Source: Nitrosomonas sp. PY1
Lineage (GTDB): Bacteria; Pseudomonadota; Gammaproteobacteria; Burkholderiales; Nitrosomonadaceae
Assembly: GCF_022836435.1 (NCBI RefSeq)
Contig: NZ_BQXC01000001.1
Span: 534,400-598,399 of the forward strand
DNA: 64,000 nt
Direction of reading: 5' to 3'
Positions 1 to 64,000 of the stretch are shown in pieces (position 1 is the stretch's first letter; every line of letters starts with the position of its first letter). The position numbers and the translations under genes are program-made. The notes below the pieces were generated by a model, which was not told where the DNA came from, searched no databases, and worked only from the letters and a program-made list of their open reading frames with translations.

Positions 1-815
1 TACCTGATATGTCTGCAGGTTGTTCGATGGCCGATATGGCGAGCTTATCGAATGTAGAGAGAGCTTGGCGTGATTTAGCGGATGTCTTGGATCCCGATGA
101 AAAAATCACACCGGTAACCTACATCAATTCGGCAGCAGATCTAAAAGCTTTCTGTGGCGAGCACGGTGGAATTGTATGTACTTCCAGCAATGCTGGTAAA
201 GTACTGCAATGGTCTTTTAAGCAGCGAGAAAAGGTATTGTTTTTTCCAGACCAACATTTAGGGCGTTGGAGCGGTCATCAATTGGGTATCCCTTTGGATG
301 AAATGGTAGTGTGGAATTTTGATGAACCTTTAGGAGGGCTTACGCCTGAGCAAATTAAGAAAGCCAAAATTCTACTGTGGAAAGGCCATTGCTCGGTTCA
401 TCAAATGTTCCAACCACATCACATTATCCGGTTTCGTAATCAGCATCCGGATGGCATCGTTATTTCCCACCCAGAATGTAGCTTTGAGGTTTGTAAAGCA
501 TCCGATTTTGTCGGCTCTACGGAATACATTATCAGAACCATTGCTGAGGCGCCAAATGATACGCGCTGGTTAGTTGGTACCGAGTTGAATCTGGTCAGTA
601 GAATTACTGAGGAATTTAAGTCGCAAGGAAAGATTATTCAATTTATGTCACCGATGGTGTGTATGTGTTCAACTATGGCACGTATCGATCCACAGCATTT
701 GGCTTGGACACTGGAAAATCTAGTCAATGGTAATGTGGTCAATCAAATCAAAGTACCGGAAAGTGAGGCCAAGCTCGCTAAATTATCATTGGATCGAATG
801 CTAAAGATCTCATAG
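1..815 (+). CDS. nadA: Quinolinate synthase NadA, 5'-truncated by window edge
   Basis: This is the C-terminal 270 or so residues of quinolinate synthase, the [4Fe-4S] enzyme that condenses iminoaspartate with dihydroxyacetone phosphate in NAD biosynthesis. The reading frame is open to the window edge (the codons before the first ATG at position 9 read Pro-Asp, matching the family context PDMSAGCSMADM), so that Met is internal and the true start lies upstream. The three cluster-cysteine regions are visible: GCSMADM at the left edge, HPECSFEVC in the middle and MVCMCSTM near the end. The full family length is about 350-370 residues. The next gene starts 13 bp after the stop, suggesting co-transcription. 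Confidence 0.95.
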   Translation, partial: PDMSAGCSMADMASLSNVERAWRDLADVLDPDEKITPVTYINSAADLKAFCGEHGGIVCTSSNAGKVLQWSFKQREKVLFFPDQHLGRWSGHQLGIPLDEMVVWNFDEPLGGLTPEQIKKAKILLWKGHCSVHQMFQPHHIIRFRNQHPDGIVISHPECSFEVCKASDFVGSTEYIIRTIAEAPNDTRWLVGTELNLVSRITEEFKSQGKIIQFMSPMVCMCSTMARIDPQHLAWTLENLVNGNVVNQIKVPESEAKLAKLSLDRMLKIS

Positions 816-828
816 TTTTATTCATGCT

Positions 829-1860
829 ATGAAGACTGTATCTTTTTCTTTTGAAAGTGCTGTTATCACGGAGCAACAGCGCGAACAGATTTCTCGTGCT
901 ATGAGTATCTTGAATGCTGGTGGAGTGGTCGCTTTTCCGACAGAAACAGTTTATGGCCTTGGTGCTGACGTGACAAATCTCGAAGCGATTAGCAGTATTT
1001 ATCGTATCAAACAAAGACCGATGAATCATCCTCTGATAGTACATATCGCTGATTTTTCGTGTCTGTCAGAATGGGCGCAAGCAATACCGGACACCGCTTT
1101 GAAGCTCGCAGCACGATTCTGGCCTGGGCCATTGACTTTGATTCTGAAACGTAGTCGATGTGTACCGGATATTGTAACGGGTGGGCAAGATACCGTGGGG
1201 ATACGCGTTCCTGGACATCCCATTGCATTAGCTTTGCTTCGATCTCTGGGGCGGGGTAGGGCGCTTGCTGCACCCTCTGCTAATCGTTTCGGTCGAATCA
1301 GTCCAACCACGGCAGCACACGTGCAGAAAGAATTGGGCACAGAAATTAGCATGATTTTAGATGGAGGATCGTGTGCGGTCGGTTTGGAAAGCACGATAGT
1401 CAGCTTTGTGGGCGATAACCCTAAAGTGCTTAGGCCGGGTGGAATTGCTTTGGCTGAGCTCGAATCAGTACTCGGTGCATCGATTAGTATGATGCATCGG
1501 TCTGATTCATCCACGATTCGTGTGCCAGGGTCCTTGTCTTCGCACTATGCGCCAACGACACCACTCAAATTATGTGCGACGGAACAGTTGTGGCAGTATG
1601 CGCAAAAAATGACGAATCAGCAGTTAAAAACGATGGTTATCACTTGGTCTCCGATTCAACTACCTTTGCAGCAAAATGAATATCTACAACATTGCTCCAT
1701 GCCCAATGATCCTGAATCTTATGGTAGGGAGTTATATGCGATTTTGCATCAGTTCGACCAGGCAGAATTTGATTATTTATTGGTCGAGATGGTGCCTGAT
1801 CATCCCAACTGGGTAGCTATTGAGGACCGCCTGCAGCGAGCCAGTCATCGCGCATCATAA
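829..1860 (+). CDS. tsaC: L-threonylcarbamoyladenylate synthase (Sua5/TsaC long form)
   Basis: A 343-residue protein that makes threonylcarbamoyl-AMP from threonine, bicarbonate and ATP for the t6A modification of ANN-decoding tRNAs. The N-terminal two thirds is the YrdC/TsaC fold: the ETVYGLGAD segment, a KQRPMNHPL segment (the KRxxxxPL binding motif) and SANRFGRISPT. A C-terminal Sua5 domain follows a linker containing PGSLSSHYAP, which closes over the active site in Sua5 proteins; short TsaC proteins (about 190 residues) lack it. The gene starts 13 bp after nadA. The call is firm; the symbol could equally be sua5 or ywlC. Confidence 0.93.
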   Translation: MKTVSFSFESAVITEQQREQISRAMSILNAGGVVAFPTETVYGLGADVTNLEAISSIYRIKQRPMNHPLIVHIADFSCLSEWAQAIPDTALKLAARFWPGPLTLILKRSRCVPDIVTGGQDTVGIRVPGHPIALALLRSLGRGRALAAPSANRFGRISPTTAAHVQKELGTEISMILDGGSCAVGLESTIVSFVGDNPKVLRPGGIALAELESVLGASISMMHRSDSSTIRVPGSLSSHYAPTTPLKLCATEQLWQYAQKMTNQQLKTMVITWSPIQLPLQQNEYLQHCSMPNDPESYGRELYAILHQFDQAEFDYLLVEMVPDHPNWVAIEDRLQRASHRAS

Positions 1861-1889
1861 AATTATATTGTTAATTGAGGCTAAGTTAT

Positions 1890-2657
1890 ATGAATTCCGG
1901 TAACACTTTACAAGCTGTTTTATTTGACGTCGATGGAACTCTAGCAGATACCGAACAAGATGGTCATCGCGTCGCTTTTAATCAAGCATTCAAAGAAAAT
2001 GGATTGAATTGGCAGTGGAGTATTGAGCTTTATGGTGAATTGTTACAGATAACGGGAGGTAAAGAACGTATTCGCTACTATTTAGAAAGATATTCTCCAG
2101 AATTATTGAGCAGAAATGATTTGAAGGATTGGATCGTGCATTTACATAAAACCAAAACGGGTTTTTATGAAATGTTTATGGAAAAAGGCAGCATTCCATT
2201 ACGGCCAGGAGTGGCCCGGTTGATTCATGAGCTACGTGACAAAAAAATAAAGCTAGCCATTGCCACAACCACTACGTTGGAAAATGTTACTTCGCTATTA
2301 AAATCTACTCTTGGAGAAGAATCCATCGATTGGTTTGATGTGATTGGTGCTGGAGATATTGTATCGATGAAGAAGCCTGCTCCCGATATTTATCACTGGG
2401 TATTGGATCAGCTTAAATTGAATGCGCGGCAGTGTATTGCAATTGAAGACTCCGAGAATGGATTAAAATCGGCGATAGCAGCGAATCTGCAAACATTGAT
2501 TACAGTCAACGATTACACGCATTTGCAAGACTTTTCTGGTGCGCTAGCAATTTTGTCTGATTTGGGTGAGCCAGAAAAACCATTTATCCAAATTAATGGG
2601 AAAACTTTCAAGCAGCAGTGGATTGATTACCAGAGTCTTAATCACATGCTGGAATAA
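1890..2657 (+). CDS. cbbY: CbbY-like HAD-family phosphatase
   Basis: A HAD-superfamily hydrolase of 255 residues. It has motif I FDVDGTLADTE near the N-terminus (nucleophilic and acid/base Asp), a helical cap of about 90 residues, motif II IATTTT, a motif III Lys in KKPAPDIY and motif IV IEDSENG. The motif pattern matches CbbY, which in autotrophs removes xylulose-1,5-bisphosphate, an inhibitor of RuBisCO; general sugar-phosphatase activity is the alternative. I chose ATG 1890 because GAGG lies 9 bases upstream; a TTG at 1875 would add five residues but has no ribosome site. It lies 29 bp after tsaC. Substrate is inferred from the family. Confidence 0.82.
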   Translation: MNSGNTLQAVLFDVDGTLADTEQDGHRVAFNQAFKENGLNWQWSIELYGELLQITGGKERIRYYLERYSPELLSRNDLKDWIVHLHKTKTGFYEMFMEKGSIPLRPGVARLIHELRDKKIKLAIATTTTLENVTSLLKSTLGEESIDWFDVIGAGDIVSMKKPAPDIYHWVLDQLKLNARQCIAIEDSENGLKSAIAANLQTLITVNDYTHLQDFSGALAILSDLGEPEKPFIQINGKTFKQQWIDYQSLNHMLE

Positions 2658-2804
2658 TGGTTGATATTGAATGGGTTATTAAAGATTAATTTGAACTACT
2701 GTTAATCGTATCAGTCTATTTCATAGAATTATACTGTTCATTATGAGTTAGGAAGTTGAATGGAGAATTCTTTTTTTAATAATTAAGTATAAAGGGATAG
2801 GCTT

Positions 2805-3155
2805 ATGAAACGCATTAAATTACCTTTGATCGTTGTGATCGCTGCACTTTTTATTAGTTTTTCGTCAATTGCGGCGGATATTAATCCACATGTTGCAGAA
2901 GCTATAGAGCATGCAGAGTCTGCACAGACACACGGAAAAGCAGGTCATGCTAAAGAATTGCAAACGCATGCAGAAGAAAGCCTAAAACATGCAAAAGCTG
3001 CGGAAAGTGGGCTTTCTGGTGCTAGCAAACAACATGTTGCCGAATCCGTTACACATTTGAACGAGGCCATTGCGCATGCTAAACAAAATCATGCAGATGA
3101 GGCTACTAAGCATGTTAGTGAAGCTTTGGTCCACTTAAAAGAATCTTCTAAATAA
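2805..3155 (+). CDS. smbP: Small periplasmic His-rich metal-binding protein SmbP
   Basis: A 116-residue protein with a clear signal peptide (hydrophobic core IVVIAALFISFSS, probable cut after SIAA) and a mature part built of amphipathic helix with His at roughly seven-residue spacing. I count 12 His and no Cys in the mature chain, with Ala/Glu/Lys/His making up most of it. This matches SmbP, purified from the Nitrosomonas europaea periplasm and shown to bind Cu(II) and other divalent metals. An AAGGGAT ribosome site precedes the ATG. The 147 bp gap before it suggests its own promoter. A weak 7-bp hairpin (3168-3174/3192-3198) lies between this gene and the convergent epimerase. Confidence 0.9.
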   Translation: MKRIKLPLIVVIAALFISFSSIAADINPHVAEAIEHAESAQTHGKAGHAKELQTHAEESLKHAKAAESGLSGASKQHVAESVTHLNEAIAHAKQNHADEATKHVSEALVHLKESSK

Positions 3156-3215
3156 TTGTTATGTCAGGCTAGAAGCTTGTTTAGTTAGAGTTTCTAGCTT
3201 AAGAAGAGTTTTAAG

Positions 3216-4199
3216 TTAGCGGTAAATCTTCACAAAGAAATCCACAGTTTCTTTCAATCCTTCCATGAAGTGGTGTGTTGGAGCGTATCCAATTAAGGAA
3301 TGGGCTAATGATGTATCTGCTAAGGAGTTTCGGATATCTCCGGCACGTGGGGCACGATGGATTGCCTCGTGCTGGGATTGCAATATATTCCTGATTGCGT
3401 CGTACATATAGTTTACGGTAAATTTTTCACCCACAGCTACATTGATTACTTTACCAAAAGCTTGCTGGTTTTCGCAAAATAGAGCACGAATATTGGCTTG
3501 GACTGCATTATCCACAAACGTGAAATCGCGAGTTTGTTCGCCATCGCCATTGATATAAACAGGTGTTTTGTCGAGAATTCCTTTGATGAAAAGTGGTATA
3601 ACAGCTGCATAGGGGCCATTGGGATCTTGTCTTGGTCCAAATACATTAAAATATCTAAAACCTATGACTTGCATGCCATATAGTTCATGAAAGACAGAAG
3701 CGTATTGTTCATTTGTTTTTTTTGTTACCGCATAAGGTGAGAGTGGTTCTCCTACGCGATTTTCAATTTTGGGTAGCGTGGGTTCGCTGCCGTAAACAGA
3801 GGACGATGAAGCGTATACAAATGTTTTAATGCGAGCATCTTTTGCAGCAGTTATCATGTTAACGAAGCCCGTAATATTGACTTCATTGGTAGTAAGAGGG
3901 TCTTTTATTGAGCGAGGAACTGAACCCAGGGCGGCTTGGTGAGATACATAATCGATTCCTTCGCAGGCTTCCTTGCAAGTAGCAAAATCTCGTATGTCGC
4001 CTCGAATGAATTCAAAAGCTGGATGATTACTAAAGAGATCTATATTTTTTTGTAGGCCCGTGCTCAGATTATCTAATACTCTAACTTTTTTAGCTTTATT
4101 GTTTAACAGATACTCAACGATATGCGAACCGATGAAACCTGCTCCTCCGGTGATAAGAAAAGTATGCTGATCAAATGGACTTGAATGAAATAAAGTCAT
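3216..4199 (-). CDS. UDP-N-acetylglucosamine 4-epimerase (WbpP/TviC type)
   Basis: An extended short-chain dehydrogenase of 327 residues. It shows the GGAGFIGSH nucleotide-binding loop, a catalytic Ser run (YASSSSVYG) and YAVTK (catalytic Tyr-x-x-x-Lys), then RYFNVFGPRQDPNGPYAAVIP, characteristic of WbpP-like enzymes that prefer N-acetylated UDP-hexoses. The role is interconversion of UDP-GlcNAc and UDP-GalNAc (or the uronate forms) for surface polysaccharide. Its ATG overlaps the stop of the upstream dehydrogenase by one base (TGATG), so the two are translationally coupled. An alternative TTG one codon earlier is less likely. The exact sugar is inferred. Confidence 0.87.
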   Translation of the reverse strand: MTLFHSSPFDQHTFLITGGAGFIGSHIVEYLLNNKAKKVRVLDNLSTGLQKNIDLFSNHPAFEFIRGDIRDFATCKEACEGIDYVSHQAALGSVPRSIKDPLTTNEVNITGFVNMITAAKDARIKTFVYASSSSVYGSEPTLPKIENRVGEPLSPYAVTKKTNEQYASVFHELYGMQVIGFRYFNVFGPRQDPNGPYAAVIPLFIKGILDKTPVYINGDGEQTRDFTFVDNAVQANIRALFCENQQAFGKVINVAVGEKFTVNYMYDAIRNILQSQHEAIHRAPRAGDIRNSLADTSLAHSLIGYAPTHHFMEGLKETVDFFVKIYR

Positions 4200-5488
4200 C
4201 AAAGGCTCCAGTATTTAAGATTCTTAATTTTGTTTCTGAATTGGCCTTTGATATCAATTAAAATACCATTGGGCTTTAACAATGACTTAAAATATTCTTC
4301 AGTTAAGTCTTTGTATTCACTGTGGTTGACTGCTGCGATGATTGCATCATAACTTGTTCCTATCTTTTCACATAAACCAAAGCCATATTCATGTTTCACT
4401 TCATCATCATTTGCGCGAGGATCGGATACGTCCACCTGTACCTGATATGCGACTAGCTCATTATAGACATCGGCTACTTTTGAGTTACGAATATCCGATA
4501 CGTTTTCTTTGAATGTACACCCCATAATCAGTACTTTAGCTTGCGCTATATTGACACCGGATTTAATGATGGCTTGAACTGTTTTTTTTGCAACATGATT
4601 AGCCATTTCGTCATTAATAGTTCTACCAGATAAAATGACGCGACTGTTATAACCAATCTGTTGTGATTTGTAAGTAAGATAATAGGGATCTACACCGATA
4701 CAATGACCTCCAACTAATCCAGGGAAAAACTTCAGAAAATTCCATTTGGTTCCGGCCGCTTCAAGTACTTCAAAAGTATTAATATTCATTTTGTCGAAAA
4801 TGATCGATAGCTCGTTCATAAGTGCGATGTTTAAATCGCGTTGTGTATTTTCAATAATCTTTGCTGCTTCGGCTACCTTCACTGAGCCAGCTCGATGTAT
4901 GCCGGCTTTTACTACCAAATGGTAAACCTTCGCAATTTGATCAAGCGCCTCCGCATCGCTCCCAGATACTACTTTCACGATGGTTTCCAGTGTATGAAGC
5001 TTATCGCCGGGATTGATTCTTTCAGGGGAATATCCATATTTAAAATCGATACCGGCCTTCAATCCAGATGATTTCTCTATAACAGGTAAGCAATCTTCTT
5101 CAGTGCATCCGGGATATACCGTTGATTCATATACTACATAATCTCCTTTTTTAATAACTTTTCCGACTGTTTCAGAAGCCCTTGAAATAGCTGTTAAATC
5201 AGGAACGTTATGCGAATCAACAGGAGTGGGTACAGCTACGATAAAAAATTTTGCTTTTTTTAAAACACTTAAATCGTTTGTGAATTCGATATCGCAGTCA
5301 ATGAAATCATCCTCAGTCAATTCGTTGCTAGGATCAATGTTATTTCGCATCATTTCTAATCTATCTGCATGAATATCAAATCCTATTACCTTGATTTTTT
5401 TGGCAAATGATAGTGCGATGGGTAATCCTACATAACCTAGCCCAATAACTGCAAGTGTATTTTCTTTATTGAAAAGTGATTGATACAT
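4199..5488 (-). CDS. UDP-N-acetylhexosamine 6-dehydrogenase (WbpO/TviB type)
   Basis: A nucleotide-sugar dehydrogenase of 429 residues, making a UDP-N-acetylhexosaminuronate with two NAD+. It has an N-terminal Rossmann loop VIGLGYVGLP, the ESTVYPGCTEE segment, and the catalytic Cys in FPGLVGGHCIGVDPYYL; the C-terminal UDP-binding domain contains MGCTFKENVSDIRNS. It is coupled to the 4-epimerase, a pairing known for making UDP-GalNAcA in Vi-antigen and O-antigen pathways. No other glycan genes are on this strand nearby, so the polysaccharide is probably assembled by genes elsewhere. Confidence 0.87.
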   Translation of the reverse strand: MYQSLFNKENTLAVIGLGYVGLPIALSFAKKIKVIGFDIHADRLEMMRNNIDPSNELTEDDFIDCDIEFTNDLSVLKKAKFFIVAVPTPVDSHNVPDLTAISRASETVGKVIKKGDYVVYESTVYPGCTEEDCLPVIEKSSGLKAGIDFKYGYSPERINPGDKLHTLETIVKVVSGSDAEALDQIAKVYHLVVKAGIHRAGSVKVAEAAKIIENTQRDLNIALMNELSIIFDKMNINTFEVLEAAGTKWNFLKFFPGLVGGHCIGVDPYYLTYKSQQIGYNSRVILSGRTINDEMANHVAKKTVQAIIKSGVNIAQAKVLIMGCTFKENVSDIRNSKVADVYNELVAYQVQVDVSDPRANDDEVKHEYGFGLCEKIGTSYDAIIAAVNHSEYKDLTEEYFKSLLKPNGILIDIKGQFRNKIKNLKYWSL

Positions 5489-6496
5489 AGATATAGATAT
5501 TATTAAGTTTCTGATAAATGATAAAAAAACAAGTTTGGCGATTATTGGTATTTAAAACGGATATCAATTGTTAGATTAGATAATTACTTGCTCATGAGAA
5601 TTTGAGCGTAAATAGCAATTATTCAAAAATAAGCCAAAAATAAGCTTGTGACTTGTAAAAAAGTACTTAATTTGAGTTAGATGAGCAAACATCCGCGCAC
5701 TTTAGCATACTTAGCCATCCCAGAAAAGATAAGGGTAGGTTTTGTTGAAGGGGTGACTAGTATGCGTTATTAGATTTATTAAAGTATTTTTGTAATTAAT
5801 ATTCTTTTCGTAGTTTGCGTATAAGACTGGGAGAGCGCTCTTTTGTAGAGAGCGCAAGCATCTTTGTTTTCAGTCTTTACAAGGTGCCGATCAGCAGGAA
5901 TTTGCACTCGATGTTGTTGTCACGCTCCGCTGTGTGTCGCTTTTGCAATCATCATATGTTTTTCGAATCTCGCTCCTTTGATTCCCGGTAATCATTTCAT
6001 CAAACTCATGTAAAGCTGCATAAATCCTTTGCTACAGGCAAAGATGGTCTGTTTGTTCGCTCTATTTTGTAAAATAATTTGTGAAACAATGATTGACATG
6101 GTATTTTTTCCCACGTATATTTTCAAAAGAGGGAAATAATCACACGAAATAATTTCGATGTTTTCTTCTGAAGCTAGGGTTTTGTGATTTTTGTATTACC
6201 CCCTAAAGCCCCCTAAAAATCGTAGCGAATCTTGAGTCATGAGGTTTGTTTTGATTGAGTAGGATTCTGTGAGTTTCTTATTGTTAATCAAATAATAAGA
6301 AATATTTGTTCAAAACGTAATAATGAAAAATTGGAGGATAACAAGATCGATTCAATGCGATTAGAGCGGTTCTTTTATCAGTGACTAGCTGCGTAATGTA
6401 AATGTGCATAGTCTCACAAAGCTAAGCATAAAGTGGCAGACAACGGTGATCGAGCCGACATAATTGATTTTAATGAAGATAACGAAAGGATTTTTA
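5489..6496. other. About 1 kb AT-rich stretch without a recognisable gene
   Basis: No convincing coding frame was seen on either strand; ORFs here are short and unlike known families. It contains a perfect 7-bp hairpin (5835-5841 with 5849-5855, stem GCGCTCT, 7-base loop) and a direct repeat of CCCCCTAAA-type sequence around 6200-6225. The region probably holds the promoter of the minus-strand dehydrogenase operon and that of the plus-strand secreted protein. Its length and low coding content suggest a decayed insertion, but I could not identify any transposase or phage remnant. Confidence 0.5.
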
Positions 6497-7633
6497 ATGA
6501 AAAAATGTTTTAACTACGAAATGAATAATACACAAGACGATAAATTTTTGCTTAAAATTAAAAGATCTTGTAATTTAATTTTTGGGGTGGTCTTTGTCAT
6601 AGGCATGAGTTTAATTCCCTTGGGAGCAGTAAATGCTGGTGCAATGAAATGGCATCCTGGTCACTACTATATACTTACACCTAAGCAAAAATCGATTGAT
6701 TCATACATGAATATGGTTTATGACGAAATGCAAAGTACGCCGGCCTTGCGCGGAATACAAGCGCGTTTTTCATGGCCAGAACTAGAGCCCTCAAAAGGTG
6801 TTTATAATTTTGCATTGATTGATAAACTTCTTGCGCAGCTATCCAGTCGAAAAAAACGACTTTTTGTTCATTTGGGGTTAAAATCATTTGATCTCAACGG
6901 AAATGTTGTTCCTGCTTACATGACAACACCTGAATATGAGGGGGGGCAATTTAATTGGGCGAAGTCTGGTTCAAGTACACCCAAAGGGCGCAACGTAAAG
7001 CTATGGAACGCAAAAGTTAGGGATCGCTTGGCAGCGTTATTTGCTGCAATGGGAAAACGATATAATTCGCATCCTTATTTTGAAGGCATCACAATGAATG
7101 AAACGGCTCTTGGAAATGCGTTACCAAGAATGTCGGATGCTCAAGTAAGCGGTTGGTTTGATAACTTGGCCATTCTTCATCAAAAAATCCGCGTGGCATT
7201 TCCAAACACTGTGACATTTCATTATTTAAACTACCCACGGGATCAATTGGCAGAGGTGATTGGGAAATTTAGACAATCCGATACTGGAATAGGTTGTCCT
7301 GATGTGTTTCTAGAAGATCCAGGTGTGCACCATCCAACAGGGATTTATAGCTATTATCGTAAGAATAATGGTGTACTGCCTTTAATGGTGCAAATTGAGC
7401 ATGCCAATTACCTCAATACCCGCCATGACAACACGGGGTATGTGCCGACCATGGCTCAACTGCACAATTTTGCCAAGAATGAATTGGATGTTAATTATAT
7501 TTTTTGGACAAGGCTTCCACAATATAAAGATAAAATTCTTGAGCATTTGAGATATAAAGCTCAAACAGCGGACGCATCAGGTGGGTTACGTTCTAACTGC
7601 CCAAGTGCGTTTTCATCTTGTAATACAAACTAA
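6497..7633 (+). CDS. Secreted glycoside-hydrolase-like TIM-barrel protein
   Basis: A 378-residue exported protein of uncertain family. ATG 6497 is preceded by AAAGGA at 6 bases, and is preferred to the upstream TTG 6464 and ATG 6473. The N-terminus has a long charged stretch, then a hydrophobic segment ending in an Ala-rich cleavage region (about residue 46). The mature part contains FSWPELEPSKGVYNF, the pattern at the second strand of many (beta/alpha)8 glycosidases such as GH5/GH42-like enzymes, and TMNETALGN, where Asn-Glu (residues 201-202) looks like a clan-A acid/base pair. The nucleophile is not obvious; Glu in QIEHANY is a candidate. Likely acts on exopolysaccharide, by inference only. 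Confidence 0.55.
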   Translation: MKKCFNYEMNNTQDDKFLLKIKRSCNLIFGVVFVIGMSLIPLGAVNAGAMKWHPGHYYILTPKQKSIDSYMNMVYDEMQSTPALRGIQARFSWPELEPSKGVYNFALIDKLLAQLSSRKKRLFVHLGLKSFDLNGNVVPAYMTTPEYEGGQFNWAKSGSSTPKGRNVKLWNAKVRDRLAALFAAMGKRYNSHPYFEGITMNETALGNALPRMSDAQVSGWFDNLAILHQKIRVAFPNTVTFHYLNYPRDQLAEVIGKFRQSDTGIGCPDVFLEDPGVHHPTGIYSYYRKNNGVLPLMVQIEHANYLNTRHDNTGYVPTMAQLHNFAKNELDVNYIFWTRLPQYKDKILEHLRYKAQTADASGGLRSNCPSAFSSCNTN

Positions 7634-7675
7634 TAAAGTTATTTAGAAGTTTTTTACTAAGATATTCTGCCGTAT

Positions 7676-7727
7676 AAACAAGGATACTGCTATATAATTT
7701 AGTATGTATCCTTGTTTGTTTTCTTTT
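7676..7727 (+). terminator. Rho-independent terminator after secreted glycosidase-like gene
   Basis: A perfect 12-bp stem (7676-7687, AAACAAGGATAC, with 7706-7717) encloses an 18-base loop and is followed by a T-rich run (TTTGTTTTCTTTT). It lies 43 bp after the stop codon and should end the preceding plus-strand transcript. Confidence 0.75.
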
Positions 7728-7879
7728 GATGGAAATTAAATCGACTGAAGTGATAAATTTATTTTTATTATCGAATAGCTTAACAAAATGGGCTTTTCTT
7801 TGAATGATGAGAAACTTGGGTTTTGATAGACTTGAAAAATATTGTTTGAGTCAATTGATTGCTTTTGATTGGGTTTCTT

Positions 7880-8746
7880 ATGGAAAACGACCATACTACG
7901 AACTTTCTAAGAAAATTTTTTCGTTCACATTGGAGTAGCCGATCCATGTTATGGAAGGTTTTTTTTTATATAAAGGATTCGCTTCAATCTTTTTTTTCTG
8001 CTGCATTACTAACAATTGATTATTTTTTGTTTTCTTTCCAGCAAGATCGTACAAAAAGATTATTCAGGCAGAGCGAATACATTCATTTTGAAACTCATTG
8101 CATTAATCTTCTTCGTAGAACCGATAAGAGAAAATTTATTGAAGATCAGTTTGATAATGTAAGTTTTAATTTGAAAATGTTTCCTGCGGTTGATGGCGCG
8201 ATCATTGATACAGCAGATCTCGTGAAGCGAGGTGTTCTTTCACCCGATAATAAAGATCTTGGTTCCGGAAAACCTCTTTCTTTAGCACAAATAGGAGTAT
8301 ACCTTTCCCATTATACACTTTGGGAGAAAGCGGCCAATTCAGTCAATAAAATCACTTTCATTCTTGAAGACGACGCATTGATTCAATGCGATGCGGCTAC
8401 ATTACAAAAATTTACTCACTATATTCCAGAAGATACAGATATCTTTTTCATTAACCATAGAAAAAATAGAATACAGCACATCAATCCGTATGTGTCAAAA
8501 TTTGTGGGGCGTTTCTGGGGACTTACAGCCTATTTTTTGACAAAAAATGGAGCAAAAAAATTACTTGAATTGACTACCCCCATTCATATGAGTGTTGATG
8601 ATATGATCAGTCAATTGAATGAAAAAGGATTGATCAATTGTTATTGCTCTCGCCAAGAGCTGGTTGTTGAGTGTAGTAACGCGAAAGACACCAAGAACTT
8701 TCGCTTCGCAAGCGATATTCTTGATCGAACACAAGAGAAGAAATAA
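7880..8746 (+). CDS. Glycosyltransferase family 25 protein
   Basis: A 288-residue protein of the LOS/LPS GT25 family. After about 60 N-terminal residues with a hydrophobic stretch it shows the GT25 signature: INLLRRTDKRKFIEDQF, the SLAQIGVYLSHYTLWEKA helix, the metal-binding DxD-like LEDDA, and FWGLTAYFLTKNGAKKLLEL followed by HMSVDDMISQL. These enzymes add galactose or related sugars to lipooligosaccharide. The start is uncertain: TTG 7859 is possible, but ATG 7880 is preferred; neither has a strong ribosome site. It converges on rho, with only 7 bp between stops. Confidence 0.78.
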   Translation: MENDHTTNFLRKFFRSHWSSRSMLWKVFFYIKDSLQSFFSAALLTIDYFLFSFQQDRTKRLFRQSEYIHFETHCINLLRRTDKRKFIEDQFDNVSFNLKMFPAVDGAIIDTADLVKRGVLSPDNKDLGSGKPLSLAQIGVYLSHYTLWEKAANSVNKITFILEDDALIQCDAATLQKFTHYIPEDTDIFFINHRKNRIQHINPYVSKFVGRFWGLTAYFLTKNGAKKLLELTTPIHMSVDDMISQLNEKGLINCYCSRQELVVECSNAKDTKNFRFASDILDRTQEKK

Positions 8747-8753
8747 TGTGAAT

Positions 8754-10013
8754 TTAAACTCGTTTCATCGAGTCAAAGAAGTCAGAATTGTTTTTAGTTC
8801 CTTTGACTTTATCAAGTAAAAAAGCCATAGCATCCATATCATCCATTGGATGAAGCAACTTACGCAAAACCCAAATTTTTTGTAAAATATCGGAGGATAT
8901 AAGGAGTTCTTCGCGGCGCGTTCCTGAGCGATTGACATTAATGGCTGGATAAATACGTTTTTCTGCCATGCGTCGATCCAAATGGATTTCCATATTGCCA
9001 GTACCCTTAAATTCCTCATAAATAACGTCGTCCATACGCGATCCGGTATCAATCAACGCAGTTGCGATAATCGTTAAAGACCCGCCTTCCTCAATATTTC
9101 TTGCGGCACCGAAAAAACGTTTCGGGCGCTGTAACGCGCTGGCATCGACACCACCAGTCAGTACCTTACCTGAAGCAGGAACCACCGTATTATAGGCGCG
9201 TGCCAACCGCGTAATGGAATCAAGCAATATAACGACATCTTTTTTATGCTCAACCAAACGCTTGGCTTTTTCAATGACCATATCGGCTACTTGTACGTGG
9301 CGTGTTGCGGCTTCGTCAAAAGTAGAGGAGATGACCTCACCTCGAACTGAACGAGTCATTTCAGTTACTTCCTCGGGGCGTTCATCAATAAGCAAAACTA
9401 TCAAAATAACGTCAGGATAATTTGCCTCAATAGAATGCGCAATGTGCTGAAGCATCACAGTTTTACCCGACTTAGGGCTGGCAACCAATAAACCACGTTG
9501 TCCTTTTCCGATAGGTGCAATTAAATCAATGATGCGGCCGGTTATGTTTTCTTCGGCTCTAATATCGCGTTCTAGTATAAGGCGCTCATTGGGAAATAGG
9601 GGGGTAAGATTCTCGAATAGGATTTTTTGTTTAGAGTTTTCTGGAGGCTCGTTATTGACTTTATCAACTTTAACTAATGCAAAGTATCGTTCGCCATCCT
9701 TAGGTGGGCGAATTTCCCCATCAATCGAGTCGCCTGTATGTAGATTGAAGCGTCGAATTTGGCTGGGTGAAATATAAATATCATCTGGACCAGCTAAATA
9801 AGATGTGTCAGGGGATCGTAAAAAGCCAAAGCCATCTTGTAATATCTCTAGCGTTCCGTGTCCATAAATGGTTTCACCTTTCCGAGCTTGATTTTTTAAT
9901 AAGGCAAAAATCAAATCCTGTTTGCGCATTCGATTGGCGCCATCAATTTCATATTCGACGGCCATTTTGACTAACTCTGTAACATGAAGATTTTTTAAAT
10001 CAGATAAGCGCAT
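8754..10013 (-). CDS. rho: Transcription termination factor Rho
   Basis: A full-length 419-residue Rho hexameric RNA-dependent ATPase. The N-terminal helical and cold-shock RNA-binding domain includes [29 protein letters not shown]. The motor part has Walker [11 protein letters not shown], Walker [10 protein letters not shown], the Q-loop ([21 protein letters not shown]), the arginine-finger and R-loop regions, and the C-terminal [15 protein letters not shown]. It is downstream of trxA on the same strand with a 143 bp gap, an arrangement common in proteobacteria. Nothing is missing compared with the family. Confidence 0.98.
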
Positions 10014-10156
10014 GAGGGTACTCGTGGTAAAGGATAATCAAATGAATGGTGAAAATAGGGAAGGAAAAGGCTACAGATGGAATCGTTCAAGTGGATAGCG
10101 CTGCTAAGAAAGAATCCTACCTGACCTACATCCATAGGCGCGTAAGACTAATCGGT

Positions 10157-10483
10157 TTAGATATGACTGTCAATAAATGCAGTAAGTTGTGATTTGGATA
10201 AAGCGCCGACTTTTGTTGCTTCGATATTACCATTTTTGAATAACATCAAAGTAGGGATGCCGCGAATGCCATATTTAGGTGGCGTAGACTGGTTTTCATC
10301 AATGTTGAGCTTGACTACTTTTAGCTTGTCTCCGTATTCATTCGCGATCTCATCCAGTACCGGTGCAATCATTTTACAAGGACCGCACCATTCTGCCCAA
10401 TAATCTACTAAAACAGGCGTGGCTGATTGTAAAACTTCTGTATCGAAATTAGCATCCGTAACATGATGAATATGCTGACTCAT
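10157..10483 (-). CDS. trxA: Thioredoxin
   Basis: A 108-residue thioredoxin, the standard size. It has the active site [13 protein letters not shown], the buried Asp of the VLVDYWA strand, the cis-Pro in RGIPTLMLF and the FKNG turn. It reduces disulphides in cytoplasmic proteins such as ribonucleotide reductase with electrons from thioredoxin reductase. The 185 bp upstream gap before fbpC should contain its promoter; rho lies downstream and may be read through. Confidence 0.97.
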
Positions 10484-10668
10484 ATAGTCCTCTGTTAAAT
10501 AAGTGATTGTAAAAGCATAAACCCAATACTATCGTTAAAAATCGGGATATCAATTAGCTGACTGAAGTTTGGGATTAAAATTTATTGAAAGGTTTAAAAA
10601 CAACTTATCTTGCTATGCTATAGAAAAAACGATCAAATGTGAAGCGTCAAATCTAAAAATGATGATAA

Positions 10669-11736
10669 TTATGGGCGACTGAAAGCAATAGCCCTTTCAG
10701 AGTGATGGGGGCGCAACTTAATTCCGGTACGGTTTCCTATGGTTCTACTTACATGGCTGGAAGAGAGTAAAAGTAGCGTTATACCGCTGTCCAAGCGGAT
10801 TGTATAAAGGATTTCTGCGCCTAAGAAAATTTTGTGAGTTATTGTTGCGTATGCGCGGCTGTTTTCATCGAATTCGATATCGGATGGGCGTAAAAAAACA
10901 TCGACATCGTGACTGTTCGTGTTAGTTTTTTGTGACGTTAATACCGTAGATAAAACACCCAGCTCGGTTTCTACATGATCGGAATCCCGCATAATTCCGG
11001 GCAATAGAGTACCTTGCCCGATAAAATGCGCTACGAAGCGATTGATAGGATGATGGTAGAGATTGTCTGCAGTATCCCATTGTTGAATAGCGCCTTGGTA
11101 CATGACGCCGATTTGGTCGGCGATTGCAAATGCTTCGGCTTGATCGTGAGTGACCAGGATAGCAGTAATGTGTTGTTGCTTAAGGATGTCACGTACTTCC
11201 ATACTGAGACGCTCGCGTAAATTGACATCCAAATTTGAGAAGGGCTCGTCCAGTAACAATAGTTTCGGTCTAGGAGCGAGAGCACGCGCTAAGGCAACAC
11301 GTTGTTGCTGTCCACCGGATAGTTCATGTGGAAATTTGTTAATCGAGTCCGCTAGGTGCATGATGTCGAGTAATTCATGTACACGCTGTTGTTTCTCGAT
11401 TTTGCTTAAATGATTCAAACCAAAGCGAATATTATCCGCGACATTGAGATGAGGAAATAAAGCATAATCTTGGAAAACCATACCGATGTTTCTTTGTTCT
11501 GGGGGGACAAAATGAAGTGCGCTGCACAATAAAATGTCATCCAGCCGAATCTCACCCGCCGTGATTCTTTCAAACCCAGCAATGCACCGCAATACGGTGG
11601 TTTTCCCACATCCACTCGGGCCTAATAAACAGCCGATTGTTCCTTGCTCGAGTGTCAGTGTCAGCGTATCTACGACAATGCGCTTGCCATATGCTTGCTG
11701 AATCGTGTCGAGTTGCAAAAATGGATGACTTATCAT
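10669..11736 (-). CDS. fbpC: Ferric iron ABC transporter ATPase (FbpC type)
   Basis: A 355-residue ABC ATPase. Walker A is GPSGCGKTTVLR, the Q-loop is MVFQDYALFPHL, the signature is LSGGQQQRVALARAL, Walker B is KLLLLDEPFSNLD and the switch His is in LVTHDQAEA. A C-terminal TOBE-like region of about 110 residues follows (FLRPSDIEF). This architecture is typical of the CUT/Fbp group importing Fe3+, sulphate, spermidine or maltose. Identity as FbpC comes from the neighbours: a double permease 3 bp upstream and an FbpA-like binding protein. It powers import across the inner membrane. Confidence 0.88.
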   Translation of the reverse strand: MISHPFLQLDTIQQAYGKRIVVDTLTLTLEQGTIGCLLGPSGCGKTTVLRCIAGFERITAGEIRLDDILLCSALHFVPPEQRNIGMVFQDYALFPHLNVADNIRFGLNHLSKIEKQQRVHELLDIMHLADSINKFPHELSGGQQQRVALARALAPRPKLLLLDEPFSNLDVNLRERLSMEVRDILKQQHITAILVTHDQAEAFAIADQIGVMYQGAIQQWDTADNLYHHPINRFVAHFIGQGTLLPGIMRDSDHVETELGVLSTVLTSQKTNTNSHDVDVFLRPSDIEFDENSRAYATITHKIFLGAEILYTIRLDSGITLLLLSSSHVSRTIGNRTGIKLRPHHSERAIAFSRP

Positions 11737-11739
11737 TGA

Positions 11740-13338
11740 TTACTCAGTTTGGCGCATGAATAGGAAGATTGGTATCAAGCCTGCTAATACCAGTGTCAAA
11801 GCAGGAATTGCAGCTTGTTCCCATTGTCCTTCGGAAGTCATTTCATAGATACGTACTGCCAGGGTATCCCAGCCAAAAGGCCGTGTCATCAGTGTAATGG
11901 GCATTTCTTTCATGACATCGACAAATACCAAAGTCATTGCGGTAAATAAGCCCGATTTGAGTATAGGTATATGCACTCTGCCAATAATCGACCATCCGTT
12001 CAACCCAAGGCTCATGGCCGCTTCATCAATACTGGTTGTTATTCGCCGCATTGCGCTGTCAATGGCGTAGTGACTTACAGCCATGAAGCGTATCAAGTAG
12101 GCGATCAGCATTAAAGCAATGGTACCTTGAACGATCGGTCCTATTTCTATCTGAAACCAATGTGCCAATCCTGTCGATAATTTGCCATCTAGCCATGTCA
12201 GGGGTACGTAAACACCAATGGCTAGGACAGTACCTGGGAGTGCATAGCCAATGGTCGCAATACGAACAGCGTTGCGTGTGGCAATATCCGGGTAACGACG
12301 CACGCTATAAATCATCAAGGTTACTACCGAGCAAATGAGTACGGCAGCTAAACTGGATAGCAATACTGAATGCGACAGAAATCCTAGATAACGTGCACTA
12401 TCAAAATCTTGTGAAAAAGCTTCAATGGACCAGAGTGCAAGTTGTGCGACAGGCAATACGAATGCCAAGGTTAAAATGCATATTATGAAACCTATAGCAA
12501 ATACATTCTGCCATCCGATTAGTTGAATGCGTTGCGCTCGACCGCTTACTTTTGTTTCTGCGTAACGCATGCGCAGGCGTAAGCGCTGTTCGATCACGAT
12601 CACGATAAAAACGACGATAATCAGTAACGAAGCCAGTTGTGAAGCTGCTTGCAGGGAAAACATATTAAACCAGGCTTTGTAGATTGCGGTGGTAAAGGTA
12701 TTGTAGTTAAAAATAGCGACTGTACCGAAGTCTGCCAATGTTTCCATAAGTACCAGCATCAATCCGCCGGCAATCCAGGGGCGCGCCATTGGTAATGCAA
12801 CGCGGAAAAATCCTTGTATTCGATTAAGACCCAACGATTGAGCGACTTCCAGCGAACGTTTGCCTTGCGTCAGAAATGCATTGCGTGCAAGCAGGTATAC
12901 ATAAGGATAAAAAGCCAAGGACATTACAATGATAACTCCCATGCGGTTGCGTATCTCAGGAAACCAAGATAAATCACTGTCGAGCGTGTTACGTAATGTG
13001 GTTTGGATAGGACCGGTAAAATCGAACAAACCTAACGCAACAAACGCAGTAACATATGCGGGCATAGCCATGGGTAGTAATAGCGCCCAAGAGAAAAAGC
13101 CACGTCCGGGAAAATCGTAGACCGCGGTTATCCAAGCCAAACTGGTGCCTAATATTGCTGTGCCAGCGATAACGCCGCATGCGAGCCAAAAAGTATTGTG
13201 TAATAAAAGCGGCAGCGATGTTGCGATCAAATGCTGCCAAATATCTCCAGCCGGCGCAAGTAGCGATGAAATTATCACGCCAATAGGCGCTAACACTAGT
13301 ATTGCGGCTAGAAAGGGAATTAAACGCCAGACAGACAT
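11740..13338 (-). CDS. fbpB: Ferric iron ABC transporter permease (FbpB type)
   Basis: A 532-residue inner-membrane protein with about 12 hydrophobic segments and two copies of the binding-protein-dependent permease fold. Each half carries an EAA-like coupling loop: one around LEVAQSLGLNRIQGFFRVALPMARP and one around IDEAAMSLGLNGWSIIGRVHIPILK. A fused double permease of this size is the usual form for FbpB/SfuB/HitB. It ends 3 bp before fbpC and starts 91 bp after fbpA, consistent with one fbpABC operon. Confidence 0.88.
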   Translation of the reverse strand: MSVWRLIPFLAAILVLAPIGVIISSLLAPAGDIWQHLIATSLPLLLHNTFWLACGVIAGTAILGTSLAWITAVYDFPGRGFFSWALLLPMAMPAYVTAFVALGLFDFTGPIQTTLRNTLDSDLSWFPEIRNRMGVIIVMSLAFYPYVYLLARNAFLTQGKRSLEVAQSLGLNRIQGFFRVALPMARPWIAGGLMLVLMETLADFGTVAIFNYNTFTTAIYKAWFNMFSLQAASQLASLLIIVVFIVIVIEQRLRLRMRYAETKVSGRAQRIQLIGWQNVFAIGFIICILTLAFVLPVAQLALWSIEAFSQDFDSARYLGFLSHSVLLSSLAAVLICSVVTLMIYSVRRYPDIATRNAVRIATIGYALPGTVLAIGVYVPLTWLDGKLSTGLAHWFQIEIGPIVQGTIALMLIAYLIRFMAVSHYAIDSAMRRITTSIDEAAMSLGLNGWSIIGRVHIPILKSGLFTAMTLVFVDVMKEMPITLMTRPFGWDTLAVRIYEMTSEGQWEQAAIPALTLVLAGLIPIFLFMRQTE

Positions 13339-13429
13339 TACACCGCAAAAGTTAAGGGATAAAACAAGGAAACATGAATCCTATCACCAGCTACAGTTGT
13401 TATGGAATACTTTCATGTTTCATCGTTCA

Positions 13430-14440
13430 TTATTGATATCCGGCACGATCCATGAGCTTTACTGCGGTTGTTTGCAGCTCGCCCGCTTTTATCAGGTTCA
13501 TCGGATTCTGTTTAAACTCACCCCAACTTTGGACAAATGGATCGGCATCAATGGCTGGATTTACCGGATATTCCATGTTTACATCAGCAAACAGATTTTG
13601 CGCTTTATCAGAGGATAAGAATTCCAGCAACTTGATTGCAGCTTGTTCATTGCGACTGTAACGAGTGATGCCTGCGCCTGAAACATTCACATGAACACCA
13701 TTTTTATCCTGATTGGGCCAGAAAATTGCCAGCGGTAGATTCGGTTCTTTTTTCATTAATCGACCGAAGTAATAGGTGTTCACTAAAGTCACATCGCATT
13801 TTCCTGCAGCGACATATTCCAATGCTTTGGTGTCATCTGAAAGTGGGTCCGTCGCCAGATTGGCGACCCAGCCTTTGGCGATTTCCTCTGCTTTGGCTTC
13901 GCCATGTTCTGCAATCATCATCGCTACCAATGATTGGTTATAAACTTTTTTGGATGAGCGCAAGCATAACCGATTTTTCCATTTGGGATCGGCTAAGCTT
14001 TCATAGGAGGAAAGCTCTTCTGGTTTGACTTTTTTCGTGTTGTAAACCATGGTTCTGGCACGAATCGATAGGCCGAACCATTGATTTTGCGGGTCACGTA
14101 GATGAGCAGGGATGTTGTGCGTGAGAACACTGGATTTGATAGGTTTCAGTAATCCTGCTTGAGCAGCCGCCCAAAGATTTCCAGCATCGGAAGTGATCAG
14201 CATATCTGCAGGTGTATTTTTGCCTTCCGCTTCAAGTTTGGCGAGCAGAGCGCCTTCATTATCTGTGGTGTATTTTACTTTGATGCCAGTTTCTTTGGTG
14301 AATGCATCAAACATCGGTTTAATCAATTGTTCGATGCGAGCAGAATAAACAACGACCTCTTGTGCTTGCGCAGACGCTACAGGCCATATAAAGAAGCAGA
14401 ATAAAGCGAAGATAAAACGATTCATATTGAGTTTAAACAT
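13430..14440 (-). CDS. fbpA: Periplasmic ferric iron-binding protein (FbpA/FutA type)
   Basis: A 336-residue exported solute-binding protein. The signal peptide has the core FIFALFCFFIWPVA with a cut after AQA. The mature N-terminus EVVVYSARIEQLIKPMFDAF is typical of FbpA/AfuA/FutA. The adjacent Tyr pair that binds ferric iron is present in LVNTYYFGRL, and a further Tyr is in VVYSAR. The gene starts the fbpABC operon. ATG 14440 was kept; ATG 14425, five codons in, is a possible alternative. I looked for a Fur box in the 130 bp upstream and saw only a weak AT-rich match near 14540. Confidence 0.9.
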   Translation of the reverse strand: MFKLNMNRFIFALFCFFIWPVASAQAQEVVVYSARIEQLIKPMFDAFTKETGIKVKYTTDNEGALLAKLEAEGKNTPADMLITSDAGNLWAAAQAGLLKPIKSSVLTHNIPAHLRDPQNQWFGLSIRARTMVYNTKKVKPEELSSYESLADPKWKNRLCLRSSKKVYNQSLVAMMIAEHGEAKAEEIAKGWVANLATDPLSDDTKALEYVAAGKCDVTLVNTYYFGRLMKKEPNLPLAIFWPNQDKNGVHVNVSGAGITRYSRNEQAAIKLLEFLSSDKAQNLFADVNMEYPVNPAIDADPFVQSWGEFKQNPMNLIKAGELQTTAVKLMDRAGYQ

Positions 14441-14572
14441 AAAAGAATTCGAAATGATGAGTAATTTAAATGGCTTGATTAAAATAGCCTATCTGATCGT
14501 TTAATTTGATAACCAGTTTGTTAGTTACTATAGTATGAATAGGAATAGTTATCAATTAAATCTGGTGTATTT

Positions 14573-15331
14573 TTATGGATTCAGTGTAGAAAGCGAAGGA
14601 GCAGAAGGTGAAAAGTTTCTATGGCCAATTACAGGTAATTTGATTGTAAAGGGATCAAGACTAAAACCAAAAGTCAGTCCGAGTAAATTCAACTCAAAGC
14701 CTTCCACTGGACTGATCAATATGCCAAATAATCCAAATACCGAGAATTGATAACCGCTACCACTCGGTGCGCGGGAGAAAAACCGTAATCCGAGATAATC
14801 TTTACCGATTGCAGTCGATGGTAAATTTAATCGAAGCTCGGGAACGGCTCGAGAAATCCATGCGACGAATGTATTGGAATTCGGACCAGGCCAAATGGTA
14901 TAGCTATGAGAATAAGGATAAGCGCGCGCAGCTTGATCAATTTTTTCGATCATTGTCTCGGCATCGCTACCACGTTTCTCCAGTAAAATTTCTGGCATAT
15001 TTCCATACCACCTGCGATCTGGCGCATTTTGATGAATCGATACCACCGACAGTTTTTGGCGTTGTAGCCAACCGATCACTTCATATACGGTATAGGTGTT
15101 CGCTTGCGTCGGTTTTACTGCAATCCAGGTGTGAATGCCAAAGTATCCTCGCCAACTGTATGCACGCGCACCATACACCTGAATGACTGCTTCTGGTGTG
15201 GTGGTGGGGTCAGGTGCCAATCCGGTGGATTCTCGGCTCGCATTCCACCAGTACTGTGCGTGTACGGAATGGGTGAAAAGTACGATGCATAGCAGCAATG
15301 GCAAAAAGAATAAGAAACAAATAGATTTCAT
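14573..15331 (-). CDS. DUF3750-family exported protein
   Basis: A 252-residue protein with an N-terminal signal peptide or anchor (ICFLFFLPLLLCIVLF, cut possibly after VHA). The conserved core has IQVYGARAYSWRGYFGIHTWIAVKP, then a Trp-rich NAPDRRWYGNMPEILLE and SHSYTIWPGPNSNTFVAWI, which is how DUF3750 proteins read. The late His and the PGPNSNTF element look like a possible active site, but no activity is known to me. It lies 57 bp after the GTPase pair on the same strand and 132 bp before fbpA, so it could belong to either transcript. Confidence 0.7.
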   Translation of the reverse strand: MKSICFLFFLPLLLCIVLFTHSVHAQYWWNASRESTGLAPDPTTTPEAVIQVYGARAYSWRGYFGIHTWIAVKPTQANTYTVYEVIGWLQRQKLSVVSIHQNAPDRRWYGNMPEILLEKRGSDAETMIEKIDQAARAYPYSHSYTIWPGPNSNTFVAWISRAVPELRLNLPSTAIGKDYLGLRFFSRAPSGSGYQFSVFGLFGILISPVEGFELNLLGLTFGFSLDPFTIKLPVIGHRNFSPSAPSLSTLNP

Positions 15332-15388
15332 ATTGTATTGAATTAAAAATCATGCAAATAATCGGAAAATTGAAAATATTGGAAGATA

Positions 15389-16939
15389 TTATTTCTTGTG
15401 TTGAGCGATTAAGAGATCTGGTAATTCTTTAAGAAACCGCCCGGTACTTATCATTTGATGTCGTAGCATGTTCCAGTTCTCAGCATTTTTTCGTGCGTCC
15501 AAGCAACGCATCAAACGCATACGTAATGCTTCGTTTTGTGTGTTCAAGATTGCAGACCAAAGTGCGTCATCCACGTTATACACTTTATCTGTGGATAAGC
15601 TTACCGGAATCACATGCTCAATTGGCACGGCCAGATCATTGGCAACCGCTTGTATGGCTCGATTAATGTTGAGCGATTTAGTATCGCCGGTATCGTTTAA
15701 ATCATAGGGGGGCTGCCATTCATTGATGGGTCGCAAGCGGTCAATGAAGCTGACTACTACCAATAAAGGTGATGCATGGCGGTGCGTACGCGCAGTTTGG
15801 AATGCGCGTAGTGCATCGAGGCTATCGCGCTCAATTTGCCGATCAGGACGATCGGCCGGTGTAATCCACAGAATCAAATCTACTTCACCAGCGGCTTTTA
15901 GCATTTGTTCTTGATTGAATAGGGAGCTATCGCAGCCTGGGCTATCCAGGATAATTGCTTGTGACAAACCTTCGCGGGTTAGAACAAACGGTTTGAGAAG
16001 ATCGGTAGTGTCTGGCAATGTATCTGTCGCAGTGATGGAGTCTCCAAATAGCGCATTGATTAGGCTGGATTTTCCTGAATTTGAGCGACCTAAGACCAAA
16101 ATGCGCAAAGGTTCGTCACGCAGTTTTGTGAGGGTATCCGTTGCTTGTGTCAAATCGATTTCGGAAACAGGAGTGATCGCATCGGGTTGTTCGATACCTA
16201 ATGATAAGCGTCCACTATAAAGATCAATAGCGTAGTAACCGACTTTACGCACATAGGTACGTAAAAACCAGCGATGCAACTCATCTTTTGCCAACATGAA
16301 GCTGCGCTCACGTAAATGGCGCCATGTTTCACTGAGTAATGCATTGACAGGATTGACAATGATATTGCCAGCGCGATAGATGTTGAACAGTTGCTCTGCT
16401 TTAGTTTTCCAGCGTTGAATACGAAATAAATCACCGAGAGTCAGTCGATGACTGAAAGGGATCTTTTCGGCAACATCACGGCGTAAATCTCGGCTGGCAC
16501 GCTCAATAATCAATAGCGTATGCGGAATGGTCAGTTCTAGTAAGGGTTTCTCAACATCTGGGTGATAATTATGCGCAACTGTTTGCAAGGCTTGCTGTGC
16601 GAGTTGCAACGTCCATGCGCCATTTTCCAGCGGCCAATCTTTAGGATGTGTATTTTCCGCCAATGTTTCCACTTGCTTCCATACAGTATCCGCGCTGGGG
16701 GGCCAGATTGGATTTGGGATTGTGGTGGCATCCTGTAGTAACTTACTTTCGCGCTGTACAAGCCAAGATTGTAAGCCGTAACTCAACACACCGCATACTG
16801 TAAGCACAATCAACCAAGTTACCAAATAATCACTTTGCCACAGCCATATGACGCCGAAGCCAAGTAAAGCTAGTATTGGTAATATCAATAACAAAAATAC
16901 CAATACCCTAAGTGGGTTGAGTAACGAAAAATATTTCAT
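15389..16939 (-). CDS. Membrane-anchored dynamin/Era-like GTPase
   Basis: A 516-residue protein. Two N-terminal membrane segments (about residues 11-33 and 39-58) precede a cytoplasmic helical region (60-270) and a P-loop GTPase domain: G1 GRSNSGKSS at 284-292, a TT-containing switch (LPDTTD), G3 DSPGCD and a weak G4 in SFIDRL, where the usual N/TKxD is changed. The C-terminal 100 residues are helical. The start codon overlaps the stop of the partner GTPase by 4 bases. Related proteins are annotated only as GTPases of unknown role; stress or membrane function is a guess. Confidence 0.75.
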   Translation of the reverse strand: MKYFSLLNPLRVLVFLLLILPILALLGFGVIWLWQSDYLVTWLIVLTVCGVLSYGLQSWLVQRESKLLQDATTIPNPIWPPSADTVWKQVETLAENTHPKDWPLENGAWTLQLAQQALQTVAHNYHPDVEKPLLELTIPHTLLIIERASRDLRRDVAEKIPFSHRLTLGDLFRIQRWKTKAEQLFNIYRAGNIIVNPVNALLSETWRHLRERSFMLAKDELHRWFLRTYVRKVGYYAIDLYSGRLSLGIEQPDAITPVSEIDLTQATDTLTKLRDEPLRILVLGRSNSGKSSLINALFGDSITATDTLPDTTDLLKPFVLTREGLSQAIILDSPGCDSSLFNQEQMLKAAGEVDLILWITPADRPDRQIERDSLDALRAFQTARTHRHASPLLVVVSFIDRLRPINEWQPPYDLNDTGDTKSLNINRAIQAVANDLAVPIEHVIPVSLSTDKVYNVDDALWSAILNTQNEALRMRLMRCLDARKNAENWNMLRHQMISTGRFLKELPDLLIAQHKK

Positions 16940-18171
16940 TCGGATTTATTCGACTTACTTGAGCGTTGTTTCAAAATCAAAGCACCGCGCTTTAATTCCT
17001 CGGCATACAGCCGACGCAGTGAATCGGGGTCAATATTCAATCCATTTTTTCGTTGCGCGAAGAAATAAATCGCTGCTTTACCTAATGCATACGTGGAAGA
17101 TCCAGTTGAGGCGACGCTCCATAGGGTACCGATTGTTTGGCCCCAAACTGGGATGATTTTTACTGCCGTTCGGGTCAACCATCGAGTCAAATAACTTGAT
17201 GCGATGCCTACCCCCATCAATCCTAGAAATTCACTGATAGTACTTTGATCCCAATGCTGTCCGTACAGCTTAGCCAAGCCATGCAGCATCTTTGCTTGAA
17301 CTGCCGAAACGCTAACCAGATCGACTACCGGCAGGGCGCCTAAGCCTGCAGCAGTGAAGGTATAACCGACAATGTGTTGATGTGCGGCACGCGCATAGAT
17401 ATCGCGTACTTCCTTGCCACCACTAAGATGATATTGTAAACCTAAGGGAGATAATGCTTCGATTTTTTGCCACAACTCCTCCAAGCCGTATTCTACGGGA
17501 CTAAAACCGTCTTCCGGTAAAGTCAAATCCACTGCGACCCACTGTACCGGCGCGAAGCCGGGTAATGGTTTGAGGCTATTACGCTGCGATTGCAATGCAC
17601 GGCGCAAATTCAGCGGAATGCTGTCGGGCAGTGGATCGTCGTCGTAAGGCCAAGGTAGGATATGCGTGAAACTGTTGGGATAAAGATCATGTAATCCAGT
17701 TTGTACGATCAATACTGGCCACTCGGGGTGGTGTTTACGAATCGTGTGTAGTACGTCAAAAACACTGATTTGACTGAGATCGGCGACTTTCATCACGGCA
17801 ATTAACAAATGTGCTTGTGTTTCGCAGTAGCGGATGTCTTCGCTGGGATCATAAGAAACCTCGCCGAGTCCACGCGTATCTAGGAACCGTACGATCGGTG
17901 CTGGTGTAGGAAAATCGTAAAACTGCGAAGTTCTCGTGCACGGCTGAAATCCGTTACCGATTTCAGCCGCCTCACTACCGGTCAATGCCTTGATGATCGA
18001 AGTTTTGCCAGCTTGGGTTTTACCGAGTAGCCACAAAACCGGTATCGGTACCTGTTGGCGTGCGGCGCGCAAAGAAGCATCCAGAACATCAGGATCGATT
18101 TTTGGTGATGTAAATGCCGCGCGCAACTGTTCCCAGTAACCGCTCCAATTTTCTAAGTCATTCCATTTCAT
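16936..18171 (-). CDS. P-loop GTPase with DUF697-like C-terminal membrane domain
   Basis: A 411-residue protein with an N-terminal GTPase: G1 GKTQAGKTS at 50-58, TRTS as the likely switch Thr, G3 DTRGLGE at 98-104 and a degenerate G4 (QTGLHD). The C-terminal 160 residues resemble DUF697, with hydrophobic segments including TAAGLGALPVVDLVSVSAVQ and GLMGVGIASSYL, as in YcjF-like proteins. It is translated just before the second GTPase (4-base ATGA-type overlap), so the pair probably works together at the inner membrane. The two are not close copies of each other. Confidence 0.75.
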   Translation of the reverse strand: MKWNDLENWSGYWEQLRAAFTSPKIDPDVLDASLRAARQQVPIPVLWLLGKTQAGKTSIIKALTGSEAAEIGNGFQPCTRTSQFYDFPTPAPIVRFLDTRGLGEVSYDPSEDIRYCETQAHLLIAVMKVADLSQISVFDVLHTIRKHHPEWPVLIVQTGLHDLYPNSFTHILPWPYDDDPLPDSIPLNLRRALQSQRNSLKPLPGFAPVQWVAVDLTLPEDGFSPVEYGLEELWQKIEALSPLGLQYHLSGGKEVRDIYARAAHQHIVGYTFTAAGLGALPVVDLVSVSAVQAKMLHGLAKLYGQHWDQSTISEFLGLMGVGIASSYLTRWLTRTAVKIIPVWGQTIGTLWSVASTGSSTYALGKAAIYFFAQRKNGLNIDPDSLRRLYAEELKRGALILKQRSSKSNKSE

Positions 18172-18346
18172 TGTCCCATCTTAACATTTCTGGGAAATGG
18201 CTAAAATCCAAAATGGTGCGGGTTGTTGCTATGGTTGTTAGAACGTTAAGCTAGGCGGTGTGTTATGGAGTATCTGATTTTCGTAGAAAAGTGACTTAAT
18301 CTCTTCTGGATTCTATGTGAATTAAATGTTTTGTAACAAAAACTAC

Positions 18347-19132
18347 TTAGAGGAGATGCTTTGTACCAAGAATTATTTGATGCGCTTGTAATTTTTTTAT
18401 GATTTCTAAACCACCTTGAATTACTACCTCAGGATTCGGATGATTCAATTCAACAGCAATTTGCTGTAACAAATACTCACACGATTTATGAGTATTGTTG
18501 AGTAGTTGCATTAAACGGGCAGTGACAGCATTCACTTCCATAAAATGTACGACAAAATCCGCGTTACGATAAACGATCAAATGAATTAATTCTTTACAAG
18601 GAATTTGTGGTTGAAAGGTGGGGCTAATCTGATGAACCGGGAATTGGTAGCTGAGCATCCAAGCCAGTGGAGAAATGACAGGAGTACCTGTTAACAGATC
18701 ACCATTAGGATCAAAGGTCGTTTGTTCGATTTCTACATCCAATGTCGAAATGGCGAGTTCAACCCATTCGTAATGCGCCAATTCCAACATGAAAGGAGGA
18801 TCATCAGTAGAGGCATGGCGCTCATGTTGTAGATATTTGAGAAATTCTCGCGGCATTTCAGGGAATAATGGCGTATGTGCTAAGTGGCTAGAAAAATAAT
18901 CACGTATTATGGTGTGCCATTGATTATCCGGAAGAACTTTGCGTAATACCGGATAGGCATTTGCGATAAAGTCTTCTACATTACGGTAAAATAAGTCGCT
19001 GTATACGTCCATGCGTTGTGGATTTATACCTTTAGGACAAGCGTTTTTTTGGGGATTGCGGATATAGGCTGCAAAAGCGTATTGCAGTGCGGTAAAATCG
19101 TTAAGATCAGTCTTGTCGCTTATGGTATTCAC
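18347..19132 (-). CDS. hvfC: HvfC/BufC-like DUF2063 partner of an MNIO peptide-modifying enzyme
   Basis: A 261-residue protein with a helical N-terminal DUF2063 domain (LQYAFAAYIRNP, then YRNVEDFIANAYPVLRKVLP) and a C-terminal domain resembling a precursor-recognition fold. In known MNIO systems the DUF2063 protein forms a complex with the DUF692 enzyme and brings the leader of the precursor to it. Start is GTG 19132, giving a 26-base overlap with the upstream hvfB, the usual close arrangement. There is no nearer ATG at the expected N-terminus. Last gene of the set on this strand; no DoxX-like fourth gene follows. Confidence 0.85.
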   Translation of the reverse strand: MNTISDKTDLNDFTALQYAFAAYIRNPQKNACPKGINPQRMDVYSDLFYRNVEDFIANAYPVLRKVLPDNQWHTIIRDYFSSHLAHTPLFPEMPREFLKYLQHERHASTDDPPFMLELAHYEWVELAISTLDVEIEQTTFDPNGDLLTGTPVISPLAWMLSYQFPVHQISPTFQPQIPCKELIHLIVYRNADFVVHFMEVNAVTARLMQLLNNTHKSCEYLLQQIAVELNHPNPEVVIQGGLEIIKKLQAHQIILGTKHLL

Positions 19133-19958
19133 GATTTCTTTCTTGCCACTGAGCTTGTATGGCTTGAATGTTAGTAATTTCTTTCAGTAATTCGGGCAGC
19201 GGGGGGATGTTGAAATCCCGCTCCAATAAAGTTGGAATGACACCAAAATGCTGATATGCATTATTCAATAATTGCCATACCGGGGCTATTACATCGGCAC
19301 CGTGGGTATCAATGATCAGATCTTCTGCCTCGTTGTAATGTCCGGCGATATGGATATAAGCAATACGTTCGGCAGGTAATCGATGTAGAAAAGCTTGAGC
19401 GTCATAACCGTGGTTGACACTGTTGACATAAATATTGTTGACATCCAGTAACAGATTGCAATCGGCTTCTTGCAGTACTGCATTCAGAAAGTCGATTTCC
19501 TCCATCTCTTGACCCGGTGCGACGTAGTACGAGACATTCTCGATTGCGATACGTTGTTCGAGTTGCTCTTGTACTTGCTTGATTCGATTTGCAACGTAAC
19601 GAACCGCCTGTTCGGTGAATGGTATTGGCATCAAATCGTACAGGTGGCCATCATCACTGCAATAGCTCAAATGTTCACTGTAATAGCGAATATTATGTTC
19701 ACGCAGGAATTTTTTTAGTTTCTGCAAAAAAGCTTGGTCAAGCGGCGTAGGGCCACCAATCGAAAGCGACAAACCATGACAGATGAAAGGATGCTTTTCA
19801 GTCAGTTCGTGAAGTTTTTTACCAAAATAGCCGCCTACACCTATCCAGTTTTCCGGTGCAATTTCCCAGAAATTAACGCTATCGGTTGAATGATCCGAAA
19901 GCGAGCGTATAAACGCTCGCCGTAGCCCTAAGCCTGCACCATGAACGGGATAGTTCAT
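19107..19958 (-). CDS. hvfB: MNIO (DUF692) multinuclear iron oxidative enzyme, HvfB/BufB-like
   Basis: A 283-residue TIM-barrel DUF692 protein. Family metal-ligand motifs are all present: HGLSLSIGG, YYSEHLSY, IENVSYY, LLLDVNNIYVN, YIHIAGHYN, DTHG and LLERD. MNIO enzymes use two or three iron ions and O2 to modify Cys residues of a peptide precursor, giving oxazolone-thioamide or 5-thiooxazole groups that bind metal. The substrate is almost certainly the EGKCG-rich peptide encoded immediately upstream. ATG 19958 is preferred; TTG 19970 would add four residues, and neither has a clear ribosome site. Confidence 0.9.
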   Translation of the reverse strand: MNYPVHGAGLGLRRAFIRSLSDHSTDSVNFWEIAPENWIGVGGYFGKKLHELTEKHPFICHGLSLSIGGPTPLDQAFLQKLKKFLREHNIRYYSEHLSYCSDDGHLYDLMPIPFTEQAVRYVANRIKQVQEQLEQRIAIENVSYYVAPGQEMEEIDFLNAVLQEADCNLLLDVNNIYVNSVNHGYDAQAFLHRLPAERIAYIHIAGHYNEAEDLIIDTHGADVIAPVWQLLNNAYQHFGVIPTLLERDFNIPPLPELLKEITNIQAIQAQWQERNREYHKRQD

Positions 19959-19987
19959 ATTATTGTGCAACGCTTTGAGTGAGCGGA

Positions 19988-20326
19988 TTATTTCTTATTG
20001 CTTCCGCATTTACCTTCACCGCACTTACCTTCTTTTTCGGATTTCTTGTCGCCACACTTACCTTCCATATTCTTTTTCATTTCATCTTTGTTGCCACACT
20101 TGCCTTCACCACATTTACCTTCCTGAGCCGGTTTTTTATCGTCGTGCTTAGGTTTGTCAGCGGCATCGGCCTGCGCTAATTGCATATAGCCACCCGCTAG
20201 TTCTTTCATTGCGAAAGGATTAGCGTTGTTTATTTCGGTATTGGCCGACAGACTGCTGATAGTCAGAGTAGAAACAAAAGCGGTGCCTAATACAATTGAA
20301 GCTGGTTTGATTATTTTTTTTGACAT
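19988..20326 (-). CDS. hvfA: HvfA/bufferin-type peptide precursor with five EGKCG motifs
   Basis: A 112-residue precursor. Residues 1-28 form a Sec-like signal (hydrophobic IVLGTAFVSTLTISSLSA). Then comes the conserved leader-like NPFAMKELAGGYMQLAQAD (36-54), a Lys/Asp linker, and a core with EGKCG at 69-73, 74-78, 88-92, 99-103 and 104-108. All five Cys of the protein lie in these motifs. This is the organisation of HvfA metallophores and copper-binding bufferins, where the Cys of EGKCG are converted by the MNIO enzyme. AAGGAAAA precedes the ATG. The Met-Lys-Lys-Asn spacer splits the core into 2+1+2 motifs. Confidence 0.9.
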   Translation of the reverse strand: MSKKIIKPASIVLGTAFVSTLTISSLSANTEINNANPFAMKELAGGYMQLAQADAADKPKHDDKKPAQEGKCGEGKCGNKDEMKKNMEGKCGDKKSEKEGKCGEGKCGSNKK

Positions 20327-20378
20327 AAAATTTTCCTTTAAGAATTAAAACTGGAACTTCGAATCATAGCGTTAAAAT

Positions 20379-21383
20379 CTAACGATGTGTTTCATTATTT
20401 TTGGTGGGATTTACTAGCCAGCGCGTAGACATTCCCGCAATCATATGATCATCCACATGACAATGAAATAACCAGTTGCCCGCAGATCGAGGAACCATAT
20501 CGACAGAAATCATGCTAGCCGGTAGTACTTCGATGACATCTGTGCGTCGACCGTGATTAAGTACAGTTTGCCCATGCCAATGGACAGTATGGTTGTCTGT
20601 TTCGTTCCCAAGCGCCATCAAATGCCAGCGAATCCGTTCGCCGATAACCGTTTCATAACCAGAGAGATTACCAAAGATACGCCCATTTATGGTATGTTTC
20701 ATACCGCTTTCTTCATCATTTTCTTCATTGAAAATCATGAATAGTGCGGTGAATTCATGATCGACATCCTTCGGGGTTGGGTCGGTATTCGAACGCACTT
20801 TGTCTGCACGTGTTACGACGATGGTGCCAATTAAACCAAGATTGGTTTCTTCTTCTCCCATTACGTGCGAGTGATACAACCATACTACCGATGACAGATC
20901 GCTTGGGCCGGGTCCGGCATCTTCATCAACAATCCAGGTATAGGTAAAACTTTTTCCCGGCGGAATACTGCTACCTTGACCGCCATCTGCGCCCTCATTG
21001 TCTTTGGTATATTTCATTCCGTGCGGATGCATAGAAAGAGGTCGGTCTGTTTTATTGAGAAAATGAACCTTAAGTGTATCTCCGACCGCAGCACGAAGTT
21101 GCGGGCCTAGAATTCCCATCCATTCAGGCTGGGAAGATGGCTTTGAGTAACTGCTATCGGTATACCCGATATAACGATATTTGGTGTAAGTTAAAGTTTT
21201 TCCCCATACATTCATATCATCGTGCGAGTTTATTAAATTTTTGCTTGAAGGCGCATAATTCCAAGTTACTTGTTCAGCAGCAATCCAGTATTCCCTGACG
21301 GATGCTTGCGTTGAAAAAGAATAAGCTGCTAAAAAATATAAAAATAATAACTTGAAGGTATTTGTATTACGAAAAGAAATCAT
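20379..21383 (-). CDS. Two-domain multicopper oxidase, ceruloplasmin/hephaestin-like
   Basis: A 334-residue exported oxidase (signal core LLFLYFLAAYSFS, cut after TQA). The mature start REYWIAAEQVTWNYAP resembles single repeats of ceruloplasmin and hephaestin. Copper ligands of both cupredoxin domains are visible: SMHPHGM, LYHSHVMGEE, HTVHWHGQ and the C-terminal HCHVDDHMIAGM, which supplies the type 1 Cys and His plus axial Met. Length fits a trimeric two-domain oxidase. Possible roles are Cu(I) or Fe(II) oxidation in the periplasm. It starts 22 bp after the DUF2325 gene and ends 53 bp before the peptide precursor, so likely shares its transcript. Confidence 0.88.
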   Translation of the reverse strand: MISFRNTNTFKLLFLYFLAAYSFSTQASVREYWIAAEQVTWNYAPSSKNLINSHDDMNVWGKTLTYTKYRYIGYTDSSYSKPSSQPEWMGILGPQLRAAVGDTLKVHFLNKTDRPLSMHPHGMKYTKDNEGADGGQGSSIPPGKSFTYTWIVDEDAGPGPSDLSSVVWLYHSHVMGEEETNLGLIGTIVVTRADKVRSNTDPTPKDVDHEFTALFMIFNEENDEESGMKHTINGRIFGNLSGYETVIGERIRWHLMALGNETDNHTVHWHGQTVLNHGRRTDVIEVLPASMISVDMVPRSAGNWLFHCHVDDHMIAGMSTRWLVNPTKNNETHR

Positions 21384-21404
21384 TACAGACTAAAAATAAA
21401 ATCA

Positions 21405-22046
21405 TCAATTATTCGGTAGATTAACCATAGCTTTTTGTGGCAAGCCAGTAAATCCACTTACCCAACTTGCTAATGCATGGATTCCTTGTCGGAAGGCAGT
21501 TAATGTTGATCGATCTAATATAACACAAGGTTTTTCAGAGAACTGGCAATAGCATTTGACAATAATAAACACCTGGTGATTGATACAGTCAATCGGACAA
21601 ACGATCATATCTGTTTTTTCTAGAAGCTGCAGTAATCGTTCAATGGATACATCATCTGGAGCGCCGTGAAAGGACATGAATTGCGCTCCTGTTTTTTGGG
21701 TAAGCCGTTCATATTCCATATAAAGGTTTTTACGGCCTCCAATACACAGAACGGATTGGCCTGATAAGTCACATTCATTCTGAACGTTAATCGGCTTGAT
21801 CGTATTGTATTTTTCCGCTGACAACGTTTTGATCAACCTAGGTTGGAATTTTTGTTGCAATGAGCTTCGAGTCGATTTATGGCGTTGGGAGTTTTTGGAA
21901 ATATTTGATTTTCGATACGAAGATAAAAGTTTGAAATTCTTATGGAAGAGTCTCAGAAAGTTATCGATTAATGCAAAAGATCGATTAGAAGCAATCGAAT
22001 GAAACGTATTGCTTATTGTCAACACAGGATTTCTTAATGCTCTCAT
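21405..22046 (-). CDS. DUF2325 domain protein
   Basis: A 213-residue protein. The last 100 residues form a DUF2325 domain: SVLCIGGRKNLYMEYERL, MSFHGAPDD, then IVCPIDCINHQ and a Cys/Tyr-containing strand KCYCQFSEKPCVIL. The N-terminal 110 residues are basic, Ser-rich and unlike anything I recognise, so the N-terminal part may be specific to this group. The start has a strong CAGGGGGTT ribosome site. Cys and His in the domain suggest a possible metal- or redox-responsive role. As the first gene of the multicopper oxidase/peptide set it could be a regulator, but that is inference. Confidence 0.75.
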   Translation of the reverse strand: MRALRNPVLTISNTFHSIASNRSFALIDNFLRLFHKNFKLLSSYRKSNISKNSQRHKSTRSSLQQKFQPRLIKTLSAEKYNTIKPINVQNECDLSGQSVLCIGGRKNLYMEYERLTQKTGAQFMSFHGAPDDVSIERLLQLLEKTDMIVCPIDCINHQVFIIVKCYCQFSEKPCVILDRSTLTAFRQGIHALASWVSGFTGLPQKAMVNLPNN

Positions 22047-22124
22047 AATCGAACCCCCTGAATTTTATTCATAAAGAAAAAATCGCTTGCTGACCTGGGA
22101 GGATTAGGCTGGCTGGCTAAATAA

Positions 22125-22155
22125 GCTGCTGGAGAAGGAAGAGAACTCCAGCAGC
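22125..22155 (-). terminator. Stem-loop terminator after bacterioferritin gene
   Basis: A perfect 10-bp GC-rich stem (22125-22134, GCTGCTGGAG, with 22146-22155) and an 11-base loop, just downstream of bfr in the minus direction. The sequence after it on the minus strand is TTATTTA, so the U-tract is weak, but the stem should separate bfr from the DUF2325 operon. Confidence 0.6.
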
Positions 22156-22166
22156 GTTGGAAAAAC

Positions 22167-22631
22167 TTACATCTGACTTTGTAACCAATTTTGAATACCG
22201 ACTTTCTGTATAACATCGAGCTGCGTTTCTAACCAGTCGATGTGTTCTTCAGTATCTTCAAGTATATGCTTAAATAATTCACGAGAAATAAAATCGCTTG
22301 CGTCTTCACAAGCTGCAATGGCTTTGAGTAATGACTCTCTAGCGATTATTTCAAGTTTTAGATCACAAGCGACGCATTCTTGTGCGCTTTCTCCGATCAT
22401 TAGCTTGCCCAAATCTTGTAAATTGGGTAAGCCTTCCAAAAAAAGAATCCGCTCAATTAATTCATCAGCATGCTTCATTTCTTCGCAGGATTCTTCAAAT
22501 TCATGCTTGCCAAGACTATGAAATCCCCAGTTTTTATACATGCGGGCATGTAGAAAGTATTGATTAATAGCGGTTAGTTCGTGTAGTAATTGCTGATTTA
22601 AGTGACGGATAATCTCTGTGTTACCTTTCAT
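22167..22631 (-). CDS. bfr: Bacterioferritin
   Basis: A 154-residue haem-containing iron-storage protein forming 24-subunit shells. By direct count the haem ligand Met52 and ferroxidase ligands Glu18, Glu51, His54, Glu94 and His130 are present. The sixth ligand, Glu127 in E. coli Bfr, aligns with Thr in [13 protein letters not shown], with Glu at 128 and 129. The N-terminus [15 protein letters not shown] and the end QNWLQSQM match the family at full length. A Fur-box-bearing hemP gene lies upstream on the same strand, 143 bp away, consistent with iron-linked expression. Confidence 0.95.
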
Positions 22632-22774
22632 GGTTGTCTCCTATACAGGTAAAGGCACGGGTATGGGTATATTAAATATCAAAACATCGTTTCGAAAGAA
22701 TAACAAAATTACTATGCTACTCATCGATTCGTTCACAATATTAATATACCTGATTACCGCTTTAAATCCACATA

Positions 22775-22969
22775 CTATTTGTTCAAAAGTAGTTTTCCGT
22801 TACGTGTGCATCGTAATGAATACTGTTCTCCTTTGTGCGATATCAACACGATGTCACCATTTTTAAATAACCACTCGCTATCCAGAGTTTTTTGGGTGTT
22901 TTCTGTTGAACCTTTTGAATAAAAAATAGAATCAATGCTGTTGAGCTGAGAAGTATGTATTTTGTTCAT
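22775..22969 (-). CDS. hemP: Hemin uptake protein HemP
   Basis: A 64-residue protein whose second half (LFKNGDIVLISHKGEQYSLRCTRNGKLLLNK in overlapping segments) matches the small HemP family: a short beta-rich domain ending in GKLxLxK. HemP is usually encoded upstream of haem receptor genes and is iron-regulated; in some betaproteobacteria it activates the haem receptor promoter. A near-consensus Fur box lies 30 bp upstream. No TonB receptor gene is adjacent here; bfr is downstream instead. Confidence 0.82.
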   Translation of the reverse strand: MNKIHTSQLNSIDSIFYSKGSTENTQKTLDSEWLFKNGDIVLISHKGEQYSLRCTRNGKLLLNK

Positions 22970-22998
22970 ATAAAATATAAGTAGTAGTTAGAATTATT

Positions 22999-23017
22999 AA
23001 TGAGAATGATTATCATT
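22999..23017 (-). promoter_or_regulatory. Fur box upstream of hemP
   Basis: The 19-mer AATGAGAATGATTATCATT contains the core GAGAATGATTATCATT, a very close match to the Fur consensus built from GATAAT hexamers. It lies 30 bp upstream of hemP on the minus strand and should repress it when iron is plentiful. Confidence 0.8.
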
Positions 23018-23373
23018 ATAATCTGTTTTCTGAGAAATGCAAATTTTTATATAATCTGCAGAATATACGGTGATGGACTTCAAATTGATGTTCTGTGGTT
23101 TAGTTTCGCGATTTCTCAATTACAAAAATCAGGAAATATTTTTCTTGCTAGTTAAGAGCAATAGTTTTCTGATTGGTAAAAATAACAAACAATTTAGGCG
23201 GTTTTTGTGAAAATGCCTAGAAAAAATATTGTTTACAATAATTTTATGAGAATATGATTAATGCGAAAGTGTCGTACGAAGTGATGCGCCGGCTGGAAAG
23301 TACTAGTGAGTTTTAAAGGGGGGAAAGTTGCAAATGAAGCTTCAAATCGTTATTTTTATATACTCCAGAATAT
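23018..23373. other. Divergent intergenic region between hemP and the epsL-like gene
   Basis: With the hemP leader this makes about 400 bp without a gene. It is AT-rich and should hold both divergent promoters. Besides the Fur box at its left end I saw no clear operator, hairpin or small ORF. A purine-rich GGGGGGAAAG run lies about 50 bp before the plus-strand start. Confidence 0.5.
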
Positions 23374-24705
23374 ATGTGTAATGGATTCTATGATGTGATT
23401 TCATGTCTATTTCGAATACGCATTATCGCGATAATTTATTTATCAATGCTTGCCAGTTCAAATGTTGCTGCGGAGGATTTTGCTAAGTTTCTGCAGCCAT
23501 CGACGTTGGGACTTGGTAGAGTCATCCAGCCTTATTTTACTTACGGACTTGTCGTCGATGACAATATAATGAGGATTCGTAAAAGGTCTAATCCAAATCA
23601 ATTGGATGAATCCCAAGTAAAAGATGAGCTTTTAAAAGGCCATAAATCTGATATTACCAATCGATTTGTAGGGGGAGTTCTACTTAACAAAGAATTTGGT
23701 CGTCAGCGATTCACTGGTGATTTGAACTGGGCTTATAACAAATTTGAAAGATTCAGCGACATGAGTCAAGATTTTAAGAATGCTGCTGGTAGTTGGAATT
23801 GGGTCGTTGGTAAAAGATTGGAAGGTAATGTGGGAGTGACTTACAACGAATCATTAATGCCATTTTTATTTCAGCCAGGCGCTAAAATTCTTCGTACTCA
23901 ACAAACACAATTTGTCAATGGTGTATGGACAATTCATCCGCGATGGCGTTTTAACGGTGAATATCTCCGCTATGATCAGGATATAGGTAAAACCGATCTT
24001 GCTGCTAGTCAACGGGCGAGGAATCTTGCTCGTACTGAAAATCGTTTTGAAGGTGGAATCGATTATGTTACATATGGTAGGAATACCGTTGGCGTGCTTT
24101 TCCGGTACATCATAGGGGATTTTTCCCAAGCACCTAGTGTCGGTCCTGACGGAATTCCAATAAGCAGCGATTTTGATCAAAAAGAGGTCATGGGGAAAGT
24201 GAGTTGGGCCGTTACTGAGAAATCCCATTTTTTGGTGACAGGGGGGTGGGTTGAGCGCTTAAACAAAAGCCTTAAACAGCGTAATTTTAGTGGATTTAAT
24301 GCACGTGGTATTTATACTTGGAAAATGACAGAGAAACTGGGGTTCAGCGTTAACGGTTGGCGTATAACTTCTGCCATGGGTAACTTAACCGCGAACTTCA
24401 GCTTAAACACCGGTGTCAGCGTGCATCCCTACTGGCAGATTACCGAAAAAATTCGGTTTGAAGGGGATTTATCTTACGAAAAAAGGAAATTCGATCGACT
24501 CACAGCTCTTTTTGACAATGCGGAGGTTACTGGTACTAAAAATACATTTCGAAATGTGGCCTTGAGAGCAGTTTACCTACCCCATCCAAGTTTGGTATTA
24601 AGTACTTCTATTTTTCATTCTGATTTAAGTACTGATGCTGTGGTGGGTGGTTTTAATGCAAATGGCGTTACCGCTAATTTGCAGTATGTGTATGGAAAAC
24701 GATGA
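23374..24705 (+). CDS. EpsL-like outer-membrane beta-barrel for exopolysaccharide
   Basis: A 443-residue exported protein. After a signal peptide (IRIIAIIYLSMLASSNVAA) the mature chain alternates polar and hydrophobic residues with many Tyr/Trp/Phe and strand-like segments such as RFTGDLNWAYNKFERF and GRNTVGVLFRYIIGDF, ending in LQYVYGKR, typical of an outer-membrane barrel. The pattern fits EpsL, the barrel protein linked to exosortase-B-type polysaccharide clusters in betaproteobacteria. The stop overlaps the following sugar-phosphate transferase by 4 bases, supporting a polysaccharide role. Family assignment is from memory of the pattern; other capsule barrels are possible. Confidence 0.7.
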   Translation: MCNGFYDVISCLFRIRIIAIIYLSMLASSNVAAEDFAKFLQPSTLGLGRVIQPYFTYGLVVDDNIMRIRKRSNPNQLDESQVKDELLKGHKSDITNRFVGGVLLNKEFGRQRFTGDLNWAYNKFERFSDMSQDFKNAAGSWNWVVGKRLEGNVGVTYNESLMPFLFQPGAKILRTQQTQFVNGVWTIHPRWRFNGEYLRYDQDIGKTDLAASQRARNLARTENRFEGGIDYVTYGRNTVGVLFRYIIGDFSQAPSVGPDGIPISSDFDQKEVMGKVSWAVTEKSHFLVTGGWVERLNKSLKQRNFSGFNARGIYTWKMTEKLGFSVNGWRITSAMGNLTANFSLNTGVSVHPYWQITEKIRFEGDLSYEKRKFDRLTALFDNAEVTGTKNTFRNVALRAVYLPHPSLVLSTSIFHSDLSTDAVVGGFNANGVTANLQYVYGKR

Positions 24706-26093
24706 CAAGTAACGATTTACCGATAGTAGCTTTTTTTAAGCACCTGCTTGATCCTTTTATTATATGGGGCATGTTGATACTGACAACTTGGTTCTATGAC
24801 GAGGATTTTACGAGTTACTATCTTGTATTGGTAATTATCACGTTTTTTATTTCATCCTATATATACGAACGCACCATGGTCTACCGAAATTGGCGTAAAG
24901 GTGGATTACTTGCTTATATGCGTGATACTGTGATCGGATGGATAATGATTGTTGGCATTATTGTCTTTCTGGGATACGCAACTAAATTTCACGATCAATT
25001 TTCTCATCAAGTACTGTTGACTTGGTTTGTTGTAACGCCTATTACACTCATTATTAGCCACATTATAGGGCGTAGCATTATTTCCTGGCTTTATGCAAAG
25101 GATCATTTGCGTTCAGCGATCGTGATAGGCGCTAATGAAACGAGCCTTGAATTCATTAAACATATCGAAGAAATACCTTTCTTATTGATCAGCTATCATG
25201 GTTATTTCGATGGACGTGTTCACTCACGTATTATCGATACGCCTGATAATTGTTTTGGTCGGCATTTAGGTGGTCTCAGCGATGTGATTGCTTATATTCA
25301 CAAATATAACATCGAGATGGTATTCATCAGTTTGCCAATGTCTTCTCAGCCACGTATTCAGAAATTGATGGATGAAATTCCTGACACTACAGCTTCTGTA
25401 TATTTCCTTCCCGATATTTATGTTTTCGATTTAATGCAAGCTCGATTTGATTATTTTGGGGATGCTCCGGTTGTGTCCATGAATGAATCACCGTTCGTTG
25501 GTGTTGATGGGGTAGTGAAGAATACCAGCGACTTCATTTTATCGATAATTATTTTGATCCTTTTATTACCGCTAATGCTGGGTATTGCAATTGCAGTGAA
25601 GTTGACTTCGCCTGGTCCGATTATTTTCAGGCAACGACGTTATGGTTTAAATGGCGAAGAAATTATTGTGTATAAATTTCGTTCGATGACTGTTGCTGAA
25701 GATGGCGTTAATGTGACGCAGGCAACGAAAGATGATCAGCGTTTTACAAAGATTGGTGGTTTTTTACGCCGTACTTCGCTGGATGAATTGCCACAATTTA
25801 TCAATGTACTACAAGGACGCATGAGTATTGTCGGTCCACGTCCCCATGCAGTTGCACATAACGAATTGTATCGAAAGCTAATTAAAGGTTATATGTTACG
25901 CCACAAAGCGAAACCGGGAATCACAGGCTGGGCCCAGGTTAATGGTTGGCGTGGAGAAACTGAGGTATTAGAGAAAATGAAAGCTCGCATTGAACATGAC
26001 TTATATTACTTGAAGAATTGGTCGATTTGGCTCGATTTCTGGATTATTATTCGAACCGTTTGGACTGTTGTTCGTAAAGATAATGCGTATTGA
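24702..26093 (+). CDS. Undecaprenyl-phosphate sugar phosphotransferase (WcaJ/EpsB type)
   Basis: A 463-residue polyisoprenyl-phosphate hexose-1-phosphate transferase. There are four N-terminal membrane segments, a Rossmann-like cytosolic domain (AIVIGANETSLEF), a fifth membrane helix, and the catalytic C-terminal domain: KLTSPGPIIFRQRRYGLNGEEI, KFRSM, RRTSLDELPQFINVLQG and MSIVGPRPHAV, then KPGITGWAQVNGWRGET. It loads the first sugar-phosphate, often glucose-1-P, on undecaprenyl phosphate to start exopolysaccharide units. Coupled to the epsL-like gene by a 4-base overlap; no polymerase or flippase is seen nearby. Confidence 0.9.
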   Translation: MTSNDLPIVAFFKHLLDPFIIWGMLILTTWFYDEDFTSYYLVLVIITFFISSYIYERTMVYRNWRKGGLLAYMRDTVIGWIMIVGIIVFLGYATKFHDQFSHQVLLTWFVVTPITLIISHIIGRSIISWLYAKDHLRSAIVIGANETSLEFIKHIEEIPFLLISYHGYFDGRVHSRIIDTPDNCFGRHLGGLSDVIAYIHKYNIEMVFISLPMSSQPRIQKLMDEIPDTTASVYFLPDIYVFDLMQARFDYFGDAPVVSMNESPFVGVDGVVKNTSDFILSIIILILLLPLMLGIAIAVKLTSPGPIIFRQRRYGLNGEEIIVYKFRSMTVAEDGVNVTQATKDDQRFTKIGGFLRRTSLDELPQFINVLQGRMSIVGPRPHAVAHNELYRKLIKGYMLRHKAKPGITGWAQVNGWRGETEVLEKMKARIEHDLYYLKNWSIWLDFWIIIRTVWTVVRKDNAY

Positions 26094-26147
26094 GTTATTA
26101 CTTATTGTAAGCCAGACTGCGGTCAATTTAGGTTTCTTGGTTTGTGA

Positions 26148-26183
26148 TATCCCTTATCGCTAAAGCTGTAGCGATAAGGGATA
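26148..26183. terminator. Strong stem-loop downstream of the sugar transferase
   Basis: A perfect 14-bp stem (26148-26161, TATCCCTTATCGCT, with 26170-26183) with an 8-base loop lies between the convergent sugar-transferase and Sel1-protein genes. No T run follows on either side, so it may be a transcript-stabilising or Rho-assisted element rather than an intrinsic terminator. Confidence 0.5.
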
Positions 26184-26249
26184 GGGTGTTGCAAAAGGCG
26201 CTGTACTTGGAATTAACTAATCACTATTAACGAAACTTAATAATGAGTA

Positions 26250-26924
26250 TCATTGGTTTGCTTTGATTGCATCGAGATTGGCTTGAGCATCTGAATTCCC
26301 TTGTGATGCAGCTTTCTCAAACCATTTGATAGCTTCTTTTTCATCTCTGTTGACACCTTCTCCAGTAAAATACATTGCGCCCAAATTATTTTGGGCATCT
26401 ATATGGCCTTGTTCTGCCGCTTTTTTAAATAATTCAACTGCATGATTCATATCTTTTTCAACGCCTTCACCGTTTACATACATCAATCCTAAATTGAATT
26501 GGGCATCGGCATATCCTTGTTCTGCAGCACGATAAAACCATCCAGCCGCAAGCTCTGGGTCATTGTCGAGAATTTTTCCTGAAGGGCTTTTTGAAATGGC
26601 TTCACCGGTATAGTACATTACACCTAGATTGTTTTGTGCTTCCGCATTTCCTGCTTTTGCATTTTCTACTAGCATCTTAAATTTTTTTTCAGCAGCTTCA
26701 GAATCATTATCTAGCTCTTGGGGGAAGATTTGTTTCTTTAATTCACTTTTTTCTTCATCCGATAAACCTTCTGAAAGCGAAGAGGGGATTTCTCCTAAGC
26801 GCGTGATTTCATCTGAAACGGTTGCTTTGCCTTGAGTGTCGGATTTATCGGCTACGGAATTATTATCGCAACCAATAATCAATCCAATAACTGCAATAAA
26901 AAAAATATAAGACAATGTTTTCAT
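26250..26924 (-). CDS. Sel1-repeat lipoprotein
   Basis: A 224-residue lipoprotein: signal peptide then the lipobox IIGCDN with the lipidated Cys at residue 19. After an acidic spacer there are about four Sel1-like repeats of 36 or more residues (AEAQNNLGVMYYTGE, ADAQFNLGLMYVNGEGV, IDAQNNLGAMYFTGEGV, SDAQANL). One repeat carries an insertion with SPSGKILDNDPE. Such proteins are helical scaffolds for protein contacts in the periplasm. Partners are not visible from context, although an exported ankyrin protein is the next gene on the same strand's upstream side. Confidence 0.85.
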   Translation of the reverse strand: MKTLSYIFFIAVIGLIIGCDNNSVADKSDTQGKATVSDEITRLGEIPSSLSEGLSDEEKSELKKQIFPQELDNDSEAAEKKFKMLVENAKAGNAEAQNNLGVMYYTGEAISKSPSGKILDNDPELAAGWFYRAAEQGYADAQFNLGLMYVNGEGVEKDMNHAVELFKKAAEQGHIDAQNNLGAMYFTGEGVNRDEKEAIKWFEKAASQGNSDAQANLDAIKANQ

Positions 26925-27036
26925 AATTGTTTTCCTGGGTAATAAAAAGGCGATTTATAGCATCTATCGTGGATTTGAATCGAATAAGATGTGCTGTTGA
27001 TAGAGCATGCTTCTATTGATATTGTCGTAGATTGGT

Positions 27037-27798
27037 TTATCTTATGGCGCCAGATTTTTTCAGTATCTCTGCTATCTCACTAAATCGGTATCGTTCGGCA
27101 AGCATTAGTGCAGTCATTCCATTGCTGCTTTTTAAGTTTAAATTCGCTTTTGCTGCAATAAGGGTATATACCGCTCGTAAATGACCGTGTTGTGCCGCAA
27201 TCATCAATGCAGTAGCGCCGTTTTCCAACTGATAGTCTTTTTCCGCACCCGCATCCAACAACATCTGAATAATCTGTTGATGTCCTTCTTGTGCGGCTAA
27301 TAATAATGCTGTCATACCATTAATTCGTTTCGCATTGACACTGGCATGTGCAGCCAATAGCAATTCTACTGCCTGCTTTCGATTTTTGCCGGCAGCCAAG
27401 ATTAAAGCAGTGTCCTTTTCATCATTGACAGCATTTACATCTGCTCCTGCTCTCAATAAAAGCTTTATAATTTCATCACGGCCATCGTGTGCAGCTTGCA
27501 TGAGCGGGGTATAGTCATCGTCATTTTTGCTGCTAATATCTGCCCCTGCTTGTAAAAAGCGTTCAACTATTTCTGTATGCCCTTTTTTTACCGCAGCTAC
27601 AAATGCTGTATTGAGCTCTTCTGACTGAATTTGCTTTTCGTCTAGGATTTGTTTTACCAATCGAATATTACCTTTATTGGCCGCATTTACAAGCTCACTG
27701 TCAGTTAGTGCAATTGCAAAGCTAGGTGTTGCCAAAAGCAATGGCAATGTATATCTCACCAATTTAAGTATTAAAAGTTTTACCTTATTATTAATCAT
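27037..27798 (-). CDS. Exported ankyrin-repeat protein
   Basis: A 253-residue protein with an N-terminal hydrophobic signal (YTLPLLLATPSFAIA) and about six ankyrin repeats of 33 residues filling the rest. Typical repeat cores include DDYTPLMQAAHDGRDEIIKLL and GATALMIAAQHGHLRAVYTL. It probably acts in the periplasm as a binding scaffold. The gap to the Sel1 lipoprotein downstream is 112 bp, so they may be separately transcribed. Upstream is the divergent ubiH-like gene. Confidence 0.87.
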   Translation of the reverse strand: MINNKVKLLILKLVRYTLPLLLATPSFAIALTDSELVNAANKGNIRLVKQILDEKQIQSEELNTAFVAAVKKGHTEIVERFLQAGADISSKNDDDYTPLMQAAHDGRDEIIKLLLRAGADVNAVNDEKDTALILAAGKNRKQAVELLLAAHASVNAKRINGMTALLLAAQEGHQQIIQMLLDAGAEKDYQLENGATALMIAAQHGHLRAVYTLIAAKANLNLKSSNGMTALMLAERYRFSEIAEILKKSGAIR

Positions 27799-27978
27799 AT
27801 GTTGATAGCAATAAATTAAAAAAACGGATTATGCCACTGGATTTTCGTGCGATCACTTTGCCTTTTGTTAATTACTTTACACCAAACATGTTAATCTATA
27901 TTGATGCCAGTTCAAACAATACAGATTTTTCAAGTTTAATCTTTATCTCGATTTTTAATCAGTTATCGATCAATTAAA

Positions 27979-29160
27979 ATGACTAACGATCATTACGACA
28001 TTGTCATTATTGGCGGCGGTCCTGTGGGCATGGCATTAGCAATAGCCTTACATAACGCGGATGCTTCGGTATTGTTATTGGAAGCTCGTGGTATACCAGA
28101 AGAGATTGGGGATCCCAGGCCCTTGGCATTGTCGTATGGTAGTCAATTGATATTACGTCGGCTGAGAGTTTGGGATCGATTAACTCAGAAAACACCCATT
28201 ACATCCATCCATATCTCTAACAGGAGCAGTTTCGGACAAACATTGATTACACCGGAGGATGCTAATGTTCCAGTATTGGGTTATGTAGTCAGCTATTTCG
28301 ATTTATATCGTTCCATGTACCAAGAATTGTCGGAAAGAACTACGGACAATATTGATTATATTGCGGGAGCAACCGTAACTCAATTGGAAACCTCTGATCA
28401 TTTAGGTACGGTATATTTTGATTATCAAGGAAAGAAAGTAAAAGTCGATGCCCAAATGCTGGTGCTAGCCGATGGCGGTAAGTTGACGCAATTTATTCCG
28501 GGTATCGTGTATAAAACCCGAGATTATCAACAATGGGCAGTCATCGCTAATATCAAGGCCGAGAAAAAACAAGTTGGAGTTGCTTATGAACGCTTTACTC
28601 CTGATGGACCGATAGCATTATTACCCAATAAGGAAGATTTTGCTTTGGTTTGGACAGTGCCATCTTCAATTGCTAAAGAAATTTGTGAGCTTGATGATGT
28701 AGCGTTTCTTAAGCGTTTGCACCATCATTTTGGCGATAGGTTAGGTCAGTTTGTTGCAGCAGGAGAGAGATCTGCTTTTCCACTCATGCTAAAATACGCC
28801 CCTTCGATTATAGCGCAAAGAATAGTTTTGATAGGTAATGCCGCTCAAACACTGCATCCAGTTGCAGGGCAGGGATTTAACTTGGGGTTACGTGATGCCT
28901 ATGAGTTATCGAGAGAAGTATCGAGTATGCACAATACGGTCAGTAAAATAGGTACATCTACTATGTTAACGAAATATAGTGAAAAGAGAAAAATCGATAG
29001 TTATGGAGGCATGATTTTTACAGATACGCTTATAAAACTCTTTTCTAACGAGCATGCATTACTAAAATCAGCCTGCGGATTTGGTTTAAGCACCTTAGAT
29101 TGCGTTTCTCCTCTGAAAAGACTTGTTTCTCGTCGTATGATTTTTGGAGCAAGAGGGTAG
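27979..29160 (+). CDS. UbiH/Coq6-family FAD-dependent ubiquinone hydroxylase
   Basis: A 393-residue aromatic-ring hydroxylase. The N-terminal FAD loop is DIVIIGGGPVGMALAIAL; the middle motif is LVLADGGKLTQF (a variant of the DG motif), and the C-terminal GNAAQTLHPVAGQGFNLGLRDA is diagnostic for the UbiH/UbiF/UbiI/Coq6 group. These insert hydroxyl groups into the ubiquinone ring. Which ring position is used (UbiH, UbiI or UbiM) cannot be fixed here. The usual Asp in GDAAH appears as Asn (GNAAQ), which also occurs in this family. Confidence 0.85.
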   Translation: MTNDHYDIVIIGGGPVGMALAIALHNADASVLLLEARGIPEEIGDPRPLALSYGSQLILRRLRVWDRLTQKTPITSIHISNRSSFGQTLITPEDANVPVLGYVVSYFDLYRSMYQELSERTTDNIDYIAGATVTQLETSDHLGTVYFDYQGKKVKVDAQMLVLADGGKLTQFIPGIVYKTRDYQQWAVIANIKAEKKQVGVAYERFTPDGPIALLPNKEDFALVWTVPSSIAKEICELDDVAFLKRLHHHFGDRLGQFVAAGERSAFPLMLKYAPSIIAQRIVLIGNAAQTLHPVAGQGFNLGLRDAYELSREVSSMHNTVSKIGTSTMLTKYSEKRKIDSYGGMIFTDTLIKLFSNEHALLKSACGFGLSTLDCVSPLKRLVSRRMIFGARG

Positions 29161-29211
29161 TTTATTCGATGTTGCTACTCTGTCGGTGATCAAAGCGCTA
29201 TAATTCACGCC

Positions 29212-29238
29212 AACCATTGTTTTAGAATGGTTTTGTTT
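29212..29238 (+). terminator. Rho-independent terminator between ubiH-like gene and dusB
   Basis: A 7-bp stem (AACCATT, 29212-29218, with 29226-29232) and 7-base loop, followed directly by TTGTTTT. It lies about 50 bp after the ubiH-like stop. Confidence 0.65.
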
Positions 29239-29327
29239 TAATAAGAATGATGTAATCGTTAATAACTATTTTTTAATAAAGTAGATTACCTAGAATATTT
29301 TCTATCCCTGAAACGTATTCAATCTAA

Positions 29328-30359
29328 ATGCAAATCGGTTCATATATTTTTAAAAATAAGCTTATTGTCGCACCAATGGCTGGTGTTACAGATCGACCCT
29401 TTCGACAATTATGTAAGAAAATGGGTGCTGGCATGGCGGTTTCTGAAATGGTTTCCAGTAATTCGTTGTTGTGGGGATCGAAAAAAACGGAGCGTCGTGC
29501 TAACCATGAAGGTGAAGTATCTCCAATTTCCGTTCAGATTGCGGGTTCTGACCCCAAAATGTTGGCAGATGCGGCTCGTTACAATGTTGAAAGGGGAGCT
29601 GAGATCATTGATATCAATATGGGGTGCCCTGCCAAGAAAATATGTAACGTTATGGCGGGTTCGGCTTTATTGCAAAATGAATTACTTGTTAGGAAAATTC
29701 TTGATACTGTTGTTAAAGCAGTTGATATTCCAGTAACACTTAAAATACGTACAGGTTGGGATAAGCAACATAAAAATGCTTTGATTATTGCGCATATTGC
29801 TGAAGATTCAGGAATACAAGCTCTCGCCATTCATGGCCGTACTCGTGCTTGCGCATATACTGGCAATGCTGAATATGACACTATTGCAGCAGTTAAAGCT
29901 GATGTCAAAATCCCGGTCATAGCGAACGGCGATATCACAACGCCTGAAAAGGCAGATCGGGTACTTACATACACTAAAGCCGATGCAATTATGATAGGGC
30001 GCGCGGCTCAAGGACGTCCTTGGATATTTCGTGAGATAGATCAATATTTACAAAATAAGGCTGAGTTACCATCACCTAAAGTCTCTGAAATACACCAAAT
30101 TCTCATTAACCATTTACATGACTTGTATGATTTCTACGGAGAATACTCCGGCGTGCGTATCGCACGCAAACATATATCCTGGTATACCAAAGGCTTAGTT
30201 GGTTCTGCCGGTTTCCGGCATAAAATGAATCAATTGCAAACCAGTGAACAGCAAATCTTCGAAATAAATCTATTTTTTTCTGAATTAGCCGAGAAAGGCC
30301 AAAGATTGAGTTATATAGAAGGAGAGGGATCAGTTCATGAGCGCAGTGAAGGAGAATGA
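29328..30359 (+). CDS. dusB: tRNA-dihydrouridine synthase B
   Basis: A 343-residue FMN enzyme reducing uridine in the tRNA D-loop. It has LIVAPMAGVTDRPFRQL at the N-terminus, the catalytic Cys in INMGCPAKKICN, KIRTGW, HGRTRACAYTG and VIANGDI, then MIGRAAQGRPWIF. The length and motifs fit DusB. The C-terminal end overlaps fis by 23 bases, a gene pair conserved across many proteobacteria, in which dusB and fis are co-expressed. Confidence 0.96.
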   Translation: MQIGSYIFKNKLIVAPMAGVTDRPFRQLCKKMGAGMAVSEMVSSNSLLWGSKKTERRANHEGEVSPISVQIAGSDPKMLADAARYNVERGAEIIDINMGCPAKKICNVMAGSALLQNELLVRKILDTVVKAVDIPVTLKIRTGWDKQHKNALIIAHIAEDSGIQALAIHGRTRACAYTGNAEYDTIAAVKADVKIPVIANGDITTPEKADRVLTYTKADAIMIGRAAQGRPWIFREIDQYLQNKAELPSPKVSEIHQILINHLHDLYDFYGEYSGVRIARKHISWYTKGLVGSAGFRHKMNQLQTSEQQIFEINLFFSELAEKGQRLSYIEGEGSVHERSEGE

Positions 30360-30579
30360 AATTGCAACGTGTATTCGCAAAGCTATCGGTACCTATCTGG
30401 GTGATCTAGACGGAGAGAAGCCGGGGGAACTATATAGTATGGTTATTCATAGCGTTGAGAGACCTTTGATTGAAATAGCAATTCAACATACTAGGGGTAA
30501 TCAAACTCAGGCAGCGGAATTGCTGGGAATAAACCGTAATACATTACGCCAAAAAATGAAACAATATCAAATTAAATGA
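30337..30579 (+). CDS. fis: Fis family DNA-binding protein
   Basis: An 80-residue Fis protein (slightly shorter than the 98 of E. coli, as usual in betaproteobacteria). The C-terminal helix-turn-helix reads [19 protein letters not shown] followed by KQYQIK. Fis bends DNA and affects growth-phase transcription and chromosome structure. The start is inside the end of dusB, with GGAGAGGGAT just upstream. Its last bases overlap the purH ATG (ATGA). Confidence 0.95.
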
Positions 30580-32120
30580 CTATTCAATATGCACTCCTGA
30601 GTGTTTCCGATAAAACAGGAATAGTAGATTTCGCTCAACGATTGATTCAGAATGGTATTAAGATACTATCTACGGGTGGAACGGCTCAATTATTGCGAGA
30701 AAAAGGATTAGCCGTAACGGAGGTTAGTGATCATACTGGCTTTCCTGAAATGCTGGATGGTCGTGTTAAAACTTTGCATCCGAAAATCCACGCAGGAATA
30801 TTGGCTCGTAACGATTTAGTAGAACATCAGCAAGCGCTTGAAGAATCAGGAATTCCCAATATCGATTTGGTTGTTGTTAATCTTTATCCGTTTAAGAAAA
30901 CTATTGCAAAACCAGATTGCAGCTTGAGCGAGGCGATTGAAAACATTGATATCGGTGGTCCAACTATGATAAGGGCAGCTGCAAAAAATTACCAAAAGGT
31001 TGCTATTGTTACCGATCCACTTGATTATTCTTCCGTTTGTGAAGAGCTGGAAGCGTGCCATGGAAAGATTGGTGAGGCAACTCGTTTGAGTTTAGCGAAA
31101 AAGGCATTTTCTCACACGGCTTCTTATGATAGTGTTATCAGTAACTATCTTACCGGTATCGACAAAAATTTTCCTGATTCTCTCAATTTAAACTTTCATC
31201 TTGTCCAGGAATTGCGCTATGGCGAAAATCCTCATCAGAAAGCAGCTTTTTATCGTGACGAGGTAACGGTATCTGGTAGCTTGGCGAATTATGAGCAACT
31301 ACAAGGCAAGGAGTTATCTTATAACAACATCGCAGATACAGACGCTGCATGGGAATGTGTCAAGACTTTTCATCAACCAGCTTGCGTGATTGTGAAGCAT
31401 GCAAATCCTTGTGGAGTGGCTATTGCAGAAACAACTTTGCAAGCCTATCAACGTGCTTTTGCTACAGATCCCGTTTCTGCTTTTGGCGGTATTATTGCAT
31501 TCAATCGACCGCTAGATAAAGAAACGGCAGAATTCGTTTTGAAGCAATTCGTTGAAGTCATCATTGCTCCACAAATATCATCTGAAGCACAACAAGTTTT
31601 GGGGCAAAAAAATAACATTCGCGTATTGATTGTGTCATTAGAGAATCATTTTCATCAGTATGATTTGAAGCGAATTGGTGGAGGCATTTTGGTGCAGACT
31701 CCAGATATAAAAAATGTTACCGAGTCAGATTTACAGGTCGTTACACAGGTAAAGCCAACCGCACAGCAACTTGCAGATTTATTGTTTGCATGGCGCGTGG
31801 CGAAATTTATCAAATCGAATGCCATTGTGTTTTGTCGTGAGGGTCAAACTGTAGGTATAGGTGCTGGGCAGATGAGTCGTGTAGATAGTGCACGTATTGC
31901 ATCTATTAAAGCTCAGCAAGCTAATCTTTTATTATCAGGCTCTGTTGTTGCTTCAGATGCTTTTTTCCCTTTCCGAGATGGCTTGGATGTTGTGGCACAG
32001 GCTGGTGCAATCGCTGTGATTCAACCAGGCGGCAGTATTCGAGATAACGAAGTTATTGCGGCAGCCGATGAACAAGGTATTGCAATGGTGTTTACAAATA
32101 TTCGTCATTTTAGGCACTAA
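30576..32120 (+). CDS. purH: Bifunctional AICAR formyltransferase/IMP cyclohydrolase
   Basis: A 514-residue enzyme for the final two steps of IMP synthesis. The N-terminal MGS-like cyclohydrolase domain contains [11 protein letters not shown] and [15 protein letters not shown]. The C-terminal transformylase has [12 protein letters not shown], the Lys-His of [12 protein letters not shown] and the [12 protein letters not shown] region. Overlap with fis by 4 bases suggests coupled translation; purD follows 15 bp later. Confidence 0.97.
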
Positions 32121-32135
32121 TTTGTTTTAATAATT

Positions 32136-33440
32136 ATGAGAGTATTGGTTATTGGTGGCGGTGGTAGGGAGCATGCGATTGCATGGAAATTAAAGCAATC
32201 TCCTCGTGTTGATAAAGTATTTGTGGTGCCAGGCAATGCAGGTACAGCACTAGAACCAGGTGTTGAAAATGTTGGAATAACCGAAATTCCTGAGCTTGTT
32301 GAATTTGCGCAAAAAGAATCTATAGCCATTACTATCGTTGGTCCCGAGGCACCGCTGGCTAATGGCATAGTTAATGACTTCGAAAAAGCGCGATTAAAAA
32401 TTTTTGGACCGACTTGGCAGGCTGCGCAACTTGAGACATCAAAAATTTTTGCTAAGGAATTCATGTTGCGACATAAAATTCCAACAGCAGGGTATATGCG
32501 ATTTACCGATGCATTATGTGCTCATCGTTATATTGATGAAAATCCCGCACCGCTTGTTATTAAAGCAAATGGCTTAGCTTCTGGGAAAGGAGTAGTGGTT
32601 GCAGAAACGAAAGAGCAAGCACATAGTGCTGTGGATGCTATTCTTGTTGCCAAAAGCTTAGGAAATGCAGGAAATGAAATTCTCATAGAGGAATTTCTTC
32701 AGGGCACAGAAGTCAGCTTTATTGTTATGACGGATGGGCAATATGTATTGCCGCTAGCGAATAGTCAGGATCACAAACGGCTCTATGATGGAGATCAGGG
32801 TCCTAATACTGGTGGAATGGGTGCATATTCACCTACACCTTTTGTATCATCCACGCTTCATGAAAAGATTATGCAAGAAATCATTCATCCCGCGATTGAT
32901 GGAATGAGGCAAGAGAATATTCAATATCGTGGTTTTTTATATGCCGGGCTTATGATTTCTCAGAATGAACAACCAAAGGTTTTGGAGTTTAATTGTCGAC
33001 TGGGTGATCCCGAAACACAACCAATTATGCTTCGACTCAAGAGTGATTTTTTTTCAATCATAGAGCATGCTGTTAATGAAACTTTGGATAATGCATTGAT
33101 TGAATGGGATTCGCGAATTGCATTAGGGGTTGTGATTGCTGCGCATGGTTATCCTGAGAATCCAAGGAGAAACGATGTTATTCAAGGGCTAACGGAATCA
33201 ATGCTTGCGCAAAAAGATAATAACGATTTCCATGTTTTTCATTCCGGTACTGTTATTCGGAAGAATGGTACTAGTGATGAGATTGTTACTGCTGGGGGGC
33301 GCGTACTATGTGTTACGGCATTGGGCGAGACAGTCAAAATTGCGCAACAAAATAGTTATCAGTTAGTAGATAAGATTTCTTTCAAGGATTGTCAGTTTCG
33401 TCGGGACATTGGTTATCAGAGTATTCGACGCTTGAGTTAG
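32136..33440 (+). CDS. purD: Phosphoribosylamine-glycine ligase
   Basis: A 434-residue ATP-grasp enzyme making GAR from phosphoribosylamine, glycine and ATP. It begins RVLVIGGGGREHAIAWKL, has VGPEAPLANG, the ATP-grasp stretch VIKANGLASGKGVVVA, the central DHKRLYDGDQGPNTGGMGAYSP and the metal-binding EFNCRLGDPETQ. Full length. It ends the dusB-fis-purH-purD operon and converges on flgL with 12 bp between; an AT-only hairpin (33442-33448/33465-33471) spans the junction. Confidence 0.97.
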   Translation: MRVLVIGGGGREHAIAWKLKQSPRVDKVFVVPGNAGTALEPGVENVGITEIPELVEFAQKESIAITIVGPEAPLANGIVNDFEKARLKIFGPTWQAAQLETSKIFAKEFMLRHKIPTAGYMRFTDALCAHRYIDENPAPLVIKANGLASGKGVVVAETKEQAHSAVDAILVAKSLGNAGNEILIEEFLQGTEVSFIVMTDGQYVLPLANSQDHKRLYDGDQGPNTGGMGAYSPTPFVSSTLHEKIMQEIIHPAIDGMRQENIQYRGFLYAGLMISQNEQPKVLEFNCRLGDPETQPIMLRLKSDFFSIIEHAVNETLDNALIEWDSRIALGVVIAAHGYPENPRRNDVIQGLTESMLAQKDNNDFHVFHSGTVIRKNGTSDEIVTAGGRVLCVTALGETVKIAQQNSYQLVDKISFKDCQFRRDIGYQSIRRLS

Positions 33441-33452
33441 AGTTATTTGGAG

Positions 33453-34664
33453 TTATATGTAATTAAATAACGATAAGCTAGAAATTTTTACGTATGATTG
33501 TTGAGCGGCTTGAAGATAGAGTTGTTGTCGTTGTAAATCTGATATCGATTTTGCAAAGTCAACATCTTGTAGATTTGACAATAAGCCCTCAAATTGAATC
33601 TCTTGATCGCTTCCTACGCTTTCTAGTGCATCAATCTCTTGAAGCCTTGATCCGATAGCTGATTGTTTAGTGAGTACATTTTCTAAGCTATTGCTGATAT
33701 CTTGTAGTGTAGAACTTAAAACGTTTGCAAAACGAGTGCCGTCAGGTTGGCCGGCAGCGGGTTTTTCTAGTGCTGAAATTAAATTACTAACGGTCTGGAA
33801 TATGCTTTTGTTAGTGCTAGGGGATACAGTAAATTTATCACCATTGACAGGATCTCCTTTGATATTAAATTGGATTCCGTCGAAATTAATTGTACTGCTG
33901 CTGTTACTATAAGAATTACCAGATGAAACGGTTGTTGATGTCGTTGTATTGATAACATCATAAGTTGTAACTCCTGCCACAATGGAAAAGCTTATTTCAT
34001 AGCTATTACCCGTTAAGCTGCCTGGATTAACTACAGATCCTGCATCGACAACTCCTGTTCCTGCGTTTAGAGGGTGAGCCGCAGTGGCAAAGACGCCATT
34101 ACCATTTTTGATTCGCTCAAAGATGTCGGTTCCTGGATCGCTCACAGCCAATTGGCGTGAAAAGCTCACCTGACTTAACCTTTGTCCTTGATCTCCCTGG
34201 TACTGTACATTCAACCCGGTTTGACTAAAAGGTTTTGTGTTCGCTTGATATCCTGAAAATAGGAATTGGCCTTTCTCATCAGTTGCATTCGCTAATCCGA
34301 CAAGAGATTCCAGTTGGCTGCGCATTTCCGTTGCGACAGTTATTCGATCAGCATTACTGAATGAGGCAGTTCCTGCACGTACTGCAGATTCATGCACATC
34401 TTGTAGCAATGATGTCACTTTTTTTAATACGTTTTCTTCAAGCTTCAATGATAAATCTGCGGTTGTACGATTAACCGAGTATTGCTTGTTAAGTGATATA
34501 GATTGACTGATATTTAATGCCTGTGTGGCAGAAATGGGATCATCAGAAGGTGTTAATACTCGCCTTCCAGTTGAGAGTTGCTGTTGAGTTTTGATTAATG
34601 AGTCTTGTTGCTGAAGCATTAAATTCGTTCCCGTTTCATATATAGTATTTGAACTGATGCGCAT
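33453..34664 (-). CDS. flgL: Flagellar hook-filament junction protein FlgL
   Basis: A 403-residue flagellin-related protein. The N-terminal coiled-coil segment MRISSNTIYETGTNLMLQQQ and QQQLSTGRRVLTPSDDPISA, and the C-terminal LSNLQDVDFAKSISDLQRQQLYLQAAQQSYVKI are typical of FlgL (HAP3). It connects the hook-associated FlgK ring to the filament. Last gene of the flgBCDEFGHIJKL run, 14 bp after flgK. Confidence 0.95.
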   Translation of the reverse strand: MRISSNTIYETGTNLMLQQQDSLIKTQQQLSTGRRVLTPSDDPISATQALNISQSISLNKQYSVNRTTADLSLKLEENVLKKVTSLLQDVHESAVRAGTASFSNADRITVATEMRSQLESLVGLANATDEKGQFLFSGYQANTKPFSQTGLNVQYQGDQGQRLSQVSFSRQLAVSDPGTDIFERIKNGNGVFATAAHPLNAGTGVVDAGSVVNPGSLTGNSYEISFSIVAGVTTYDVINTTTSTTVSSGNSYSNSSSTINFDGIQFNIKGDPVNGDKFTVSPSTNKSIFQTVSNLISALEKPAAGQPDGTRFANVLSSTLQDISNSLENVLTKQSAIGSRLQEIDALESVGSDQEIQFEGLLSNLQDVDFAKSISDLQRQQLYLQAAQQSYVKISSLSLFNYI

Positions 34665-34678
34665 TCTATTGCTCCTTA

Positions 34679-36592
34679 TTAACCAAGCTGTAGAATTGAG
34701 TTAAACAGTTTTTCACTGATTTCAATAATTTTGCTCGAGGCTTGATAGACTTGTTGATATCGCATCAAATTAGCGGCCTCTTCGTCCAAGTTAACACCCG
34801 AAATCGACTCCATTGAATTTTTAGTTTGTGTTAATAAATTTGCCTGAGCCTTACTTGTTACTTCTAGTTCGCGCGTTTTGTTACCTATTAGAGAAACCAG
34901 TTGCCCATAAGAGGATTGATAAGTAGCAGAACCGCCATCCATGGTGTTTTTTGTTTGTAAAGTACCTAATTGGAGTATGTTACGATTGTCTGCAAAGCCA
35001 TTGCTATTAGGTGTTATTGTGAAAATATCTCCACTTGCAGGTTCACCACTAATCTGAAAGGTATATCCATTAAATGTGATATCAGCTCCTGAAGTGTAAG
35101 TTTGATTAATTGCTGGCAGCCCGGAACCCAATCCGGTTACATTGTATTGACCATCATAAGGCGTGTGAAATGTGATCGTCAGCGGTTGTTGGAGATTGGG
35201 ATCGGCAGGAAATGCCGTTACATTCCCAGCGCTGATGAGGCCTGTGCCGGTATTTGATAAAGCCGAACCAGTGCGATTAGGGCCTGCTGCAGCTATTTTA
35301 GCGGTATCTTTAATGTTAACCGCAATATCTCTGGCACCATTTATCGTTGGCTGAATTAGAAATCTTTCGTTGGCTAGAATGCTTGCATTGGTAACGGTTA
35401 CTCCATCAAGAGTTAATGGAGAGGCAGGTGAAGGCATTGTTGCGCTACTGATAGAGCTTTTGTCGGATAATCTCATCAAAGTATAATTCGTTCCGTCATA
35501 AGAGAATTGGTAATCGCTTGTCGTTAAATTTCCAAAATCAGTGATCGAGGCAGAAATACTTGATGTTCCGCTATTTATCAAAGAAGAAATAATTTTCGGT
35601 GAAGATACTGTAAAAAAGTCACCGCCCATTTCACCATTAAGGTCTACGCCTAAGTGGTGTTGCTCATTAAAATTTTGTGCCAATGTTATTGCGATTCTTC
35701 CTAATGAGCTCTGCGCATTTTCAAGGGTATTACTGCGAAATGCGAATAGGCCCCCTAAAGATCCTCCGTTTATTTGTTCTTCAGGTAATTGAATAGTACT
35801 TCCACCGCTAACTATGCCTAATGTTAAATTGCTCGGATTATCGGGAGATTGTATTGTTTTGAGTGATATCGCTCTAGAACCAACAACTATTGCTTGACCA
35901 TTGCCAATATAAACATTCATACTGCCATCACCTTGTCTTACTGTGTCAGTGTTTACCAGTTTGCTGATTTGATTGATAAGTTCATCTCTTTGGTCAAGCA
36001 TATCGTTAGGAGGTTGTCCAGCAGTAGAACCTTCAGCTACTATGATTTGTTGGTTAACTTCAGCTACTTGCTTTGCTAGTGAATTTATTTCGTCAATGTT
36101 GCTGGTTATTTGCTCATTTACTCCACTTTTAATTTGAAACATTCGCTGATCCAAGCTTTGGAAGCGCGCAACAAGAGCTTCTGAGCTACTTAATATGGAT
36201 TGGCGCGAGGATGTTAAAGAAGGGTTTGTGGCGACATCCTGTATGGCATTAAAAAATTTCTGTAATGTTGGTGATAAACCAGAAGTCGCTTCAGCCAGCA
36301 TATTGTCAAGTTGCTTTATTTCCGCATAATTGGTATCCAGCAATTGACTTTGTGTTTGAACCTGCAGAGATTGCGACACGAGAAATTGACTATATATGCG
36401 TTGTATGGTGGTTGTATGAACCCCTTTTCCTACAAATCCAGTGCCAAATGATTGCGGAGCATTAGTGCCTTGCAGTACCTCTTGTCGCTTAAAGCCAGGC
36501 GTATTGGCATTGCTTATGTTATGGCTGGTTGTCTGCAATTGATTCTGTGCAGTTAGAAGGCCAGAGATACCAATATTTAGAATATTTCCCAT
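34679..36592 (-). CDS. flgK: Flagellar hook-associated protein FlgK
   Basis: A 637-residue HAP1. The N-terminus NILNIGISGLLTAQNQLQTTSHNISNANTPGFKRQEV (quoted here by its start and end motifs GISGLLTAQNQ and NANTPGFKRQ) is the rod/hook family segment, and the C-terminal GVNLDEEAANLMRYQQVYQ is FlgK-specific. The middle is the variable surface-exposed part, with repeated Ser/Thr/Gly-rich sequence. It forms the first junction ring between hook and filament. Confidence 0.96.
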   Translation of the reverse strand: MGNILNIGISGLLTAQNQLQTTSHNISNANTPGFKRQEVLQGTNAPQSFGTGFVGKGVHTTTIQRIYSQFLVSQSLQVQTQSQLLDTNYAEIKQLDNMLAEATSGLSPTLQKFFNAIQDVATNPSLTSSRQSILSSSEALVARFQSLDQRMFQIKSGVNEQITSNIDEINSLAKQVAEVNQQIIVAEGSTAGQPPNDMLDQRDELINQISKLVNTDTVRQGDGSMNVYIGNGQAIVVGSRAISLKTIQSPDNPSNLTLGIVSGGSTIQLPEEQINGGSLGGLFAFRSNTLENAQSSLGRIAITLAQNFNEQHHLGVDLNGEMGGDFFTVSSPKIISSLINSGTSSISASITDFGNLTTSDYQFSYDGTNYTLMRLSDKSSISSATMPSPASPLTLDGVTVTNASILANERFLIQPTINGARDIAVNIKDTAKIAAAGPNRTGSALSNTGTGLISAGNVTAFPADPNLQQPLTITFHTPYDGQYNVTGLGSGLPAINQTYTSGADITFNGYTFQISGEPASGDIFTITPNSNGFADNRNILQLGTLQTKNTMDGGSATYQSSYGQLVSLIGNKTRELEVTSKAQANLLTQTKNSMESISGVNLDEEAANLMRYQQVYQASSKIIEISEKLFNSILQLG

Positions 36593-36675
36593 AATATTAT
36601 CTAAGTTCGTATTTTTAGAGAGCCATATTCGTTATATCGACGCAACGAAAGAAGTATTAAGCAGATTTTAAGTAA

Positions 36676-37683
36676 TTAAATAAATTTTCGATTTTGTATT
36701 GCTTCGTTATTAATTATCTTAATTAATTTGTCTGCATAAAGTGGATCTGTTGCATAACCTGCTTGCTGCAAGCCATTTGCAAATGCAATGGCGTCGGTAT
36801 TTTTTACAACTTTGGCATATCGTGGATTGTCCGATAGCAACTTGGCATAATCACTGAACCCTTCTGCATATGAATTATAGGCACGAAATTTTTCGACAAT
36901 TCTTTGTGGAGCACCATTGATGTACTCGGTTGTTACTGTCTCGATAACTTCCCCTTTCCAGTTTGCTCCAGCTTTAATACCAAATAGGTTGTAACTAGGC
37001 TTGTTGTCCGCACGCCGAATTTCATGTTTACCCCAACCGCTTTCTAAAGCAGCCTGCGCTAGGATAAATTGAGAAGGAATGCCCGTTGATTGAGTGGCAA
37101 CTTTTGCATGAGGTAAGAGTCTGTCGATAAAACTGCTGATTTGATTAGATAATTTACTGTTTGTTAATTCCGATTGCTTTGAAAGAGAGGAGGATTCCGT
37201 TCGTGTATTAGCGATATTAGGTGTGCCGATAGAGCTAATATTTGGAGTGCTTTTTAATGTAGGCCATAGCTGTTGAGATTCATCATTGGGATGCATGCCC
37301 GGAATAATGGGTAACTTTTTATTCGGATCAGTTGTAGGTAGTGTCGGGTTAACTTCATTAGAAATAGAAGCTCCTAATGCGTGGGACCGTGATAGTTGTT
37401 TTACCATCATATCTGCAATACCGATGCCTCTTTTTGATATATGCTGCGCCAATTGCTGGTCATACATTTGGGTAAAGAATTGTGTTTGCTGACTATCAAA
37501 TAACCCATCTTTTGGCGTAGCTTCGCGCATACTTTTTAGAAGCATGTGCATAAATAGCCCTTCAAATTGTTGTGCAACTTTTTGTAAAGCATTATCTGGA
37601 TTTCTTTTGGCTAGCACTTGCAATTCATCAATGCTCCTGGCATCAATCGCGAGCCTGCTTGAGATATCGGGTGAAATAATCAT
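36676..37683 (-). CDS. flgJ: Flagellar rod-cap/peptidoglycan hydrolase FlgJ
   Basis: A 335-residue two-domain protein. The N-terminal rod-binding domain (about 30-110) has QFEGLFMHMLLKSMREATPKD and ends in the helix GIADMMVKQL. A Ser/Thr/Pro-rich linker leads to a C-terminal glucosaminidase/muramidase domain with FILAQAALESGWGKHEI, where the Glu is the likely catalytic acid, and YNLFGIKAG. It locally opens the cell wall for rod passage. Confidence 0.95.
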   Translation of the reverse strand: MIISPDISSRLAIDARSIDELQVLAKRNPDNALQKVAQQFEGLFMHMLLKSMREATPKDGLFDSQQTQFFTQMYDQQLAQHISKRGIGIADMMVKQLSRSHALGASISNEVNPTLPTTDPNKKLPIIPGMHPNDESQQLWPTLKSTPNISSIGTPNIANTRTESSSLSKQSELTNSKLSNQISSFIDRLLPHAKVATQSTGIPSQFILAQAALESGWGKHEIRRADNKPSYNLFGIKAGANWKGEVIETVTTEYINGAPQRIVEKFRAYNSYAEGFSDYAKLLSDNPRYAKVVKNTDAIAFANGLQQAGYATDPLYADKLIKIINNEAIQNRKFI

Positions 37684-37709
37684 GATTATTCGTCCTTATA
37701 AAAATGAGA

Positions 37710-38822
37710 TTAGATTATTTCCAGATCTGCACGCAAAGAACCAGCTGCCTTTAACGCTTGTAATATAGAAAGTAAATCTTGTGTGGTTGCGCCTATGGCT
37801 GTCAAGGCTTTTACAACTTCGCCTAGATTGGCACCATTTGGTAGTAACATCAAATTTCCTTCTTCCGTGCGTATTTCTACTTGCGAACGTTGCGTAACGA
37901 CAGTTTCTCCACGCTGAGCAAGCGGGCCCGGCTGACTAATAACGGGCTCTGTATTTATGATGATTGATAAATTACCATGTGCAATAGCGCTGGGTTCGAG
38001 AGTGACAGTTTGATTCATTGCTACAGAACCTGTTCTGGAGTTAACAATAACTTTAGCAGTAGGTTTTGCAGGATTGATATCTAAGCTTTCAATTTTTGCG
38101 ATAAATGCAATGCGCTGGCTATTGTCAATAGGTGCTCTAACTTGAACCATTCGGCCATCAATGGGCGTTGCAGTGGAAGGGTATAGTTGATTGATCGCAT
38201 CCACGATGCGATGAACGGTTGTAAAGTCCGTCGAATTTAGCTCCAGATTAATGTAATCGCCTTGTCCGACAGTTGTGAGTATTTCACGTTCTACCAAGGC
38301 TCCACCTGTTACGCGGCCTACACTTAAATGATTAACTTGTACACTACTGCCGCCGGCTGCTGCACCGACACCGCCTACTAAGACATTTCCTTGAGCGAAC
38401 GCATAAACTTGGTTATCGATACCTTTGAGTGGCGTCATTAACAGTGTGCCCCCGCGCAAGCTTTTTGCATTGCCCATGGAAGATACTGTGACATCAATTT
38501 GTTGCCCAGGTTTTGTAAATGCAGGTAATGTTGCGGTTACCATGACTGCAGCAACATTACGTAATTGCAAATTGGTGCCAGGTGGTAAATTTATACCTAA
38601 TTGACCCAACATAGAAATGACGCTTTGCACCGTAAATGGTGTTTGTGTTGTCATGTCACCGCTGCCATCAAGCCCTACTACAAGTCCATAGCCTATGAGT
38701 TGATTGCTACGCACACCTTGGATGGAGGCTAAATCCTTCACGCGGTCAGCCATGCATAATCCAGGTAAAAGAAGAAGAGTAAAAACAAGTGTCAGTCGGG
38801 TAAGGATCTGTTGTGTTTTCAT
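37710..38822 (-). CDS. flgI: Flagellar P-ring protein FlgI
   Basis: A 370-residue exported protein forming the peptidoglycan-embedded P ring. After a signal peptide (LTLVFTLLLLPGLCMA) comes DRVKDLASIQGVRSNQLIGYGLVVGL and the end LSILQALKAAGSLRADLEII, matching FlgI end to end. ATG 38822 is chosen: a longer frame from 38900 would overlap flgH and add 26 non-family residues. It starts 38 bp after flgH. Confidence 0.96.
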   Translation of the reverse strand: MKTQQILTRLTLVFTLLLLPGLCMADRVKDLASIQGVRSNQLIGYGLVVGLDGSGDMTTQTPFTVQSVISMLGQLGINLPPGTNLQLRNVAAVMVTATLPAFTKPGQQIDVTVSSMGNAKSLRGGTLLMTPLKGIDNQVYAFAQGNVLVGGVGAAAGGSSVQVNHLSVGRVTGGALVEREILTTVGQGDYINLELNSTDFTTVHRIVDAINQLYPSTATPIDGRMVQVRAPIDNSQRIAFIAKIESLDINPAKPTAKVIVNSRTGSVAMNQTVTLEPSAIAHGNLSIIINTEPVISQPGPLAQRGETVVTQRSQVEIRTEEGNLMLLPNGANLGEVVKALTAIGATTQDLLSILQALKAAGSLRADLEII

Positions 38823-38860
38823 AATATCGTTTGATAATGGATTTTGTGCACAGGATTTGT

Positions 38861-39586
38861 TTAGAAAGGGGAAATGGATAAGAAGAATCGGGATAACCAT
38901 CCCATTGTTTGCACTTCATCGACGTATCCGGTACCTCTATATTCGATCCGCGCATCAGCTATTTGCGTGGAAGAAATCGTATTGCCGATAATGTGTATTG
39001 GATTTATAACACCCGAGAGCCTTATGAATTCTTGCCCTTGGTTAATGCCTATTTGTTTTTCACCGCTGACGACCAGATTCCCATTAGGTAATGCTTCAAT
39101 GACCGTTACTGTAATTGTGCCATTAAAGTCATTTTTACTTGAGCTTCCGCCGCCGCCATCAAACTTATTATTGCTGTTGGCTTTGATGGTGGCATTTTTT
39201 GATAAAAGTGTAAGAGGAATACCCAAAAAATTTGGTACCGAGAAATCAATGCTTCCAGACCGGTCGATATTACTCTCGGAGCTTTTACTCGCATTGGTTT
39301 TTTCTCTAAGATTAACCATAATGGTGTCCCCAACTACCCGTGCCCGACGGTCCTCAAATAAAGGTGTGTAGCGGACACCATTGATCGTGCTATTTATGGA
39401 CTGAGCGATGGCGCCATTAGGTTGCGCTGCTAAGGCGCTCTGTTGCGGAGGCCTTAGTGTGTAAGGTTGATATGTCACAGTGGATGGGGTCATTAGTGTA
39501 TTGCAACCTGTCATAAAGCAAGCAAACACCGATGCATAAATCCAGCGGCACTGATTCTTGCTTTCTTTGTCCATAGTTGTTGGCAT
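38861..39586 (-). CDS. flgH: Flagellar L-ring lipoprotein FlgH
   Basis: A 241-residue outer-membrane lipoprotein. The lipobox is FMTGCN (Cys at residue 28), following a short basic N-terminus and hydrophobic stretch. The L-ring core has [20 protein letters not shown], then [23 protein letters not shown] and the RLSGVI segment, typical of FlgH. ATG 39586 has AAGG upstream; ATG 39574 is an alternative start. Confidence 0.95.
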
Positions 39587-39611
39587 AGTAGTGCCTTACT
39601 TAATCATCACG

Positions 39612-40394
39612 TTATATTTGAGCTAGCCGTTGCAACATTTGATCCGAAGTTTCAATGGATTTTGAGTTCATTTCATATGCGCGTTGTGTTTGGATCATGT
39701 TGACCAGTTCTTCCACCACATTGACATTAGACGCTTCTACATAACGTTGCATTACTGTTCCTAGGCCATTGGTGCCGGGAGAATTTTGATTGGGTGTTCC
39801 GCTGGAAGCGGTTTCTAAATAGAGGTTTTCACCTATTTTCTGCAATCCCGCAGGATTAATGAAACTTGCAAGCTGTATATTTCCGACCTGAATGGGTGCG
39901 ACACTACCAGGCATTGTTGCAGAAACTGTGCCATCTCGAGCTACTGTTATATCAATCGCATTGGGAGGCACGGTAATGACGGGTTGAACTGGATAGCCGC
40001 TTGATGTTACAACTTGCCCGTTAATATCTGACTGAAAAGCACCGTCACGAGTGTATGCAGTTGTTCCGTCGGGAAGCAAAATTTGGAAAAAACCAGCGCC
40101 ATTGATAAAAATATCACGTGAATTATCGGTGGGTTGTGGTGCCCCCTGAATAAATACGCTTTCAGTAGCAACAGGTTTAACACCAGTGCCTAATTGTAGA
40201 CCCGTTGGCAATTGTGTTTGCTGCGATGATTGTGCGCCGGGTTGCCGTATCGTTTGATACATTAAATCCTCAAAAACAGCGCGAGAGCGCTTAAAACCGT
40301 TGGTGCTGACGTTTGCCAAATTATTGGCAATAACATCCATCTTGGTTTGTTGTGCATTCAACCCTGTTTTAGAAATCCATAACGAACGTATCAT
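39612..40394 (-). CDS. flgG: Flagellar distal rod protein FlgG
   Basis: A 260-residue rod protein. [20 protein letters not shown] followed by [20 protein letters not shown] is the FlgG N-terminus, and the C-terminal [25 protein letters not shown] is the hook-basal-body consensus. It forms the distal rod that connects to the hook. Middle residues 60-190 form the D1 domain. Confidence 0.97.
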
Positions 40395-40424
40395 GATAAT
40401 TGATCTCTGGTTTGTTATTAATAA

Positions 40425-41171
40425 TTAGGCTCTTAAAACCATTATTTCACTGGCCTGCCGAGCATTGTTCTGAGCACTTTCAAGCATTTTCATTTGCATA
40501 TCAAATTGCCTGGCCAGTGCTATCATGCTAACCATTTCATGTACAACATTGACATTACTGTCTTCTAGTGTGCCATCTGCAAGCCTAACTCTCGCATCTA
40601 CAGGTGCATCGTCTCCATTTTTAAGCCGGAACAAACCGTCTGTACCTTTTACCAATTGATCTTCTGGTGGATCAACTAATTTGATCCGAGCCACAGGCGC
40701 GACAGTATTAGGCTGTGGGAAAATGGGTACCGATGACACTGTTCCATCCACACCAACGGTAATACGTGTATCGGGTGGAACAGAAATGGTGCCGCCATCA
40801 CTGTTCTTTACTTTAAATCCATTTTGTGTGAGTAATATTCCATTAGAGTTCACTTGTAAATTGCCGTTTCGCGTGTAAGCTTCCTTGCCATTATCAAGCT
40901 GAACGGTAATCCAGCCAGAACCGCGAATTGCAACATCGAGATCGCGTCCAGTAGTTTGTACTGACCCAAGTGTGAAATCTGCGGAGGTGGTTGAATCCAC
41001 TACAAAAGCTCGAGTGGGTGAGCCATCTCCAAAGACGGGTACCGCACGAAACGCATTTTTTTCTGCACGATAGCCATTTGTCGATACATTCGCAAGATTA
41101 TGAGCGACGGTAGCTTGCTGATGCAATGTGTGATTTGCACCTGTCATTGAAGTATAGATAAGTCTGTCCAT
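40425..41171 (-). CDS. flgF: Flagellar proximal rod protein FlgF
   Basis: A 248-residue rod protein with MDRLIYTSMTGANHTLHQQ and [17 protein letters not shown] at the N-terminus and ESNVNVVHEMVSMIALARQF-like sequence (DSNVNVVHEMV) at the C-terminus. The opening MDRLIYT marks FlgF rather than FlgG. It starts 30 bp after flgE. Confidence 0.95.
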   Translation of the reverse strand: MDRLIYTSMTGANHTLHQQATVAHNLANVSTNGYRAEKNAFRAVPVFGDGSPTRAFVVDSTTSADFTLGSVQTTGRDLDVAIRGSGWITVQLDNGKEAYTRNGNLQVNSNGILLTQNGFKVKNSDGGTISVPPDTRITVGVDGTVSSVPIFPQPNTVAPVARIKLVDPPEDQLVKGTDGLFRLKNGDDAPVDARVRLADGTLEDSNVNVVHEMVSMIALARQFDMQMKMLESAQNNARQASEIMVLRA

Positions 41172-41201
41172 ATCATCTCACTGGAAATTGCGAAAATTGC
41201 A

Positions 41202-42461
41202 TTAAAGATTAACCAAGGTTTGTAAAATGGCATCTTGAGTTTCAATTGTTTTGGCATTGGCTTGATACATACGTTGAGCTGTAATCATTTTTACCAATTC
41301 AGAAGTTAGGTCAATATTGGCATCTTCCACGGAAGAACCAGCAAGTACGCCGAGTGTTCCGGTTTGGGGGACTCCTATTATCGGCTGTCCGGATTGAGGT
41401 GTTTCTATCCAGTTTCCATTTCCGACGGGTGTAAGTCCTTGTGCATTAGCGAAGTTTGCTAGAACGATTTGTCCCAACGTTTTGGTTTTTCCATTGGTAA
41501 ATGCGCCTTGAATAATTCCGTCAGGAGAAGTTTTGAATCCAGCTAACCTTCCGGAGGTATATCCATCTTGTGCATGGGTATTGACGCCAAAAGGCGATCC
41601 GAATTGGGTGGAATTCGTTAAATCCAGAGAGAAAGTAAGCGGAGAAGTGGCACCTTGAGACGGACTGATCGTGTTTAAATCGACTGTTACATCGAATGGA
41701 GCAGTGGGACCTGGTGCTGTTAGGGCACCTGTTGTATCAAAGTTTAAAGTGGTGCTGGCAAGTGTAACACCTTGAGGAGTGCCGGTATTATCAACTTTCC
41801 CATCGACTGTTGCAAAGATATTCCAGGCACCTGCGGTTGCTGTTTTCTGGAAATAGAAAGAGAGAACATGGGAGTTGCCTAGGCTGTCAAAAAACTCGCC
41901 AGAAGTTGTATTGGTATAGCTTTTGGGATCATTGGCATTAAAAGTTGTGACAACAGGGGGAACCGAATTTGAATTAAGATTGAAGCCAATATCATAATTC
42001 GCGGTGGCTTTGGGTGGAACATCTGCAGCATTCAGTTTAAGATTTGTTAACTGACTTGCAATGATATTTCCGTTATCATCGGCCATATAGCCTGTTACAT
42101 TTGAGCCGCTTGCATTGGTTAGGAAACTATTGGCATCTACATGAAATTGTCCATTTCTGCTGTAACTGATTATGCCTCTATCATTCGTACGAAAAAATCC
42201 TTGACCGTTAATTGCGATATCTAATGGATTGCTGGTCGGTGTGATTCCGCCTTGATTGAATCCTTGCGCTATAGTAGCTACCCTAGAACCGATACCTATT
42301 TGTGATGTTCCTGATCCGGCCAGTGAGTTTGCATAAATATCGGTAAATTGTGCTTGGGATTCTTTAAATCCTACCGTGTTGGCATTTGCAATATTGTTTC
42401 CAATCACATCAAGATTTGTGGAGGAAATATTTAGCCCGCTTAAGCCATGTTCAAAACTCAT
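41202..42461 (-). CDS. flgE: Flagellar hook protein FlgE
   Basis: A 419-residue hook subunit. SFEHGLSGLNISSTNLDVIG then NNIANANTVGFKESQAQF begin the protein, and the C-terminus has SVEDANIDLTSELVKMITAQ and MYQANAKTIETQD. The central 150-330 portion is the exposed D1/D2 hook region. A strong AGGAGATC ribosome site precedes the ATG, consistent with the many copies needed. Confidence 0.97.
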   Translation of the reverse strand: MSFEHGLSGLNISSTNLDVIGNNIANANTVGFKESQAQFTDIYANSLAGSGTSQIGIGSRVATIAQGFNQGGITPTSNPLDIAINGQGFFRTNDRGIISYSRNGQFHVDANSFLTNASGSNVTGYMADDNGNIIASQLTNLKLNAADVPPKATANYDIGFNLNSNSVPPVVTTFNANDPKSYTNTTSGEFFDSLGNSHVLSFYFQKTATAGAWNIFATVDGKVDNTGTPQGVTLASTTLNFDTTGALTAPGPTAPFDVTVDLNTISPSQGATSPLTFSLDLTNSTQFGSPFGVNTHAQDGYTSGRLAGFKTSPDGIIQGAFTNGKTKTLGQIVLANFANAQGLTPVGNGNWIETPQSGQPIIGVPQTGTLGVLAGSSVEDANIDLTSELVKMITAQRMYQANAKTIETQDAILQTLVNL

Positions 42462-42474
42462 GTTGATCTCCTAA

Positions 42475-43140
42475 TTAGAATACTTGTTTAATATCAGATA
42501 AACTGACCAGTCCAATCTTATCGATGTCTAGCAGCGCGCCTTTTTCATTCGGTGTTACGCTATTGACTGTCCCTAGAGAGAGTGCGTTGGCTTTAATATC
42601 GTTACCACCCTGGCTTGCTACTATCGAGAAAGTGTACTCACCATTTGCGGCTAGAATACCGCTATCTGTTTTTCCATCCCAAGGAATAGCATTGACTCCG
42701 GCCGGCATGTTTCCTAAGTCCATATGACGAATTGGTAAACCAGAACTATCCATAATGGTGACTTTAAGTTGATCAACCGCTTGATCCAATTCGACTCCAG
42801 CCGCCGCAGCACCTTGCTCAAGTGTGAGTGTTGTTCCTGGTACAAGAACGCTATGTCCAATCATTTGGGCGGCTTCCATCGATAAACTTTCTGCAACATC
42901 CGAATTAAGGAGTTGAAGTGTGCTGTTCAATTTATCGATTCCCGAAACTGTACTAATTTGTGCTAATTGACTGGTAACTTCGGCGTTATCCAGCGGTTTA
43001 AGAGGATCTTGATTTTTCATTTGAGTTACGAGTAGTTTCAAGAACCGATCTTGAGGGTTTTCAGCGCTCTTTTTTGTAACATTGGTCGCGGCATTAGAAG
43101 AAGAAACCGTTTGTGTACTGATTGGTTGTGCTGAACTCAT
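42475..43140 (-). CDS. flgD: Flagellar hook-capping protein FlgD
   Basis: A 221-residue hook scaffold. The conserved N-terminal NPQDRFLKLLVTQMKNQDPL followed by KPLDNAEVTSQLAQISTVSGI identifies FlgD; the C-terminus has the Tudor-like and FnIII-like fold with IPWDGKTDSGILAANGEYTF. It caps the growing hook and is replaced by FlgK. Confidence 0.97.
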   Translation of the reverse strand: MSSAQPISTQTVSSSNAATNVTKKSAENPQDRFLKLLVTQMKNQDPLKPLDNAEVTSQLAQISTVSGIDKLNSTLQLLNSDVAESLSMEAAQMIGHSVLVPGTTLTLEQGAAAAGVELDQAVDQLKVTIMDSSGLPIRHMDLGNMPAGVNAIPWDGKTDSGILAANGEYTFSIVASQGGNDIKANALSLGTVNSVTPNEKGALLDIDKIGLVSLSDIKQVF

Positions 43141-43150
43141 TTTTTTCTCC

Positions 43151-43555
43151 TTATTGACCGATCGTGAGTGTTTTTTGCAATAACGATTTTGTGGTGTTCA
43201 TCATATCGACGCTGTTTTGATATGAACGTGATGCTGACATCATATTGACCATTTCATCGACGACATTGACATTAGGCATCGTTACATAGCCATCTTTATT
43301 AGCCATGGGGTGCTTGGGTTCGAAGATCTGCCTCATCGGAGATGCATCATGAACGACACCGGCAACTTTAACACCGCTTGCGCCGTTTAAATTGGCTTGC
43401 AATGTACTAAAAACCACCTGACGGCCACGATAAGGTTCACCGGTTGAACTGGTAACGCTATCGGCGTTTGAAAGATTACTGGCGACTACATTCAAGCGTT
43501 GTGACTGAGCCGACATTGATGAACTTGCAATACCAAATACATTGAATAATGACAT
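43151..43555 (-). CDS. flgC: Flagellar proximal rod protein FlgC
   Basis: A 134-residue rod protein, full length. FNVFGIASSSMSAQSQRLNV and NLSNADSVTSSTGEPYRGRQ are FlgC-type, and the C-terminus has MPNVNVVDEMVNMMSASRSY. It is 3 bp downstream of flgB and 10 bp upstream of flgD. Confidence 0.97.
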   Translation of the reverse strand: MSLFNVFGIASSSMSAQSQRLNVVASNLSNADSVTSSTGEPYRGRQVVFSTLQANLNGASGVKVAGVVHDASPMRQIFEPKHPMANKDGYVTMPNVNVVDEMVNMMSASRSYQNSVDMMNTTKSLLQKTLTIGQ

Positions 43556-43558
43556 TTT

Positions 43559-43981
43559 TTATCTCTCCTGCATGGCTAGCATGATGTTTTTGAACTCATT
43601 ATTGATAAATGATATGCTGGCATCATATTTGATTGCATTATCGGCGAATCGAGTACGTTCCATGTCCATATCGACAGTGTTACCATCTACGCTTGGTTGT
43701 AAGGGGTTTCTGTAAAGTAGGTTGTCTGCAAAAGTGTTTGCCGGACTAGAATTCATATGCAGCGGAGAGGTTCTATTTAAATCAACCTTGCCAAAAGTAG
43801 CGGTTAATCCGACTTTTTGATTGAGTACACTCGCAAAATCAATATCCTTTGCTTTAAAGTTGGGGGTATCAGCATTTGCTACATTACTTGAGAGCAATTC
43901 TTGCCTTGCAACTCGCAGCCCCAAAGCTTTGTGGTAAAAATTAAGTTCTTTATCAAGTTTATTAATCATTTTTAAGTTCAA
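43559..43981 (-). CDS. flgB: Flagellar proximal rod protein FlgB
   Basis: A 140-residue rod protein and the first gene of the operon. The family consensus is RQELLSSNVANADTPNFKAKDIDF, seen here by its parts, and the C-terminus GNTVDMDMERTRFADNAIKY. The 181 bp between flgB and the divergent flgA should contain the class II flagellar promoters; I could not identify a sigma-54 or sigma-28 box with confidence. Confidence 0.97.
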   Translation of the reverse strand: MNLKMINKLDKELNFYHKALGLRVARQELLSSNVANADTPNFKAKDIDFASVLNQKVGLTATFGKVDLNRTSPLHMNSSPANTFADNLLYRNPLQPSVDGNTVDMDMERTRFADNAIKYDASISFINNEFKNIMLAMQER

Positions 43982-44162
43982 GCAAAATGTTTTCTCGTTC
44001 TGCTTACAAGCACTTTTTGTGCCAGATATGGTGAAAGCTTTGAGTAGCTACTCAATCAGTGATAAAGGCAGGGAAAGATGGTTATCTTGACAGATAACTG
44101 ATTGATTAATCATTTATGATGGACTTCCGTAGCGGCAATATTTGCCGTTACGGCAGAATTTA

Positions 44163-44897
44163 ATGATGGATCCAATCGCAATGAATCTGAAGATAAAAAA
44201 CCTGCTGCTATTCCTGTCGATGCTCATGCACAACGCTGTATTTGCATCCAATCATAGTGCTGAAGAGCAGCATCAAGACTTGTTACTCATTCGAAATGCA
44301 GTTGAAGACTTTGTTTATCGCAATACGGCAACACTAGCTGGGCAAGTTACAGTGAATGTCGACAAAATCGACAAATACCTGACTTTGCCGAAGTGCCCAG
44401 AGTTGCAACCTTTTATTCCACCTGGTAGTCGCTTATGGGGGAAAACATCGGTGGGGGTTCGTTGCAACCATCAGGATATTCATTGGACTATTTATGTTCA
44501 AACCGAAGTTAATGTAATGTCTGATGTATTACATATCGCACGACCCGTCTCGACCGGTCACGCTTTAACTTACGAAGATATTACTTCGCAAGCTGTAAAC
44601 CTAACTCAAATGCCAGATGGCATATTCACGAATCCTGCCCAAGTTATTGGCAAAATTGCCACTACCAATCTTACTGTCGGTCAACCTGTTCGGCAGCATA
44701 TGTTGCGCGCACCTTATGTGATACAAAGAGGACAGAAAGTGAGTTTAATTGTTACAGGACGCGGGTTTAGTGTCAGTTCGGAAGGAAGTGCCTTAAACGA
44801 TGCGGCAGAAAATCAAGTTGTTCAAGTACGCAATAAATCGGGGCGTATCCTCAGTGGCATTGCGCGTTTAAATGGAATTGTTGAGATACAGCCGTAA
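44163..44897 (+). CDS. flgA: Flagellar P-ring assembly chaperone FlgA
   Basis: A 244-residue exported chaperone. The signal peptide core is LLLFLSMLMHNAVFA. The C-terminal SAF-like domain contains ARPVSTGHALTYEDI, then GKIATTNLTVGQPVRQHMLRAP and VIQRGQKVSLIVTGRGF, which define FlgA. The first possible codon is TTG 44142, but ATG 44163 is preferred; ATG 44181 also fits the signal peptide. It assists FlgI polymerisation into the P ring. Confidence 0.92.
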   Translation: MMDPIAMNLKIKNLLLFLSMLMHNAVFASNHSAEEQHQDLLLIRNAVEDFVYRNTATLAGQVTVNVDKIDKYLTLPKCPELQPFIPPGSRLWGKTSVGVRCNHQDIHWTIYVQTEVNVMSDVLHIARPVSTGHALTYEDITSQAVNLTQMPDGIFTNPAQVIGKIATTNLTVGQPVRQHMLRAPYVIQRGQKVSLIVTGRGFSVSSEGSALNDAAENQVVQVRNKSGRILSGIARLNGIVEIQP

Positions 44898-44978
44898 ATT
44901 GGATTTGTATCGACGCTATTCCCCAAAATATTCGATTACTTTGATTCATCGCTAAGGATTAATAGCTTTTATGCGATG

Positions 44979-45010
44979 AAAATGCATGACTAAAATCAGT
45001 GCATTTTTTC
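44979..45010. terminator. Hairpin with T tract between flgA and the STAND-WD40 gene
   Basis: AAAATGCATGA (44979-44989) pairs with TCAGTGCATTTT (44996 onward) with one bulged base, followed by extra Ts. It is about 80 bp after flgA and overlaps the stop codon of the minus-strand WD40 gene. It probably ends the flgA transcript. Confidence 0.5.
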
Positions 45011-48000
45011 TAGCTTATCCGGCTTGATCGGCAAACCAGTGCATTGTTCCTTATACGCAATATCCACCGAAACCCAATCTTGCCATTCTTCATGGCTCAT
45101 ATTGCGATCCAATTTTTTACACAACGAATTCGCCCAACCTTCAAATACCTCCCATAACCGCAGTGTCTTATCCTGACTACCTGAGACGATACGCGTGCCG
45201 TTCGGGCTGAAGGCAATACTGAAAACCCCACCTTCATGGCCGGTGAGCGGTTCACCGATGGATTTACCGGTGGCTGCATCCCATAACCGCAGTGTCTTAT
45301 CCTGACTACCTGAGACGATACGCGTGCCGTCCGGGCTGAAGGTAATACTGAAAACCCCACCTTCATGGCCGGTGAGCGGTTCACCGATGGATTGGCCGGT
45401 GGCCGCATCCCATAACCGCAGCGTCCGATCCTGACTACCTGAGACGATACGCGTGCCGTCCGGGCTGAAGGCAACACTCGAAACCCGACCTTCATGGCCG
45501 GTGAGCGGCTCACCGATGGATTGGCCGGTGGCCGCATTCCATAACCGCAGCGTTCGATCCCGACTACCCGAGACGATACGCGTGCCGTCCGGGCTGAAGG
45601 CGACACGCGAAACCTCATATTTATGGCCGGTGAGCGGTTCACCGATGGATTGTCCGGTGGCTGCATCCCATAACCGCAGTGTCCCATCGAAATCTCCCGA
45701 GACGATACGCGTGCCATCCGGGCTGAAGACAACACTTGAAACCCCATTTGTATGGCCGGTGAATGGTTTACCGATGGATTGGCCGGTGGCCGCATCCCAT
45801 AACCGCAGCGTCCCATCCCAACTACCCAAAACGATACGCGTGCCATCCGGGCTGAAGGCAACACGCGAAACCTCATCTTTATGGCCGGTGAATGATTCAC
45901 CGATAGATTGTCTGGTGGCCGCATTCCATAACCGCAGCGTCCCATCCCAACTACCCGAGACGATACGCGTGCCATCCGGGCTGAAGGCAACATTCAAAAC
46001 CGCATCTGTATGACCGGTGAATGGTGCACCGGTGGATTGGTCGGTTGCCGCATTCCATAACCGCAGCGTTCGATCAGAATCTCCCGAGACGATACGCGTG
46101 CCGTCCGGGCTGAAGGCAACACTCAAAACCGCATCTGTATGGCCGGTGAGCGGTTCACCGATGGATTGTCCGGTGGCTGCATCCCATAACCGCAATGTCT
46201 TATCCTGACCACCCGAGACGATACATGTGCCGTTCGGGCTGAAGGCGACACTTGAAACCACACCTTCATGGCCGGTGAGCGGTTCACCGATGGATTGTCC
46301 GGTGGCTGCATCCCATAACCGCAATGTCTTATCCTGACCACCCGAGACGATACGCGTGCCATCCGGGCTGAAAGCAACACTTGAAACCCCATTTGTATGG
46401 CCGGTGAATGTTGCACCGGTGGATTGGTCGGTTGCCGCATTCCATAACCGCAGCGTCTTATCCCAACTACCTGAGACGATACGCGTGCCATCCGGGCTGA
46501 AGGCAACACTTGAAACCCCATTTGTATGGCCGGTGAATGGTTCACCGATGGATTGGCCGGTGGCCGCATCCCATAACCGCAGCGTTCCATCAGAGCCTCC
46601 CGAGACGATACGCGTGCCATCCGGGCTGAAAGCAACACTCAAAACTGCACCCTCATGGTCGATGAATGGTTCACCGATGGATTGGCCGGTGGCCGCATCC
46701 CATAACCGTAGCGTTCGATCAACATTACCCGAGACGATACGCGTGCCATCCGGGCTGAAGGCAACACTTGAAACCCCATTTGTATGGCCGGTGAATGGTT
46801 CACCGATGGATTGGCCGGTGGCCGCATCCCATAACCGCAGCGTCCCATCGAAATCTCCCGAGACGATACGCGCGCCATCCGAGCTGAAGGCAACACTACG
46901 AATAGGTATGGGGTTTTCCCGAATGAAAATCTGAGAATAAAATTTACGATATTCTTTTTGCAAGACTTCATCCGTGTAGGCAGAGCGTGCGATTCTGTGA
47001 CCCGCTAACACTTTAAGCAATCCCTGGATTGTTCCACCGGGTTTCAAGCCAGAAGTGATGGCGCTCCCTTCGATCCCTAAACGCATCGCCGTCGCATCCC
47101 GAAACGCTTGTTGCGCTTTTCCTTCCGCCTCAAGCGCTTTTTGCCAAGCGTTATACATGAATCCGGCAAAGATCGATAATGTGAGTATCAGTACAAAGGC
47201 TCCCACTCCTCGGAGCCAAAGTAATCGTTGTCGCCTCAGCGTTTCCTGTTTTTGTTGACGGTCTTGCCGGTGTTGCAGCGCGACTCGAGCCAGAAGATCA
47301 TGCACTAACTCAACGCGATCGCCTTCCTCTAGGGATTCCCGGCGGATCAAGCGCCTATCGATTAACGTCTGTATTTGTTCTTTTGTTGCCAGTTGTTGAG
47401 CTTCTATCGAACGTTCCGGATAGGATTGGCGCACGCCATCCAAGGTAATCAGATTGTGTTCAACAAAATCACGTATCGATTCAGGCAGGTCATAGAACGC
47501 TTGATAGTAAAAGCGCTCCACAATGAAATCGCCTTTCCTGGCTAAATCGCCGGTTGATAATTGTTTGTTGTTGACATTAAGTCGTTCTGCATTTAAACCG
47601 GAGCACATCAGGCTGAGCAAAGCCGGTTCTACCTGGTTTTGTGTATGCCGCCGTTTTAGCCCTAATTCCGTTGAAGCTTGCTTGCTGGTCAAGTAACCGA
47701 CGATATTTCGCGCATCGTCCTGCGTAACCAGTTGGCCGCCGGTTTTGATCACGGCGTTTTCTGCTTGCGAACTTGACATAGGTAGCAAGCGATAACGGTT
47801 TGGCCCCAGCCGAGGAATCAAATCCGTCCATTCTTCCAGATCGGGGAGATAATCTTCTCGCAGCGAAATCAGGAAACGATAATGCTGCACATCTAAATTG
47901 AGCTGATCATACAGAGCATCATCGGTATACAAACGTTCAGCGATTGCTTTGGGAATGCGATTTTCGATCAGATCGCCAAGTTCATAGAACAGTTGCTTTT

Positions 48001-48490
48001 GTCTTTCGGAATCTTTAGCACCGAGCGTGAAGATTTCTTCGAATTGATCCAGCACAAATACCGGTGTCCAACGTCGCCCTAGTTTATCGCGCAAATCAAA
48101 ATCGAGACGGTGAAGCTGACTCCACAGGGAGTGTTCTGCACTGAGACTGATCAATGGATCGGATGCTTGCGGTAAAAATATGTTCAGTTGCTCGTAAAAA
48201 TGTTTAGCGATTTGTACGGATACCGTGGCAGCCATGTCTTCATGACTCAAGCGAACATACACTGGTAACAATCGTTCCTTGCGCAGGAGTGGAAATAATC
48301 CTGCCTGCAGCAGAGAAGATTTACCCAAACCGGACTTGCCGAATAGCACCGTGACCGGCGCGGACAGCACATAATGCAACAGAGATTCGCTTTCCTCATC
48401 GCGCCCGTTAAAAAATGGCGCGGCCTCTTCGGGAAACGCATTCAGCCACGGCCAGGGGTGTTCTGCATCGATCTGAAGTAAATCAGACAT
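44996..48490 (-). CDS. nSTAND-type ATPase with 14 WD40 repeats (likely immune sensor)
   Basis: A 1164-residue protein. Residues 27-33 (FNGRDEE) and Walker A GKSGLGKSS (51-59), Walker B VFVLDQFEE (144-152) mark a STAND-class NTPase of the nSTAND1 kind, followed by a helical arm and winged-helix-like part to about 420 (VELVHDLLARVAL). A single membrane segment lies at 428-447. From 530 onward come 14 WD40 repeats of exactly 43 residues, ending near 1113, enough for two seven-bladed propellers; a 50-residue tail follows. Repeats share about 80-95% identity by eye and differ mostly at a few positions. Its ATG overlaps the SIR2-TIR gene by 8 bases. Function is inferred: ligand-sensing by WD40, ATP-driven assembly, effector activation. 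Confidence 0.85.
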   Translation of the reverse strand: MSDLLQIDAEHPWPWLNAFPEEAAPFFNGRDEESESLLHYVLSAPVTVLFGKSGLGKSSLLQAGLFPLLRKERLLPVYVRLSHEDMAATVSVQIAKHFYEQLNIFLPQASDPLISLSAEHSLWSQLHRLDFDLRDKLGRRWTPVFVLDQFEEIFTLGAKDSERQKQLFYELGDLIENRIPKAIAERLYTDDALYDQLNLDVQHYRFLISLREDYLPDLEEWTDLIPRLGPNRYRLLPMSSSQAENAVIKTGGQLVTQDDARNIVGYLTSKQASTELGLKRRHTQNQVEPALLSLMCSGLNAERLNVNNKQLSTGDLARKGDFIVERFYYQAFYDLPESIRDFVEHNLITLDGVRQSYPERSIEAQQLATKEQIQTLIDRRLIRRESLEEGDRVELVHDLLARVALQHRQDRQQKQETLRRQRLLWLRGVGAFVLILTLSIFAGFMYNAWQKALEAEGKAQQAFRDATAMRLGIEGSAITSGLKPGGTIQGLLKVLAGHRIARSAYTDEVLQKEYRKFYSQIFIRENPIPIRSVAFSSDGARIVSGDFDGTLRLWDAATGQSIGEPFTGHTNGVSSVAFSPDGTRIVSGNVDRTLRLWDAATGQSIGEPFIDHEGAVLSVAFSPDGTRIVSGGSDGTLRLWDAATGQSIGEPFTGHTNGVSSVAFSPDGTRIVSGSWDKTLRLWNAATDQSTGATFTGHTNGVSSVAFSPDGTRIVSGGQDKTLRLWDAATGQSIGEPLTGHEGVVSSVAFSPNGTCIVSGGQDKTLRLWDAATGQSIGEPLTGHTDAVLSVAFSPDGTRIVSGDSDRTLRLWNAATDQSTGAPFTGHTDAVLNVAFSPDGTRIVSGSWDGTLRLWNAATRQSIGESFTGHKDEVSRVAFSPDGTRIVLGSWDGTLRLWDAATGQSIGKPFTGHTNGVSSVVFSPDGTRIVSGDFDGTLRLWDAATGQSIGEPLTGHKYEVSRVAFSPDGTRIVSGSRDRTLRLWNAATGQSIGEPLTGHEGRVSSVAFSPDGTRIVSGSQDRTLRLWDAATGQSIGEPLTGHEGGVFSITFSPDGTRIVSGSQDKTLRLWDAATGKSIGEPLTGHEGGVFSIAFSPNGTRIVSGSQDKTLRLWEVFEGWANSLCKKLDRNMSHEEWQDWVSVDIAYKEQCTGLPIKPDKLEKMH
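45152..46903 (-). repeat. Fourteen tandem 129-bp WD40-coding repeats
   Basis: Each unit codes 43 residues, with the invariant frame VAFSPDGTRIVSG, TLRLWDAAT and SIGEP. There are 13 complete units and a 14th that breaks off after LRLWE. DNA identity between units is high, including synonymous sites. Variation concentrates at unit residues 2-3, 17-18, 20 and 41-43. This is coding repeat sequence, not CRISPR. Confidence 0.9.
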
Positions 48491-49886
48491 GCGAGGCTTC
48501 CAAAAAGAGACGGATGCGTTCTCTAAATGCTTCGTCAGCCTCAGGACTCAAAATTCCACGAGGCGCATGAAATAGATGTTTGTCGAAAAAGGTAACGGTA
48601 TCCCCATCGGAGATTCGTGAATAGGCTTTTTTTTCAGGAAACTCTGTATCGATACCGACAGGTAATATGAAAACATCTTTAATGCTGCGAGCTTGTTCCA
48701 GTGCAGTTTTCCATTCATCCCAAAAGACACCTTCGCGACGCCTATCTGCTTCCTTGGAAAGAATCGGTATAAAAAAATCAGTTTTTTCGATGGCCTCAAA
48801 AATTCGGTCAGACCAGTCATCGCCCCCGATGAGTTTTTTCTTATCCAGCCACACGTCGCTAAAACCTAGATTGAGTAGTGTTTCAGCAATGCGGCGAGCT
48901 GAGTCTGCATTTTCACTAGCATAGCTTATAAATACGGTGGGACCTGGTCCGGTGGATTTCCGACGAGGAAAGACCGATGGTTTCGTCGATGAAGAAATCG
49001 CTTGGAAACTTTGCGACAATTTTTTGACCAGCTTCTCGGGTTGCCCTTCAAACCCCAGTGTATTGGGGCTATATTGGGTAAGAAATGTGTGTAATCCCAT
49101 ATCCTCAGCGTTGGGGCATAGAAACTCCAAGGTATCTTTAACATACAGACGATTATCATTGACTAGACGAAATATGGCACGACCCAACCAATCGGGAAAA
49201 TTACAATTGATAAACAGTTTATCGCGGCGACGTAATTCAGACAGTATGCTGGCAAAGCGACGCGCAGCACTGGATTGCAGAAGAAACATATATTCCAAGG
49301 CATCTTCTTCATGCATGGCAAAGCCACTGCCAACATTGGTACATGAGCCTAACATCTGAAATATGCCACGCTCGCCTTGGCGTAGTAAGGATAAGTCCGC
49401 CAGGGACTCAGAGGCATCGCGAGGAGAGAATATGCTCACGCGAGTAGTTTCTATGTTATGTGGATCTGTCATGGCTTGCTCGAGCAGATTATCTGGTGTC
49501 AAGCTGATGAATAAAGTAAATATAGGAAGGTTAGCCAGTAGCCGCAGACTTTCAGCAGGTTGCACAAGATTGCTGTAATGCGCCACAAGACGCGAAACTT
49601 CGCGTCGAATACGCTGATCAATTCCTTGACCCCCTTTGTTTGCGAGGATAATGGAAACCGCTTTATGCAAGGACCAGGTATGTTGCAGGATTTCCGGTTG
49701 TGGCTCGATTTGGAAGATTCTTAGTAAGTCTGAGGTGATTAATCGGTAAAAAGGTAAAGTTTGATTCTCATAATCGACCATCAATGCATCTGGGCCAATG
49801 ATAGGAATGACATTTCCTTCTCCTATCGAACGTTTCAAGGAAAACCAATTGGCATCACTGAATTCATTCACTGTATGTGTTTCCAA
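48483..49886 (-). CDS. SIR2-like/TIR fusion protein (candidate NADase effector)
   Basis: A 467-residue protein. Residues 20-300 resemble a SIR2-like domain: NVIPIIGPDAL sits where the Gly-Ala-Gly loop would be, TLFISLTPDNLLEQA where the TTNYD motif would be, and GIFQMLGSCTN where KLHGS would be. In each the key residues (GAG, catalytic Asn, catalytic His) are changed. Residues 316-415 are a TIR domain: VFISYASENADSARRIAE, VWLDKKKLIGGDDWSDRI, FIPILSKEA and FWDEWKTAL, whose Glu391 aligns with the catalytic Glu of NAD-cleaving TIRs. It is translated just ahead of the STAND-WD40 gene with an 8-base overlap. Inferred role: TIR NADase effector controlled by the STAND partner. Confidence 0.78.
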   Translation of the reverse strand: METHTVNEFSDANWFSLKRSIGEGNVIPIIGPDALMVDYENQTLPFYRLITSDLLRIFQIEPQPEILQHTWSLHKAVSIILANKGGQGIDQRIRREVSRLVAHYSNLVQPAESLRLLANLPIFTLFISLTPDNLLEQAMTDPHNIETTRVSIFSPRDASESLADLSLLRQGERGIFQMLGSCTNVGSGFAMHEEDALEYMFLLQSSAARRFASILSELRRRDKLFINCNFPDWLGRAIFRLVNDNRLYVKDTLEFLCPNAEDMGLHTFLTQYSPNTLGFEGQPEKLVKKLSQSFQAISSSTKPSVFPRRKSTGPGPTVFISYASENADSARRIAETLLNLGFSDVWLDKKKLIGGDDWSDRIFEAIEKTDFFIPILSKEADRRREGVFWDEWKTALEQARSIKDVFILPVGIDTEFPEKKAYSRISDGDTVTFFDKHLFHAPRGILSPEADEAFRERIRLFLEASHV

Positions 49887-50267
49887 TTAAATCTCCATTC
49901 TGAATTAATCCTTTTTATGAGCCATTCTAATCAAACGGGATATGCGTTTCTGCCCAATGATAAGTTAATGGTTGATAAGTGTACTGAGGTTGTATTTCCA
50001 ATGCTAGTTTCTATAGGAAATATAGTAGCCTCTACGATCAGTATAAAATCTTAACTTTCTTTTCCTGTAATTTTCATGGGATTTCATTGCAGCTATCAAA
50101 AAAATGTCACACGTATGTGCTAATTTGATAGAGATAAAAAAATCATTACCAAAATCCAGTTACTGATATTAGAAGTTGCCATAATGCGATACCATACGTG
50201 GATATAAGGAGCCTGTTATTTAAAATGACAGCGCTTGATAGCCATAAAATGTGATAGGACGTTGTAT
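49887..50267. other. Intergenic region between the SIR2-TIR gene and glgC
   Basis: About 380 bp between divergent genes, AT-rich, expected to hold both promoters. A 45-codon ORF from ATG 49917 exists but has no ribosome site or family match, so it is not called. No repeat, attachment-site-like duplication or hairpin of note was seen. Confidence 0.45.
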
Positions 50268-51578
50268 ATGATTAATCAGCCTGGTACTAATAGCTCTTCC
50301 GGTAGCCGCAATCATAGTCACGCAGCGCATAATGATACGCTTGCTCTGGTTTTGGCGGGTGGACGTGGCAGCCGCCTGCATCAGTTAACCGATTGGCGTT
50401 CAAAACCAGCGGTTCCTTTTGGCGGAAAGTTCCGCATTATTGATTTTCCATTGTCGAATTGCGTCAATTCAGGCATTCGGCGTATTGGTGTGGTGACACA
50501 ATACAAAGCACAAAGCTTGATTCGGCACATTCAGCACGGTTGGAGCTTTCTCGATGGAAGATTTAAAGAATTTGTCGAGTTATTGCCAGCACAGCAGCAA
50601 ACGGCTGATGAAACCTGGTATCAAGGTACTGCTGATGCGGTATTTCAAAATCTGGATACGTTGAGAAGACACGATGCAAAATACGTGTTGATTTTGGGGG
50701 GCGATCATGTATACAAAATGGATTACAGCAAACTGTTAGAAGAACATATCGAACAGTCAGCTGATATGACTGTGGCTTGTCTCGAAGTCCCGGTGCAAGA
50801 AGCTGGTGCTTTTGGTGTCATGGGTGTGAATGATCATTGGCAAATTACCAGTTTTGCTGAGAAGCCGGACAACCCTATACCGATTCCTGGGCATCCGGAC
50901 AAAGCATTGGTCAGCATGGGGATTTATATTTTTAATGCTGAGTTTTTGTATCAGCAATTGATTCGCGATCATCATGTCCATGAATCTTCGCATGATTTCG
51001 GTAAGGATTTGATTCCCTATATGGTTCCACGCTACCGCGTTTTCGCGCACCGTTTTTACAACAGTTGCGTCAACATGTCCTCAGGCATTCCTTATTGGCG
51101 CGATGTCGGAACGATAGATGCCTACTGGGAGGCTAATTTGGATTTGACTTTGGTGACGCCGCAGTTGAATTTATACGATGTCGACTGGCCTATCTGGACG
51201 CACCAAGAACAATTGCCACCAGCGAAATTTGTGTTTGATGATAATGATCGGCGCGGGCAAGCACTAGATTCTTCCGTATCCGGCGGTTGCATCATCAGTG
51301 GTGCGACAGTGCGCCGGTCGCTATTATTTTCAAATGTTAAAGTGAACAGCTACAGTATCATTGAGGATTCCGTCATATTACCCGATGTGGTGGTTCATCG
51401 TAATGCGCGCTTACGCAGAGTAGTAGTTGAGAAACGTTGTGTCATTCCAGAAGGATTGGTTGCTGGCTATAATCCTGAAGAAGACCAGCAACGATTCCGT
51501 GTTACTGAAAGAGGTGTCACGTTAATTACATCAGAAATGCTAGGGCAAAACTTATATGAGTACTCGCAGAAATTCTAA
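50268..51578 (+). CDS. glgC: Glucose-1-phosphate adenylyltransferase
   Basis: A 436-residue ADP-glucose pyrophosphorylase, the control step of glycogen synthesis. It contains [30 protein letters not shown], the Asp-containing [19 protein letters not shown] (glucose-1-P Lys) and [13 protein letters not shown]. The C-terminal beta-helix with [17 protein letters not shown] completes it. ATG 50268 has AGGA at 7-8 bases; an upstream TTG (50235) was rejected. It leads the glycogen gene cluster. Confidence 0.95.
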
Positions 51579-51620
51579 TTTTTTTGACCTATCTATGAAT
51601 AACAATTACTTATCCGTTAA

Positions 51621-53324
51621 ATGAAAAAACTGAATCTCGTTTTCTTGTGGCATATGCATCAACCGGATTATCGCGATCACGCGACACAGGAATTTGTATT
51701 GCCGTGGGTTTATTTGCATGCTATCAAAGATTATACGGATATGGCATACCACCTTGAGACGCATCCTCAAGTAAAAGCCGTAGTTAATTTCGTACCGATT
51801 TTACTGGATCAGTTGGATGATTTTGCGCAACAGTTTTCCACAGGTAAAATGCGCAACCCATTACTAAAACAGTTATCGAACCCTCGGCTTGAAGATATTT
51901 CCATTCAAGAACGCATTTATCTCCTTGATAGCTGCTTTCTGAGCAATCATGAAAATATGCTAAAGCCGTATCCGAGCTACAGGCGTTTGTATGAGTTCAG
52001 TCAAGCTTTTAGTAAGTACAATGACAATGAACTGGGGTATATATCCGGGCAATACTTTGCTGATCTCCTTGTTTGGTACCATATCGTGTGGATGGGAGAA
52101 AGTGTGCGCCGACATAATGTTTTTGTTCAAAAGCTACTGGAACAAAACAAAGGATTCAGTTATCAAGATCGTTTGCAATTATTCAATTTGATTGGCGATT
52201 TGATCGGTGATTTAATTCCACGCTATCGTAAGTTGGTGGAGTCCGGGCAAATCGAACTATCGACAACGCCGCATTATCATCCTTTGGCACCGCTGATGAT
52301 CGATTTTTCATCGGCAAAAGATAGTCAACCAGATATCTTGATGCCAGATTGTTCGAGTTATCCTGGCGGACAGGATCGTGTGAATTTTCATTTGACTTCC
52401 GCATTGCAAAGCCATGCACGTTATTTTGATCATGAGCCTTGCGGTATCTGGCCTGCTGAAGGAGCGATGTCGACGGCTCTGCTTGAAATGATGGCGCAAC
52501 AAGATTGCCGGTGGAGTGCCAGTGGGGAAAACGTTTTAATCAATAGCTTGAGAGCTTCTTGCCCAGATACACCGCTACCAGGCAAAAATAATTATTTGTA
52601 CCAGCCTTATCGGATTGCTGGGCAGGCATCATCTATGGTTTGCTTTTTTCGTGATGATCGACTATCTGACTTAATTGGCTTTGAGTATTCCAAGTGGTTC
52701 GCACCGGACGCCGCAAAAAATTTTGTACAAGAATTAGAGCATATTTATCACAATGACATTGGCGATCGAGATCCTATTGTCAGCGTTATACTTGACGGTG
52801 AAAATGCTTGGGAGTCCTATCCTTATAATGGATATTATTTTCTGCAGGATGTGTATCAAATGCTGGCACAACATCCGTTCATTCGTACCACTACCTATCG
52901 TGATTATATTGCGGATAACCAGAATATCGAGCGGGCGGCAACTTTAAATAAATTGACTGCCGGAAGTTGGGTATACGGAACCTTCTCTACTTGGATTGGC
53001 GATTATGAAAAAAATAGCGCTTGGGATTTGTTGTGCGCGGCTAAACGCTGTTTCGATCAAACCATGGAAAGCAATGTACTGACGGAGGAAGAAAAAGAAT
53101 TAGCTATTCGTCAATTGTCATCATGCGAAAGCTCTGATTGGTTTTGGTGGTTTGGTGATTATAATCCGGCACATTCTGTTGCCAGCTTTGATCAATTATT
53201 CAGAAAAAATCTTATGAATCTGTATCGTTTGCTCAAATCACCAATTCCGCCCGAATTACTTGATCCCATCAGTAAAGGTAATAATGAAAGCCAAGACGCG
53301 GGAGCTATGCGTCGATCCTCGTAA
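51621..53324 (+). CDS. Glycoside hydrolase family 57 protein (amylase/pullulanase type)
   Basis: A 567-residue GH57 enzyme. Region I is LVFLWHMHQPDYRD; region III GIWPAEGAMS carries the predicted nucleophile Glu; region IV SVILDGENAWESYPYNG carries the catalytic Asp. It resembles the COG1449 group of alpha-amylase or amylopullulanase-like proteins, with no signal peptide, so it acts on intracellular glycogen. Whether it hydrolyses or transfers is open. It starts 42 bp after glgC. Confidence 0.85.
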   Translation: MKKLNLVFLWHMHQPDYRDHATQEFVLPWVYLHAIKDYTDMAYHLETHPQVKAVVNFVPILLDQLDDFAQQFSTGKMRNPLLKQLSNPRLEDISIQERIYLLDSCFLSNHENMLKPYPSYRRLYEFSQAFSKYNDNELGYISGQYFADLLVWYHIVWMGESVRRHNVFVQKLLEQNKGFSYQDRLQLFNLIGDLIGDLIPRYRKLVESGQIELSTTPHYHPLAPLMIDFSSAKDSQPDILMPDCSSYPGGQDRVNFHLTSALQSHARYFDHEPCGIWPAEGAMSTALLEMMAQQDCRWSASGENVLINSLRASCPDTPLPGKNNYLYQPYRIAGQASSMVCFFRDDRLSDLIGFEYSKWFAPDAAKNFVQELEHIYHNDIGDRDPIVSVILDGENAWESYPYNGYYFLQDVYQMLAQHPFIRTTTYRDYIADNQNIERAATLNKLTAGSWVYGTFSTWIGDYEKNSAWDLLCAAKRCFDQTMESNVLTEEEKELAIRQLSSCESSDWFWWFGDYNPAHSVASFDQLFRKNLMNLYRLLKSPIPPELLDPISKGNNESQDAGAMRRSS

Positions 53325-53410
53325 ATACTGCTCAGGATTATTGCGGTAAGTAAAGTTTTGATCGGCGGCGTAGTTATTTTATTTTTAGAACAGTAACTGG
53401 GAATCACTAA

Positions 53411-55426
53411 ATGTCACAACGTGTATCGTTACTTTTTGGTGTGCATGCGCACCAACCTGTAGGCAATTTTCCCAGCGTCTTAATAGACGCTCATTTGCGG
53501 TGTTACAAGCCTTTCTTGCAGGTACTTTATCGCTATCCAGATTTTCGTTTTGCGATTCACTTATCCGGTTGGTTGTTGGATTATCTTTTAGCAAATTATC
53601 CGGAAGACATGACACTGTTACAACAGATGGTGGCGCGCAACCAAGTAGAACTTTTTGGTGCAGGCGATACCGAACCGGTGTTAGCGGTGATTCCTAATCG
53701 GGATCGTATCGGACAGATTCAAACTTTTTCTGATAAATTAGCGCAGAAACTCGGTCAGCGGCCACAAGGCGCTTGGTTAACGGAACGTGTTTGGGAATCA
53801 ACGGTCATTCCGGCATTAGCCGATTGTGGTATTCGCTATGTAACAGTCGATGATTACCATTTTGTTTGCGCTGGAAAAACACTCACAGAGCTCAACGGAT
53901 ATTTCACTACCGAAGAAGGCTCGCAAAAGCTGGATCTGTTTCCAATTTCCGAGGCGCTGCGCTATAAAATTCCTTTTGCGCCAGCCGAAGAAACGGTCGC
54001 TTATCTAGAATCTTTGGGGAATCAAACTACTACGCATGCGCCAAGTGCGGCTATTTATTTTGATGATATCGAAAAATTTGGTATCTGGCCTGAAACCTAT
54101 CATTGGGTATATGAGAAAGGATGGCTGGAACAATTCATTCAAAAAGTTTTAGCTTCCAACATTATTACCACACAACATTTCAGTGAATATCATGCCGCGG
54201 AAAGAACGCGAGGTATTGTTTATCTTCCGACTGTTTCCTATATCGAAATGAATGAATGGACTTTACCGGCCACAGCCGCGCATGCTTATGCGGATTTGAC
54301 GCAACAAGCAAAATTGCAAGGCTGGTATGAGCAAAGAAAAGCATTTTTACGTGGAGGTATCTGGAAAAATTTCTTTTCCCGTTATCCCGAATCGAACTGG
54401 ATGCATAAACGGATGCTAAGTCTTTCGGCGCGTTTCGCAAAATTACCTATAAAGCAGCAAACGCTAGAAATGCGGCAAAAGCTTTATGAGGCGCAAGCTA
54501 ATGATGCTTATTGGCATGGCATGTTTGGCGGATTATATCTGCCGCACTTGCGGCGTGCCATTTACAACGCCATGCTGGCGTTGGAGGCGATGTTGGATGC
54601 CTGCAAATCTCGCCCTAAATCATATGTGGAGGATACTGATCTGGATGGCACGCAAGAGGCTTATTTGCACAATGCATTGCTACAAGCAGTGGTCAAATTG
54701 GATTCATATGCGAGTATCTGTGAGCTTGATGCTTATGCGTTGCAGCATAACTTTGCCGATACATTACGCCGCCAGACCGAGCATTATTATCGGAAAATTC
54801 AAGATGGCCATTGTGACGCAACTCATCAAAGCAACGAAGGTATTGCTTCGGCGCACGATCGAATCAGTTTCAAACATGAGATCAGCGCACAAGACATTCT
54901 AGCTGACGATCATCCGAGGAGGTTGTTCGTCGATTTTGTGGGTAGTCATCCGGTTGCTTATAATTCGAAAAGCCCTGTGCTGAAGAACTTAGATTTTGTA
55001 TCGCATAACAGTCCAGTGACAGTTCGCAAACATTTCACACTCAAGAATAATCAACTCCATGTGCTGTATCGGTTTGATGATAAGGCAAAACAAACATTCC
55101 AGACTCAAATCAATCTTGCAATGCCGAGTTGTGACGGTATGGGCGGGCGATATCGGTACCGGCAAGAAATCCTAGGTGGCTTCGGTCAATGGATTGAATT
55201 ATCCGATTTGACAGAAATTATGCTAGATGACGATACGCTAGGCGGTCATGTTGTGCTAAAAACCTCTGCTCCCATCAATCTACGTGCGTATCCGCATTTT
55301 TCTGTATCGCAATCGGAAAGTGGTTTTGAAAAAATCATGCAAGCTGTGACACTCGAATTGGAATGGCAGACTAGTATTCAGGAATTGACGGTTACGCTCG
55401 CAATTTATGCAAGAAATCATGCGTAA
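53411..55426 (+). CDS. GH57 4-alpha-glucanotransferase/alpha-amylase-like enzyme
   Basis: A 671-residue GH57 protein with C-terminal DUF1925/DUF1926-like beta domains, as in Thermococcus 4-alpha-glucanotransferase. LLFGVHAHQPVGNF begins it; GAWLTERVWES holds the nucleophile Glu; AIYFDDIEKFGIWPETY holds the acid/base Asp region. In most relatives this last motif reads DDGEKFG; here Gly is Ile. Probably reshapes glycogen chains in the cytoplasm. It lies 86 bp after the first GH57 gene. The two GH57 proteins are only distantly alike. Confidence 0.87.
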   Translation: MSQRVSLLFGVHAHQPVGNFPSVLIDAHLRCYKPFLQVLYRYPDFRFAIHLSGWLLDYLLANYPEDMTLLQQMVARNQVELFGAGDTEPVLAVIPNRDRIGQIQTFSDKLAQKLGQRPQGAWLTERVWESTVIPALADCGIRYVTVDDYHFVCAGKTLTELNGYFTTEEGSQKLDLFPISEALRYKIPFAPAEETVAYLESLGNQTTTHAPSAAIYFDDIEKFGIWPETYHWVYEKGWLEQFIQKVLASNIITTQHFSEYHAAERTRGIVYLPTVSYIEMNEWTLPATAAHAYADLTQQAKLQGWYEQRKAFLRGGIWKNFFSRYPESNWMHKRMLSLSARFAKLPIKQQTLEMRQKLYEAQANDAYWHGMFGGLYLPHLRRAIYNAMLALEAMLDACKSRPKSYVEDTDLDGTQEAYLHNALLQAVVKLDSYASICELDAYALQHNFADTLRRQTEHYYRKIQDGHCDATHQSNEGIASAHDRISFKHEISAQDILADDHPRRLFVDFVGSHPVAYNSKSPVLKNLDFVSHNSPVTVRKHFTLKNNQLHVLYRFDDKAKQTFQTQINLAMPSCDGMGGRYRYRQEILGGFGQWIELSDLTEIMLDDDTLGGHVVLKTSAPINLRAYPHFSVSQSESGFEKIMQAVTLELEWQTSIQELTVTLAIYARNHA

Positions 55427-55528
55427 TACTTTATGATTATCTTGCTACATGAAAATTAATTTGTCAGTTCATGCTGTATTCTGACAGGAATAGATTCTTA
55501 CTAATAACTAGAAAATATCATTAACGGT

Positions 55529-57163
55529 ATGTCATCACTAACACACTCACCCGCTTGGCTTGCATTGCAAAGTCAGCAGAAAATAATGGCACCGCTGCAT
55601 TTGCGCGATTTATTTCAAAAGAACCCGCAACGTTTTAATGAGTTATCGCTACAGTTTGACAGTATTTTGTTGGATTATTCCAAACAATTAATTGATCATG
55701 AAACAGTTCGACTGCTTATTAATTTGGCTAATCAGCAACAGCTTTCCAATTGGATAACCCGCATGTTTTCAGGCGACAAAATCAACTCAACAGAACATCG
55801 TGCTGCGCTGCATATTGCCTTACGTGGGCAAAGCCCGGTTGAGATTGATGGCACGAATGTTATGCCGGAAGTGGAACGCGTTTTAAAGCAAATGGAAAAG
55901 TTGGTTTCTGAGGTACAAAATGGCCAGCGGGTTGGTTACTCTGGAAAAACTTTCACGGATATTGTTAATATCGGTATCGGCGGATCGGACTTGGGGCCGG
56001 TCATGGTGACGGAAGCGCTGAAGCCGTATCGTTTGCCAGGCATTACGCCTCATTTCATTTCGAATATTGACGGTACTCAGCTTGCCGATGTGTTGCAACA
56101 CCTTGACCCAGCCTCGACATTATTTGTTGTTGCTTCAAAAACGTTTACCACGCTTGAAACCATTACCAATGCATGCTCAGCCAGGCAATGGTTTTTATCA
56201 AAAGGCGGTAGCGAAAAAGACATTGCTAAGCATTTTGTTGCGGTATCGACTAATCGATCCGCAGTGGAGAATTTTGGTATTAATCCTGACAATATGTTTG
56301 AATTTTGGGATTGGGTAGGTGGGCGTTATTCTTTATGGTCAGCCATAGGTCTACCGATAGCTTTAGCGGTAGGGATGGATCATTTTTATGAATTATTAGC
56401 CGGTGCGCATGAAATGGATCAACACTTCGCCACCGCGCCATTCGATAAAAATCTACCTGTCATGTTGGCACTCGTGGGGATCTGGCAAGTCAATTTTCTT
56501 GGTATTGCAGCACATGCCATTCTGCCTTATGACCAATCAATGCACCGCTTTCCTGCGTATTTGCAGCAGTTAGAAATGGAAAGTAATGGTAAACGTGTTA
56601 CACGCGATGGAGAAGTCGTTGATTATGCTACCGGTGCGATTGTCTGGGGAGAGCCAGGAACTAACGGACAACATGCTTTTTACCAATTATTGCATCAAGG
56701 CACTCAAGCCGTTTCAGCCGATTTTCTCGCGCCTTGTCAAAGCCATCATTTGATCGGTCTTCATCACCGTATGCTGTTGGCTAATTTCTTTGCTCAAACA
56801 GAAGCGTTGATGACTGGGAAAAATACACAAGAAGTGCGTACTGAGCTTGAAGCGCAAGGCATGGATAAAGAAGCCATTGCACAGTTGTTACCGCACAAGA
56901 TTTTTCCAGGTAATCGCTTTACCACTTCGATTTTATTCAAAAAATTGGATCCTCGCACATTAGGTGCATTGATTGCGCTGTATGAACATAAAGTATTTGT
57001 GCAAAGTGTTATTTGGAATATCAATCCCTTTGATCAATGGGGTGTTGAACTGGGTAAACAACTGGCTGGAAAAATCCTGTCTGAACTTGAGCAAAACATT
57101 CCAGTCGTATTGCATGATGCTTCCACAAATGGCCTAATCAATTTTTTCAAAACCAATCAGTAG
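55529..57163 (+). CDS. pgi: Glucose-6-phosphate isomerase
   Basis: A 544-residue phosphoglucose isomerase interconverting G6P and F6P, full length. Signatures include [15 protein letters not shown], the SKTFTTLET phosphate loop, [23 protein letters not shown] and [18 protein letters not shown] (catalytic Glu, His). It links glycogen to central sugar phosphates and starts about 100 bp after the second GH57 gene; glgA follows by 5 bp. Confidence 0.97.
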
Positions 57164-57168
57164 TATTT

Positions 57169-58650
57169 ATGATACGTACACAGAAGTTACGGGTTCTTTT
57201 TATTACATCGGAAATTTATCCTGTTTGTAAAACGGGCGGCTTAGGTGACGTCAGTGCTGCTTTGCCAATGGCACTACAGCACTTGCAAACGGATATCAAA
57301 ATACTGCTACCCGGTTATTCATCCGTTTTAAAAGGTGTTAAATACAAGAAGGTCGTGCATGAATTCAATGATCTGCAGCACTTTCCAGTGGCTACTCTAC
57401 TATCGGGAAAACTTGCTTTGAGCAAGACTGAATCCCTATCAGTATTTGTCATTGATTGCCCAGGATTGTATGTACGTGAAGGTGGTCCTTATTTGGATGC
57501 ACAGGACCGTGACTGGCCGGATAACTCACTCCGTTTTGGCTTATTATCAAAAATCGGTGCAATTTTGTCGAGTGACGCTAGCCCACTTAAATGGCAACCG
57601 GACATCGCGCATTGTAATGATTGGCCTAGCGGTTTAACACCCGCTTATTTGCATTTTCATTCTGGCCGTAAAGCTGCAACTGTGATGACGATCCATAATC
57701 TGGCTTTTCAAGGCGTTTTTGCGCCCGGAACGGTTATTCAACTCGGATTGCCGCCATCCAGCTTTAACGTGGAGGGTGTCGAATATTACGGTAACTTATC
57801 TTTTCTTAAGGCTGGTATTTACTATGCTGAGCATATCACCACAGTCAGCCCGAATTATGCTCAAGAAATCCAGGGTGAATCACTGGGTTTTGGGATGCAA
57901 GGTTTGCTTGCATCGCGCAATGACAAGCTAACCGGTATTGTGAATGGTATTGATACCGAGAAATGGAATCCTGAAACGGATGCCTATTTGGCAAAGCCTT
58001 ATAACGGTGAGAAGCTATCGGGTAAGGCATTGAATAAAAAGGAGCTGCAGCAGCGCATGGGGCTGGATATAGATAGCGACATTCCCCTTTTGGGTGTTAT
58101 CAGTCGTTTAAGTTACCAGAAAGGTACTGACTTACTGATTCAGATCGCTCCAGAACTGGTAAAGCTACCTGCTCAGCTCGTCATTCTCGGTAGTAGTCAC
58201 GCAGAGCTGGAAAAACAACTCGTACCCTTGGCAAAAATGTATCCAAGCGCAATTGCTGTCCAAATTGGTTTTGACGAAGCTTTATCGCATTTAATCGAAG
58301 CTGGCGCGGATTGCTTTTTGATGCCCTCGCGCTTTGAGCCCTGTGGTTTGAATCAAATGTATAGCCAACGCTATGGCACGCTGCCTATCGTCCATGCAAC
58401 GGGTGGTTTGTTAGATACGGTTGTTAACTACACGCCTAGCTCGTTAACCAAAGGCACTGCCAGTGGTTTCCTGTTTCATCCCATTACTGCGGATGGCCTA
58501 TTAAAAGCGATTCAATCCGCGATTAACACTTATCAAGATAAAAAAACCTGGTATAAATTGCAGAGAAATGCCATGTCCAAAGATTTTAGCTGGCAGACCA
58601 GCGCTACGGCCTATCAAGAGATTTATCGATCGCTCATTCATGCAGCTTAG
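57169..58650 (+). CDS. glgA: Glycogen synthase
   Basis: A 493-residue GT5 enzyme that extends alpha-1,4-glucan from ADP-glucose. The N-terminal VLFITSEIYPVCKTGGLGDVSAALP includes the Lys of KTGGL that binds ADP-glucose. NGIDTEKWNPETD and the C-terminal LMPSRFEPCGLNQMYSQRYGTLPIVHATGGL are typical. It starts 5 bp after pgi. Confidence 0.97.
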   Translation: MIRTQKLRVLFITSEIYPVCKTGGLGDVSAALPMALQHLQTDIKILLPGYSSVLKGVKYKKVVHEFNDLQHFPVATLLSGKLALSKTESLSVFVIDCPGLYVREGGPYLDAQDRDWPDNSLRFGLLSKIGAILSSDASPLKWQPDIAHCNDWPSGLTPAYLHFHSGRKAATVMTIHNLAFQGVFAPGTVIQLGLPPSSFNVEGVEYYGNLSFLKAGIYYAEHITTVSPNYAQEIQGESLGFGMQGLLASRNDKLTGIVNGIDTEKWNPETDAYLAKPYNGEKLSGKALNKKELQQRMGLDIDSDIPLLGVISRLSYQKGTDLLIQIAPELVKLPAQLVILGSSHAELEKQLVPLAKMYPSAIAVQIGFDEALSHLIEAGADCFLMPSRFEPCGLNQMYSQRYGTLPIVHATGGLLDTVVNYTPSSLTKGTASGFLFHPITADGLLKAIQSAINTYQDKKTWYKLQRNAMSKDFSWQTSATAYQEIYRSLIHAA

Positions 58651-58656
58651 AAATTC

Positions 58657-59091
58657 ATGCGTTTATGGACGATTCATCCAAGATATCTCGATGCTAAAGG
58701 CCTCGTTGCTTTGTGGCGTGAAGCATTATTAGCTCAGGCGGTTATTAGTGGTCTCACGAAAGGCTACAAATATCATCCACAACTCAATCGCTTTTACAGT
58801 CACGAGTCACCGCGATCTGCTATCAATGTATACCTCTTCCATATTCACGCAGAATCAGTGCAGCGTGGCTATCATTTCGATCCATCGAAATTTGAGCAAA
58901 TTTCAACCACGACCAAGCTAATTCACGCGACTACTGGCCAATTGAACTATGAATGGCAGCACCTGCTTGCTAAGCTAGAAGTTCGCTCTCCTGAGGTATA
59001 TCAAACCTGGGCAAAACTAGATAGACCGGAAGCACATCCGCTTTTTCAACTTAAATCAGGTGCAATTGCAGATTGGGAAATTGTAAATTAG
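58657..59091 (+). CDS. Pyrimidine dimer DNA glycosylase/endonuclease V family protein
   Basis: A 144-residue protein of the PDDG family. MRLWTIHPRYLDAKGLVALW begins it; the KGYKYHPQLNRFYSHESP segment follows, then helices through the C-terminus. In T4 endonuclease V the N-terminal amine attacks the lesion and Glu23 is catalytic; here Glu22 (WREALL) is near that position. It would cleave UV photodimers. It sits 6 bp after glgA, an odd functional companion that may only share transcription. Confidence 0.8.
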   Translation: MRLWTIHPRYLDAKGLVALWREALLAQAVISGLTKGYKYHPQLNRFYSHESPRSAINVYLFHIHAESVQRGYHFDPSKFEQISTTTKLIHATTGQLNYEWQHLLAKLEVRSPEVYQTWAKLDRPEAHPLFQLKSGAIADWEIVN

Positions 59092-59407
59092 CGTGATTTG
59101 CAATTTTTGGATTTGATGAATCGAAAGTAAAGCATCGTTGTAAAAATTCCCCTCCCCTTAGGATTCGAAAAATCGCCCGCTAAAGTGTCGGGATCTATTG
59201 GCTTGCAGCAATGATATTTATCCCGATTGCTAGGATACTTTTCCTTCTAAAACAAGAAAACTTTGGGACATTATCTTTAAGTAATTCACTGAGATAAGCA
59301 TTACTATATAGAGAACGGAGGAATCTAAAGATTATTCCAGAAATGAATATCAGCGTTTAAAGAAAAGCCGATAGCACCGCTAAAATTAAAACTTTTATAT
59401 TAAAATC
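59092..59407. other. Intergenic stretch without a recognised gene
   Basis: About 316 bp between the PDDG gene and the TIGR03032-type gene. It is moderately AT-rich, includes a CCCCTCCCC run near 59150, and shows no convincing small ORF, strong hairpin or promoter. It presumably holds the promoter for the following pair of genes. Confidence 0.45.
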
Positions 59408-60892
59408 TTGAACGATAAGCTATTGAACCAACAAAAGACTTCTAGTGCCCAACCTGCTGTGACCATGCATGGTTCTGAAGGTCTTTATCAATGGTTGCAT
59501 AGCGAACAGATTAGTTTTGCTTTTACGACCTACCAAACCAACCGGTTGTTTCTAGTCGGACGAAAAGAGAACGGGCATTTGGCGGTTAACGAGCGTTTGT
59601 TTGATAAGCCGATGGGCTTGTATGCAAGCGATGAAAGTCTCTATATGGCAACGCGCTACCAGATTTGGCAACTGGAAAATCGCTTGGGACAAGACGAGCA
59701 GTATCAAGCGTGTGATCGACTATATGTACCCAATCGGTCTTACACCACGGGTGACTTGAACATTCACGATGTCGTCGTCGACAAAAAACATCAAGTATTA
59801 TTTATCAATACGGATTTCAGTTGCTTGGCTACGTTGCAAGCTGGGTTTAGTTTTGTTCCCGTCTGGAAGCCACCCTTTATATCCAAGCTTGTGGCTGAAG
59901 ATCGTTGTCATTTAAATGGCTTGGCCATGCGAGAAGGCGAGCCTACCTATATTACGGCATGTAGCGCGACAGACGAAGCAGCGGGCTGGCGTAACTATCG
60001 CACGAGTGGCGGCATCGTGATGCATATTCCGAGCAATGAAATAATAGCTACGGGTTTATCCATGCCACATTCACCGCGCTGGTATCAGGGCAAGCTATGG
60101 TTGCTCAATTCCGGTACCGGTGAATTGGGTTATTTGGATAAAGACGAATTTATACCTGTGACATTTTGTCCAGGCTTCGTGCGAGGTTTGGCATTCTGGA
60201 AAAACTACGCCTTGGTGGGATTATCAAAACTACGTTCCAAAGCTTTTTCAGGCTTACCTTTGGAAATGCGACTTGTAGAGACGAATATGCCGGCTCAATG
60301 CGCCTTGAGCATTATTGATTTGAACACGGGTAACCCGATACACGCATTACATATTGAGGGGGTAGTCGAAGAATTATTCGATGTGGTGGTGTTGCCGGAT
60401 GTTCGTCAGCCACGGATGTTGGGTTTTCAGGATGATGATATCGAGCGTTTGATTTCATTTCCTGGCTCAGGAGGATTGATAACCACCAAGCCTACTGTTA
60501 GCCGACCCAGCTTGAGCCGCTCTTTTCAGGTAGCGGGCTTGCCACGTGTTCCGGAAACGGAGAATTCAGAAGACCTTGCGGTTAAATATCAGAAGATTTG
60601 CAATTTAACCCCAGAGAATCTTTTGCCTTATGAAGCAATGACCCATCCGAGTTTACAAGGTCGCTGGCAAAGCTTGCGGCAGCGCGGTGAATTATTTGGC
60701 GTATCTGCATCCATCGATGGTCAAATGATTGGACTGGCGATCGCGGAACGTTGGCAGGAAAATGAACAATCGCATATTGAATTATTGTCATCGTATGTTG
60801 TACCCGCTTATCGCCACCAGCCCATCGAAAAGAAATTACATCAACATTTGCGGCGTGCGGTTGATCATATAACAATTCATAAAAATACTTAG
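59408..60892 (+). CDS. TIGR03032/DUF4915-type protein with GNAT-like C-terminus
   Basis: A 494-residue protein. Residues 25-350 match the pattern of the TIGR03032 (DUF4915) family, a beta-propeller-like set: LHSEQISFAFTTYQTNRLFLVG, NIHDVVVD, CHLNGLAM, GLSMPHSPRWYQGKLWLLNSGTGELG and PGFVRGLAFWKNYALVGLSKLR. After a 60-residue linker, residues 400-490 look like an acetyltransferase (LFGVSASIDGQMIGLAIAERW, then YVVPAYRHQPIEKKLH). The fusion suggests an enzyme acting on a bound partner. Start: TTG 59408 is weak, ATG 59465 begins at the conserved region; neither has a good ribosome site. It lies just ahead of the RTX gene. Confidence 0.68.
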   Translation: MNDKLLNQQKTSSAQPAVTMHGSEGLYQWLHSEQISFAFTTYQTNRLFLVGRKENGHLAVNERLFDKPMGLYASDESLYMATRYQIWQLENRLGQDEQYQACDRLYVPNRSYTTGDLNIHDVVVDKKHQVLFINTDFSCLATLQAGFSFVPVWKPPFISKLVAEDRCHLNGLAMREGEPTYITACSATDEAAGWRNYRTSGGIVMHIPSNEIIATGLSMPHSPRWYQGKLWLLNSGTGELGYLDKDEFIPVTFCPGFVRGLAFWKNYALVGLSKLRSKAFSGLPLEMRLVETNMPAQCALSIIDLNTGNPIHALHIEGVVEELFDVVVLPDVRQPRMLGFQDDDIERLISFPGSGGLITTKPTVSRPSLSRSFQVAGLPRVPETENSEDLAVKYQKICNLTPENLLPYEAMTHPSLQGRWQSLRQRGELFGVSASIDGQMIGLAIAERWQENEQSHIELLSSYVVPAYRHQPIEKKLHQHLRRAVDHITIHKNT

Positions 60893-60911
60893 CATTTCTT
60901 GGAGAATGATT

Positions 60912-63446
60912 ATGCCAGATCCTGTTTTTACCTTAGCTTCCGCTAGCCTTTTTGGTTTGGGAGGCGTGCGTGGTAGCCCCACATTGATTGATATCGATGG
61001 TGATAAGGATTTGGATATTTTTATAGGGACGGCCGATGGTAGTACAGCGTTTTTCCGAAATACTGGAACAATCAATAATCCAATTTTTTCAACTCATTCT
61101 ATCAATCCTTTTGGTTTGAGCGATGTAGGCAGTCCAACTTCTTTTGTAGATATCGATGGCGATGGGGATCTGGATGCTTTTTTGGGTACTGGAGGAACTT
61201 ATTTTGTGCCATCTGACCAACCCATAAGCCTTGGCGGCGACACGTTATTTTTTAGAAACATAGGAACAAGTCGTAACCCCGAGTTTGCTCCAGCGATCAC
61301 GAATCCTTTTGGCCTGAGCAATGTTGGTTTTGGGGCTGATCCTACTTTTGTAGATATCGACGGTGATAAAGATCTGGATGCTTTTATTGGTACTGGATAC
61401 TTTGGTGGTAACACGCTGTTTTTTAGAAACACGGGAACTGTTAGCAATCCAGTGTTTGCTGCTCCTGTAATCAATCCATTTGGTTTGATTAGTTTGGGTT
61501 ATTATGCCAGTCCCACCTTCGCCGATATTGACAACGATGGGGATCTAGATGCCCTTCTGGGGGAAGGGAGCGGCAATACTGTTTTTCAAAGAAATATAGG
61601 ATCAAAAAGTGCCCCAATATTTGCTGCTGCGAGTTTCAATTCATTGGACTTGATTGATGTGGGCGACGACGCTGAACCGACCTTTGTTGATATTGACAAC
61701 GATGGTGATCAGGATGCTTTTATAGGTAACAGATCGGGCGATCTAATGTTTTTTAGAAACACGGGAACCGCCGGCAATCCAATTTTTGCGGTTCCTGTTG
61801 TCGATCCATTTAATTTAAGCAATGTAGGCAGTGTCGCCGATCCTTCCTTTGTGGATATAGACGACGATGGAGATCCAGATGTTTTTGTGGGCAGCAGTGA
61901 TAATGTGCTGTTTTTTAGAAATATAGGAACTGCTAGCAATCCGGTCTTTTCCTCTCCCGAAGCAGATCCTTTTGGTTTATATAGTGCAGGAAGTTATTAT
62001 GGAAATAATCCTGCTTTCGCAGATATCGACGGCGATGGGGATTCGGATGCTCTTTTAGGAAATTTCTTTTATAAAAATACGGGAACGGCTAGTAATCCAG
62101 TCTTTGTCGGTGAATATGATCAGTTTGGTTTGGGTATCACGGGTTATGATGTTAATTTCACTCTGGTAGACATAGAAGGTGATGGTGATTTTGATCTATT
62201 TGCTGGATATGGGTATAGAGGGTATCTCTCCACAGTTTTTTTTGAAAATATCGGGACTGCCAGCGAGCCACACTTTGACAGAAATGCTCCTCTTCCTAAT
62301 GGTTTAAGTTTCTTTGGTATCAATGGGGCTTCCTTTGTCGATATTGACAACGATGGTGATTTAGATGCTTTCCAAGGCAATTGGAATGGCAATACGGTAT
62401 TTCAAAGGAATATAGGTACCCTGCATAATCCAAGATTTGCTCCTGCCGATAATGCTTTGGGTTTGATCGATGTAGGATACAGGGCTCAGCCGGCTCTGGG
62501 AGATATCGATGGCGATGGCGATCTGGATGCTTTCGTGAGTAATAGCTCTGGCGATACACAATTTTTTGTTAACAATGGCCTCTTGCTGGTGAGTACCGCA
62601 GGAAATAATACGTTAACGGGCACACCTTCCAATAACGATACAGCTAGCTATGCCGCTGCTACCAAATCGGTTACAGTTTCCTTGCTGGTTAATACGCAGC
62701 AGAATACAATCGGTGCCGGTTTGGATACACTAATCAGCATTGAAAACCTGACGGGTAGCGCATTTAATGACAATCTAACAGGCAATGCACTCAATAATGT
62801 TTTGGATGGAAGAGCTGGTAATGACACTCTAAGGGGATGGTCTGGTGCGGATACCATGATTGGTGGTTTGGGTAATGATAGTTATTTTGTTGAAAATGCG
62901 AAAGACGTTGTTACCGAGAAAATCAACGAAGGAACGGACATTGTCAGTAGTAACGTTACTTACACGTTGTCCGCTAATGTGGAAAATCTTACCCTAATCG
63001 GTGTTGCTGCGATTGATGGTACTGGTAACAACCTGAAAAATACCATTACTGGGAATGACGCCGCGAATCAACTCAATGGTGGTGCTGGCAATGATACCCT
63101 AGATGGCGGCTTAGGTGCCGATAGGCTAACAGGTGGGACAGGGAATGATATTTTTAAATTCACGACAAAAGGCCAACTTGACAAAATTACTGACTATAAC
63201 GTAACCAATGACACCATCCAATTAGAAAATGCCGTGTTTAAATCACTCATGGTAACCGGTACGTTAGCTGCCAGCCAGTTTAGAATCGGTGTAAAAGCTT
63301 TAGATGCGAATGACTTCATTATTTACAATAAAGCTACTGGTGCATTACTATACGATGCCGATGGTAGCGGTAGCAGTGCCGCGATACCGATTGCCACAGT
63401 TGACATAGGTTTGAATATGACCCATGCGGATATTGTAGTAATCTAG
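60912..63446 (+). CDS. Large FG-GAP-like/RTX calcium-binding secreted protein
   Basis: An 844-residue protein. About ten repeats of 50-60 residues fill positions 1-550, each with a Ca-loop such as FVDIDGDGDLDAFLG and a following FFRNTGTxxNPxFA and NPFGL segment, as in FG-GAP/VCBS propellers. The C-terminal 270 residues carry RTX-type nonapeptides (GRAGNDTLRGWSGADTMIGG, GGAGNDTLDGG) and a final hydrophobic/Asp-rich part, a typical type I secretion signal region. No Sec signal. ATG 60912 has GGAG 7 bases upstream; ATG 60906 is too close. Likely an exported adhesin or matrix protein; no type I exporter genes are in view. Confidence 0.82.
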   Translation: MPDPVFTLASASLFGLGGVRGSPTLIDIDGDKDLDIFIGTADGSTAFFRNTGTINNPIFSTHSINPFGLSDVGSPTSFVDIDGDGDLDAFLGTGGTYFVPSDQPISLGGDTLFFRNIGTSRNPEFAPAITNPFGLSNVGFGADPTFVDIDGDKDLDAFIGTGYFGGNTLFFRNTGTVSNPVFAAPVINPFGLISLGYYASPTFADIDNDGDLDALLGEGSGNTVFQRNIGSKSAPIFAAASFNSLDLIDVGDDAEPTFVDIDNDGDQDAFIGNRSGDLMFFRNTGTAGNPIFAVPVVDPFNLSNVGSVADPSFVDIDDDGDPDVFVGSSDNVLFFRNIGTASNPVFSSPEADPFGLYSAGSYYGNNPAFADIDGDGDSDALLGNFFYKNTGTASNPVFVGEYDQFGLGITGYDVNFTLVDIEGDGDFDLFAGYGYRGYLSTVFFENIGTASEPHFDRNAPLPNGLSFFGINGASFVDIDNDGDLDAFQGNWNGNTVFQRNIGTLHNPRFAPADNALGLIDVGYRAQPALGDIDGDGDLDAFVSNSSGDTQFFVNNGLLLVSTAGNNTLTGTPSNNDTASYAAATKSVTVSLLVNTQQNTIGAGLDTLISIENLTGSAFNDNLTGNALNNVLDGRAGNDTLRGWSGADTMIGGLGNDSYFVENAKDVVTEKINEGTDIVSSNVTYTLSANVENLTLIGVAAIDGTGNNLKNTITGNDAANQLNGGAGNDTLDGGLGADRLTGGTGNDIFKFTTKGQLDKITDYNVTNDTIQLENAVFKSLMVTGTLAASQFRIGVKALDANDFIIYNKATGALLYDADGSGSSAAIPIATVDIGLNMTHADIVVI

Positions 63447-63725
63447 AAAGCAGGTAGTCTGACACATAAGCTTTTCATTTCAGTGCGCCATGCAATTCGA
63501 TAGCTTGAAAATACCCTTTTCTCCAACCAAGGATATCAAAATGATCATCAGAGCGTTGATTATGAAATATAATTATTAGGATACGGTTGAGTGAATTCGG
63601 GTGAATCGGGATTCACAATATTCCTGGATATGAAGACCGTCCAGCGAAGGAGTTCTTTGTACTTTCATTACTGGTCGAGATACGTAATTAGATAGATTCA
63701 TATGATAAATTTTCGAGGTGTAGTC

Positions 63726-64000
63726 ATGAAACTTTGCATGCGGAAATTCTTACTTGCAAGTACGCTATTAGTTTATGGGATATCTTCACAAGCGGATACC
63801 GTTAAATTCTCTGCGCTTGCGAAGTATTGATTTCACAAACTTCAGTTAGGGGTGAGTTTGGAAAGTTCGATAAAGTCATTCTCGATCATAATGTCATCAT
63901 CAATGAGCAGGATCATTTCAAAACTGGAGATATTTTTGTGGGATTCCGGCGTAAAAGTCAACCTGATATGATATGGTTAACTGATGGTGACGAATGGGTA
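63726..64000 (+). pseudogene. Secreted-protein gene with apparent frameshift, runs off window
   Basis: ATG 63726 opens a signal-peptide-like frame (RKFLLASTLLVYGISSQADTV) that stops at TGA 63828-63830 after 34 codons. From about 63806 the frame shifted by -1 stays open to the window end (codons from GAA 63821 onward: EVLISQTSVRGEFGKFDKVI, then about 40 more residues). A lost base near 63803-63825 would join them to a single exported protein. The shifted frame has a TAA at 63803, so it cannot start upstream. It may also be a sequencing error. No family recognised. Confidence 0.5.

Follow-up and report, generated by a model that had tools for sequence, protein, structure and literature searches.

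A probable Fur-controlled iron operon with a copper-peptide pathway joined at its 3′ end in Nitrosomonas sp. PY1

The minus strand of Nitrosomonas sp. PY1 carries a run of seven co-directional genes: hemP, bfr, DUF2325, a multicopper oxidase (MCO) gene, an EGKCG precursor gene, an HvfB-type MNIO gene and hvfC. In our judgement, this run is probably a Fur-controlled iron operon, hemP–bfr–(structured RNA)–DUF2325–MCO, to which the HvfABC pathway (oxazolin/captophorin) was joined at the 3′ end in one Nitrosomonas lineage. EGKCG/5-thiooxazole peptides are common; their physiological role is unsettled and usually put down to copper or oxidative stress. The position of such a pathway behind a Fur box and beside a ceruloplasmin-like oxidase raises a testable question: does iron starvation drive production of a copper peptide? 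Ammonia oxidisers require both iron and copper, and the occurrence of this arrangement in some ammonia-oxidising Nitrosomonas suggests that iron control is linked to copper handling.

The window is the whole stretch of DNA analysed, 64,000 nt of contig NZ_BQXC01000001.1. Its relevant features, from the promoter onwards, are:

23015..23043, minus strand: sigma-70-like promoter TTTGCA-17-TATAAT, overlapped by the Fur box (consensus match only)
23002..23020, minus strand: Fur-box-like site TATAATGATAATCATTCTC (17/19 to consensus)
22775..22969, minus strand: hemP, hemin-uptake-protein family (PF10636, E 3.1e-14)
22167..22631, minus strand: bfr, bacterioferritin (TIGR00754, 236 bits, above cut-off)
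22071..22166, minus strand: conserved structured RNA with two helices, AGCCAGCC-type strings and a U-tract (covariation; model R1, E 2.4e-25)
21405..22046, minus strand: DUF2325 protein with a variable N-terminal extension (PF10087, E 6.5e-18)
20379..21383, minus strand: predicted secreted two-domain MCO, ceruloplasmin-like, type-1 copper in domain 2 (Cu-oxidase_3 and Cu-oxidase_2)
19988..20326, minus strand: HvfA-type precursor with five EGKCG motifs (NF050137, 48 bits against a cut-off of 19.5)
19107..19970, minus strand: HvfB-type MNIO maturase, TTG start, in-frame ATG at 19958 (NF003818, 453 bits)
18347..19132, minus strand: HvfC partner protein, DUF2063 and NGO1945_C (NF050145, 300 bits)

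A preliminary description of this DNA had placed five genes on one strand in the order DUF2325, MCO, EGKCG precursor, MNIO and HvfC, and Pfam and NCBIfam assignments confirm it. The gaps given there (22, 53 and about 29 bp, followed by an overlap) were correct within one base: we measure 21, 52 and 17 bp, the last becoming 29 bp if the MNIO starts at its in-frame ATG, and the MNIO and HvfC genes overlap by 26 bp. These five genes are not the whole run, since bfr, hemP, the Fur box and the structured RNA lie upstream. Spacing is wider in that part, with 143 bp between hemP and bfr and 120 bp between bfr and DUF2325. No minus-strand terminator was found in the gaps of the run, and no further minus-strand promoter was called between the Fur-box promoter and the end of hvfC. 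Two overlapping GTPase-like genes (15389-18171, minus strand), the first with MMR_HSR1 and DUF697 domains, follow 175 bp after hvfC; the pair holds the same position in the two closest relatives (L088, L089).

The promoter is the best match (10/12) within 18100-23400. The Fur box lies over it and is conserved before hemP in relatives, which places the run in a putative Fur regulon. TATAATGATAATCATTCTC is present as a single exact copy genome-wide (reversed control, 0), and when 500 stretches of 250 nt were drawn at random from the window, the best score was 14. Among 54 hemP loci, 28 reach a Fur-box score of at least 15 and 33 of at least 14, while the Nitrosospira-type loci mostly carry a 12/19 variant, usually in the same place. 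All loci in which HvfABC is joined to the iron genes and the hemP region was read have a Fur box at 15-17/19; stand-alone hvfA genes have none. The genome encodes two Fur-family proteins, and Fur of N. europaea is functional (PMC3050691). The presence of bfr (22167-22631), an iron-storage gene, behind a Fur box would be surprising if Fur acted solely as a repressor at high iron.

By sequence, the MCO is closest to ceruloplasmin. Ceruloplasmin is also the top match of its predicted fold (E ~4e-27, from a modest model with a mean pLDDT of 73). Residues E225, H230, E261 and D312 align with ceruloplasmin E935, H940, E272/E971 and D1025, which are iron ligands there (PMC3738974). All four are invariant in 16 MCO homologues, two of them just 44-45% identical. 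The likely type-1 copper ligands are H265, C308, H313 and M318, in domain 2. Against the models for CopA/CueO copper-resistance oxidases it scores far below cut-off: TIGR01480 gives 51.8 bits against 479 and NF008205 gives 27 against 525. Because the protein is ceruloplasmin-like and keeps all four iron ligands, sequence and fold model make it more likely a ferroxidase than a CueO/CopA-type oxidase. Ferroxidase-type MCOs can also oxidise Cu(I), so the enzyme may act as a cuprous oxidase as well. Many Nitrosomonas have a second MCO lineage (43-48% identical), which this genome lacks.

The HvfABC identification in the preliminary description was right, as HvfA-, HvfB- and HvfC-type models all score above cut-off (NF050137, as listed; NF003818, cut-off 360; NF050145, cut-off 142). 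The precursor falls below the cut-off of the HvfA equivalog NF050188 (33 against 95), and all five of its cysteines lie within its five EGKCG motifs. Five motifs are also found in the precursors of its closest relatives, and two in most precursors of joined loci that have no MCO (L091, L096, L104, L114, L124, L125). There is one MNIO gene and one EGKCG precursor gene in the genome. The closest solved relative of the MNIO is 3bww, and HvfC is related to 3dee. The absence of DoxX from the run, noticed at the outset, is confirmed: three DoxX genes lie elsewhere in the genome, and none was found near HvfABC in the run or in other Nitrosomonas loci, DoxX being common, not universal, in captophorin clusters. 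Characterised EGKCG products contain 5-thiooxazole and bind copper (PMC13097082, PMC13419390); in the fontiphorin peptide, each modified Cys is 4 Da lighter (PMC13097082).

The suggestion that DUF2325 may be a regulator is unsupported. A DNA-binding role was considered and rejected: Pfam finds no such domain, and the model gives no specific fold match in the PDB, with weak and generic Rossmann-type hits. The C-terminal domain is confidently predicted to be Rossmann-like, and C101, C150, D153, C154, H157, C167 and C174 are invariant. A metal or redox role fits this protein better than DNA binding.

Between bfr and DUF2325 lies a conserved structured RNA. Hairpin 1 keeps its shape while its letters vary, hairpin 2 is short, and the conserved strings are of the AGCCAGCC and AAGCCAGC types, together with the U-tract. 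In an alignment of 35 sequences, 95.3% of cells pair and 12 of the 14 pairs show two-sided changes. Covariation is 0.465 against 0.269 for shuffled data (0/500), and structures slid along the alignment reach at most 0.156. Model R1 finds the RNA in 116 of 125 Nitrosomonadaceae genomes, with one copy in this genome. Elsewhere in the order its matches are weak and limited to a few families, and a scan of 370 genomes from the class gave matches only in the two Nitrosomonas drawn. Rfam holds no family that matches the RNA or comes near the gathering score. A third helix (GGCAAG with CUUGCC before the start codon), seen at many loci and absent in the window, was discarded, as its mean of 5.0 lies within what shuffling of the downstream sequence yields (mean 4.72, maximum 5.03). 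We also rejected the RNA as a bfr 3′ UTR, since it precedes DUF2325 where bfr is absent and precedes other genes, and as a component of HvfABC, since it is far more widely distributed than the joined loci.

Extra copies of the RNA lie before TonB-dependent receptors (L293, L303 twice, L309, L311, L312), after bfr (L305-L307), after hemP (L308) and, in three genomes, upstream of the second-lineage MCO (L330, L331, L334). A Fur-like site scoring at least 14 lies within 300 nt upstream of 16 of 24 extra copies, against ~9% of windows, a background inflated by taking the windows from the same loci. L310 resembles the copies before TonB-dependent receptors, judged by likeness alone. In L293, a terminator-like hairpin with a T-run, attenuator-like, stands between the RNA and the receptor start. 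Outside the family (L321, L322, L326), the RNA precedes a conserved secreted protein (ADESLFG..KGAETLPKGA), and in L321 bfr is directly upstream. Further copies (L297, L299, L301, L294, L295) have Fur-like sites upstream and no obvious iron gene downstream, although one precedes hisG; as terminator-like hairpins follow some of them, these could be stand-alone sRNAs. As some copies have no obvious downstream gene, the RNA may be either a cis-regulator or an sRNA domain. We give somewhat less than an even chance to a wider proposal: that it founds a new family of iron-regulon leaders, nearly confined to Nitrosomonadaceae, which would set the expression of iron genes (TonB receptors, DUF2325-MCO, hemP/bfr neighbours) after Fur, possibly by sensing metal or binding a protein or sRNA, and which here would also control the copper-peptide pathway. 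An iron-linked regulator of this kind would add a new regulatory layer in nearly all Nitrosomonadaceae.

The history of the locus was followed in a survey of 125 Nitrosomonadaceae genomes. An MCO orthologue is present in ~55 of them, mostly with hemP and DUF2325 nearby and often with bfr, including N. europaea ATCC 25978 (L146) and Nitrosospira. At the loci read outside the family, the MCO has no hemP, bfr or DUF2325 neighbours. The unit hemP-(bfr)-DUF2325-MCO is old and widespread. HvfABC is usually located away from this iron block, commonly standing alone with no Fur box; the two are joined in 13 of 125 genomes. Five of the 125 have the order with MCO (the window, L032, L033, L036 and G036, where joining is inferred across a contig break between L037 and L087), and the others are joined without it (L088, L089, L091, L096, L104, L114, L124, L125). 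The joined order is found in a culturable strain, Nitrosomonas sp. Nm166 (L133/L033). The linkage of HvfABC with MCO and DUF2325 put forward in the preliminary description is real: the five-gene order recurs in four other Nitrosomonas genomes, so it is not due to chance, but within the family it is a minority arrangement.

The MCO is dispensable from the joined arrangement. In L089 (6548-6695), from one of the nearest relatives, an in-frame remnant of the MCO C-terminus lies between DUF2325 and the precursor and the full gene is gone; the MCO was thus once present there and then deleted. In the bfr tree, all joined loci fall in one branch together with three unjoined ones (support 94/88), whereas the MNIO tree does not group the joined loci cleanly. 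A single joining event with later losses is likely, though the MNIO tree leaves it short of proof. In other families of the order, 40 HvfABC loci were read. Not one lies near hemP, bfr, DUF2325 or this MCO, and a Fur box scoring at least 15 within 1.5 kb upstream is absent from all of them.

Taken as an iron operon that captured the peptide pathway, the locus could work as follows. At low iron, Fur would come off its box at 23002-23020, allowing transcription of the entire run. Intracellular iron would be managed by Bfr, while the secreted MCO, which requires copper, would oxidise periplasmic Fe(II) in the manner of ceruloplasmin. Working together, HvfB and HvfC would turn cysteines of the EGKCG motifs into 5-thiooxazoles; once exported, the peptide would bind Cu(I) in the periplasm and thereby buffer it, or hold it ready for as long as the copper-dependent iron system is active. 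Expression of the genes from DUF2325 onwards is probably tuned by the RNA in front of them. Iron and copper would then be coupled, a copper-dependent oxidase and a copper-binding peptide being made together under iron limitation. Against the iron-operon reading, the hemP-bfr and bfr-DUF2325 gaps leave room for internal control, transcription could stop at the RNA and its U-tract before reaching DUF2325, and the place of bfr is awkward if repression is all that Fur does.

The preliminary description had instead suggested Cu(I) oxidation by the MCO combined with copper capture by the modified peptide; as a full model, this is a copper-controlled module for copper stress with DUF2325 as its regulator. 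The copper affinity of characterised EGKCG peptides (PMC13097082), the frequent induction of related clusters by copper, gold or oxidative stress (PMC13097082) and the possible use of Cu(I) by ferroxidase-type MCOs agree with such a module. It is not the best reading, given the ceruloplasmin iron ligands and the Fur box with hemP and bfr in front, and we regard it as improbable; in addition, the CopA/CueO models stay far under cut-off, the partners that the MCO keeps across genomes are hemP and DUF2325 rather than HvfABC, and no DNA-binding domain was found in DUF2325. The peptide might also act on iron or haem, as an iron-regulated metallophore that delivers or protects iron. The iron-operon context, with hemP and bfr as neighbours and the Fur box, would suit this role, but soft sulfur ligands favour Cu(I), by established chemistry. 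Characterised EGKCG products, moreover, bind Cu (PMC13097082, PMC13419390), and a metallophore is in our view very improbable.

Lastly, HvfABC may simply have landed behind the iron operon with no functional link, its expression coming from signals of its own or from incidental read-through. The rarity of joining and the prevalence of stand-alone HvfABC without a Fur box are in keeping with mere adjacency. So is the loss of the intervening MCO in close relatives. Those relatives kept HvfABC, which also counts against the captured-pathway reading, since MCO and HvfABC need not work together; nor is iron-peptide coupling essential, as HvfABC lies apart from the iron block in most Nitrosomonas. 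Yet the gaps are tight, no minus-strand promoter was called from the Fur promoter to hvfC, and the joined order has persisted where MNIO identity has fallen to ~72-75% and where the MCO was lost or is absent. We therefore consider adjacency alone unlikely and retain the Fur-controlled operon with a captured peptide pathway.

The text of the MNIO landscape paper mentions neither multicopper oxidase nor DUF2325 nor Nitrosomonas. A literature search covering few subscription papers found no account of EGKCG clusters under Fur or of DUF2325 with bacterioferritin, a weak sign of novelty.

Known systems resemble parts of this locus. Like oxazolin (HvfABC of Haemophilus influenzae) and captophorin/Buf_EGKCG clusters, it has an EGKCG precursor with a signal-peptide-like start, an HvfB-type MNIO and an HvfC with RRE/DUF2063, in the same order (PMC13419390, PMC13097082, PMC12452194); unlike them, it lacks DoxX and is preceded by a Fur box, hemP, bfr, DUF2325 and a ceruloplasmin-like MCO gene. 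Campylobacter jejuni Cj1384, a DUF2325 protein of 104 residues controlled by PerR and encoded beside katA, likewise places a cysteine-rich DUF2325 domain in a context of iron/haem and oxidative stress (PMC9426514), whereas the protein here has a long variable N-terminal extension and belongs to a Fur-type operon. Two-domain small laccases (Streptomyces SLAC type) share with the MCO two cupredoxin domains and type-1 copper in domain 2, but their sequence match of ~1e-15 is weaker than the 1e-148 reached by ceruloplasmin, a protein with repeats, and they rank lower in the fold search. Ferroxidases of the ceruloplasmin/hephaestin type are closest in sequence and predicted fold, with iron and type-1 copper ligands kept. 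They have six domains, while the predicted ferroxidase described here is a secreted bacterial protein of two, so a trimer would be needed.
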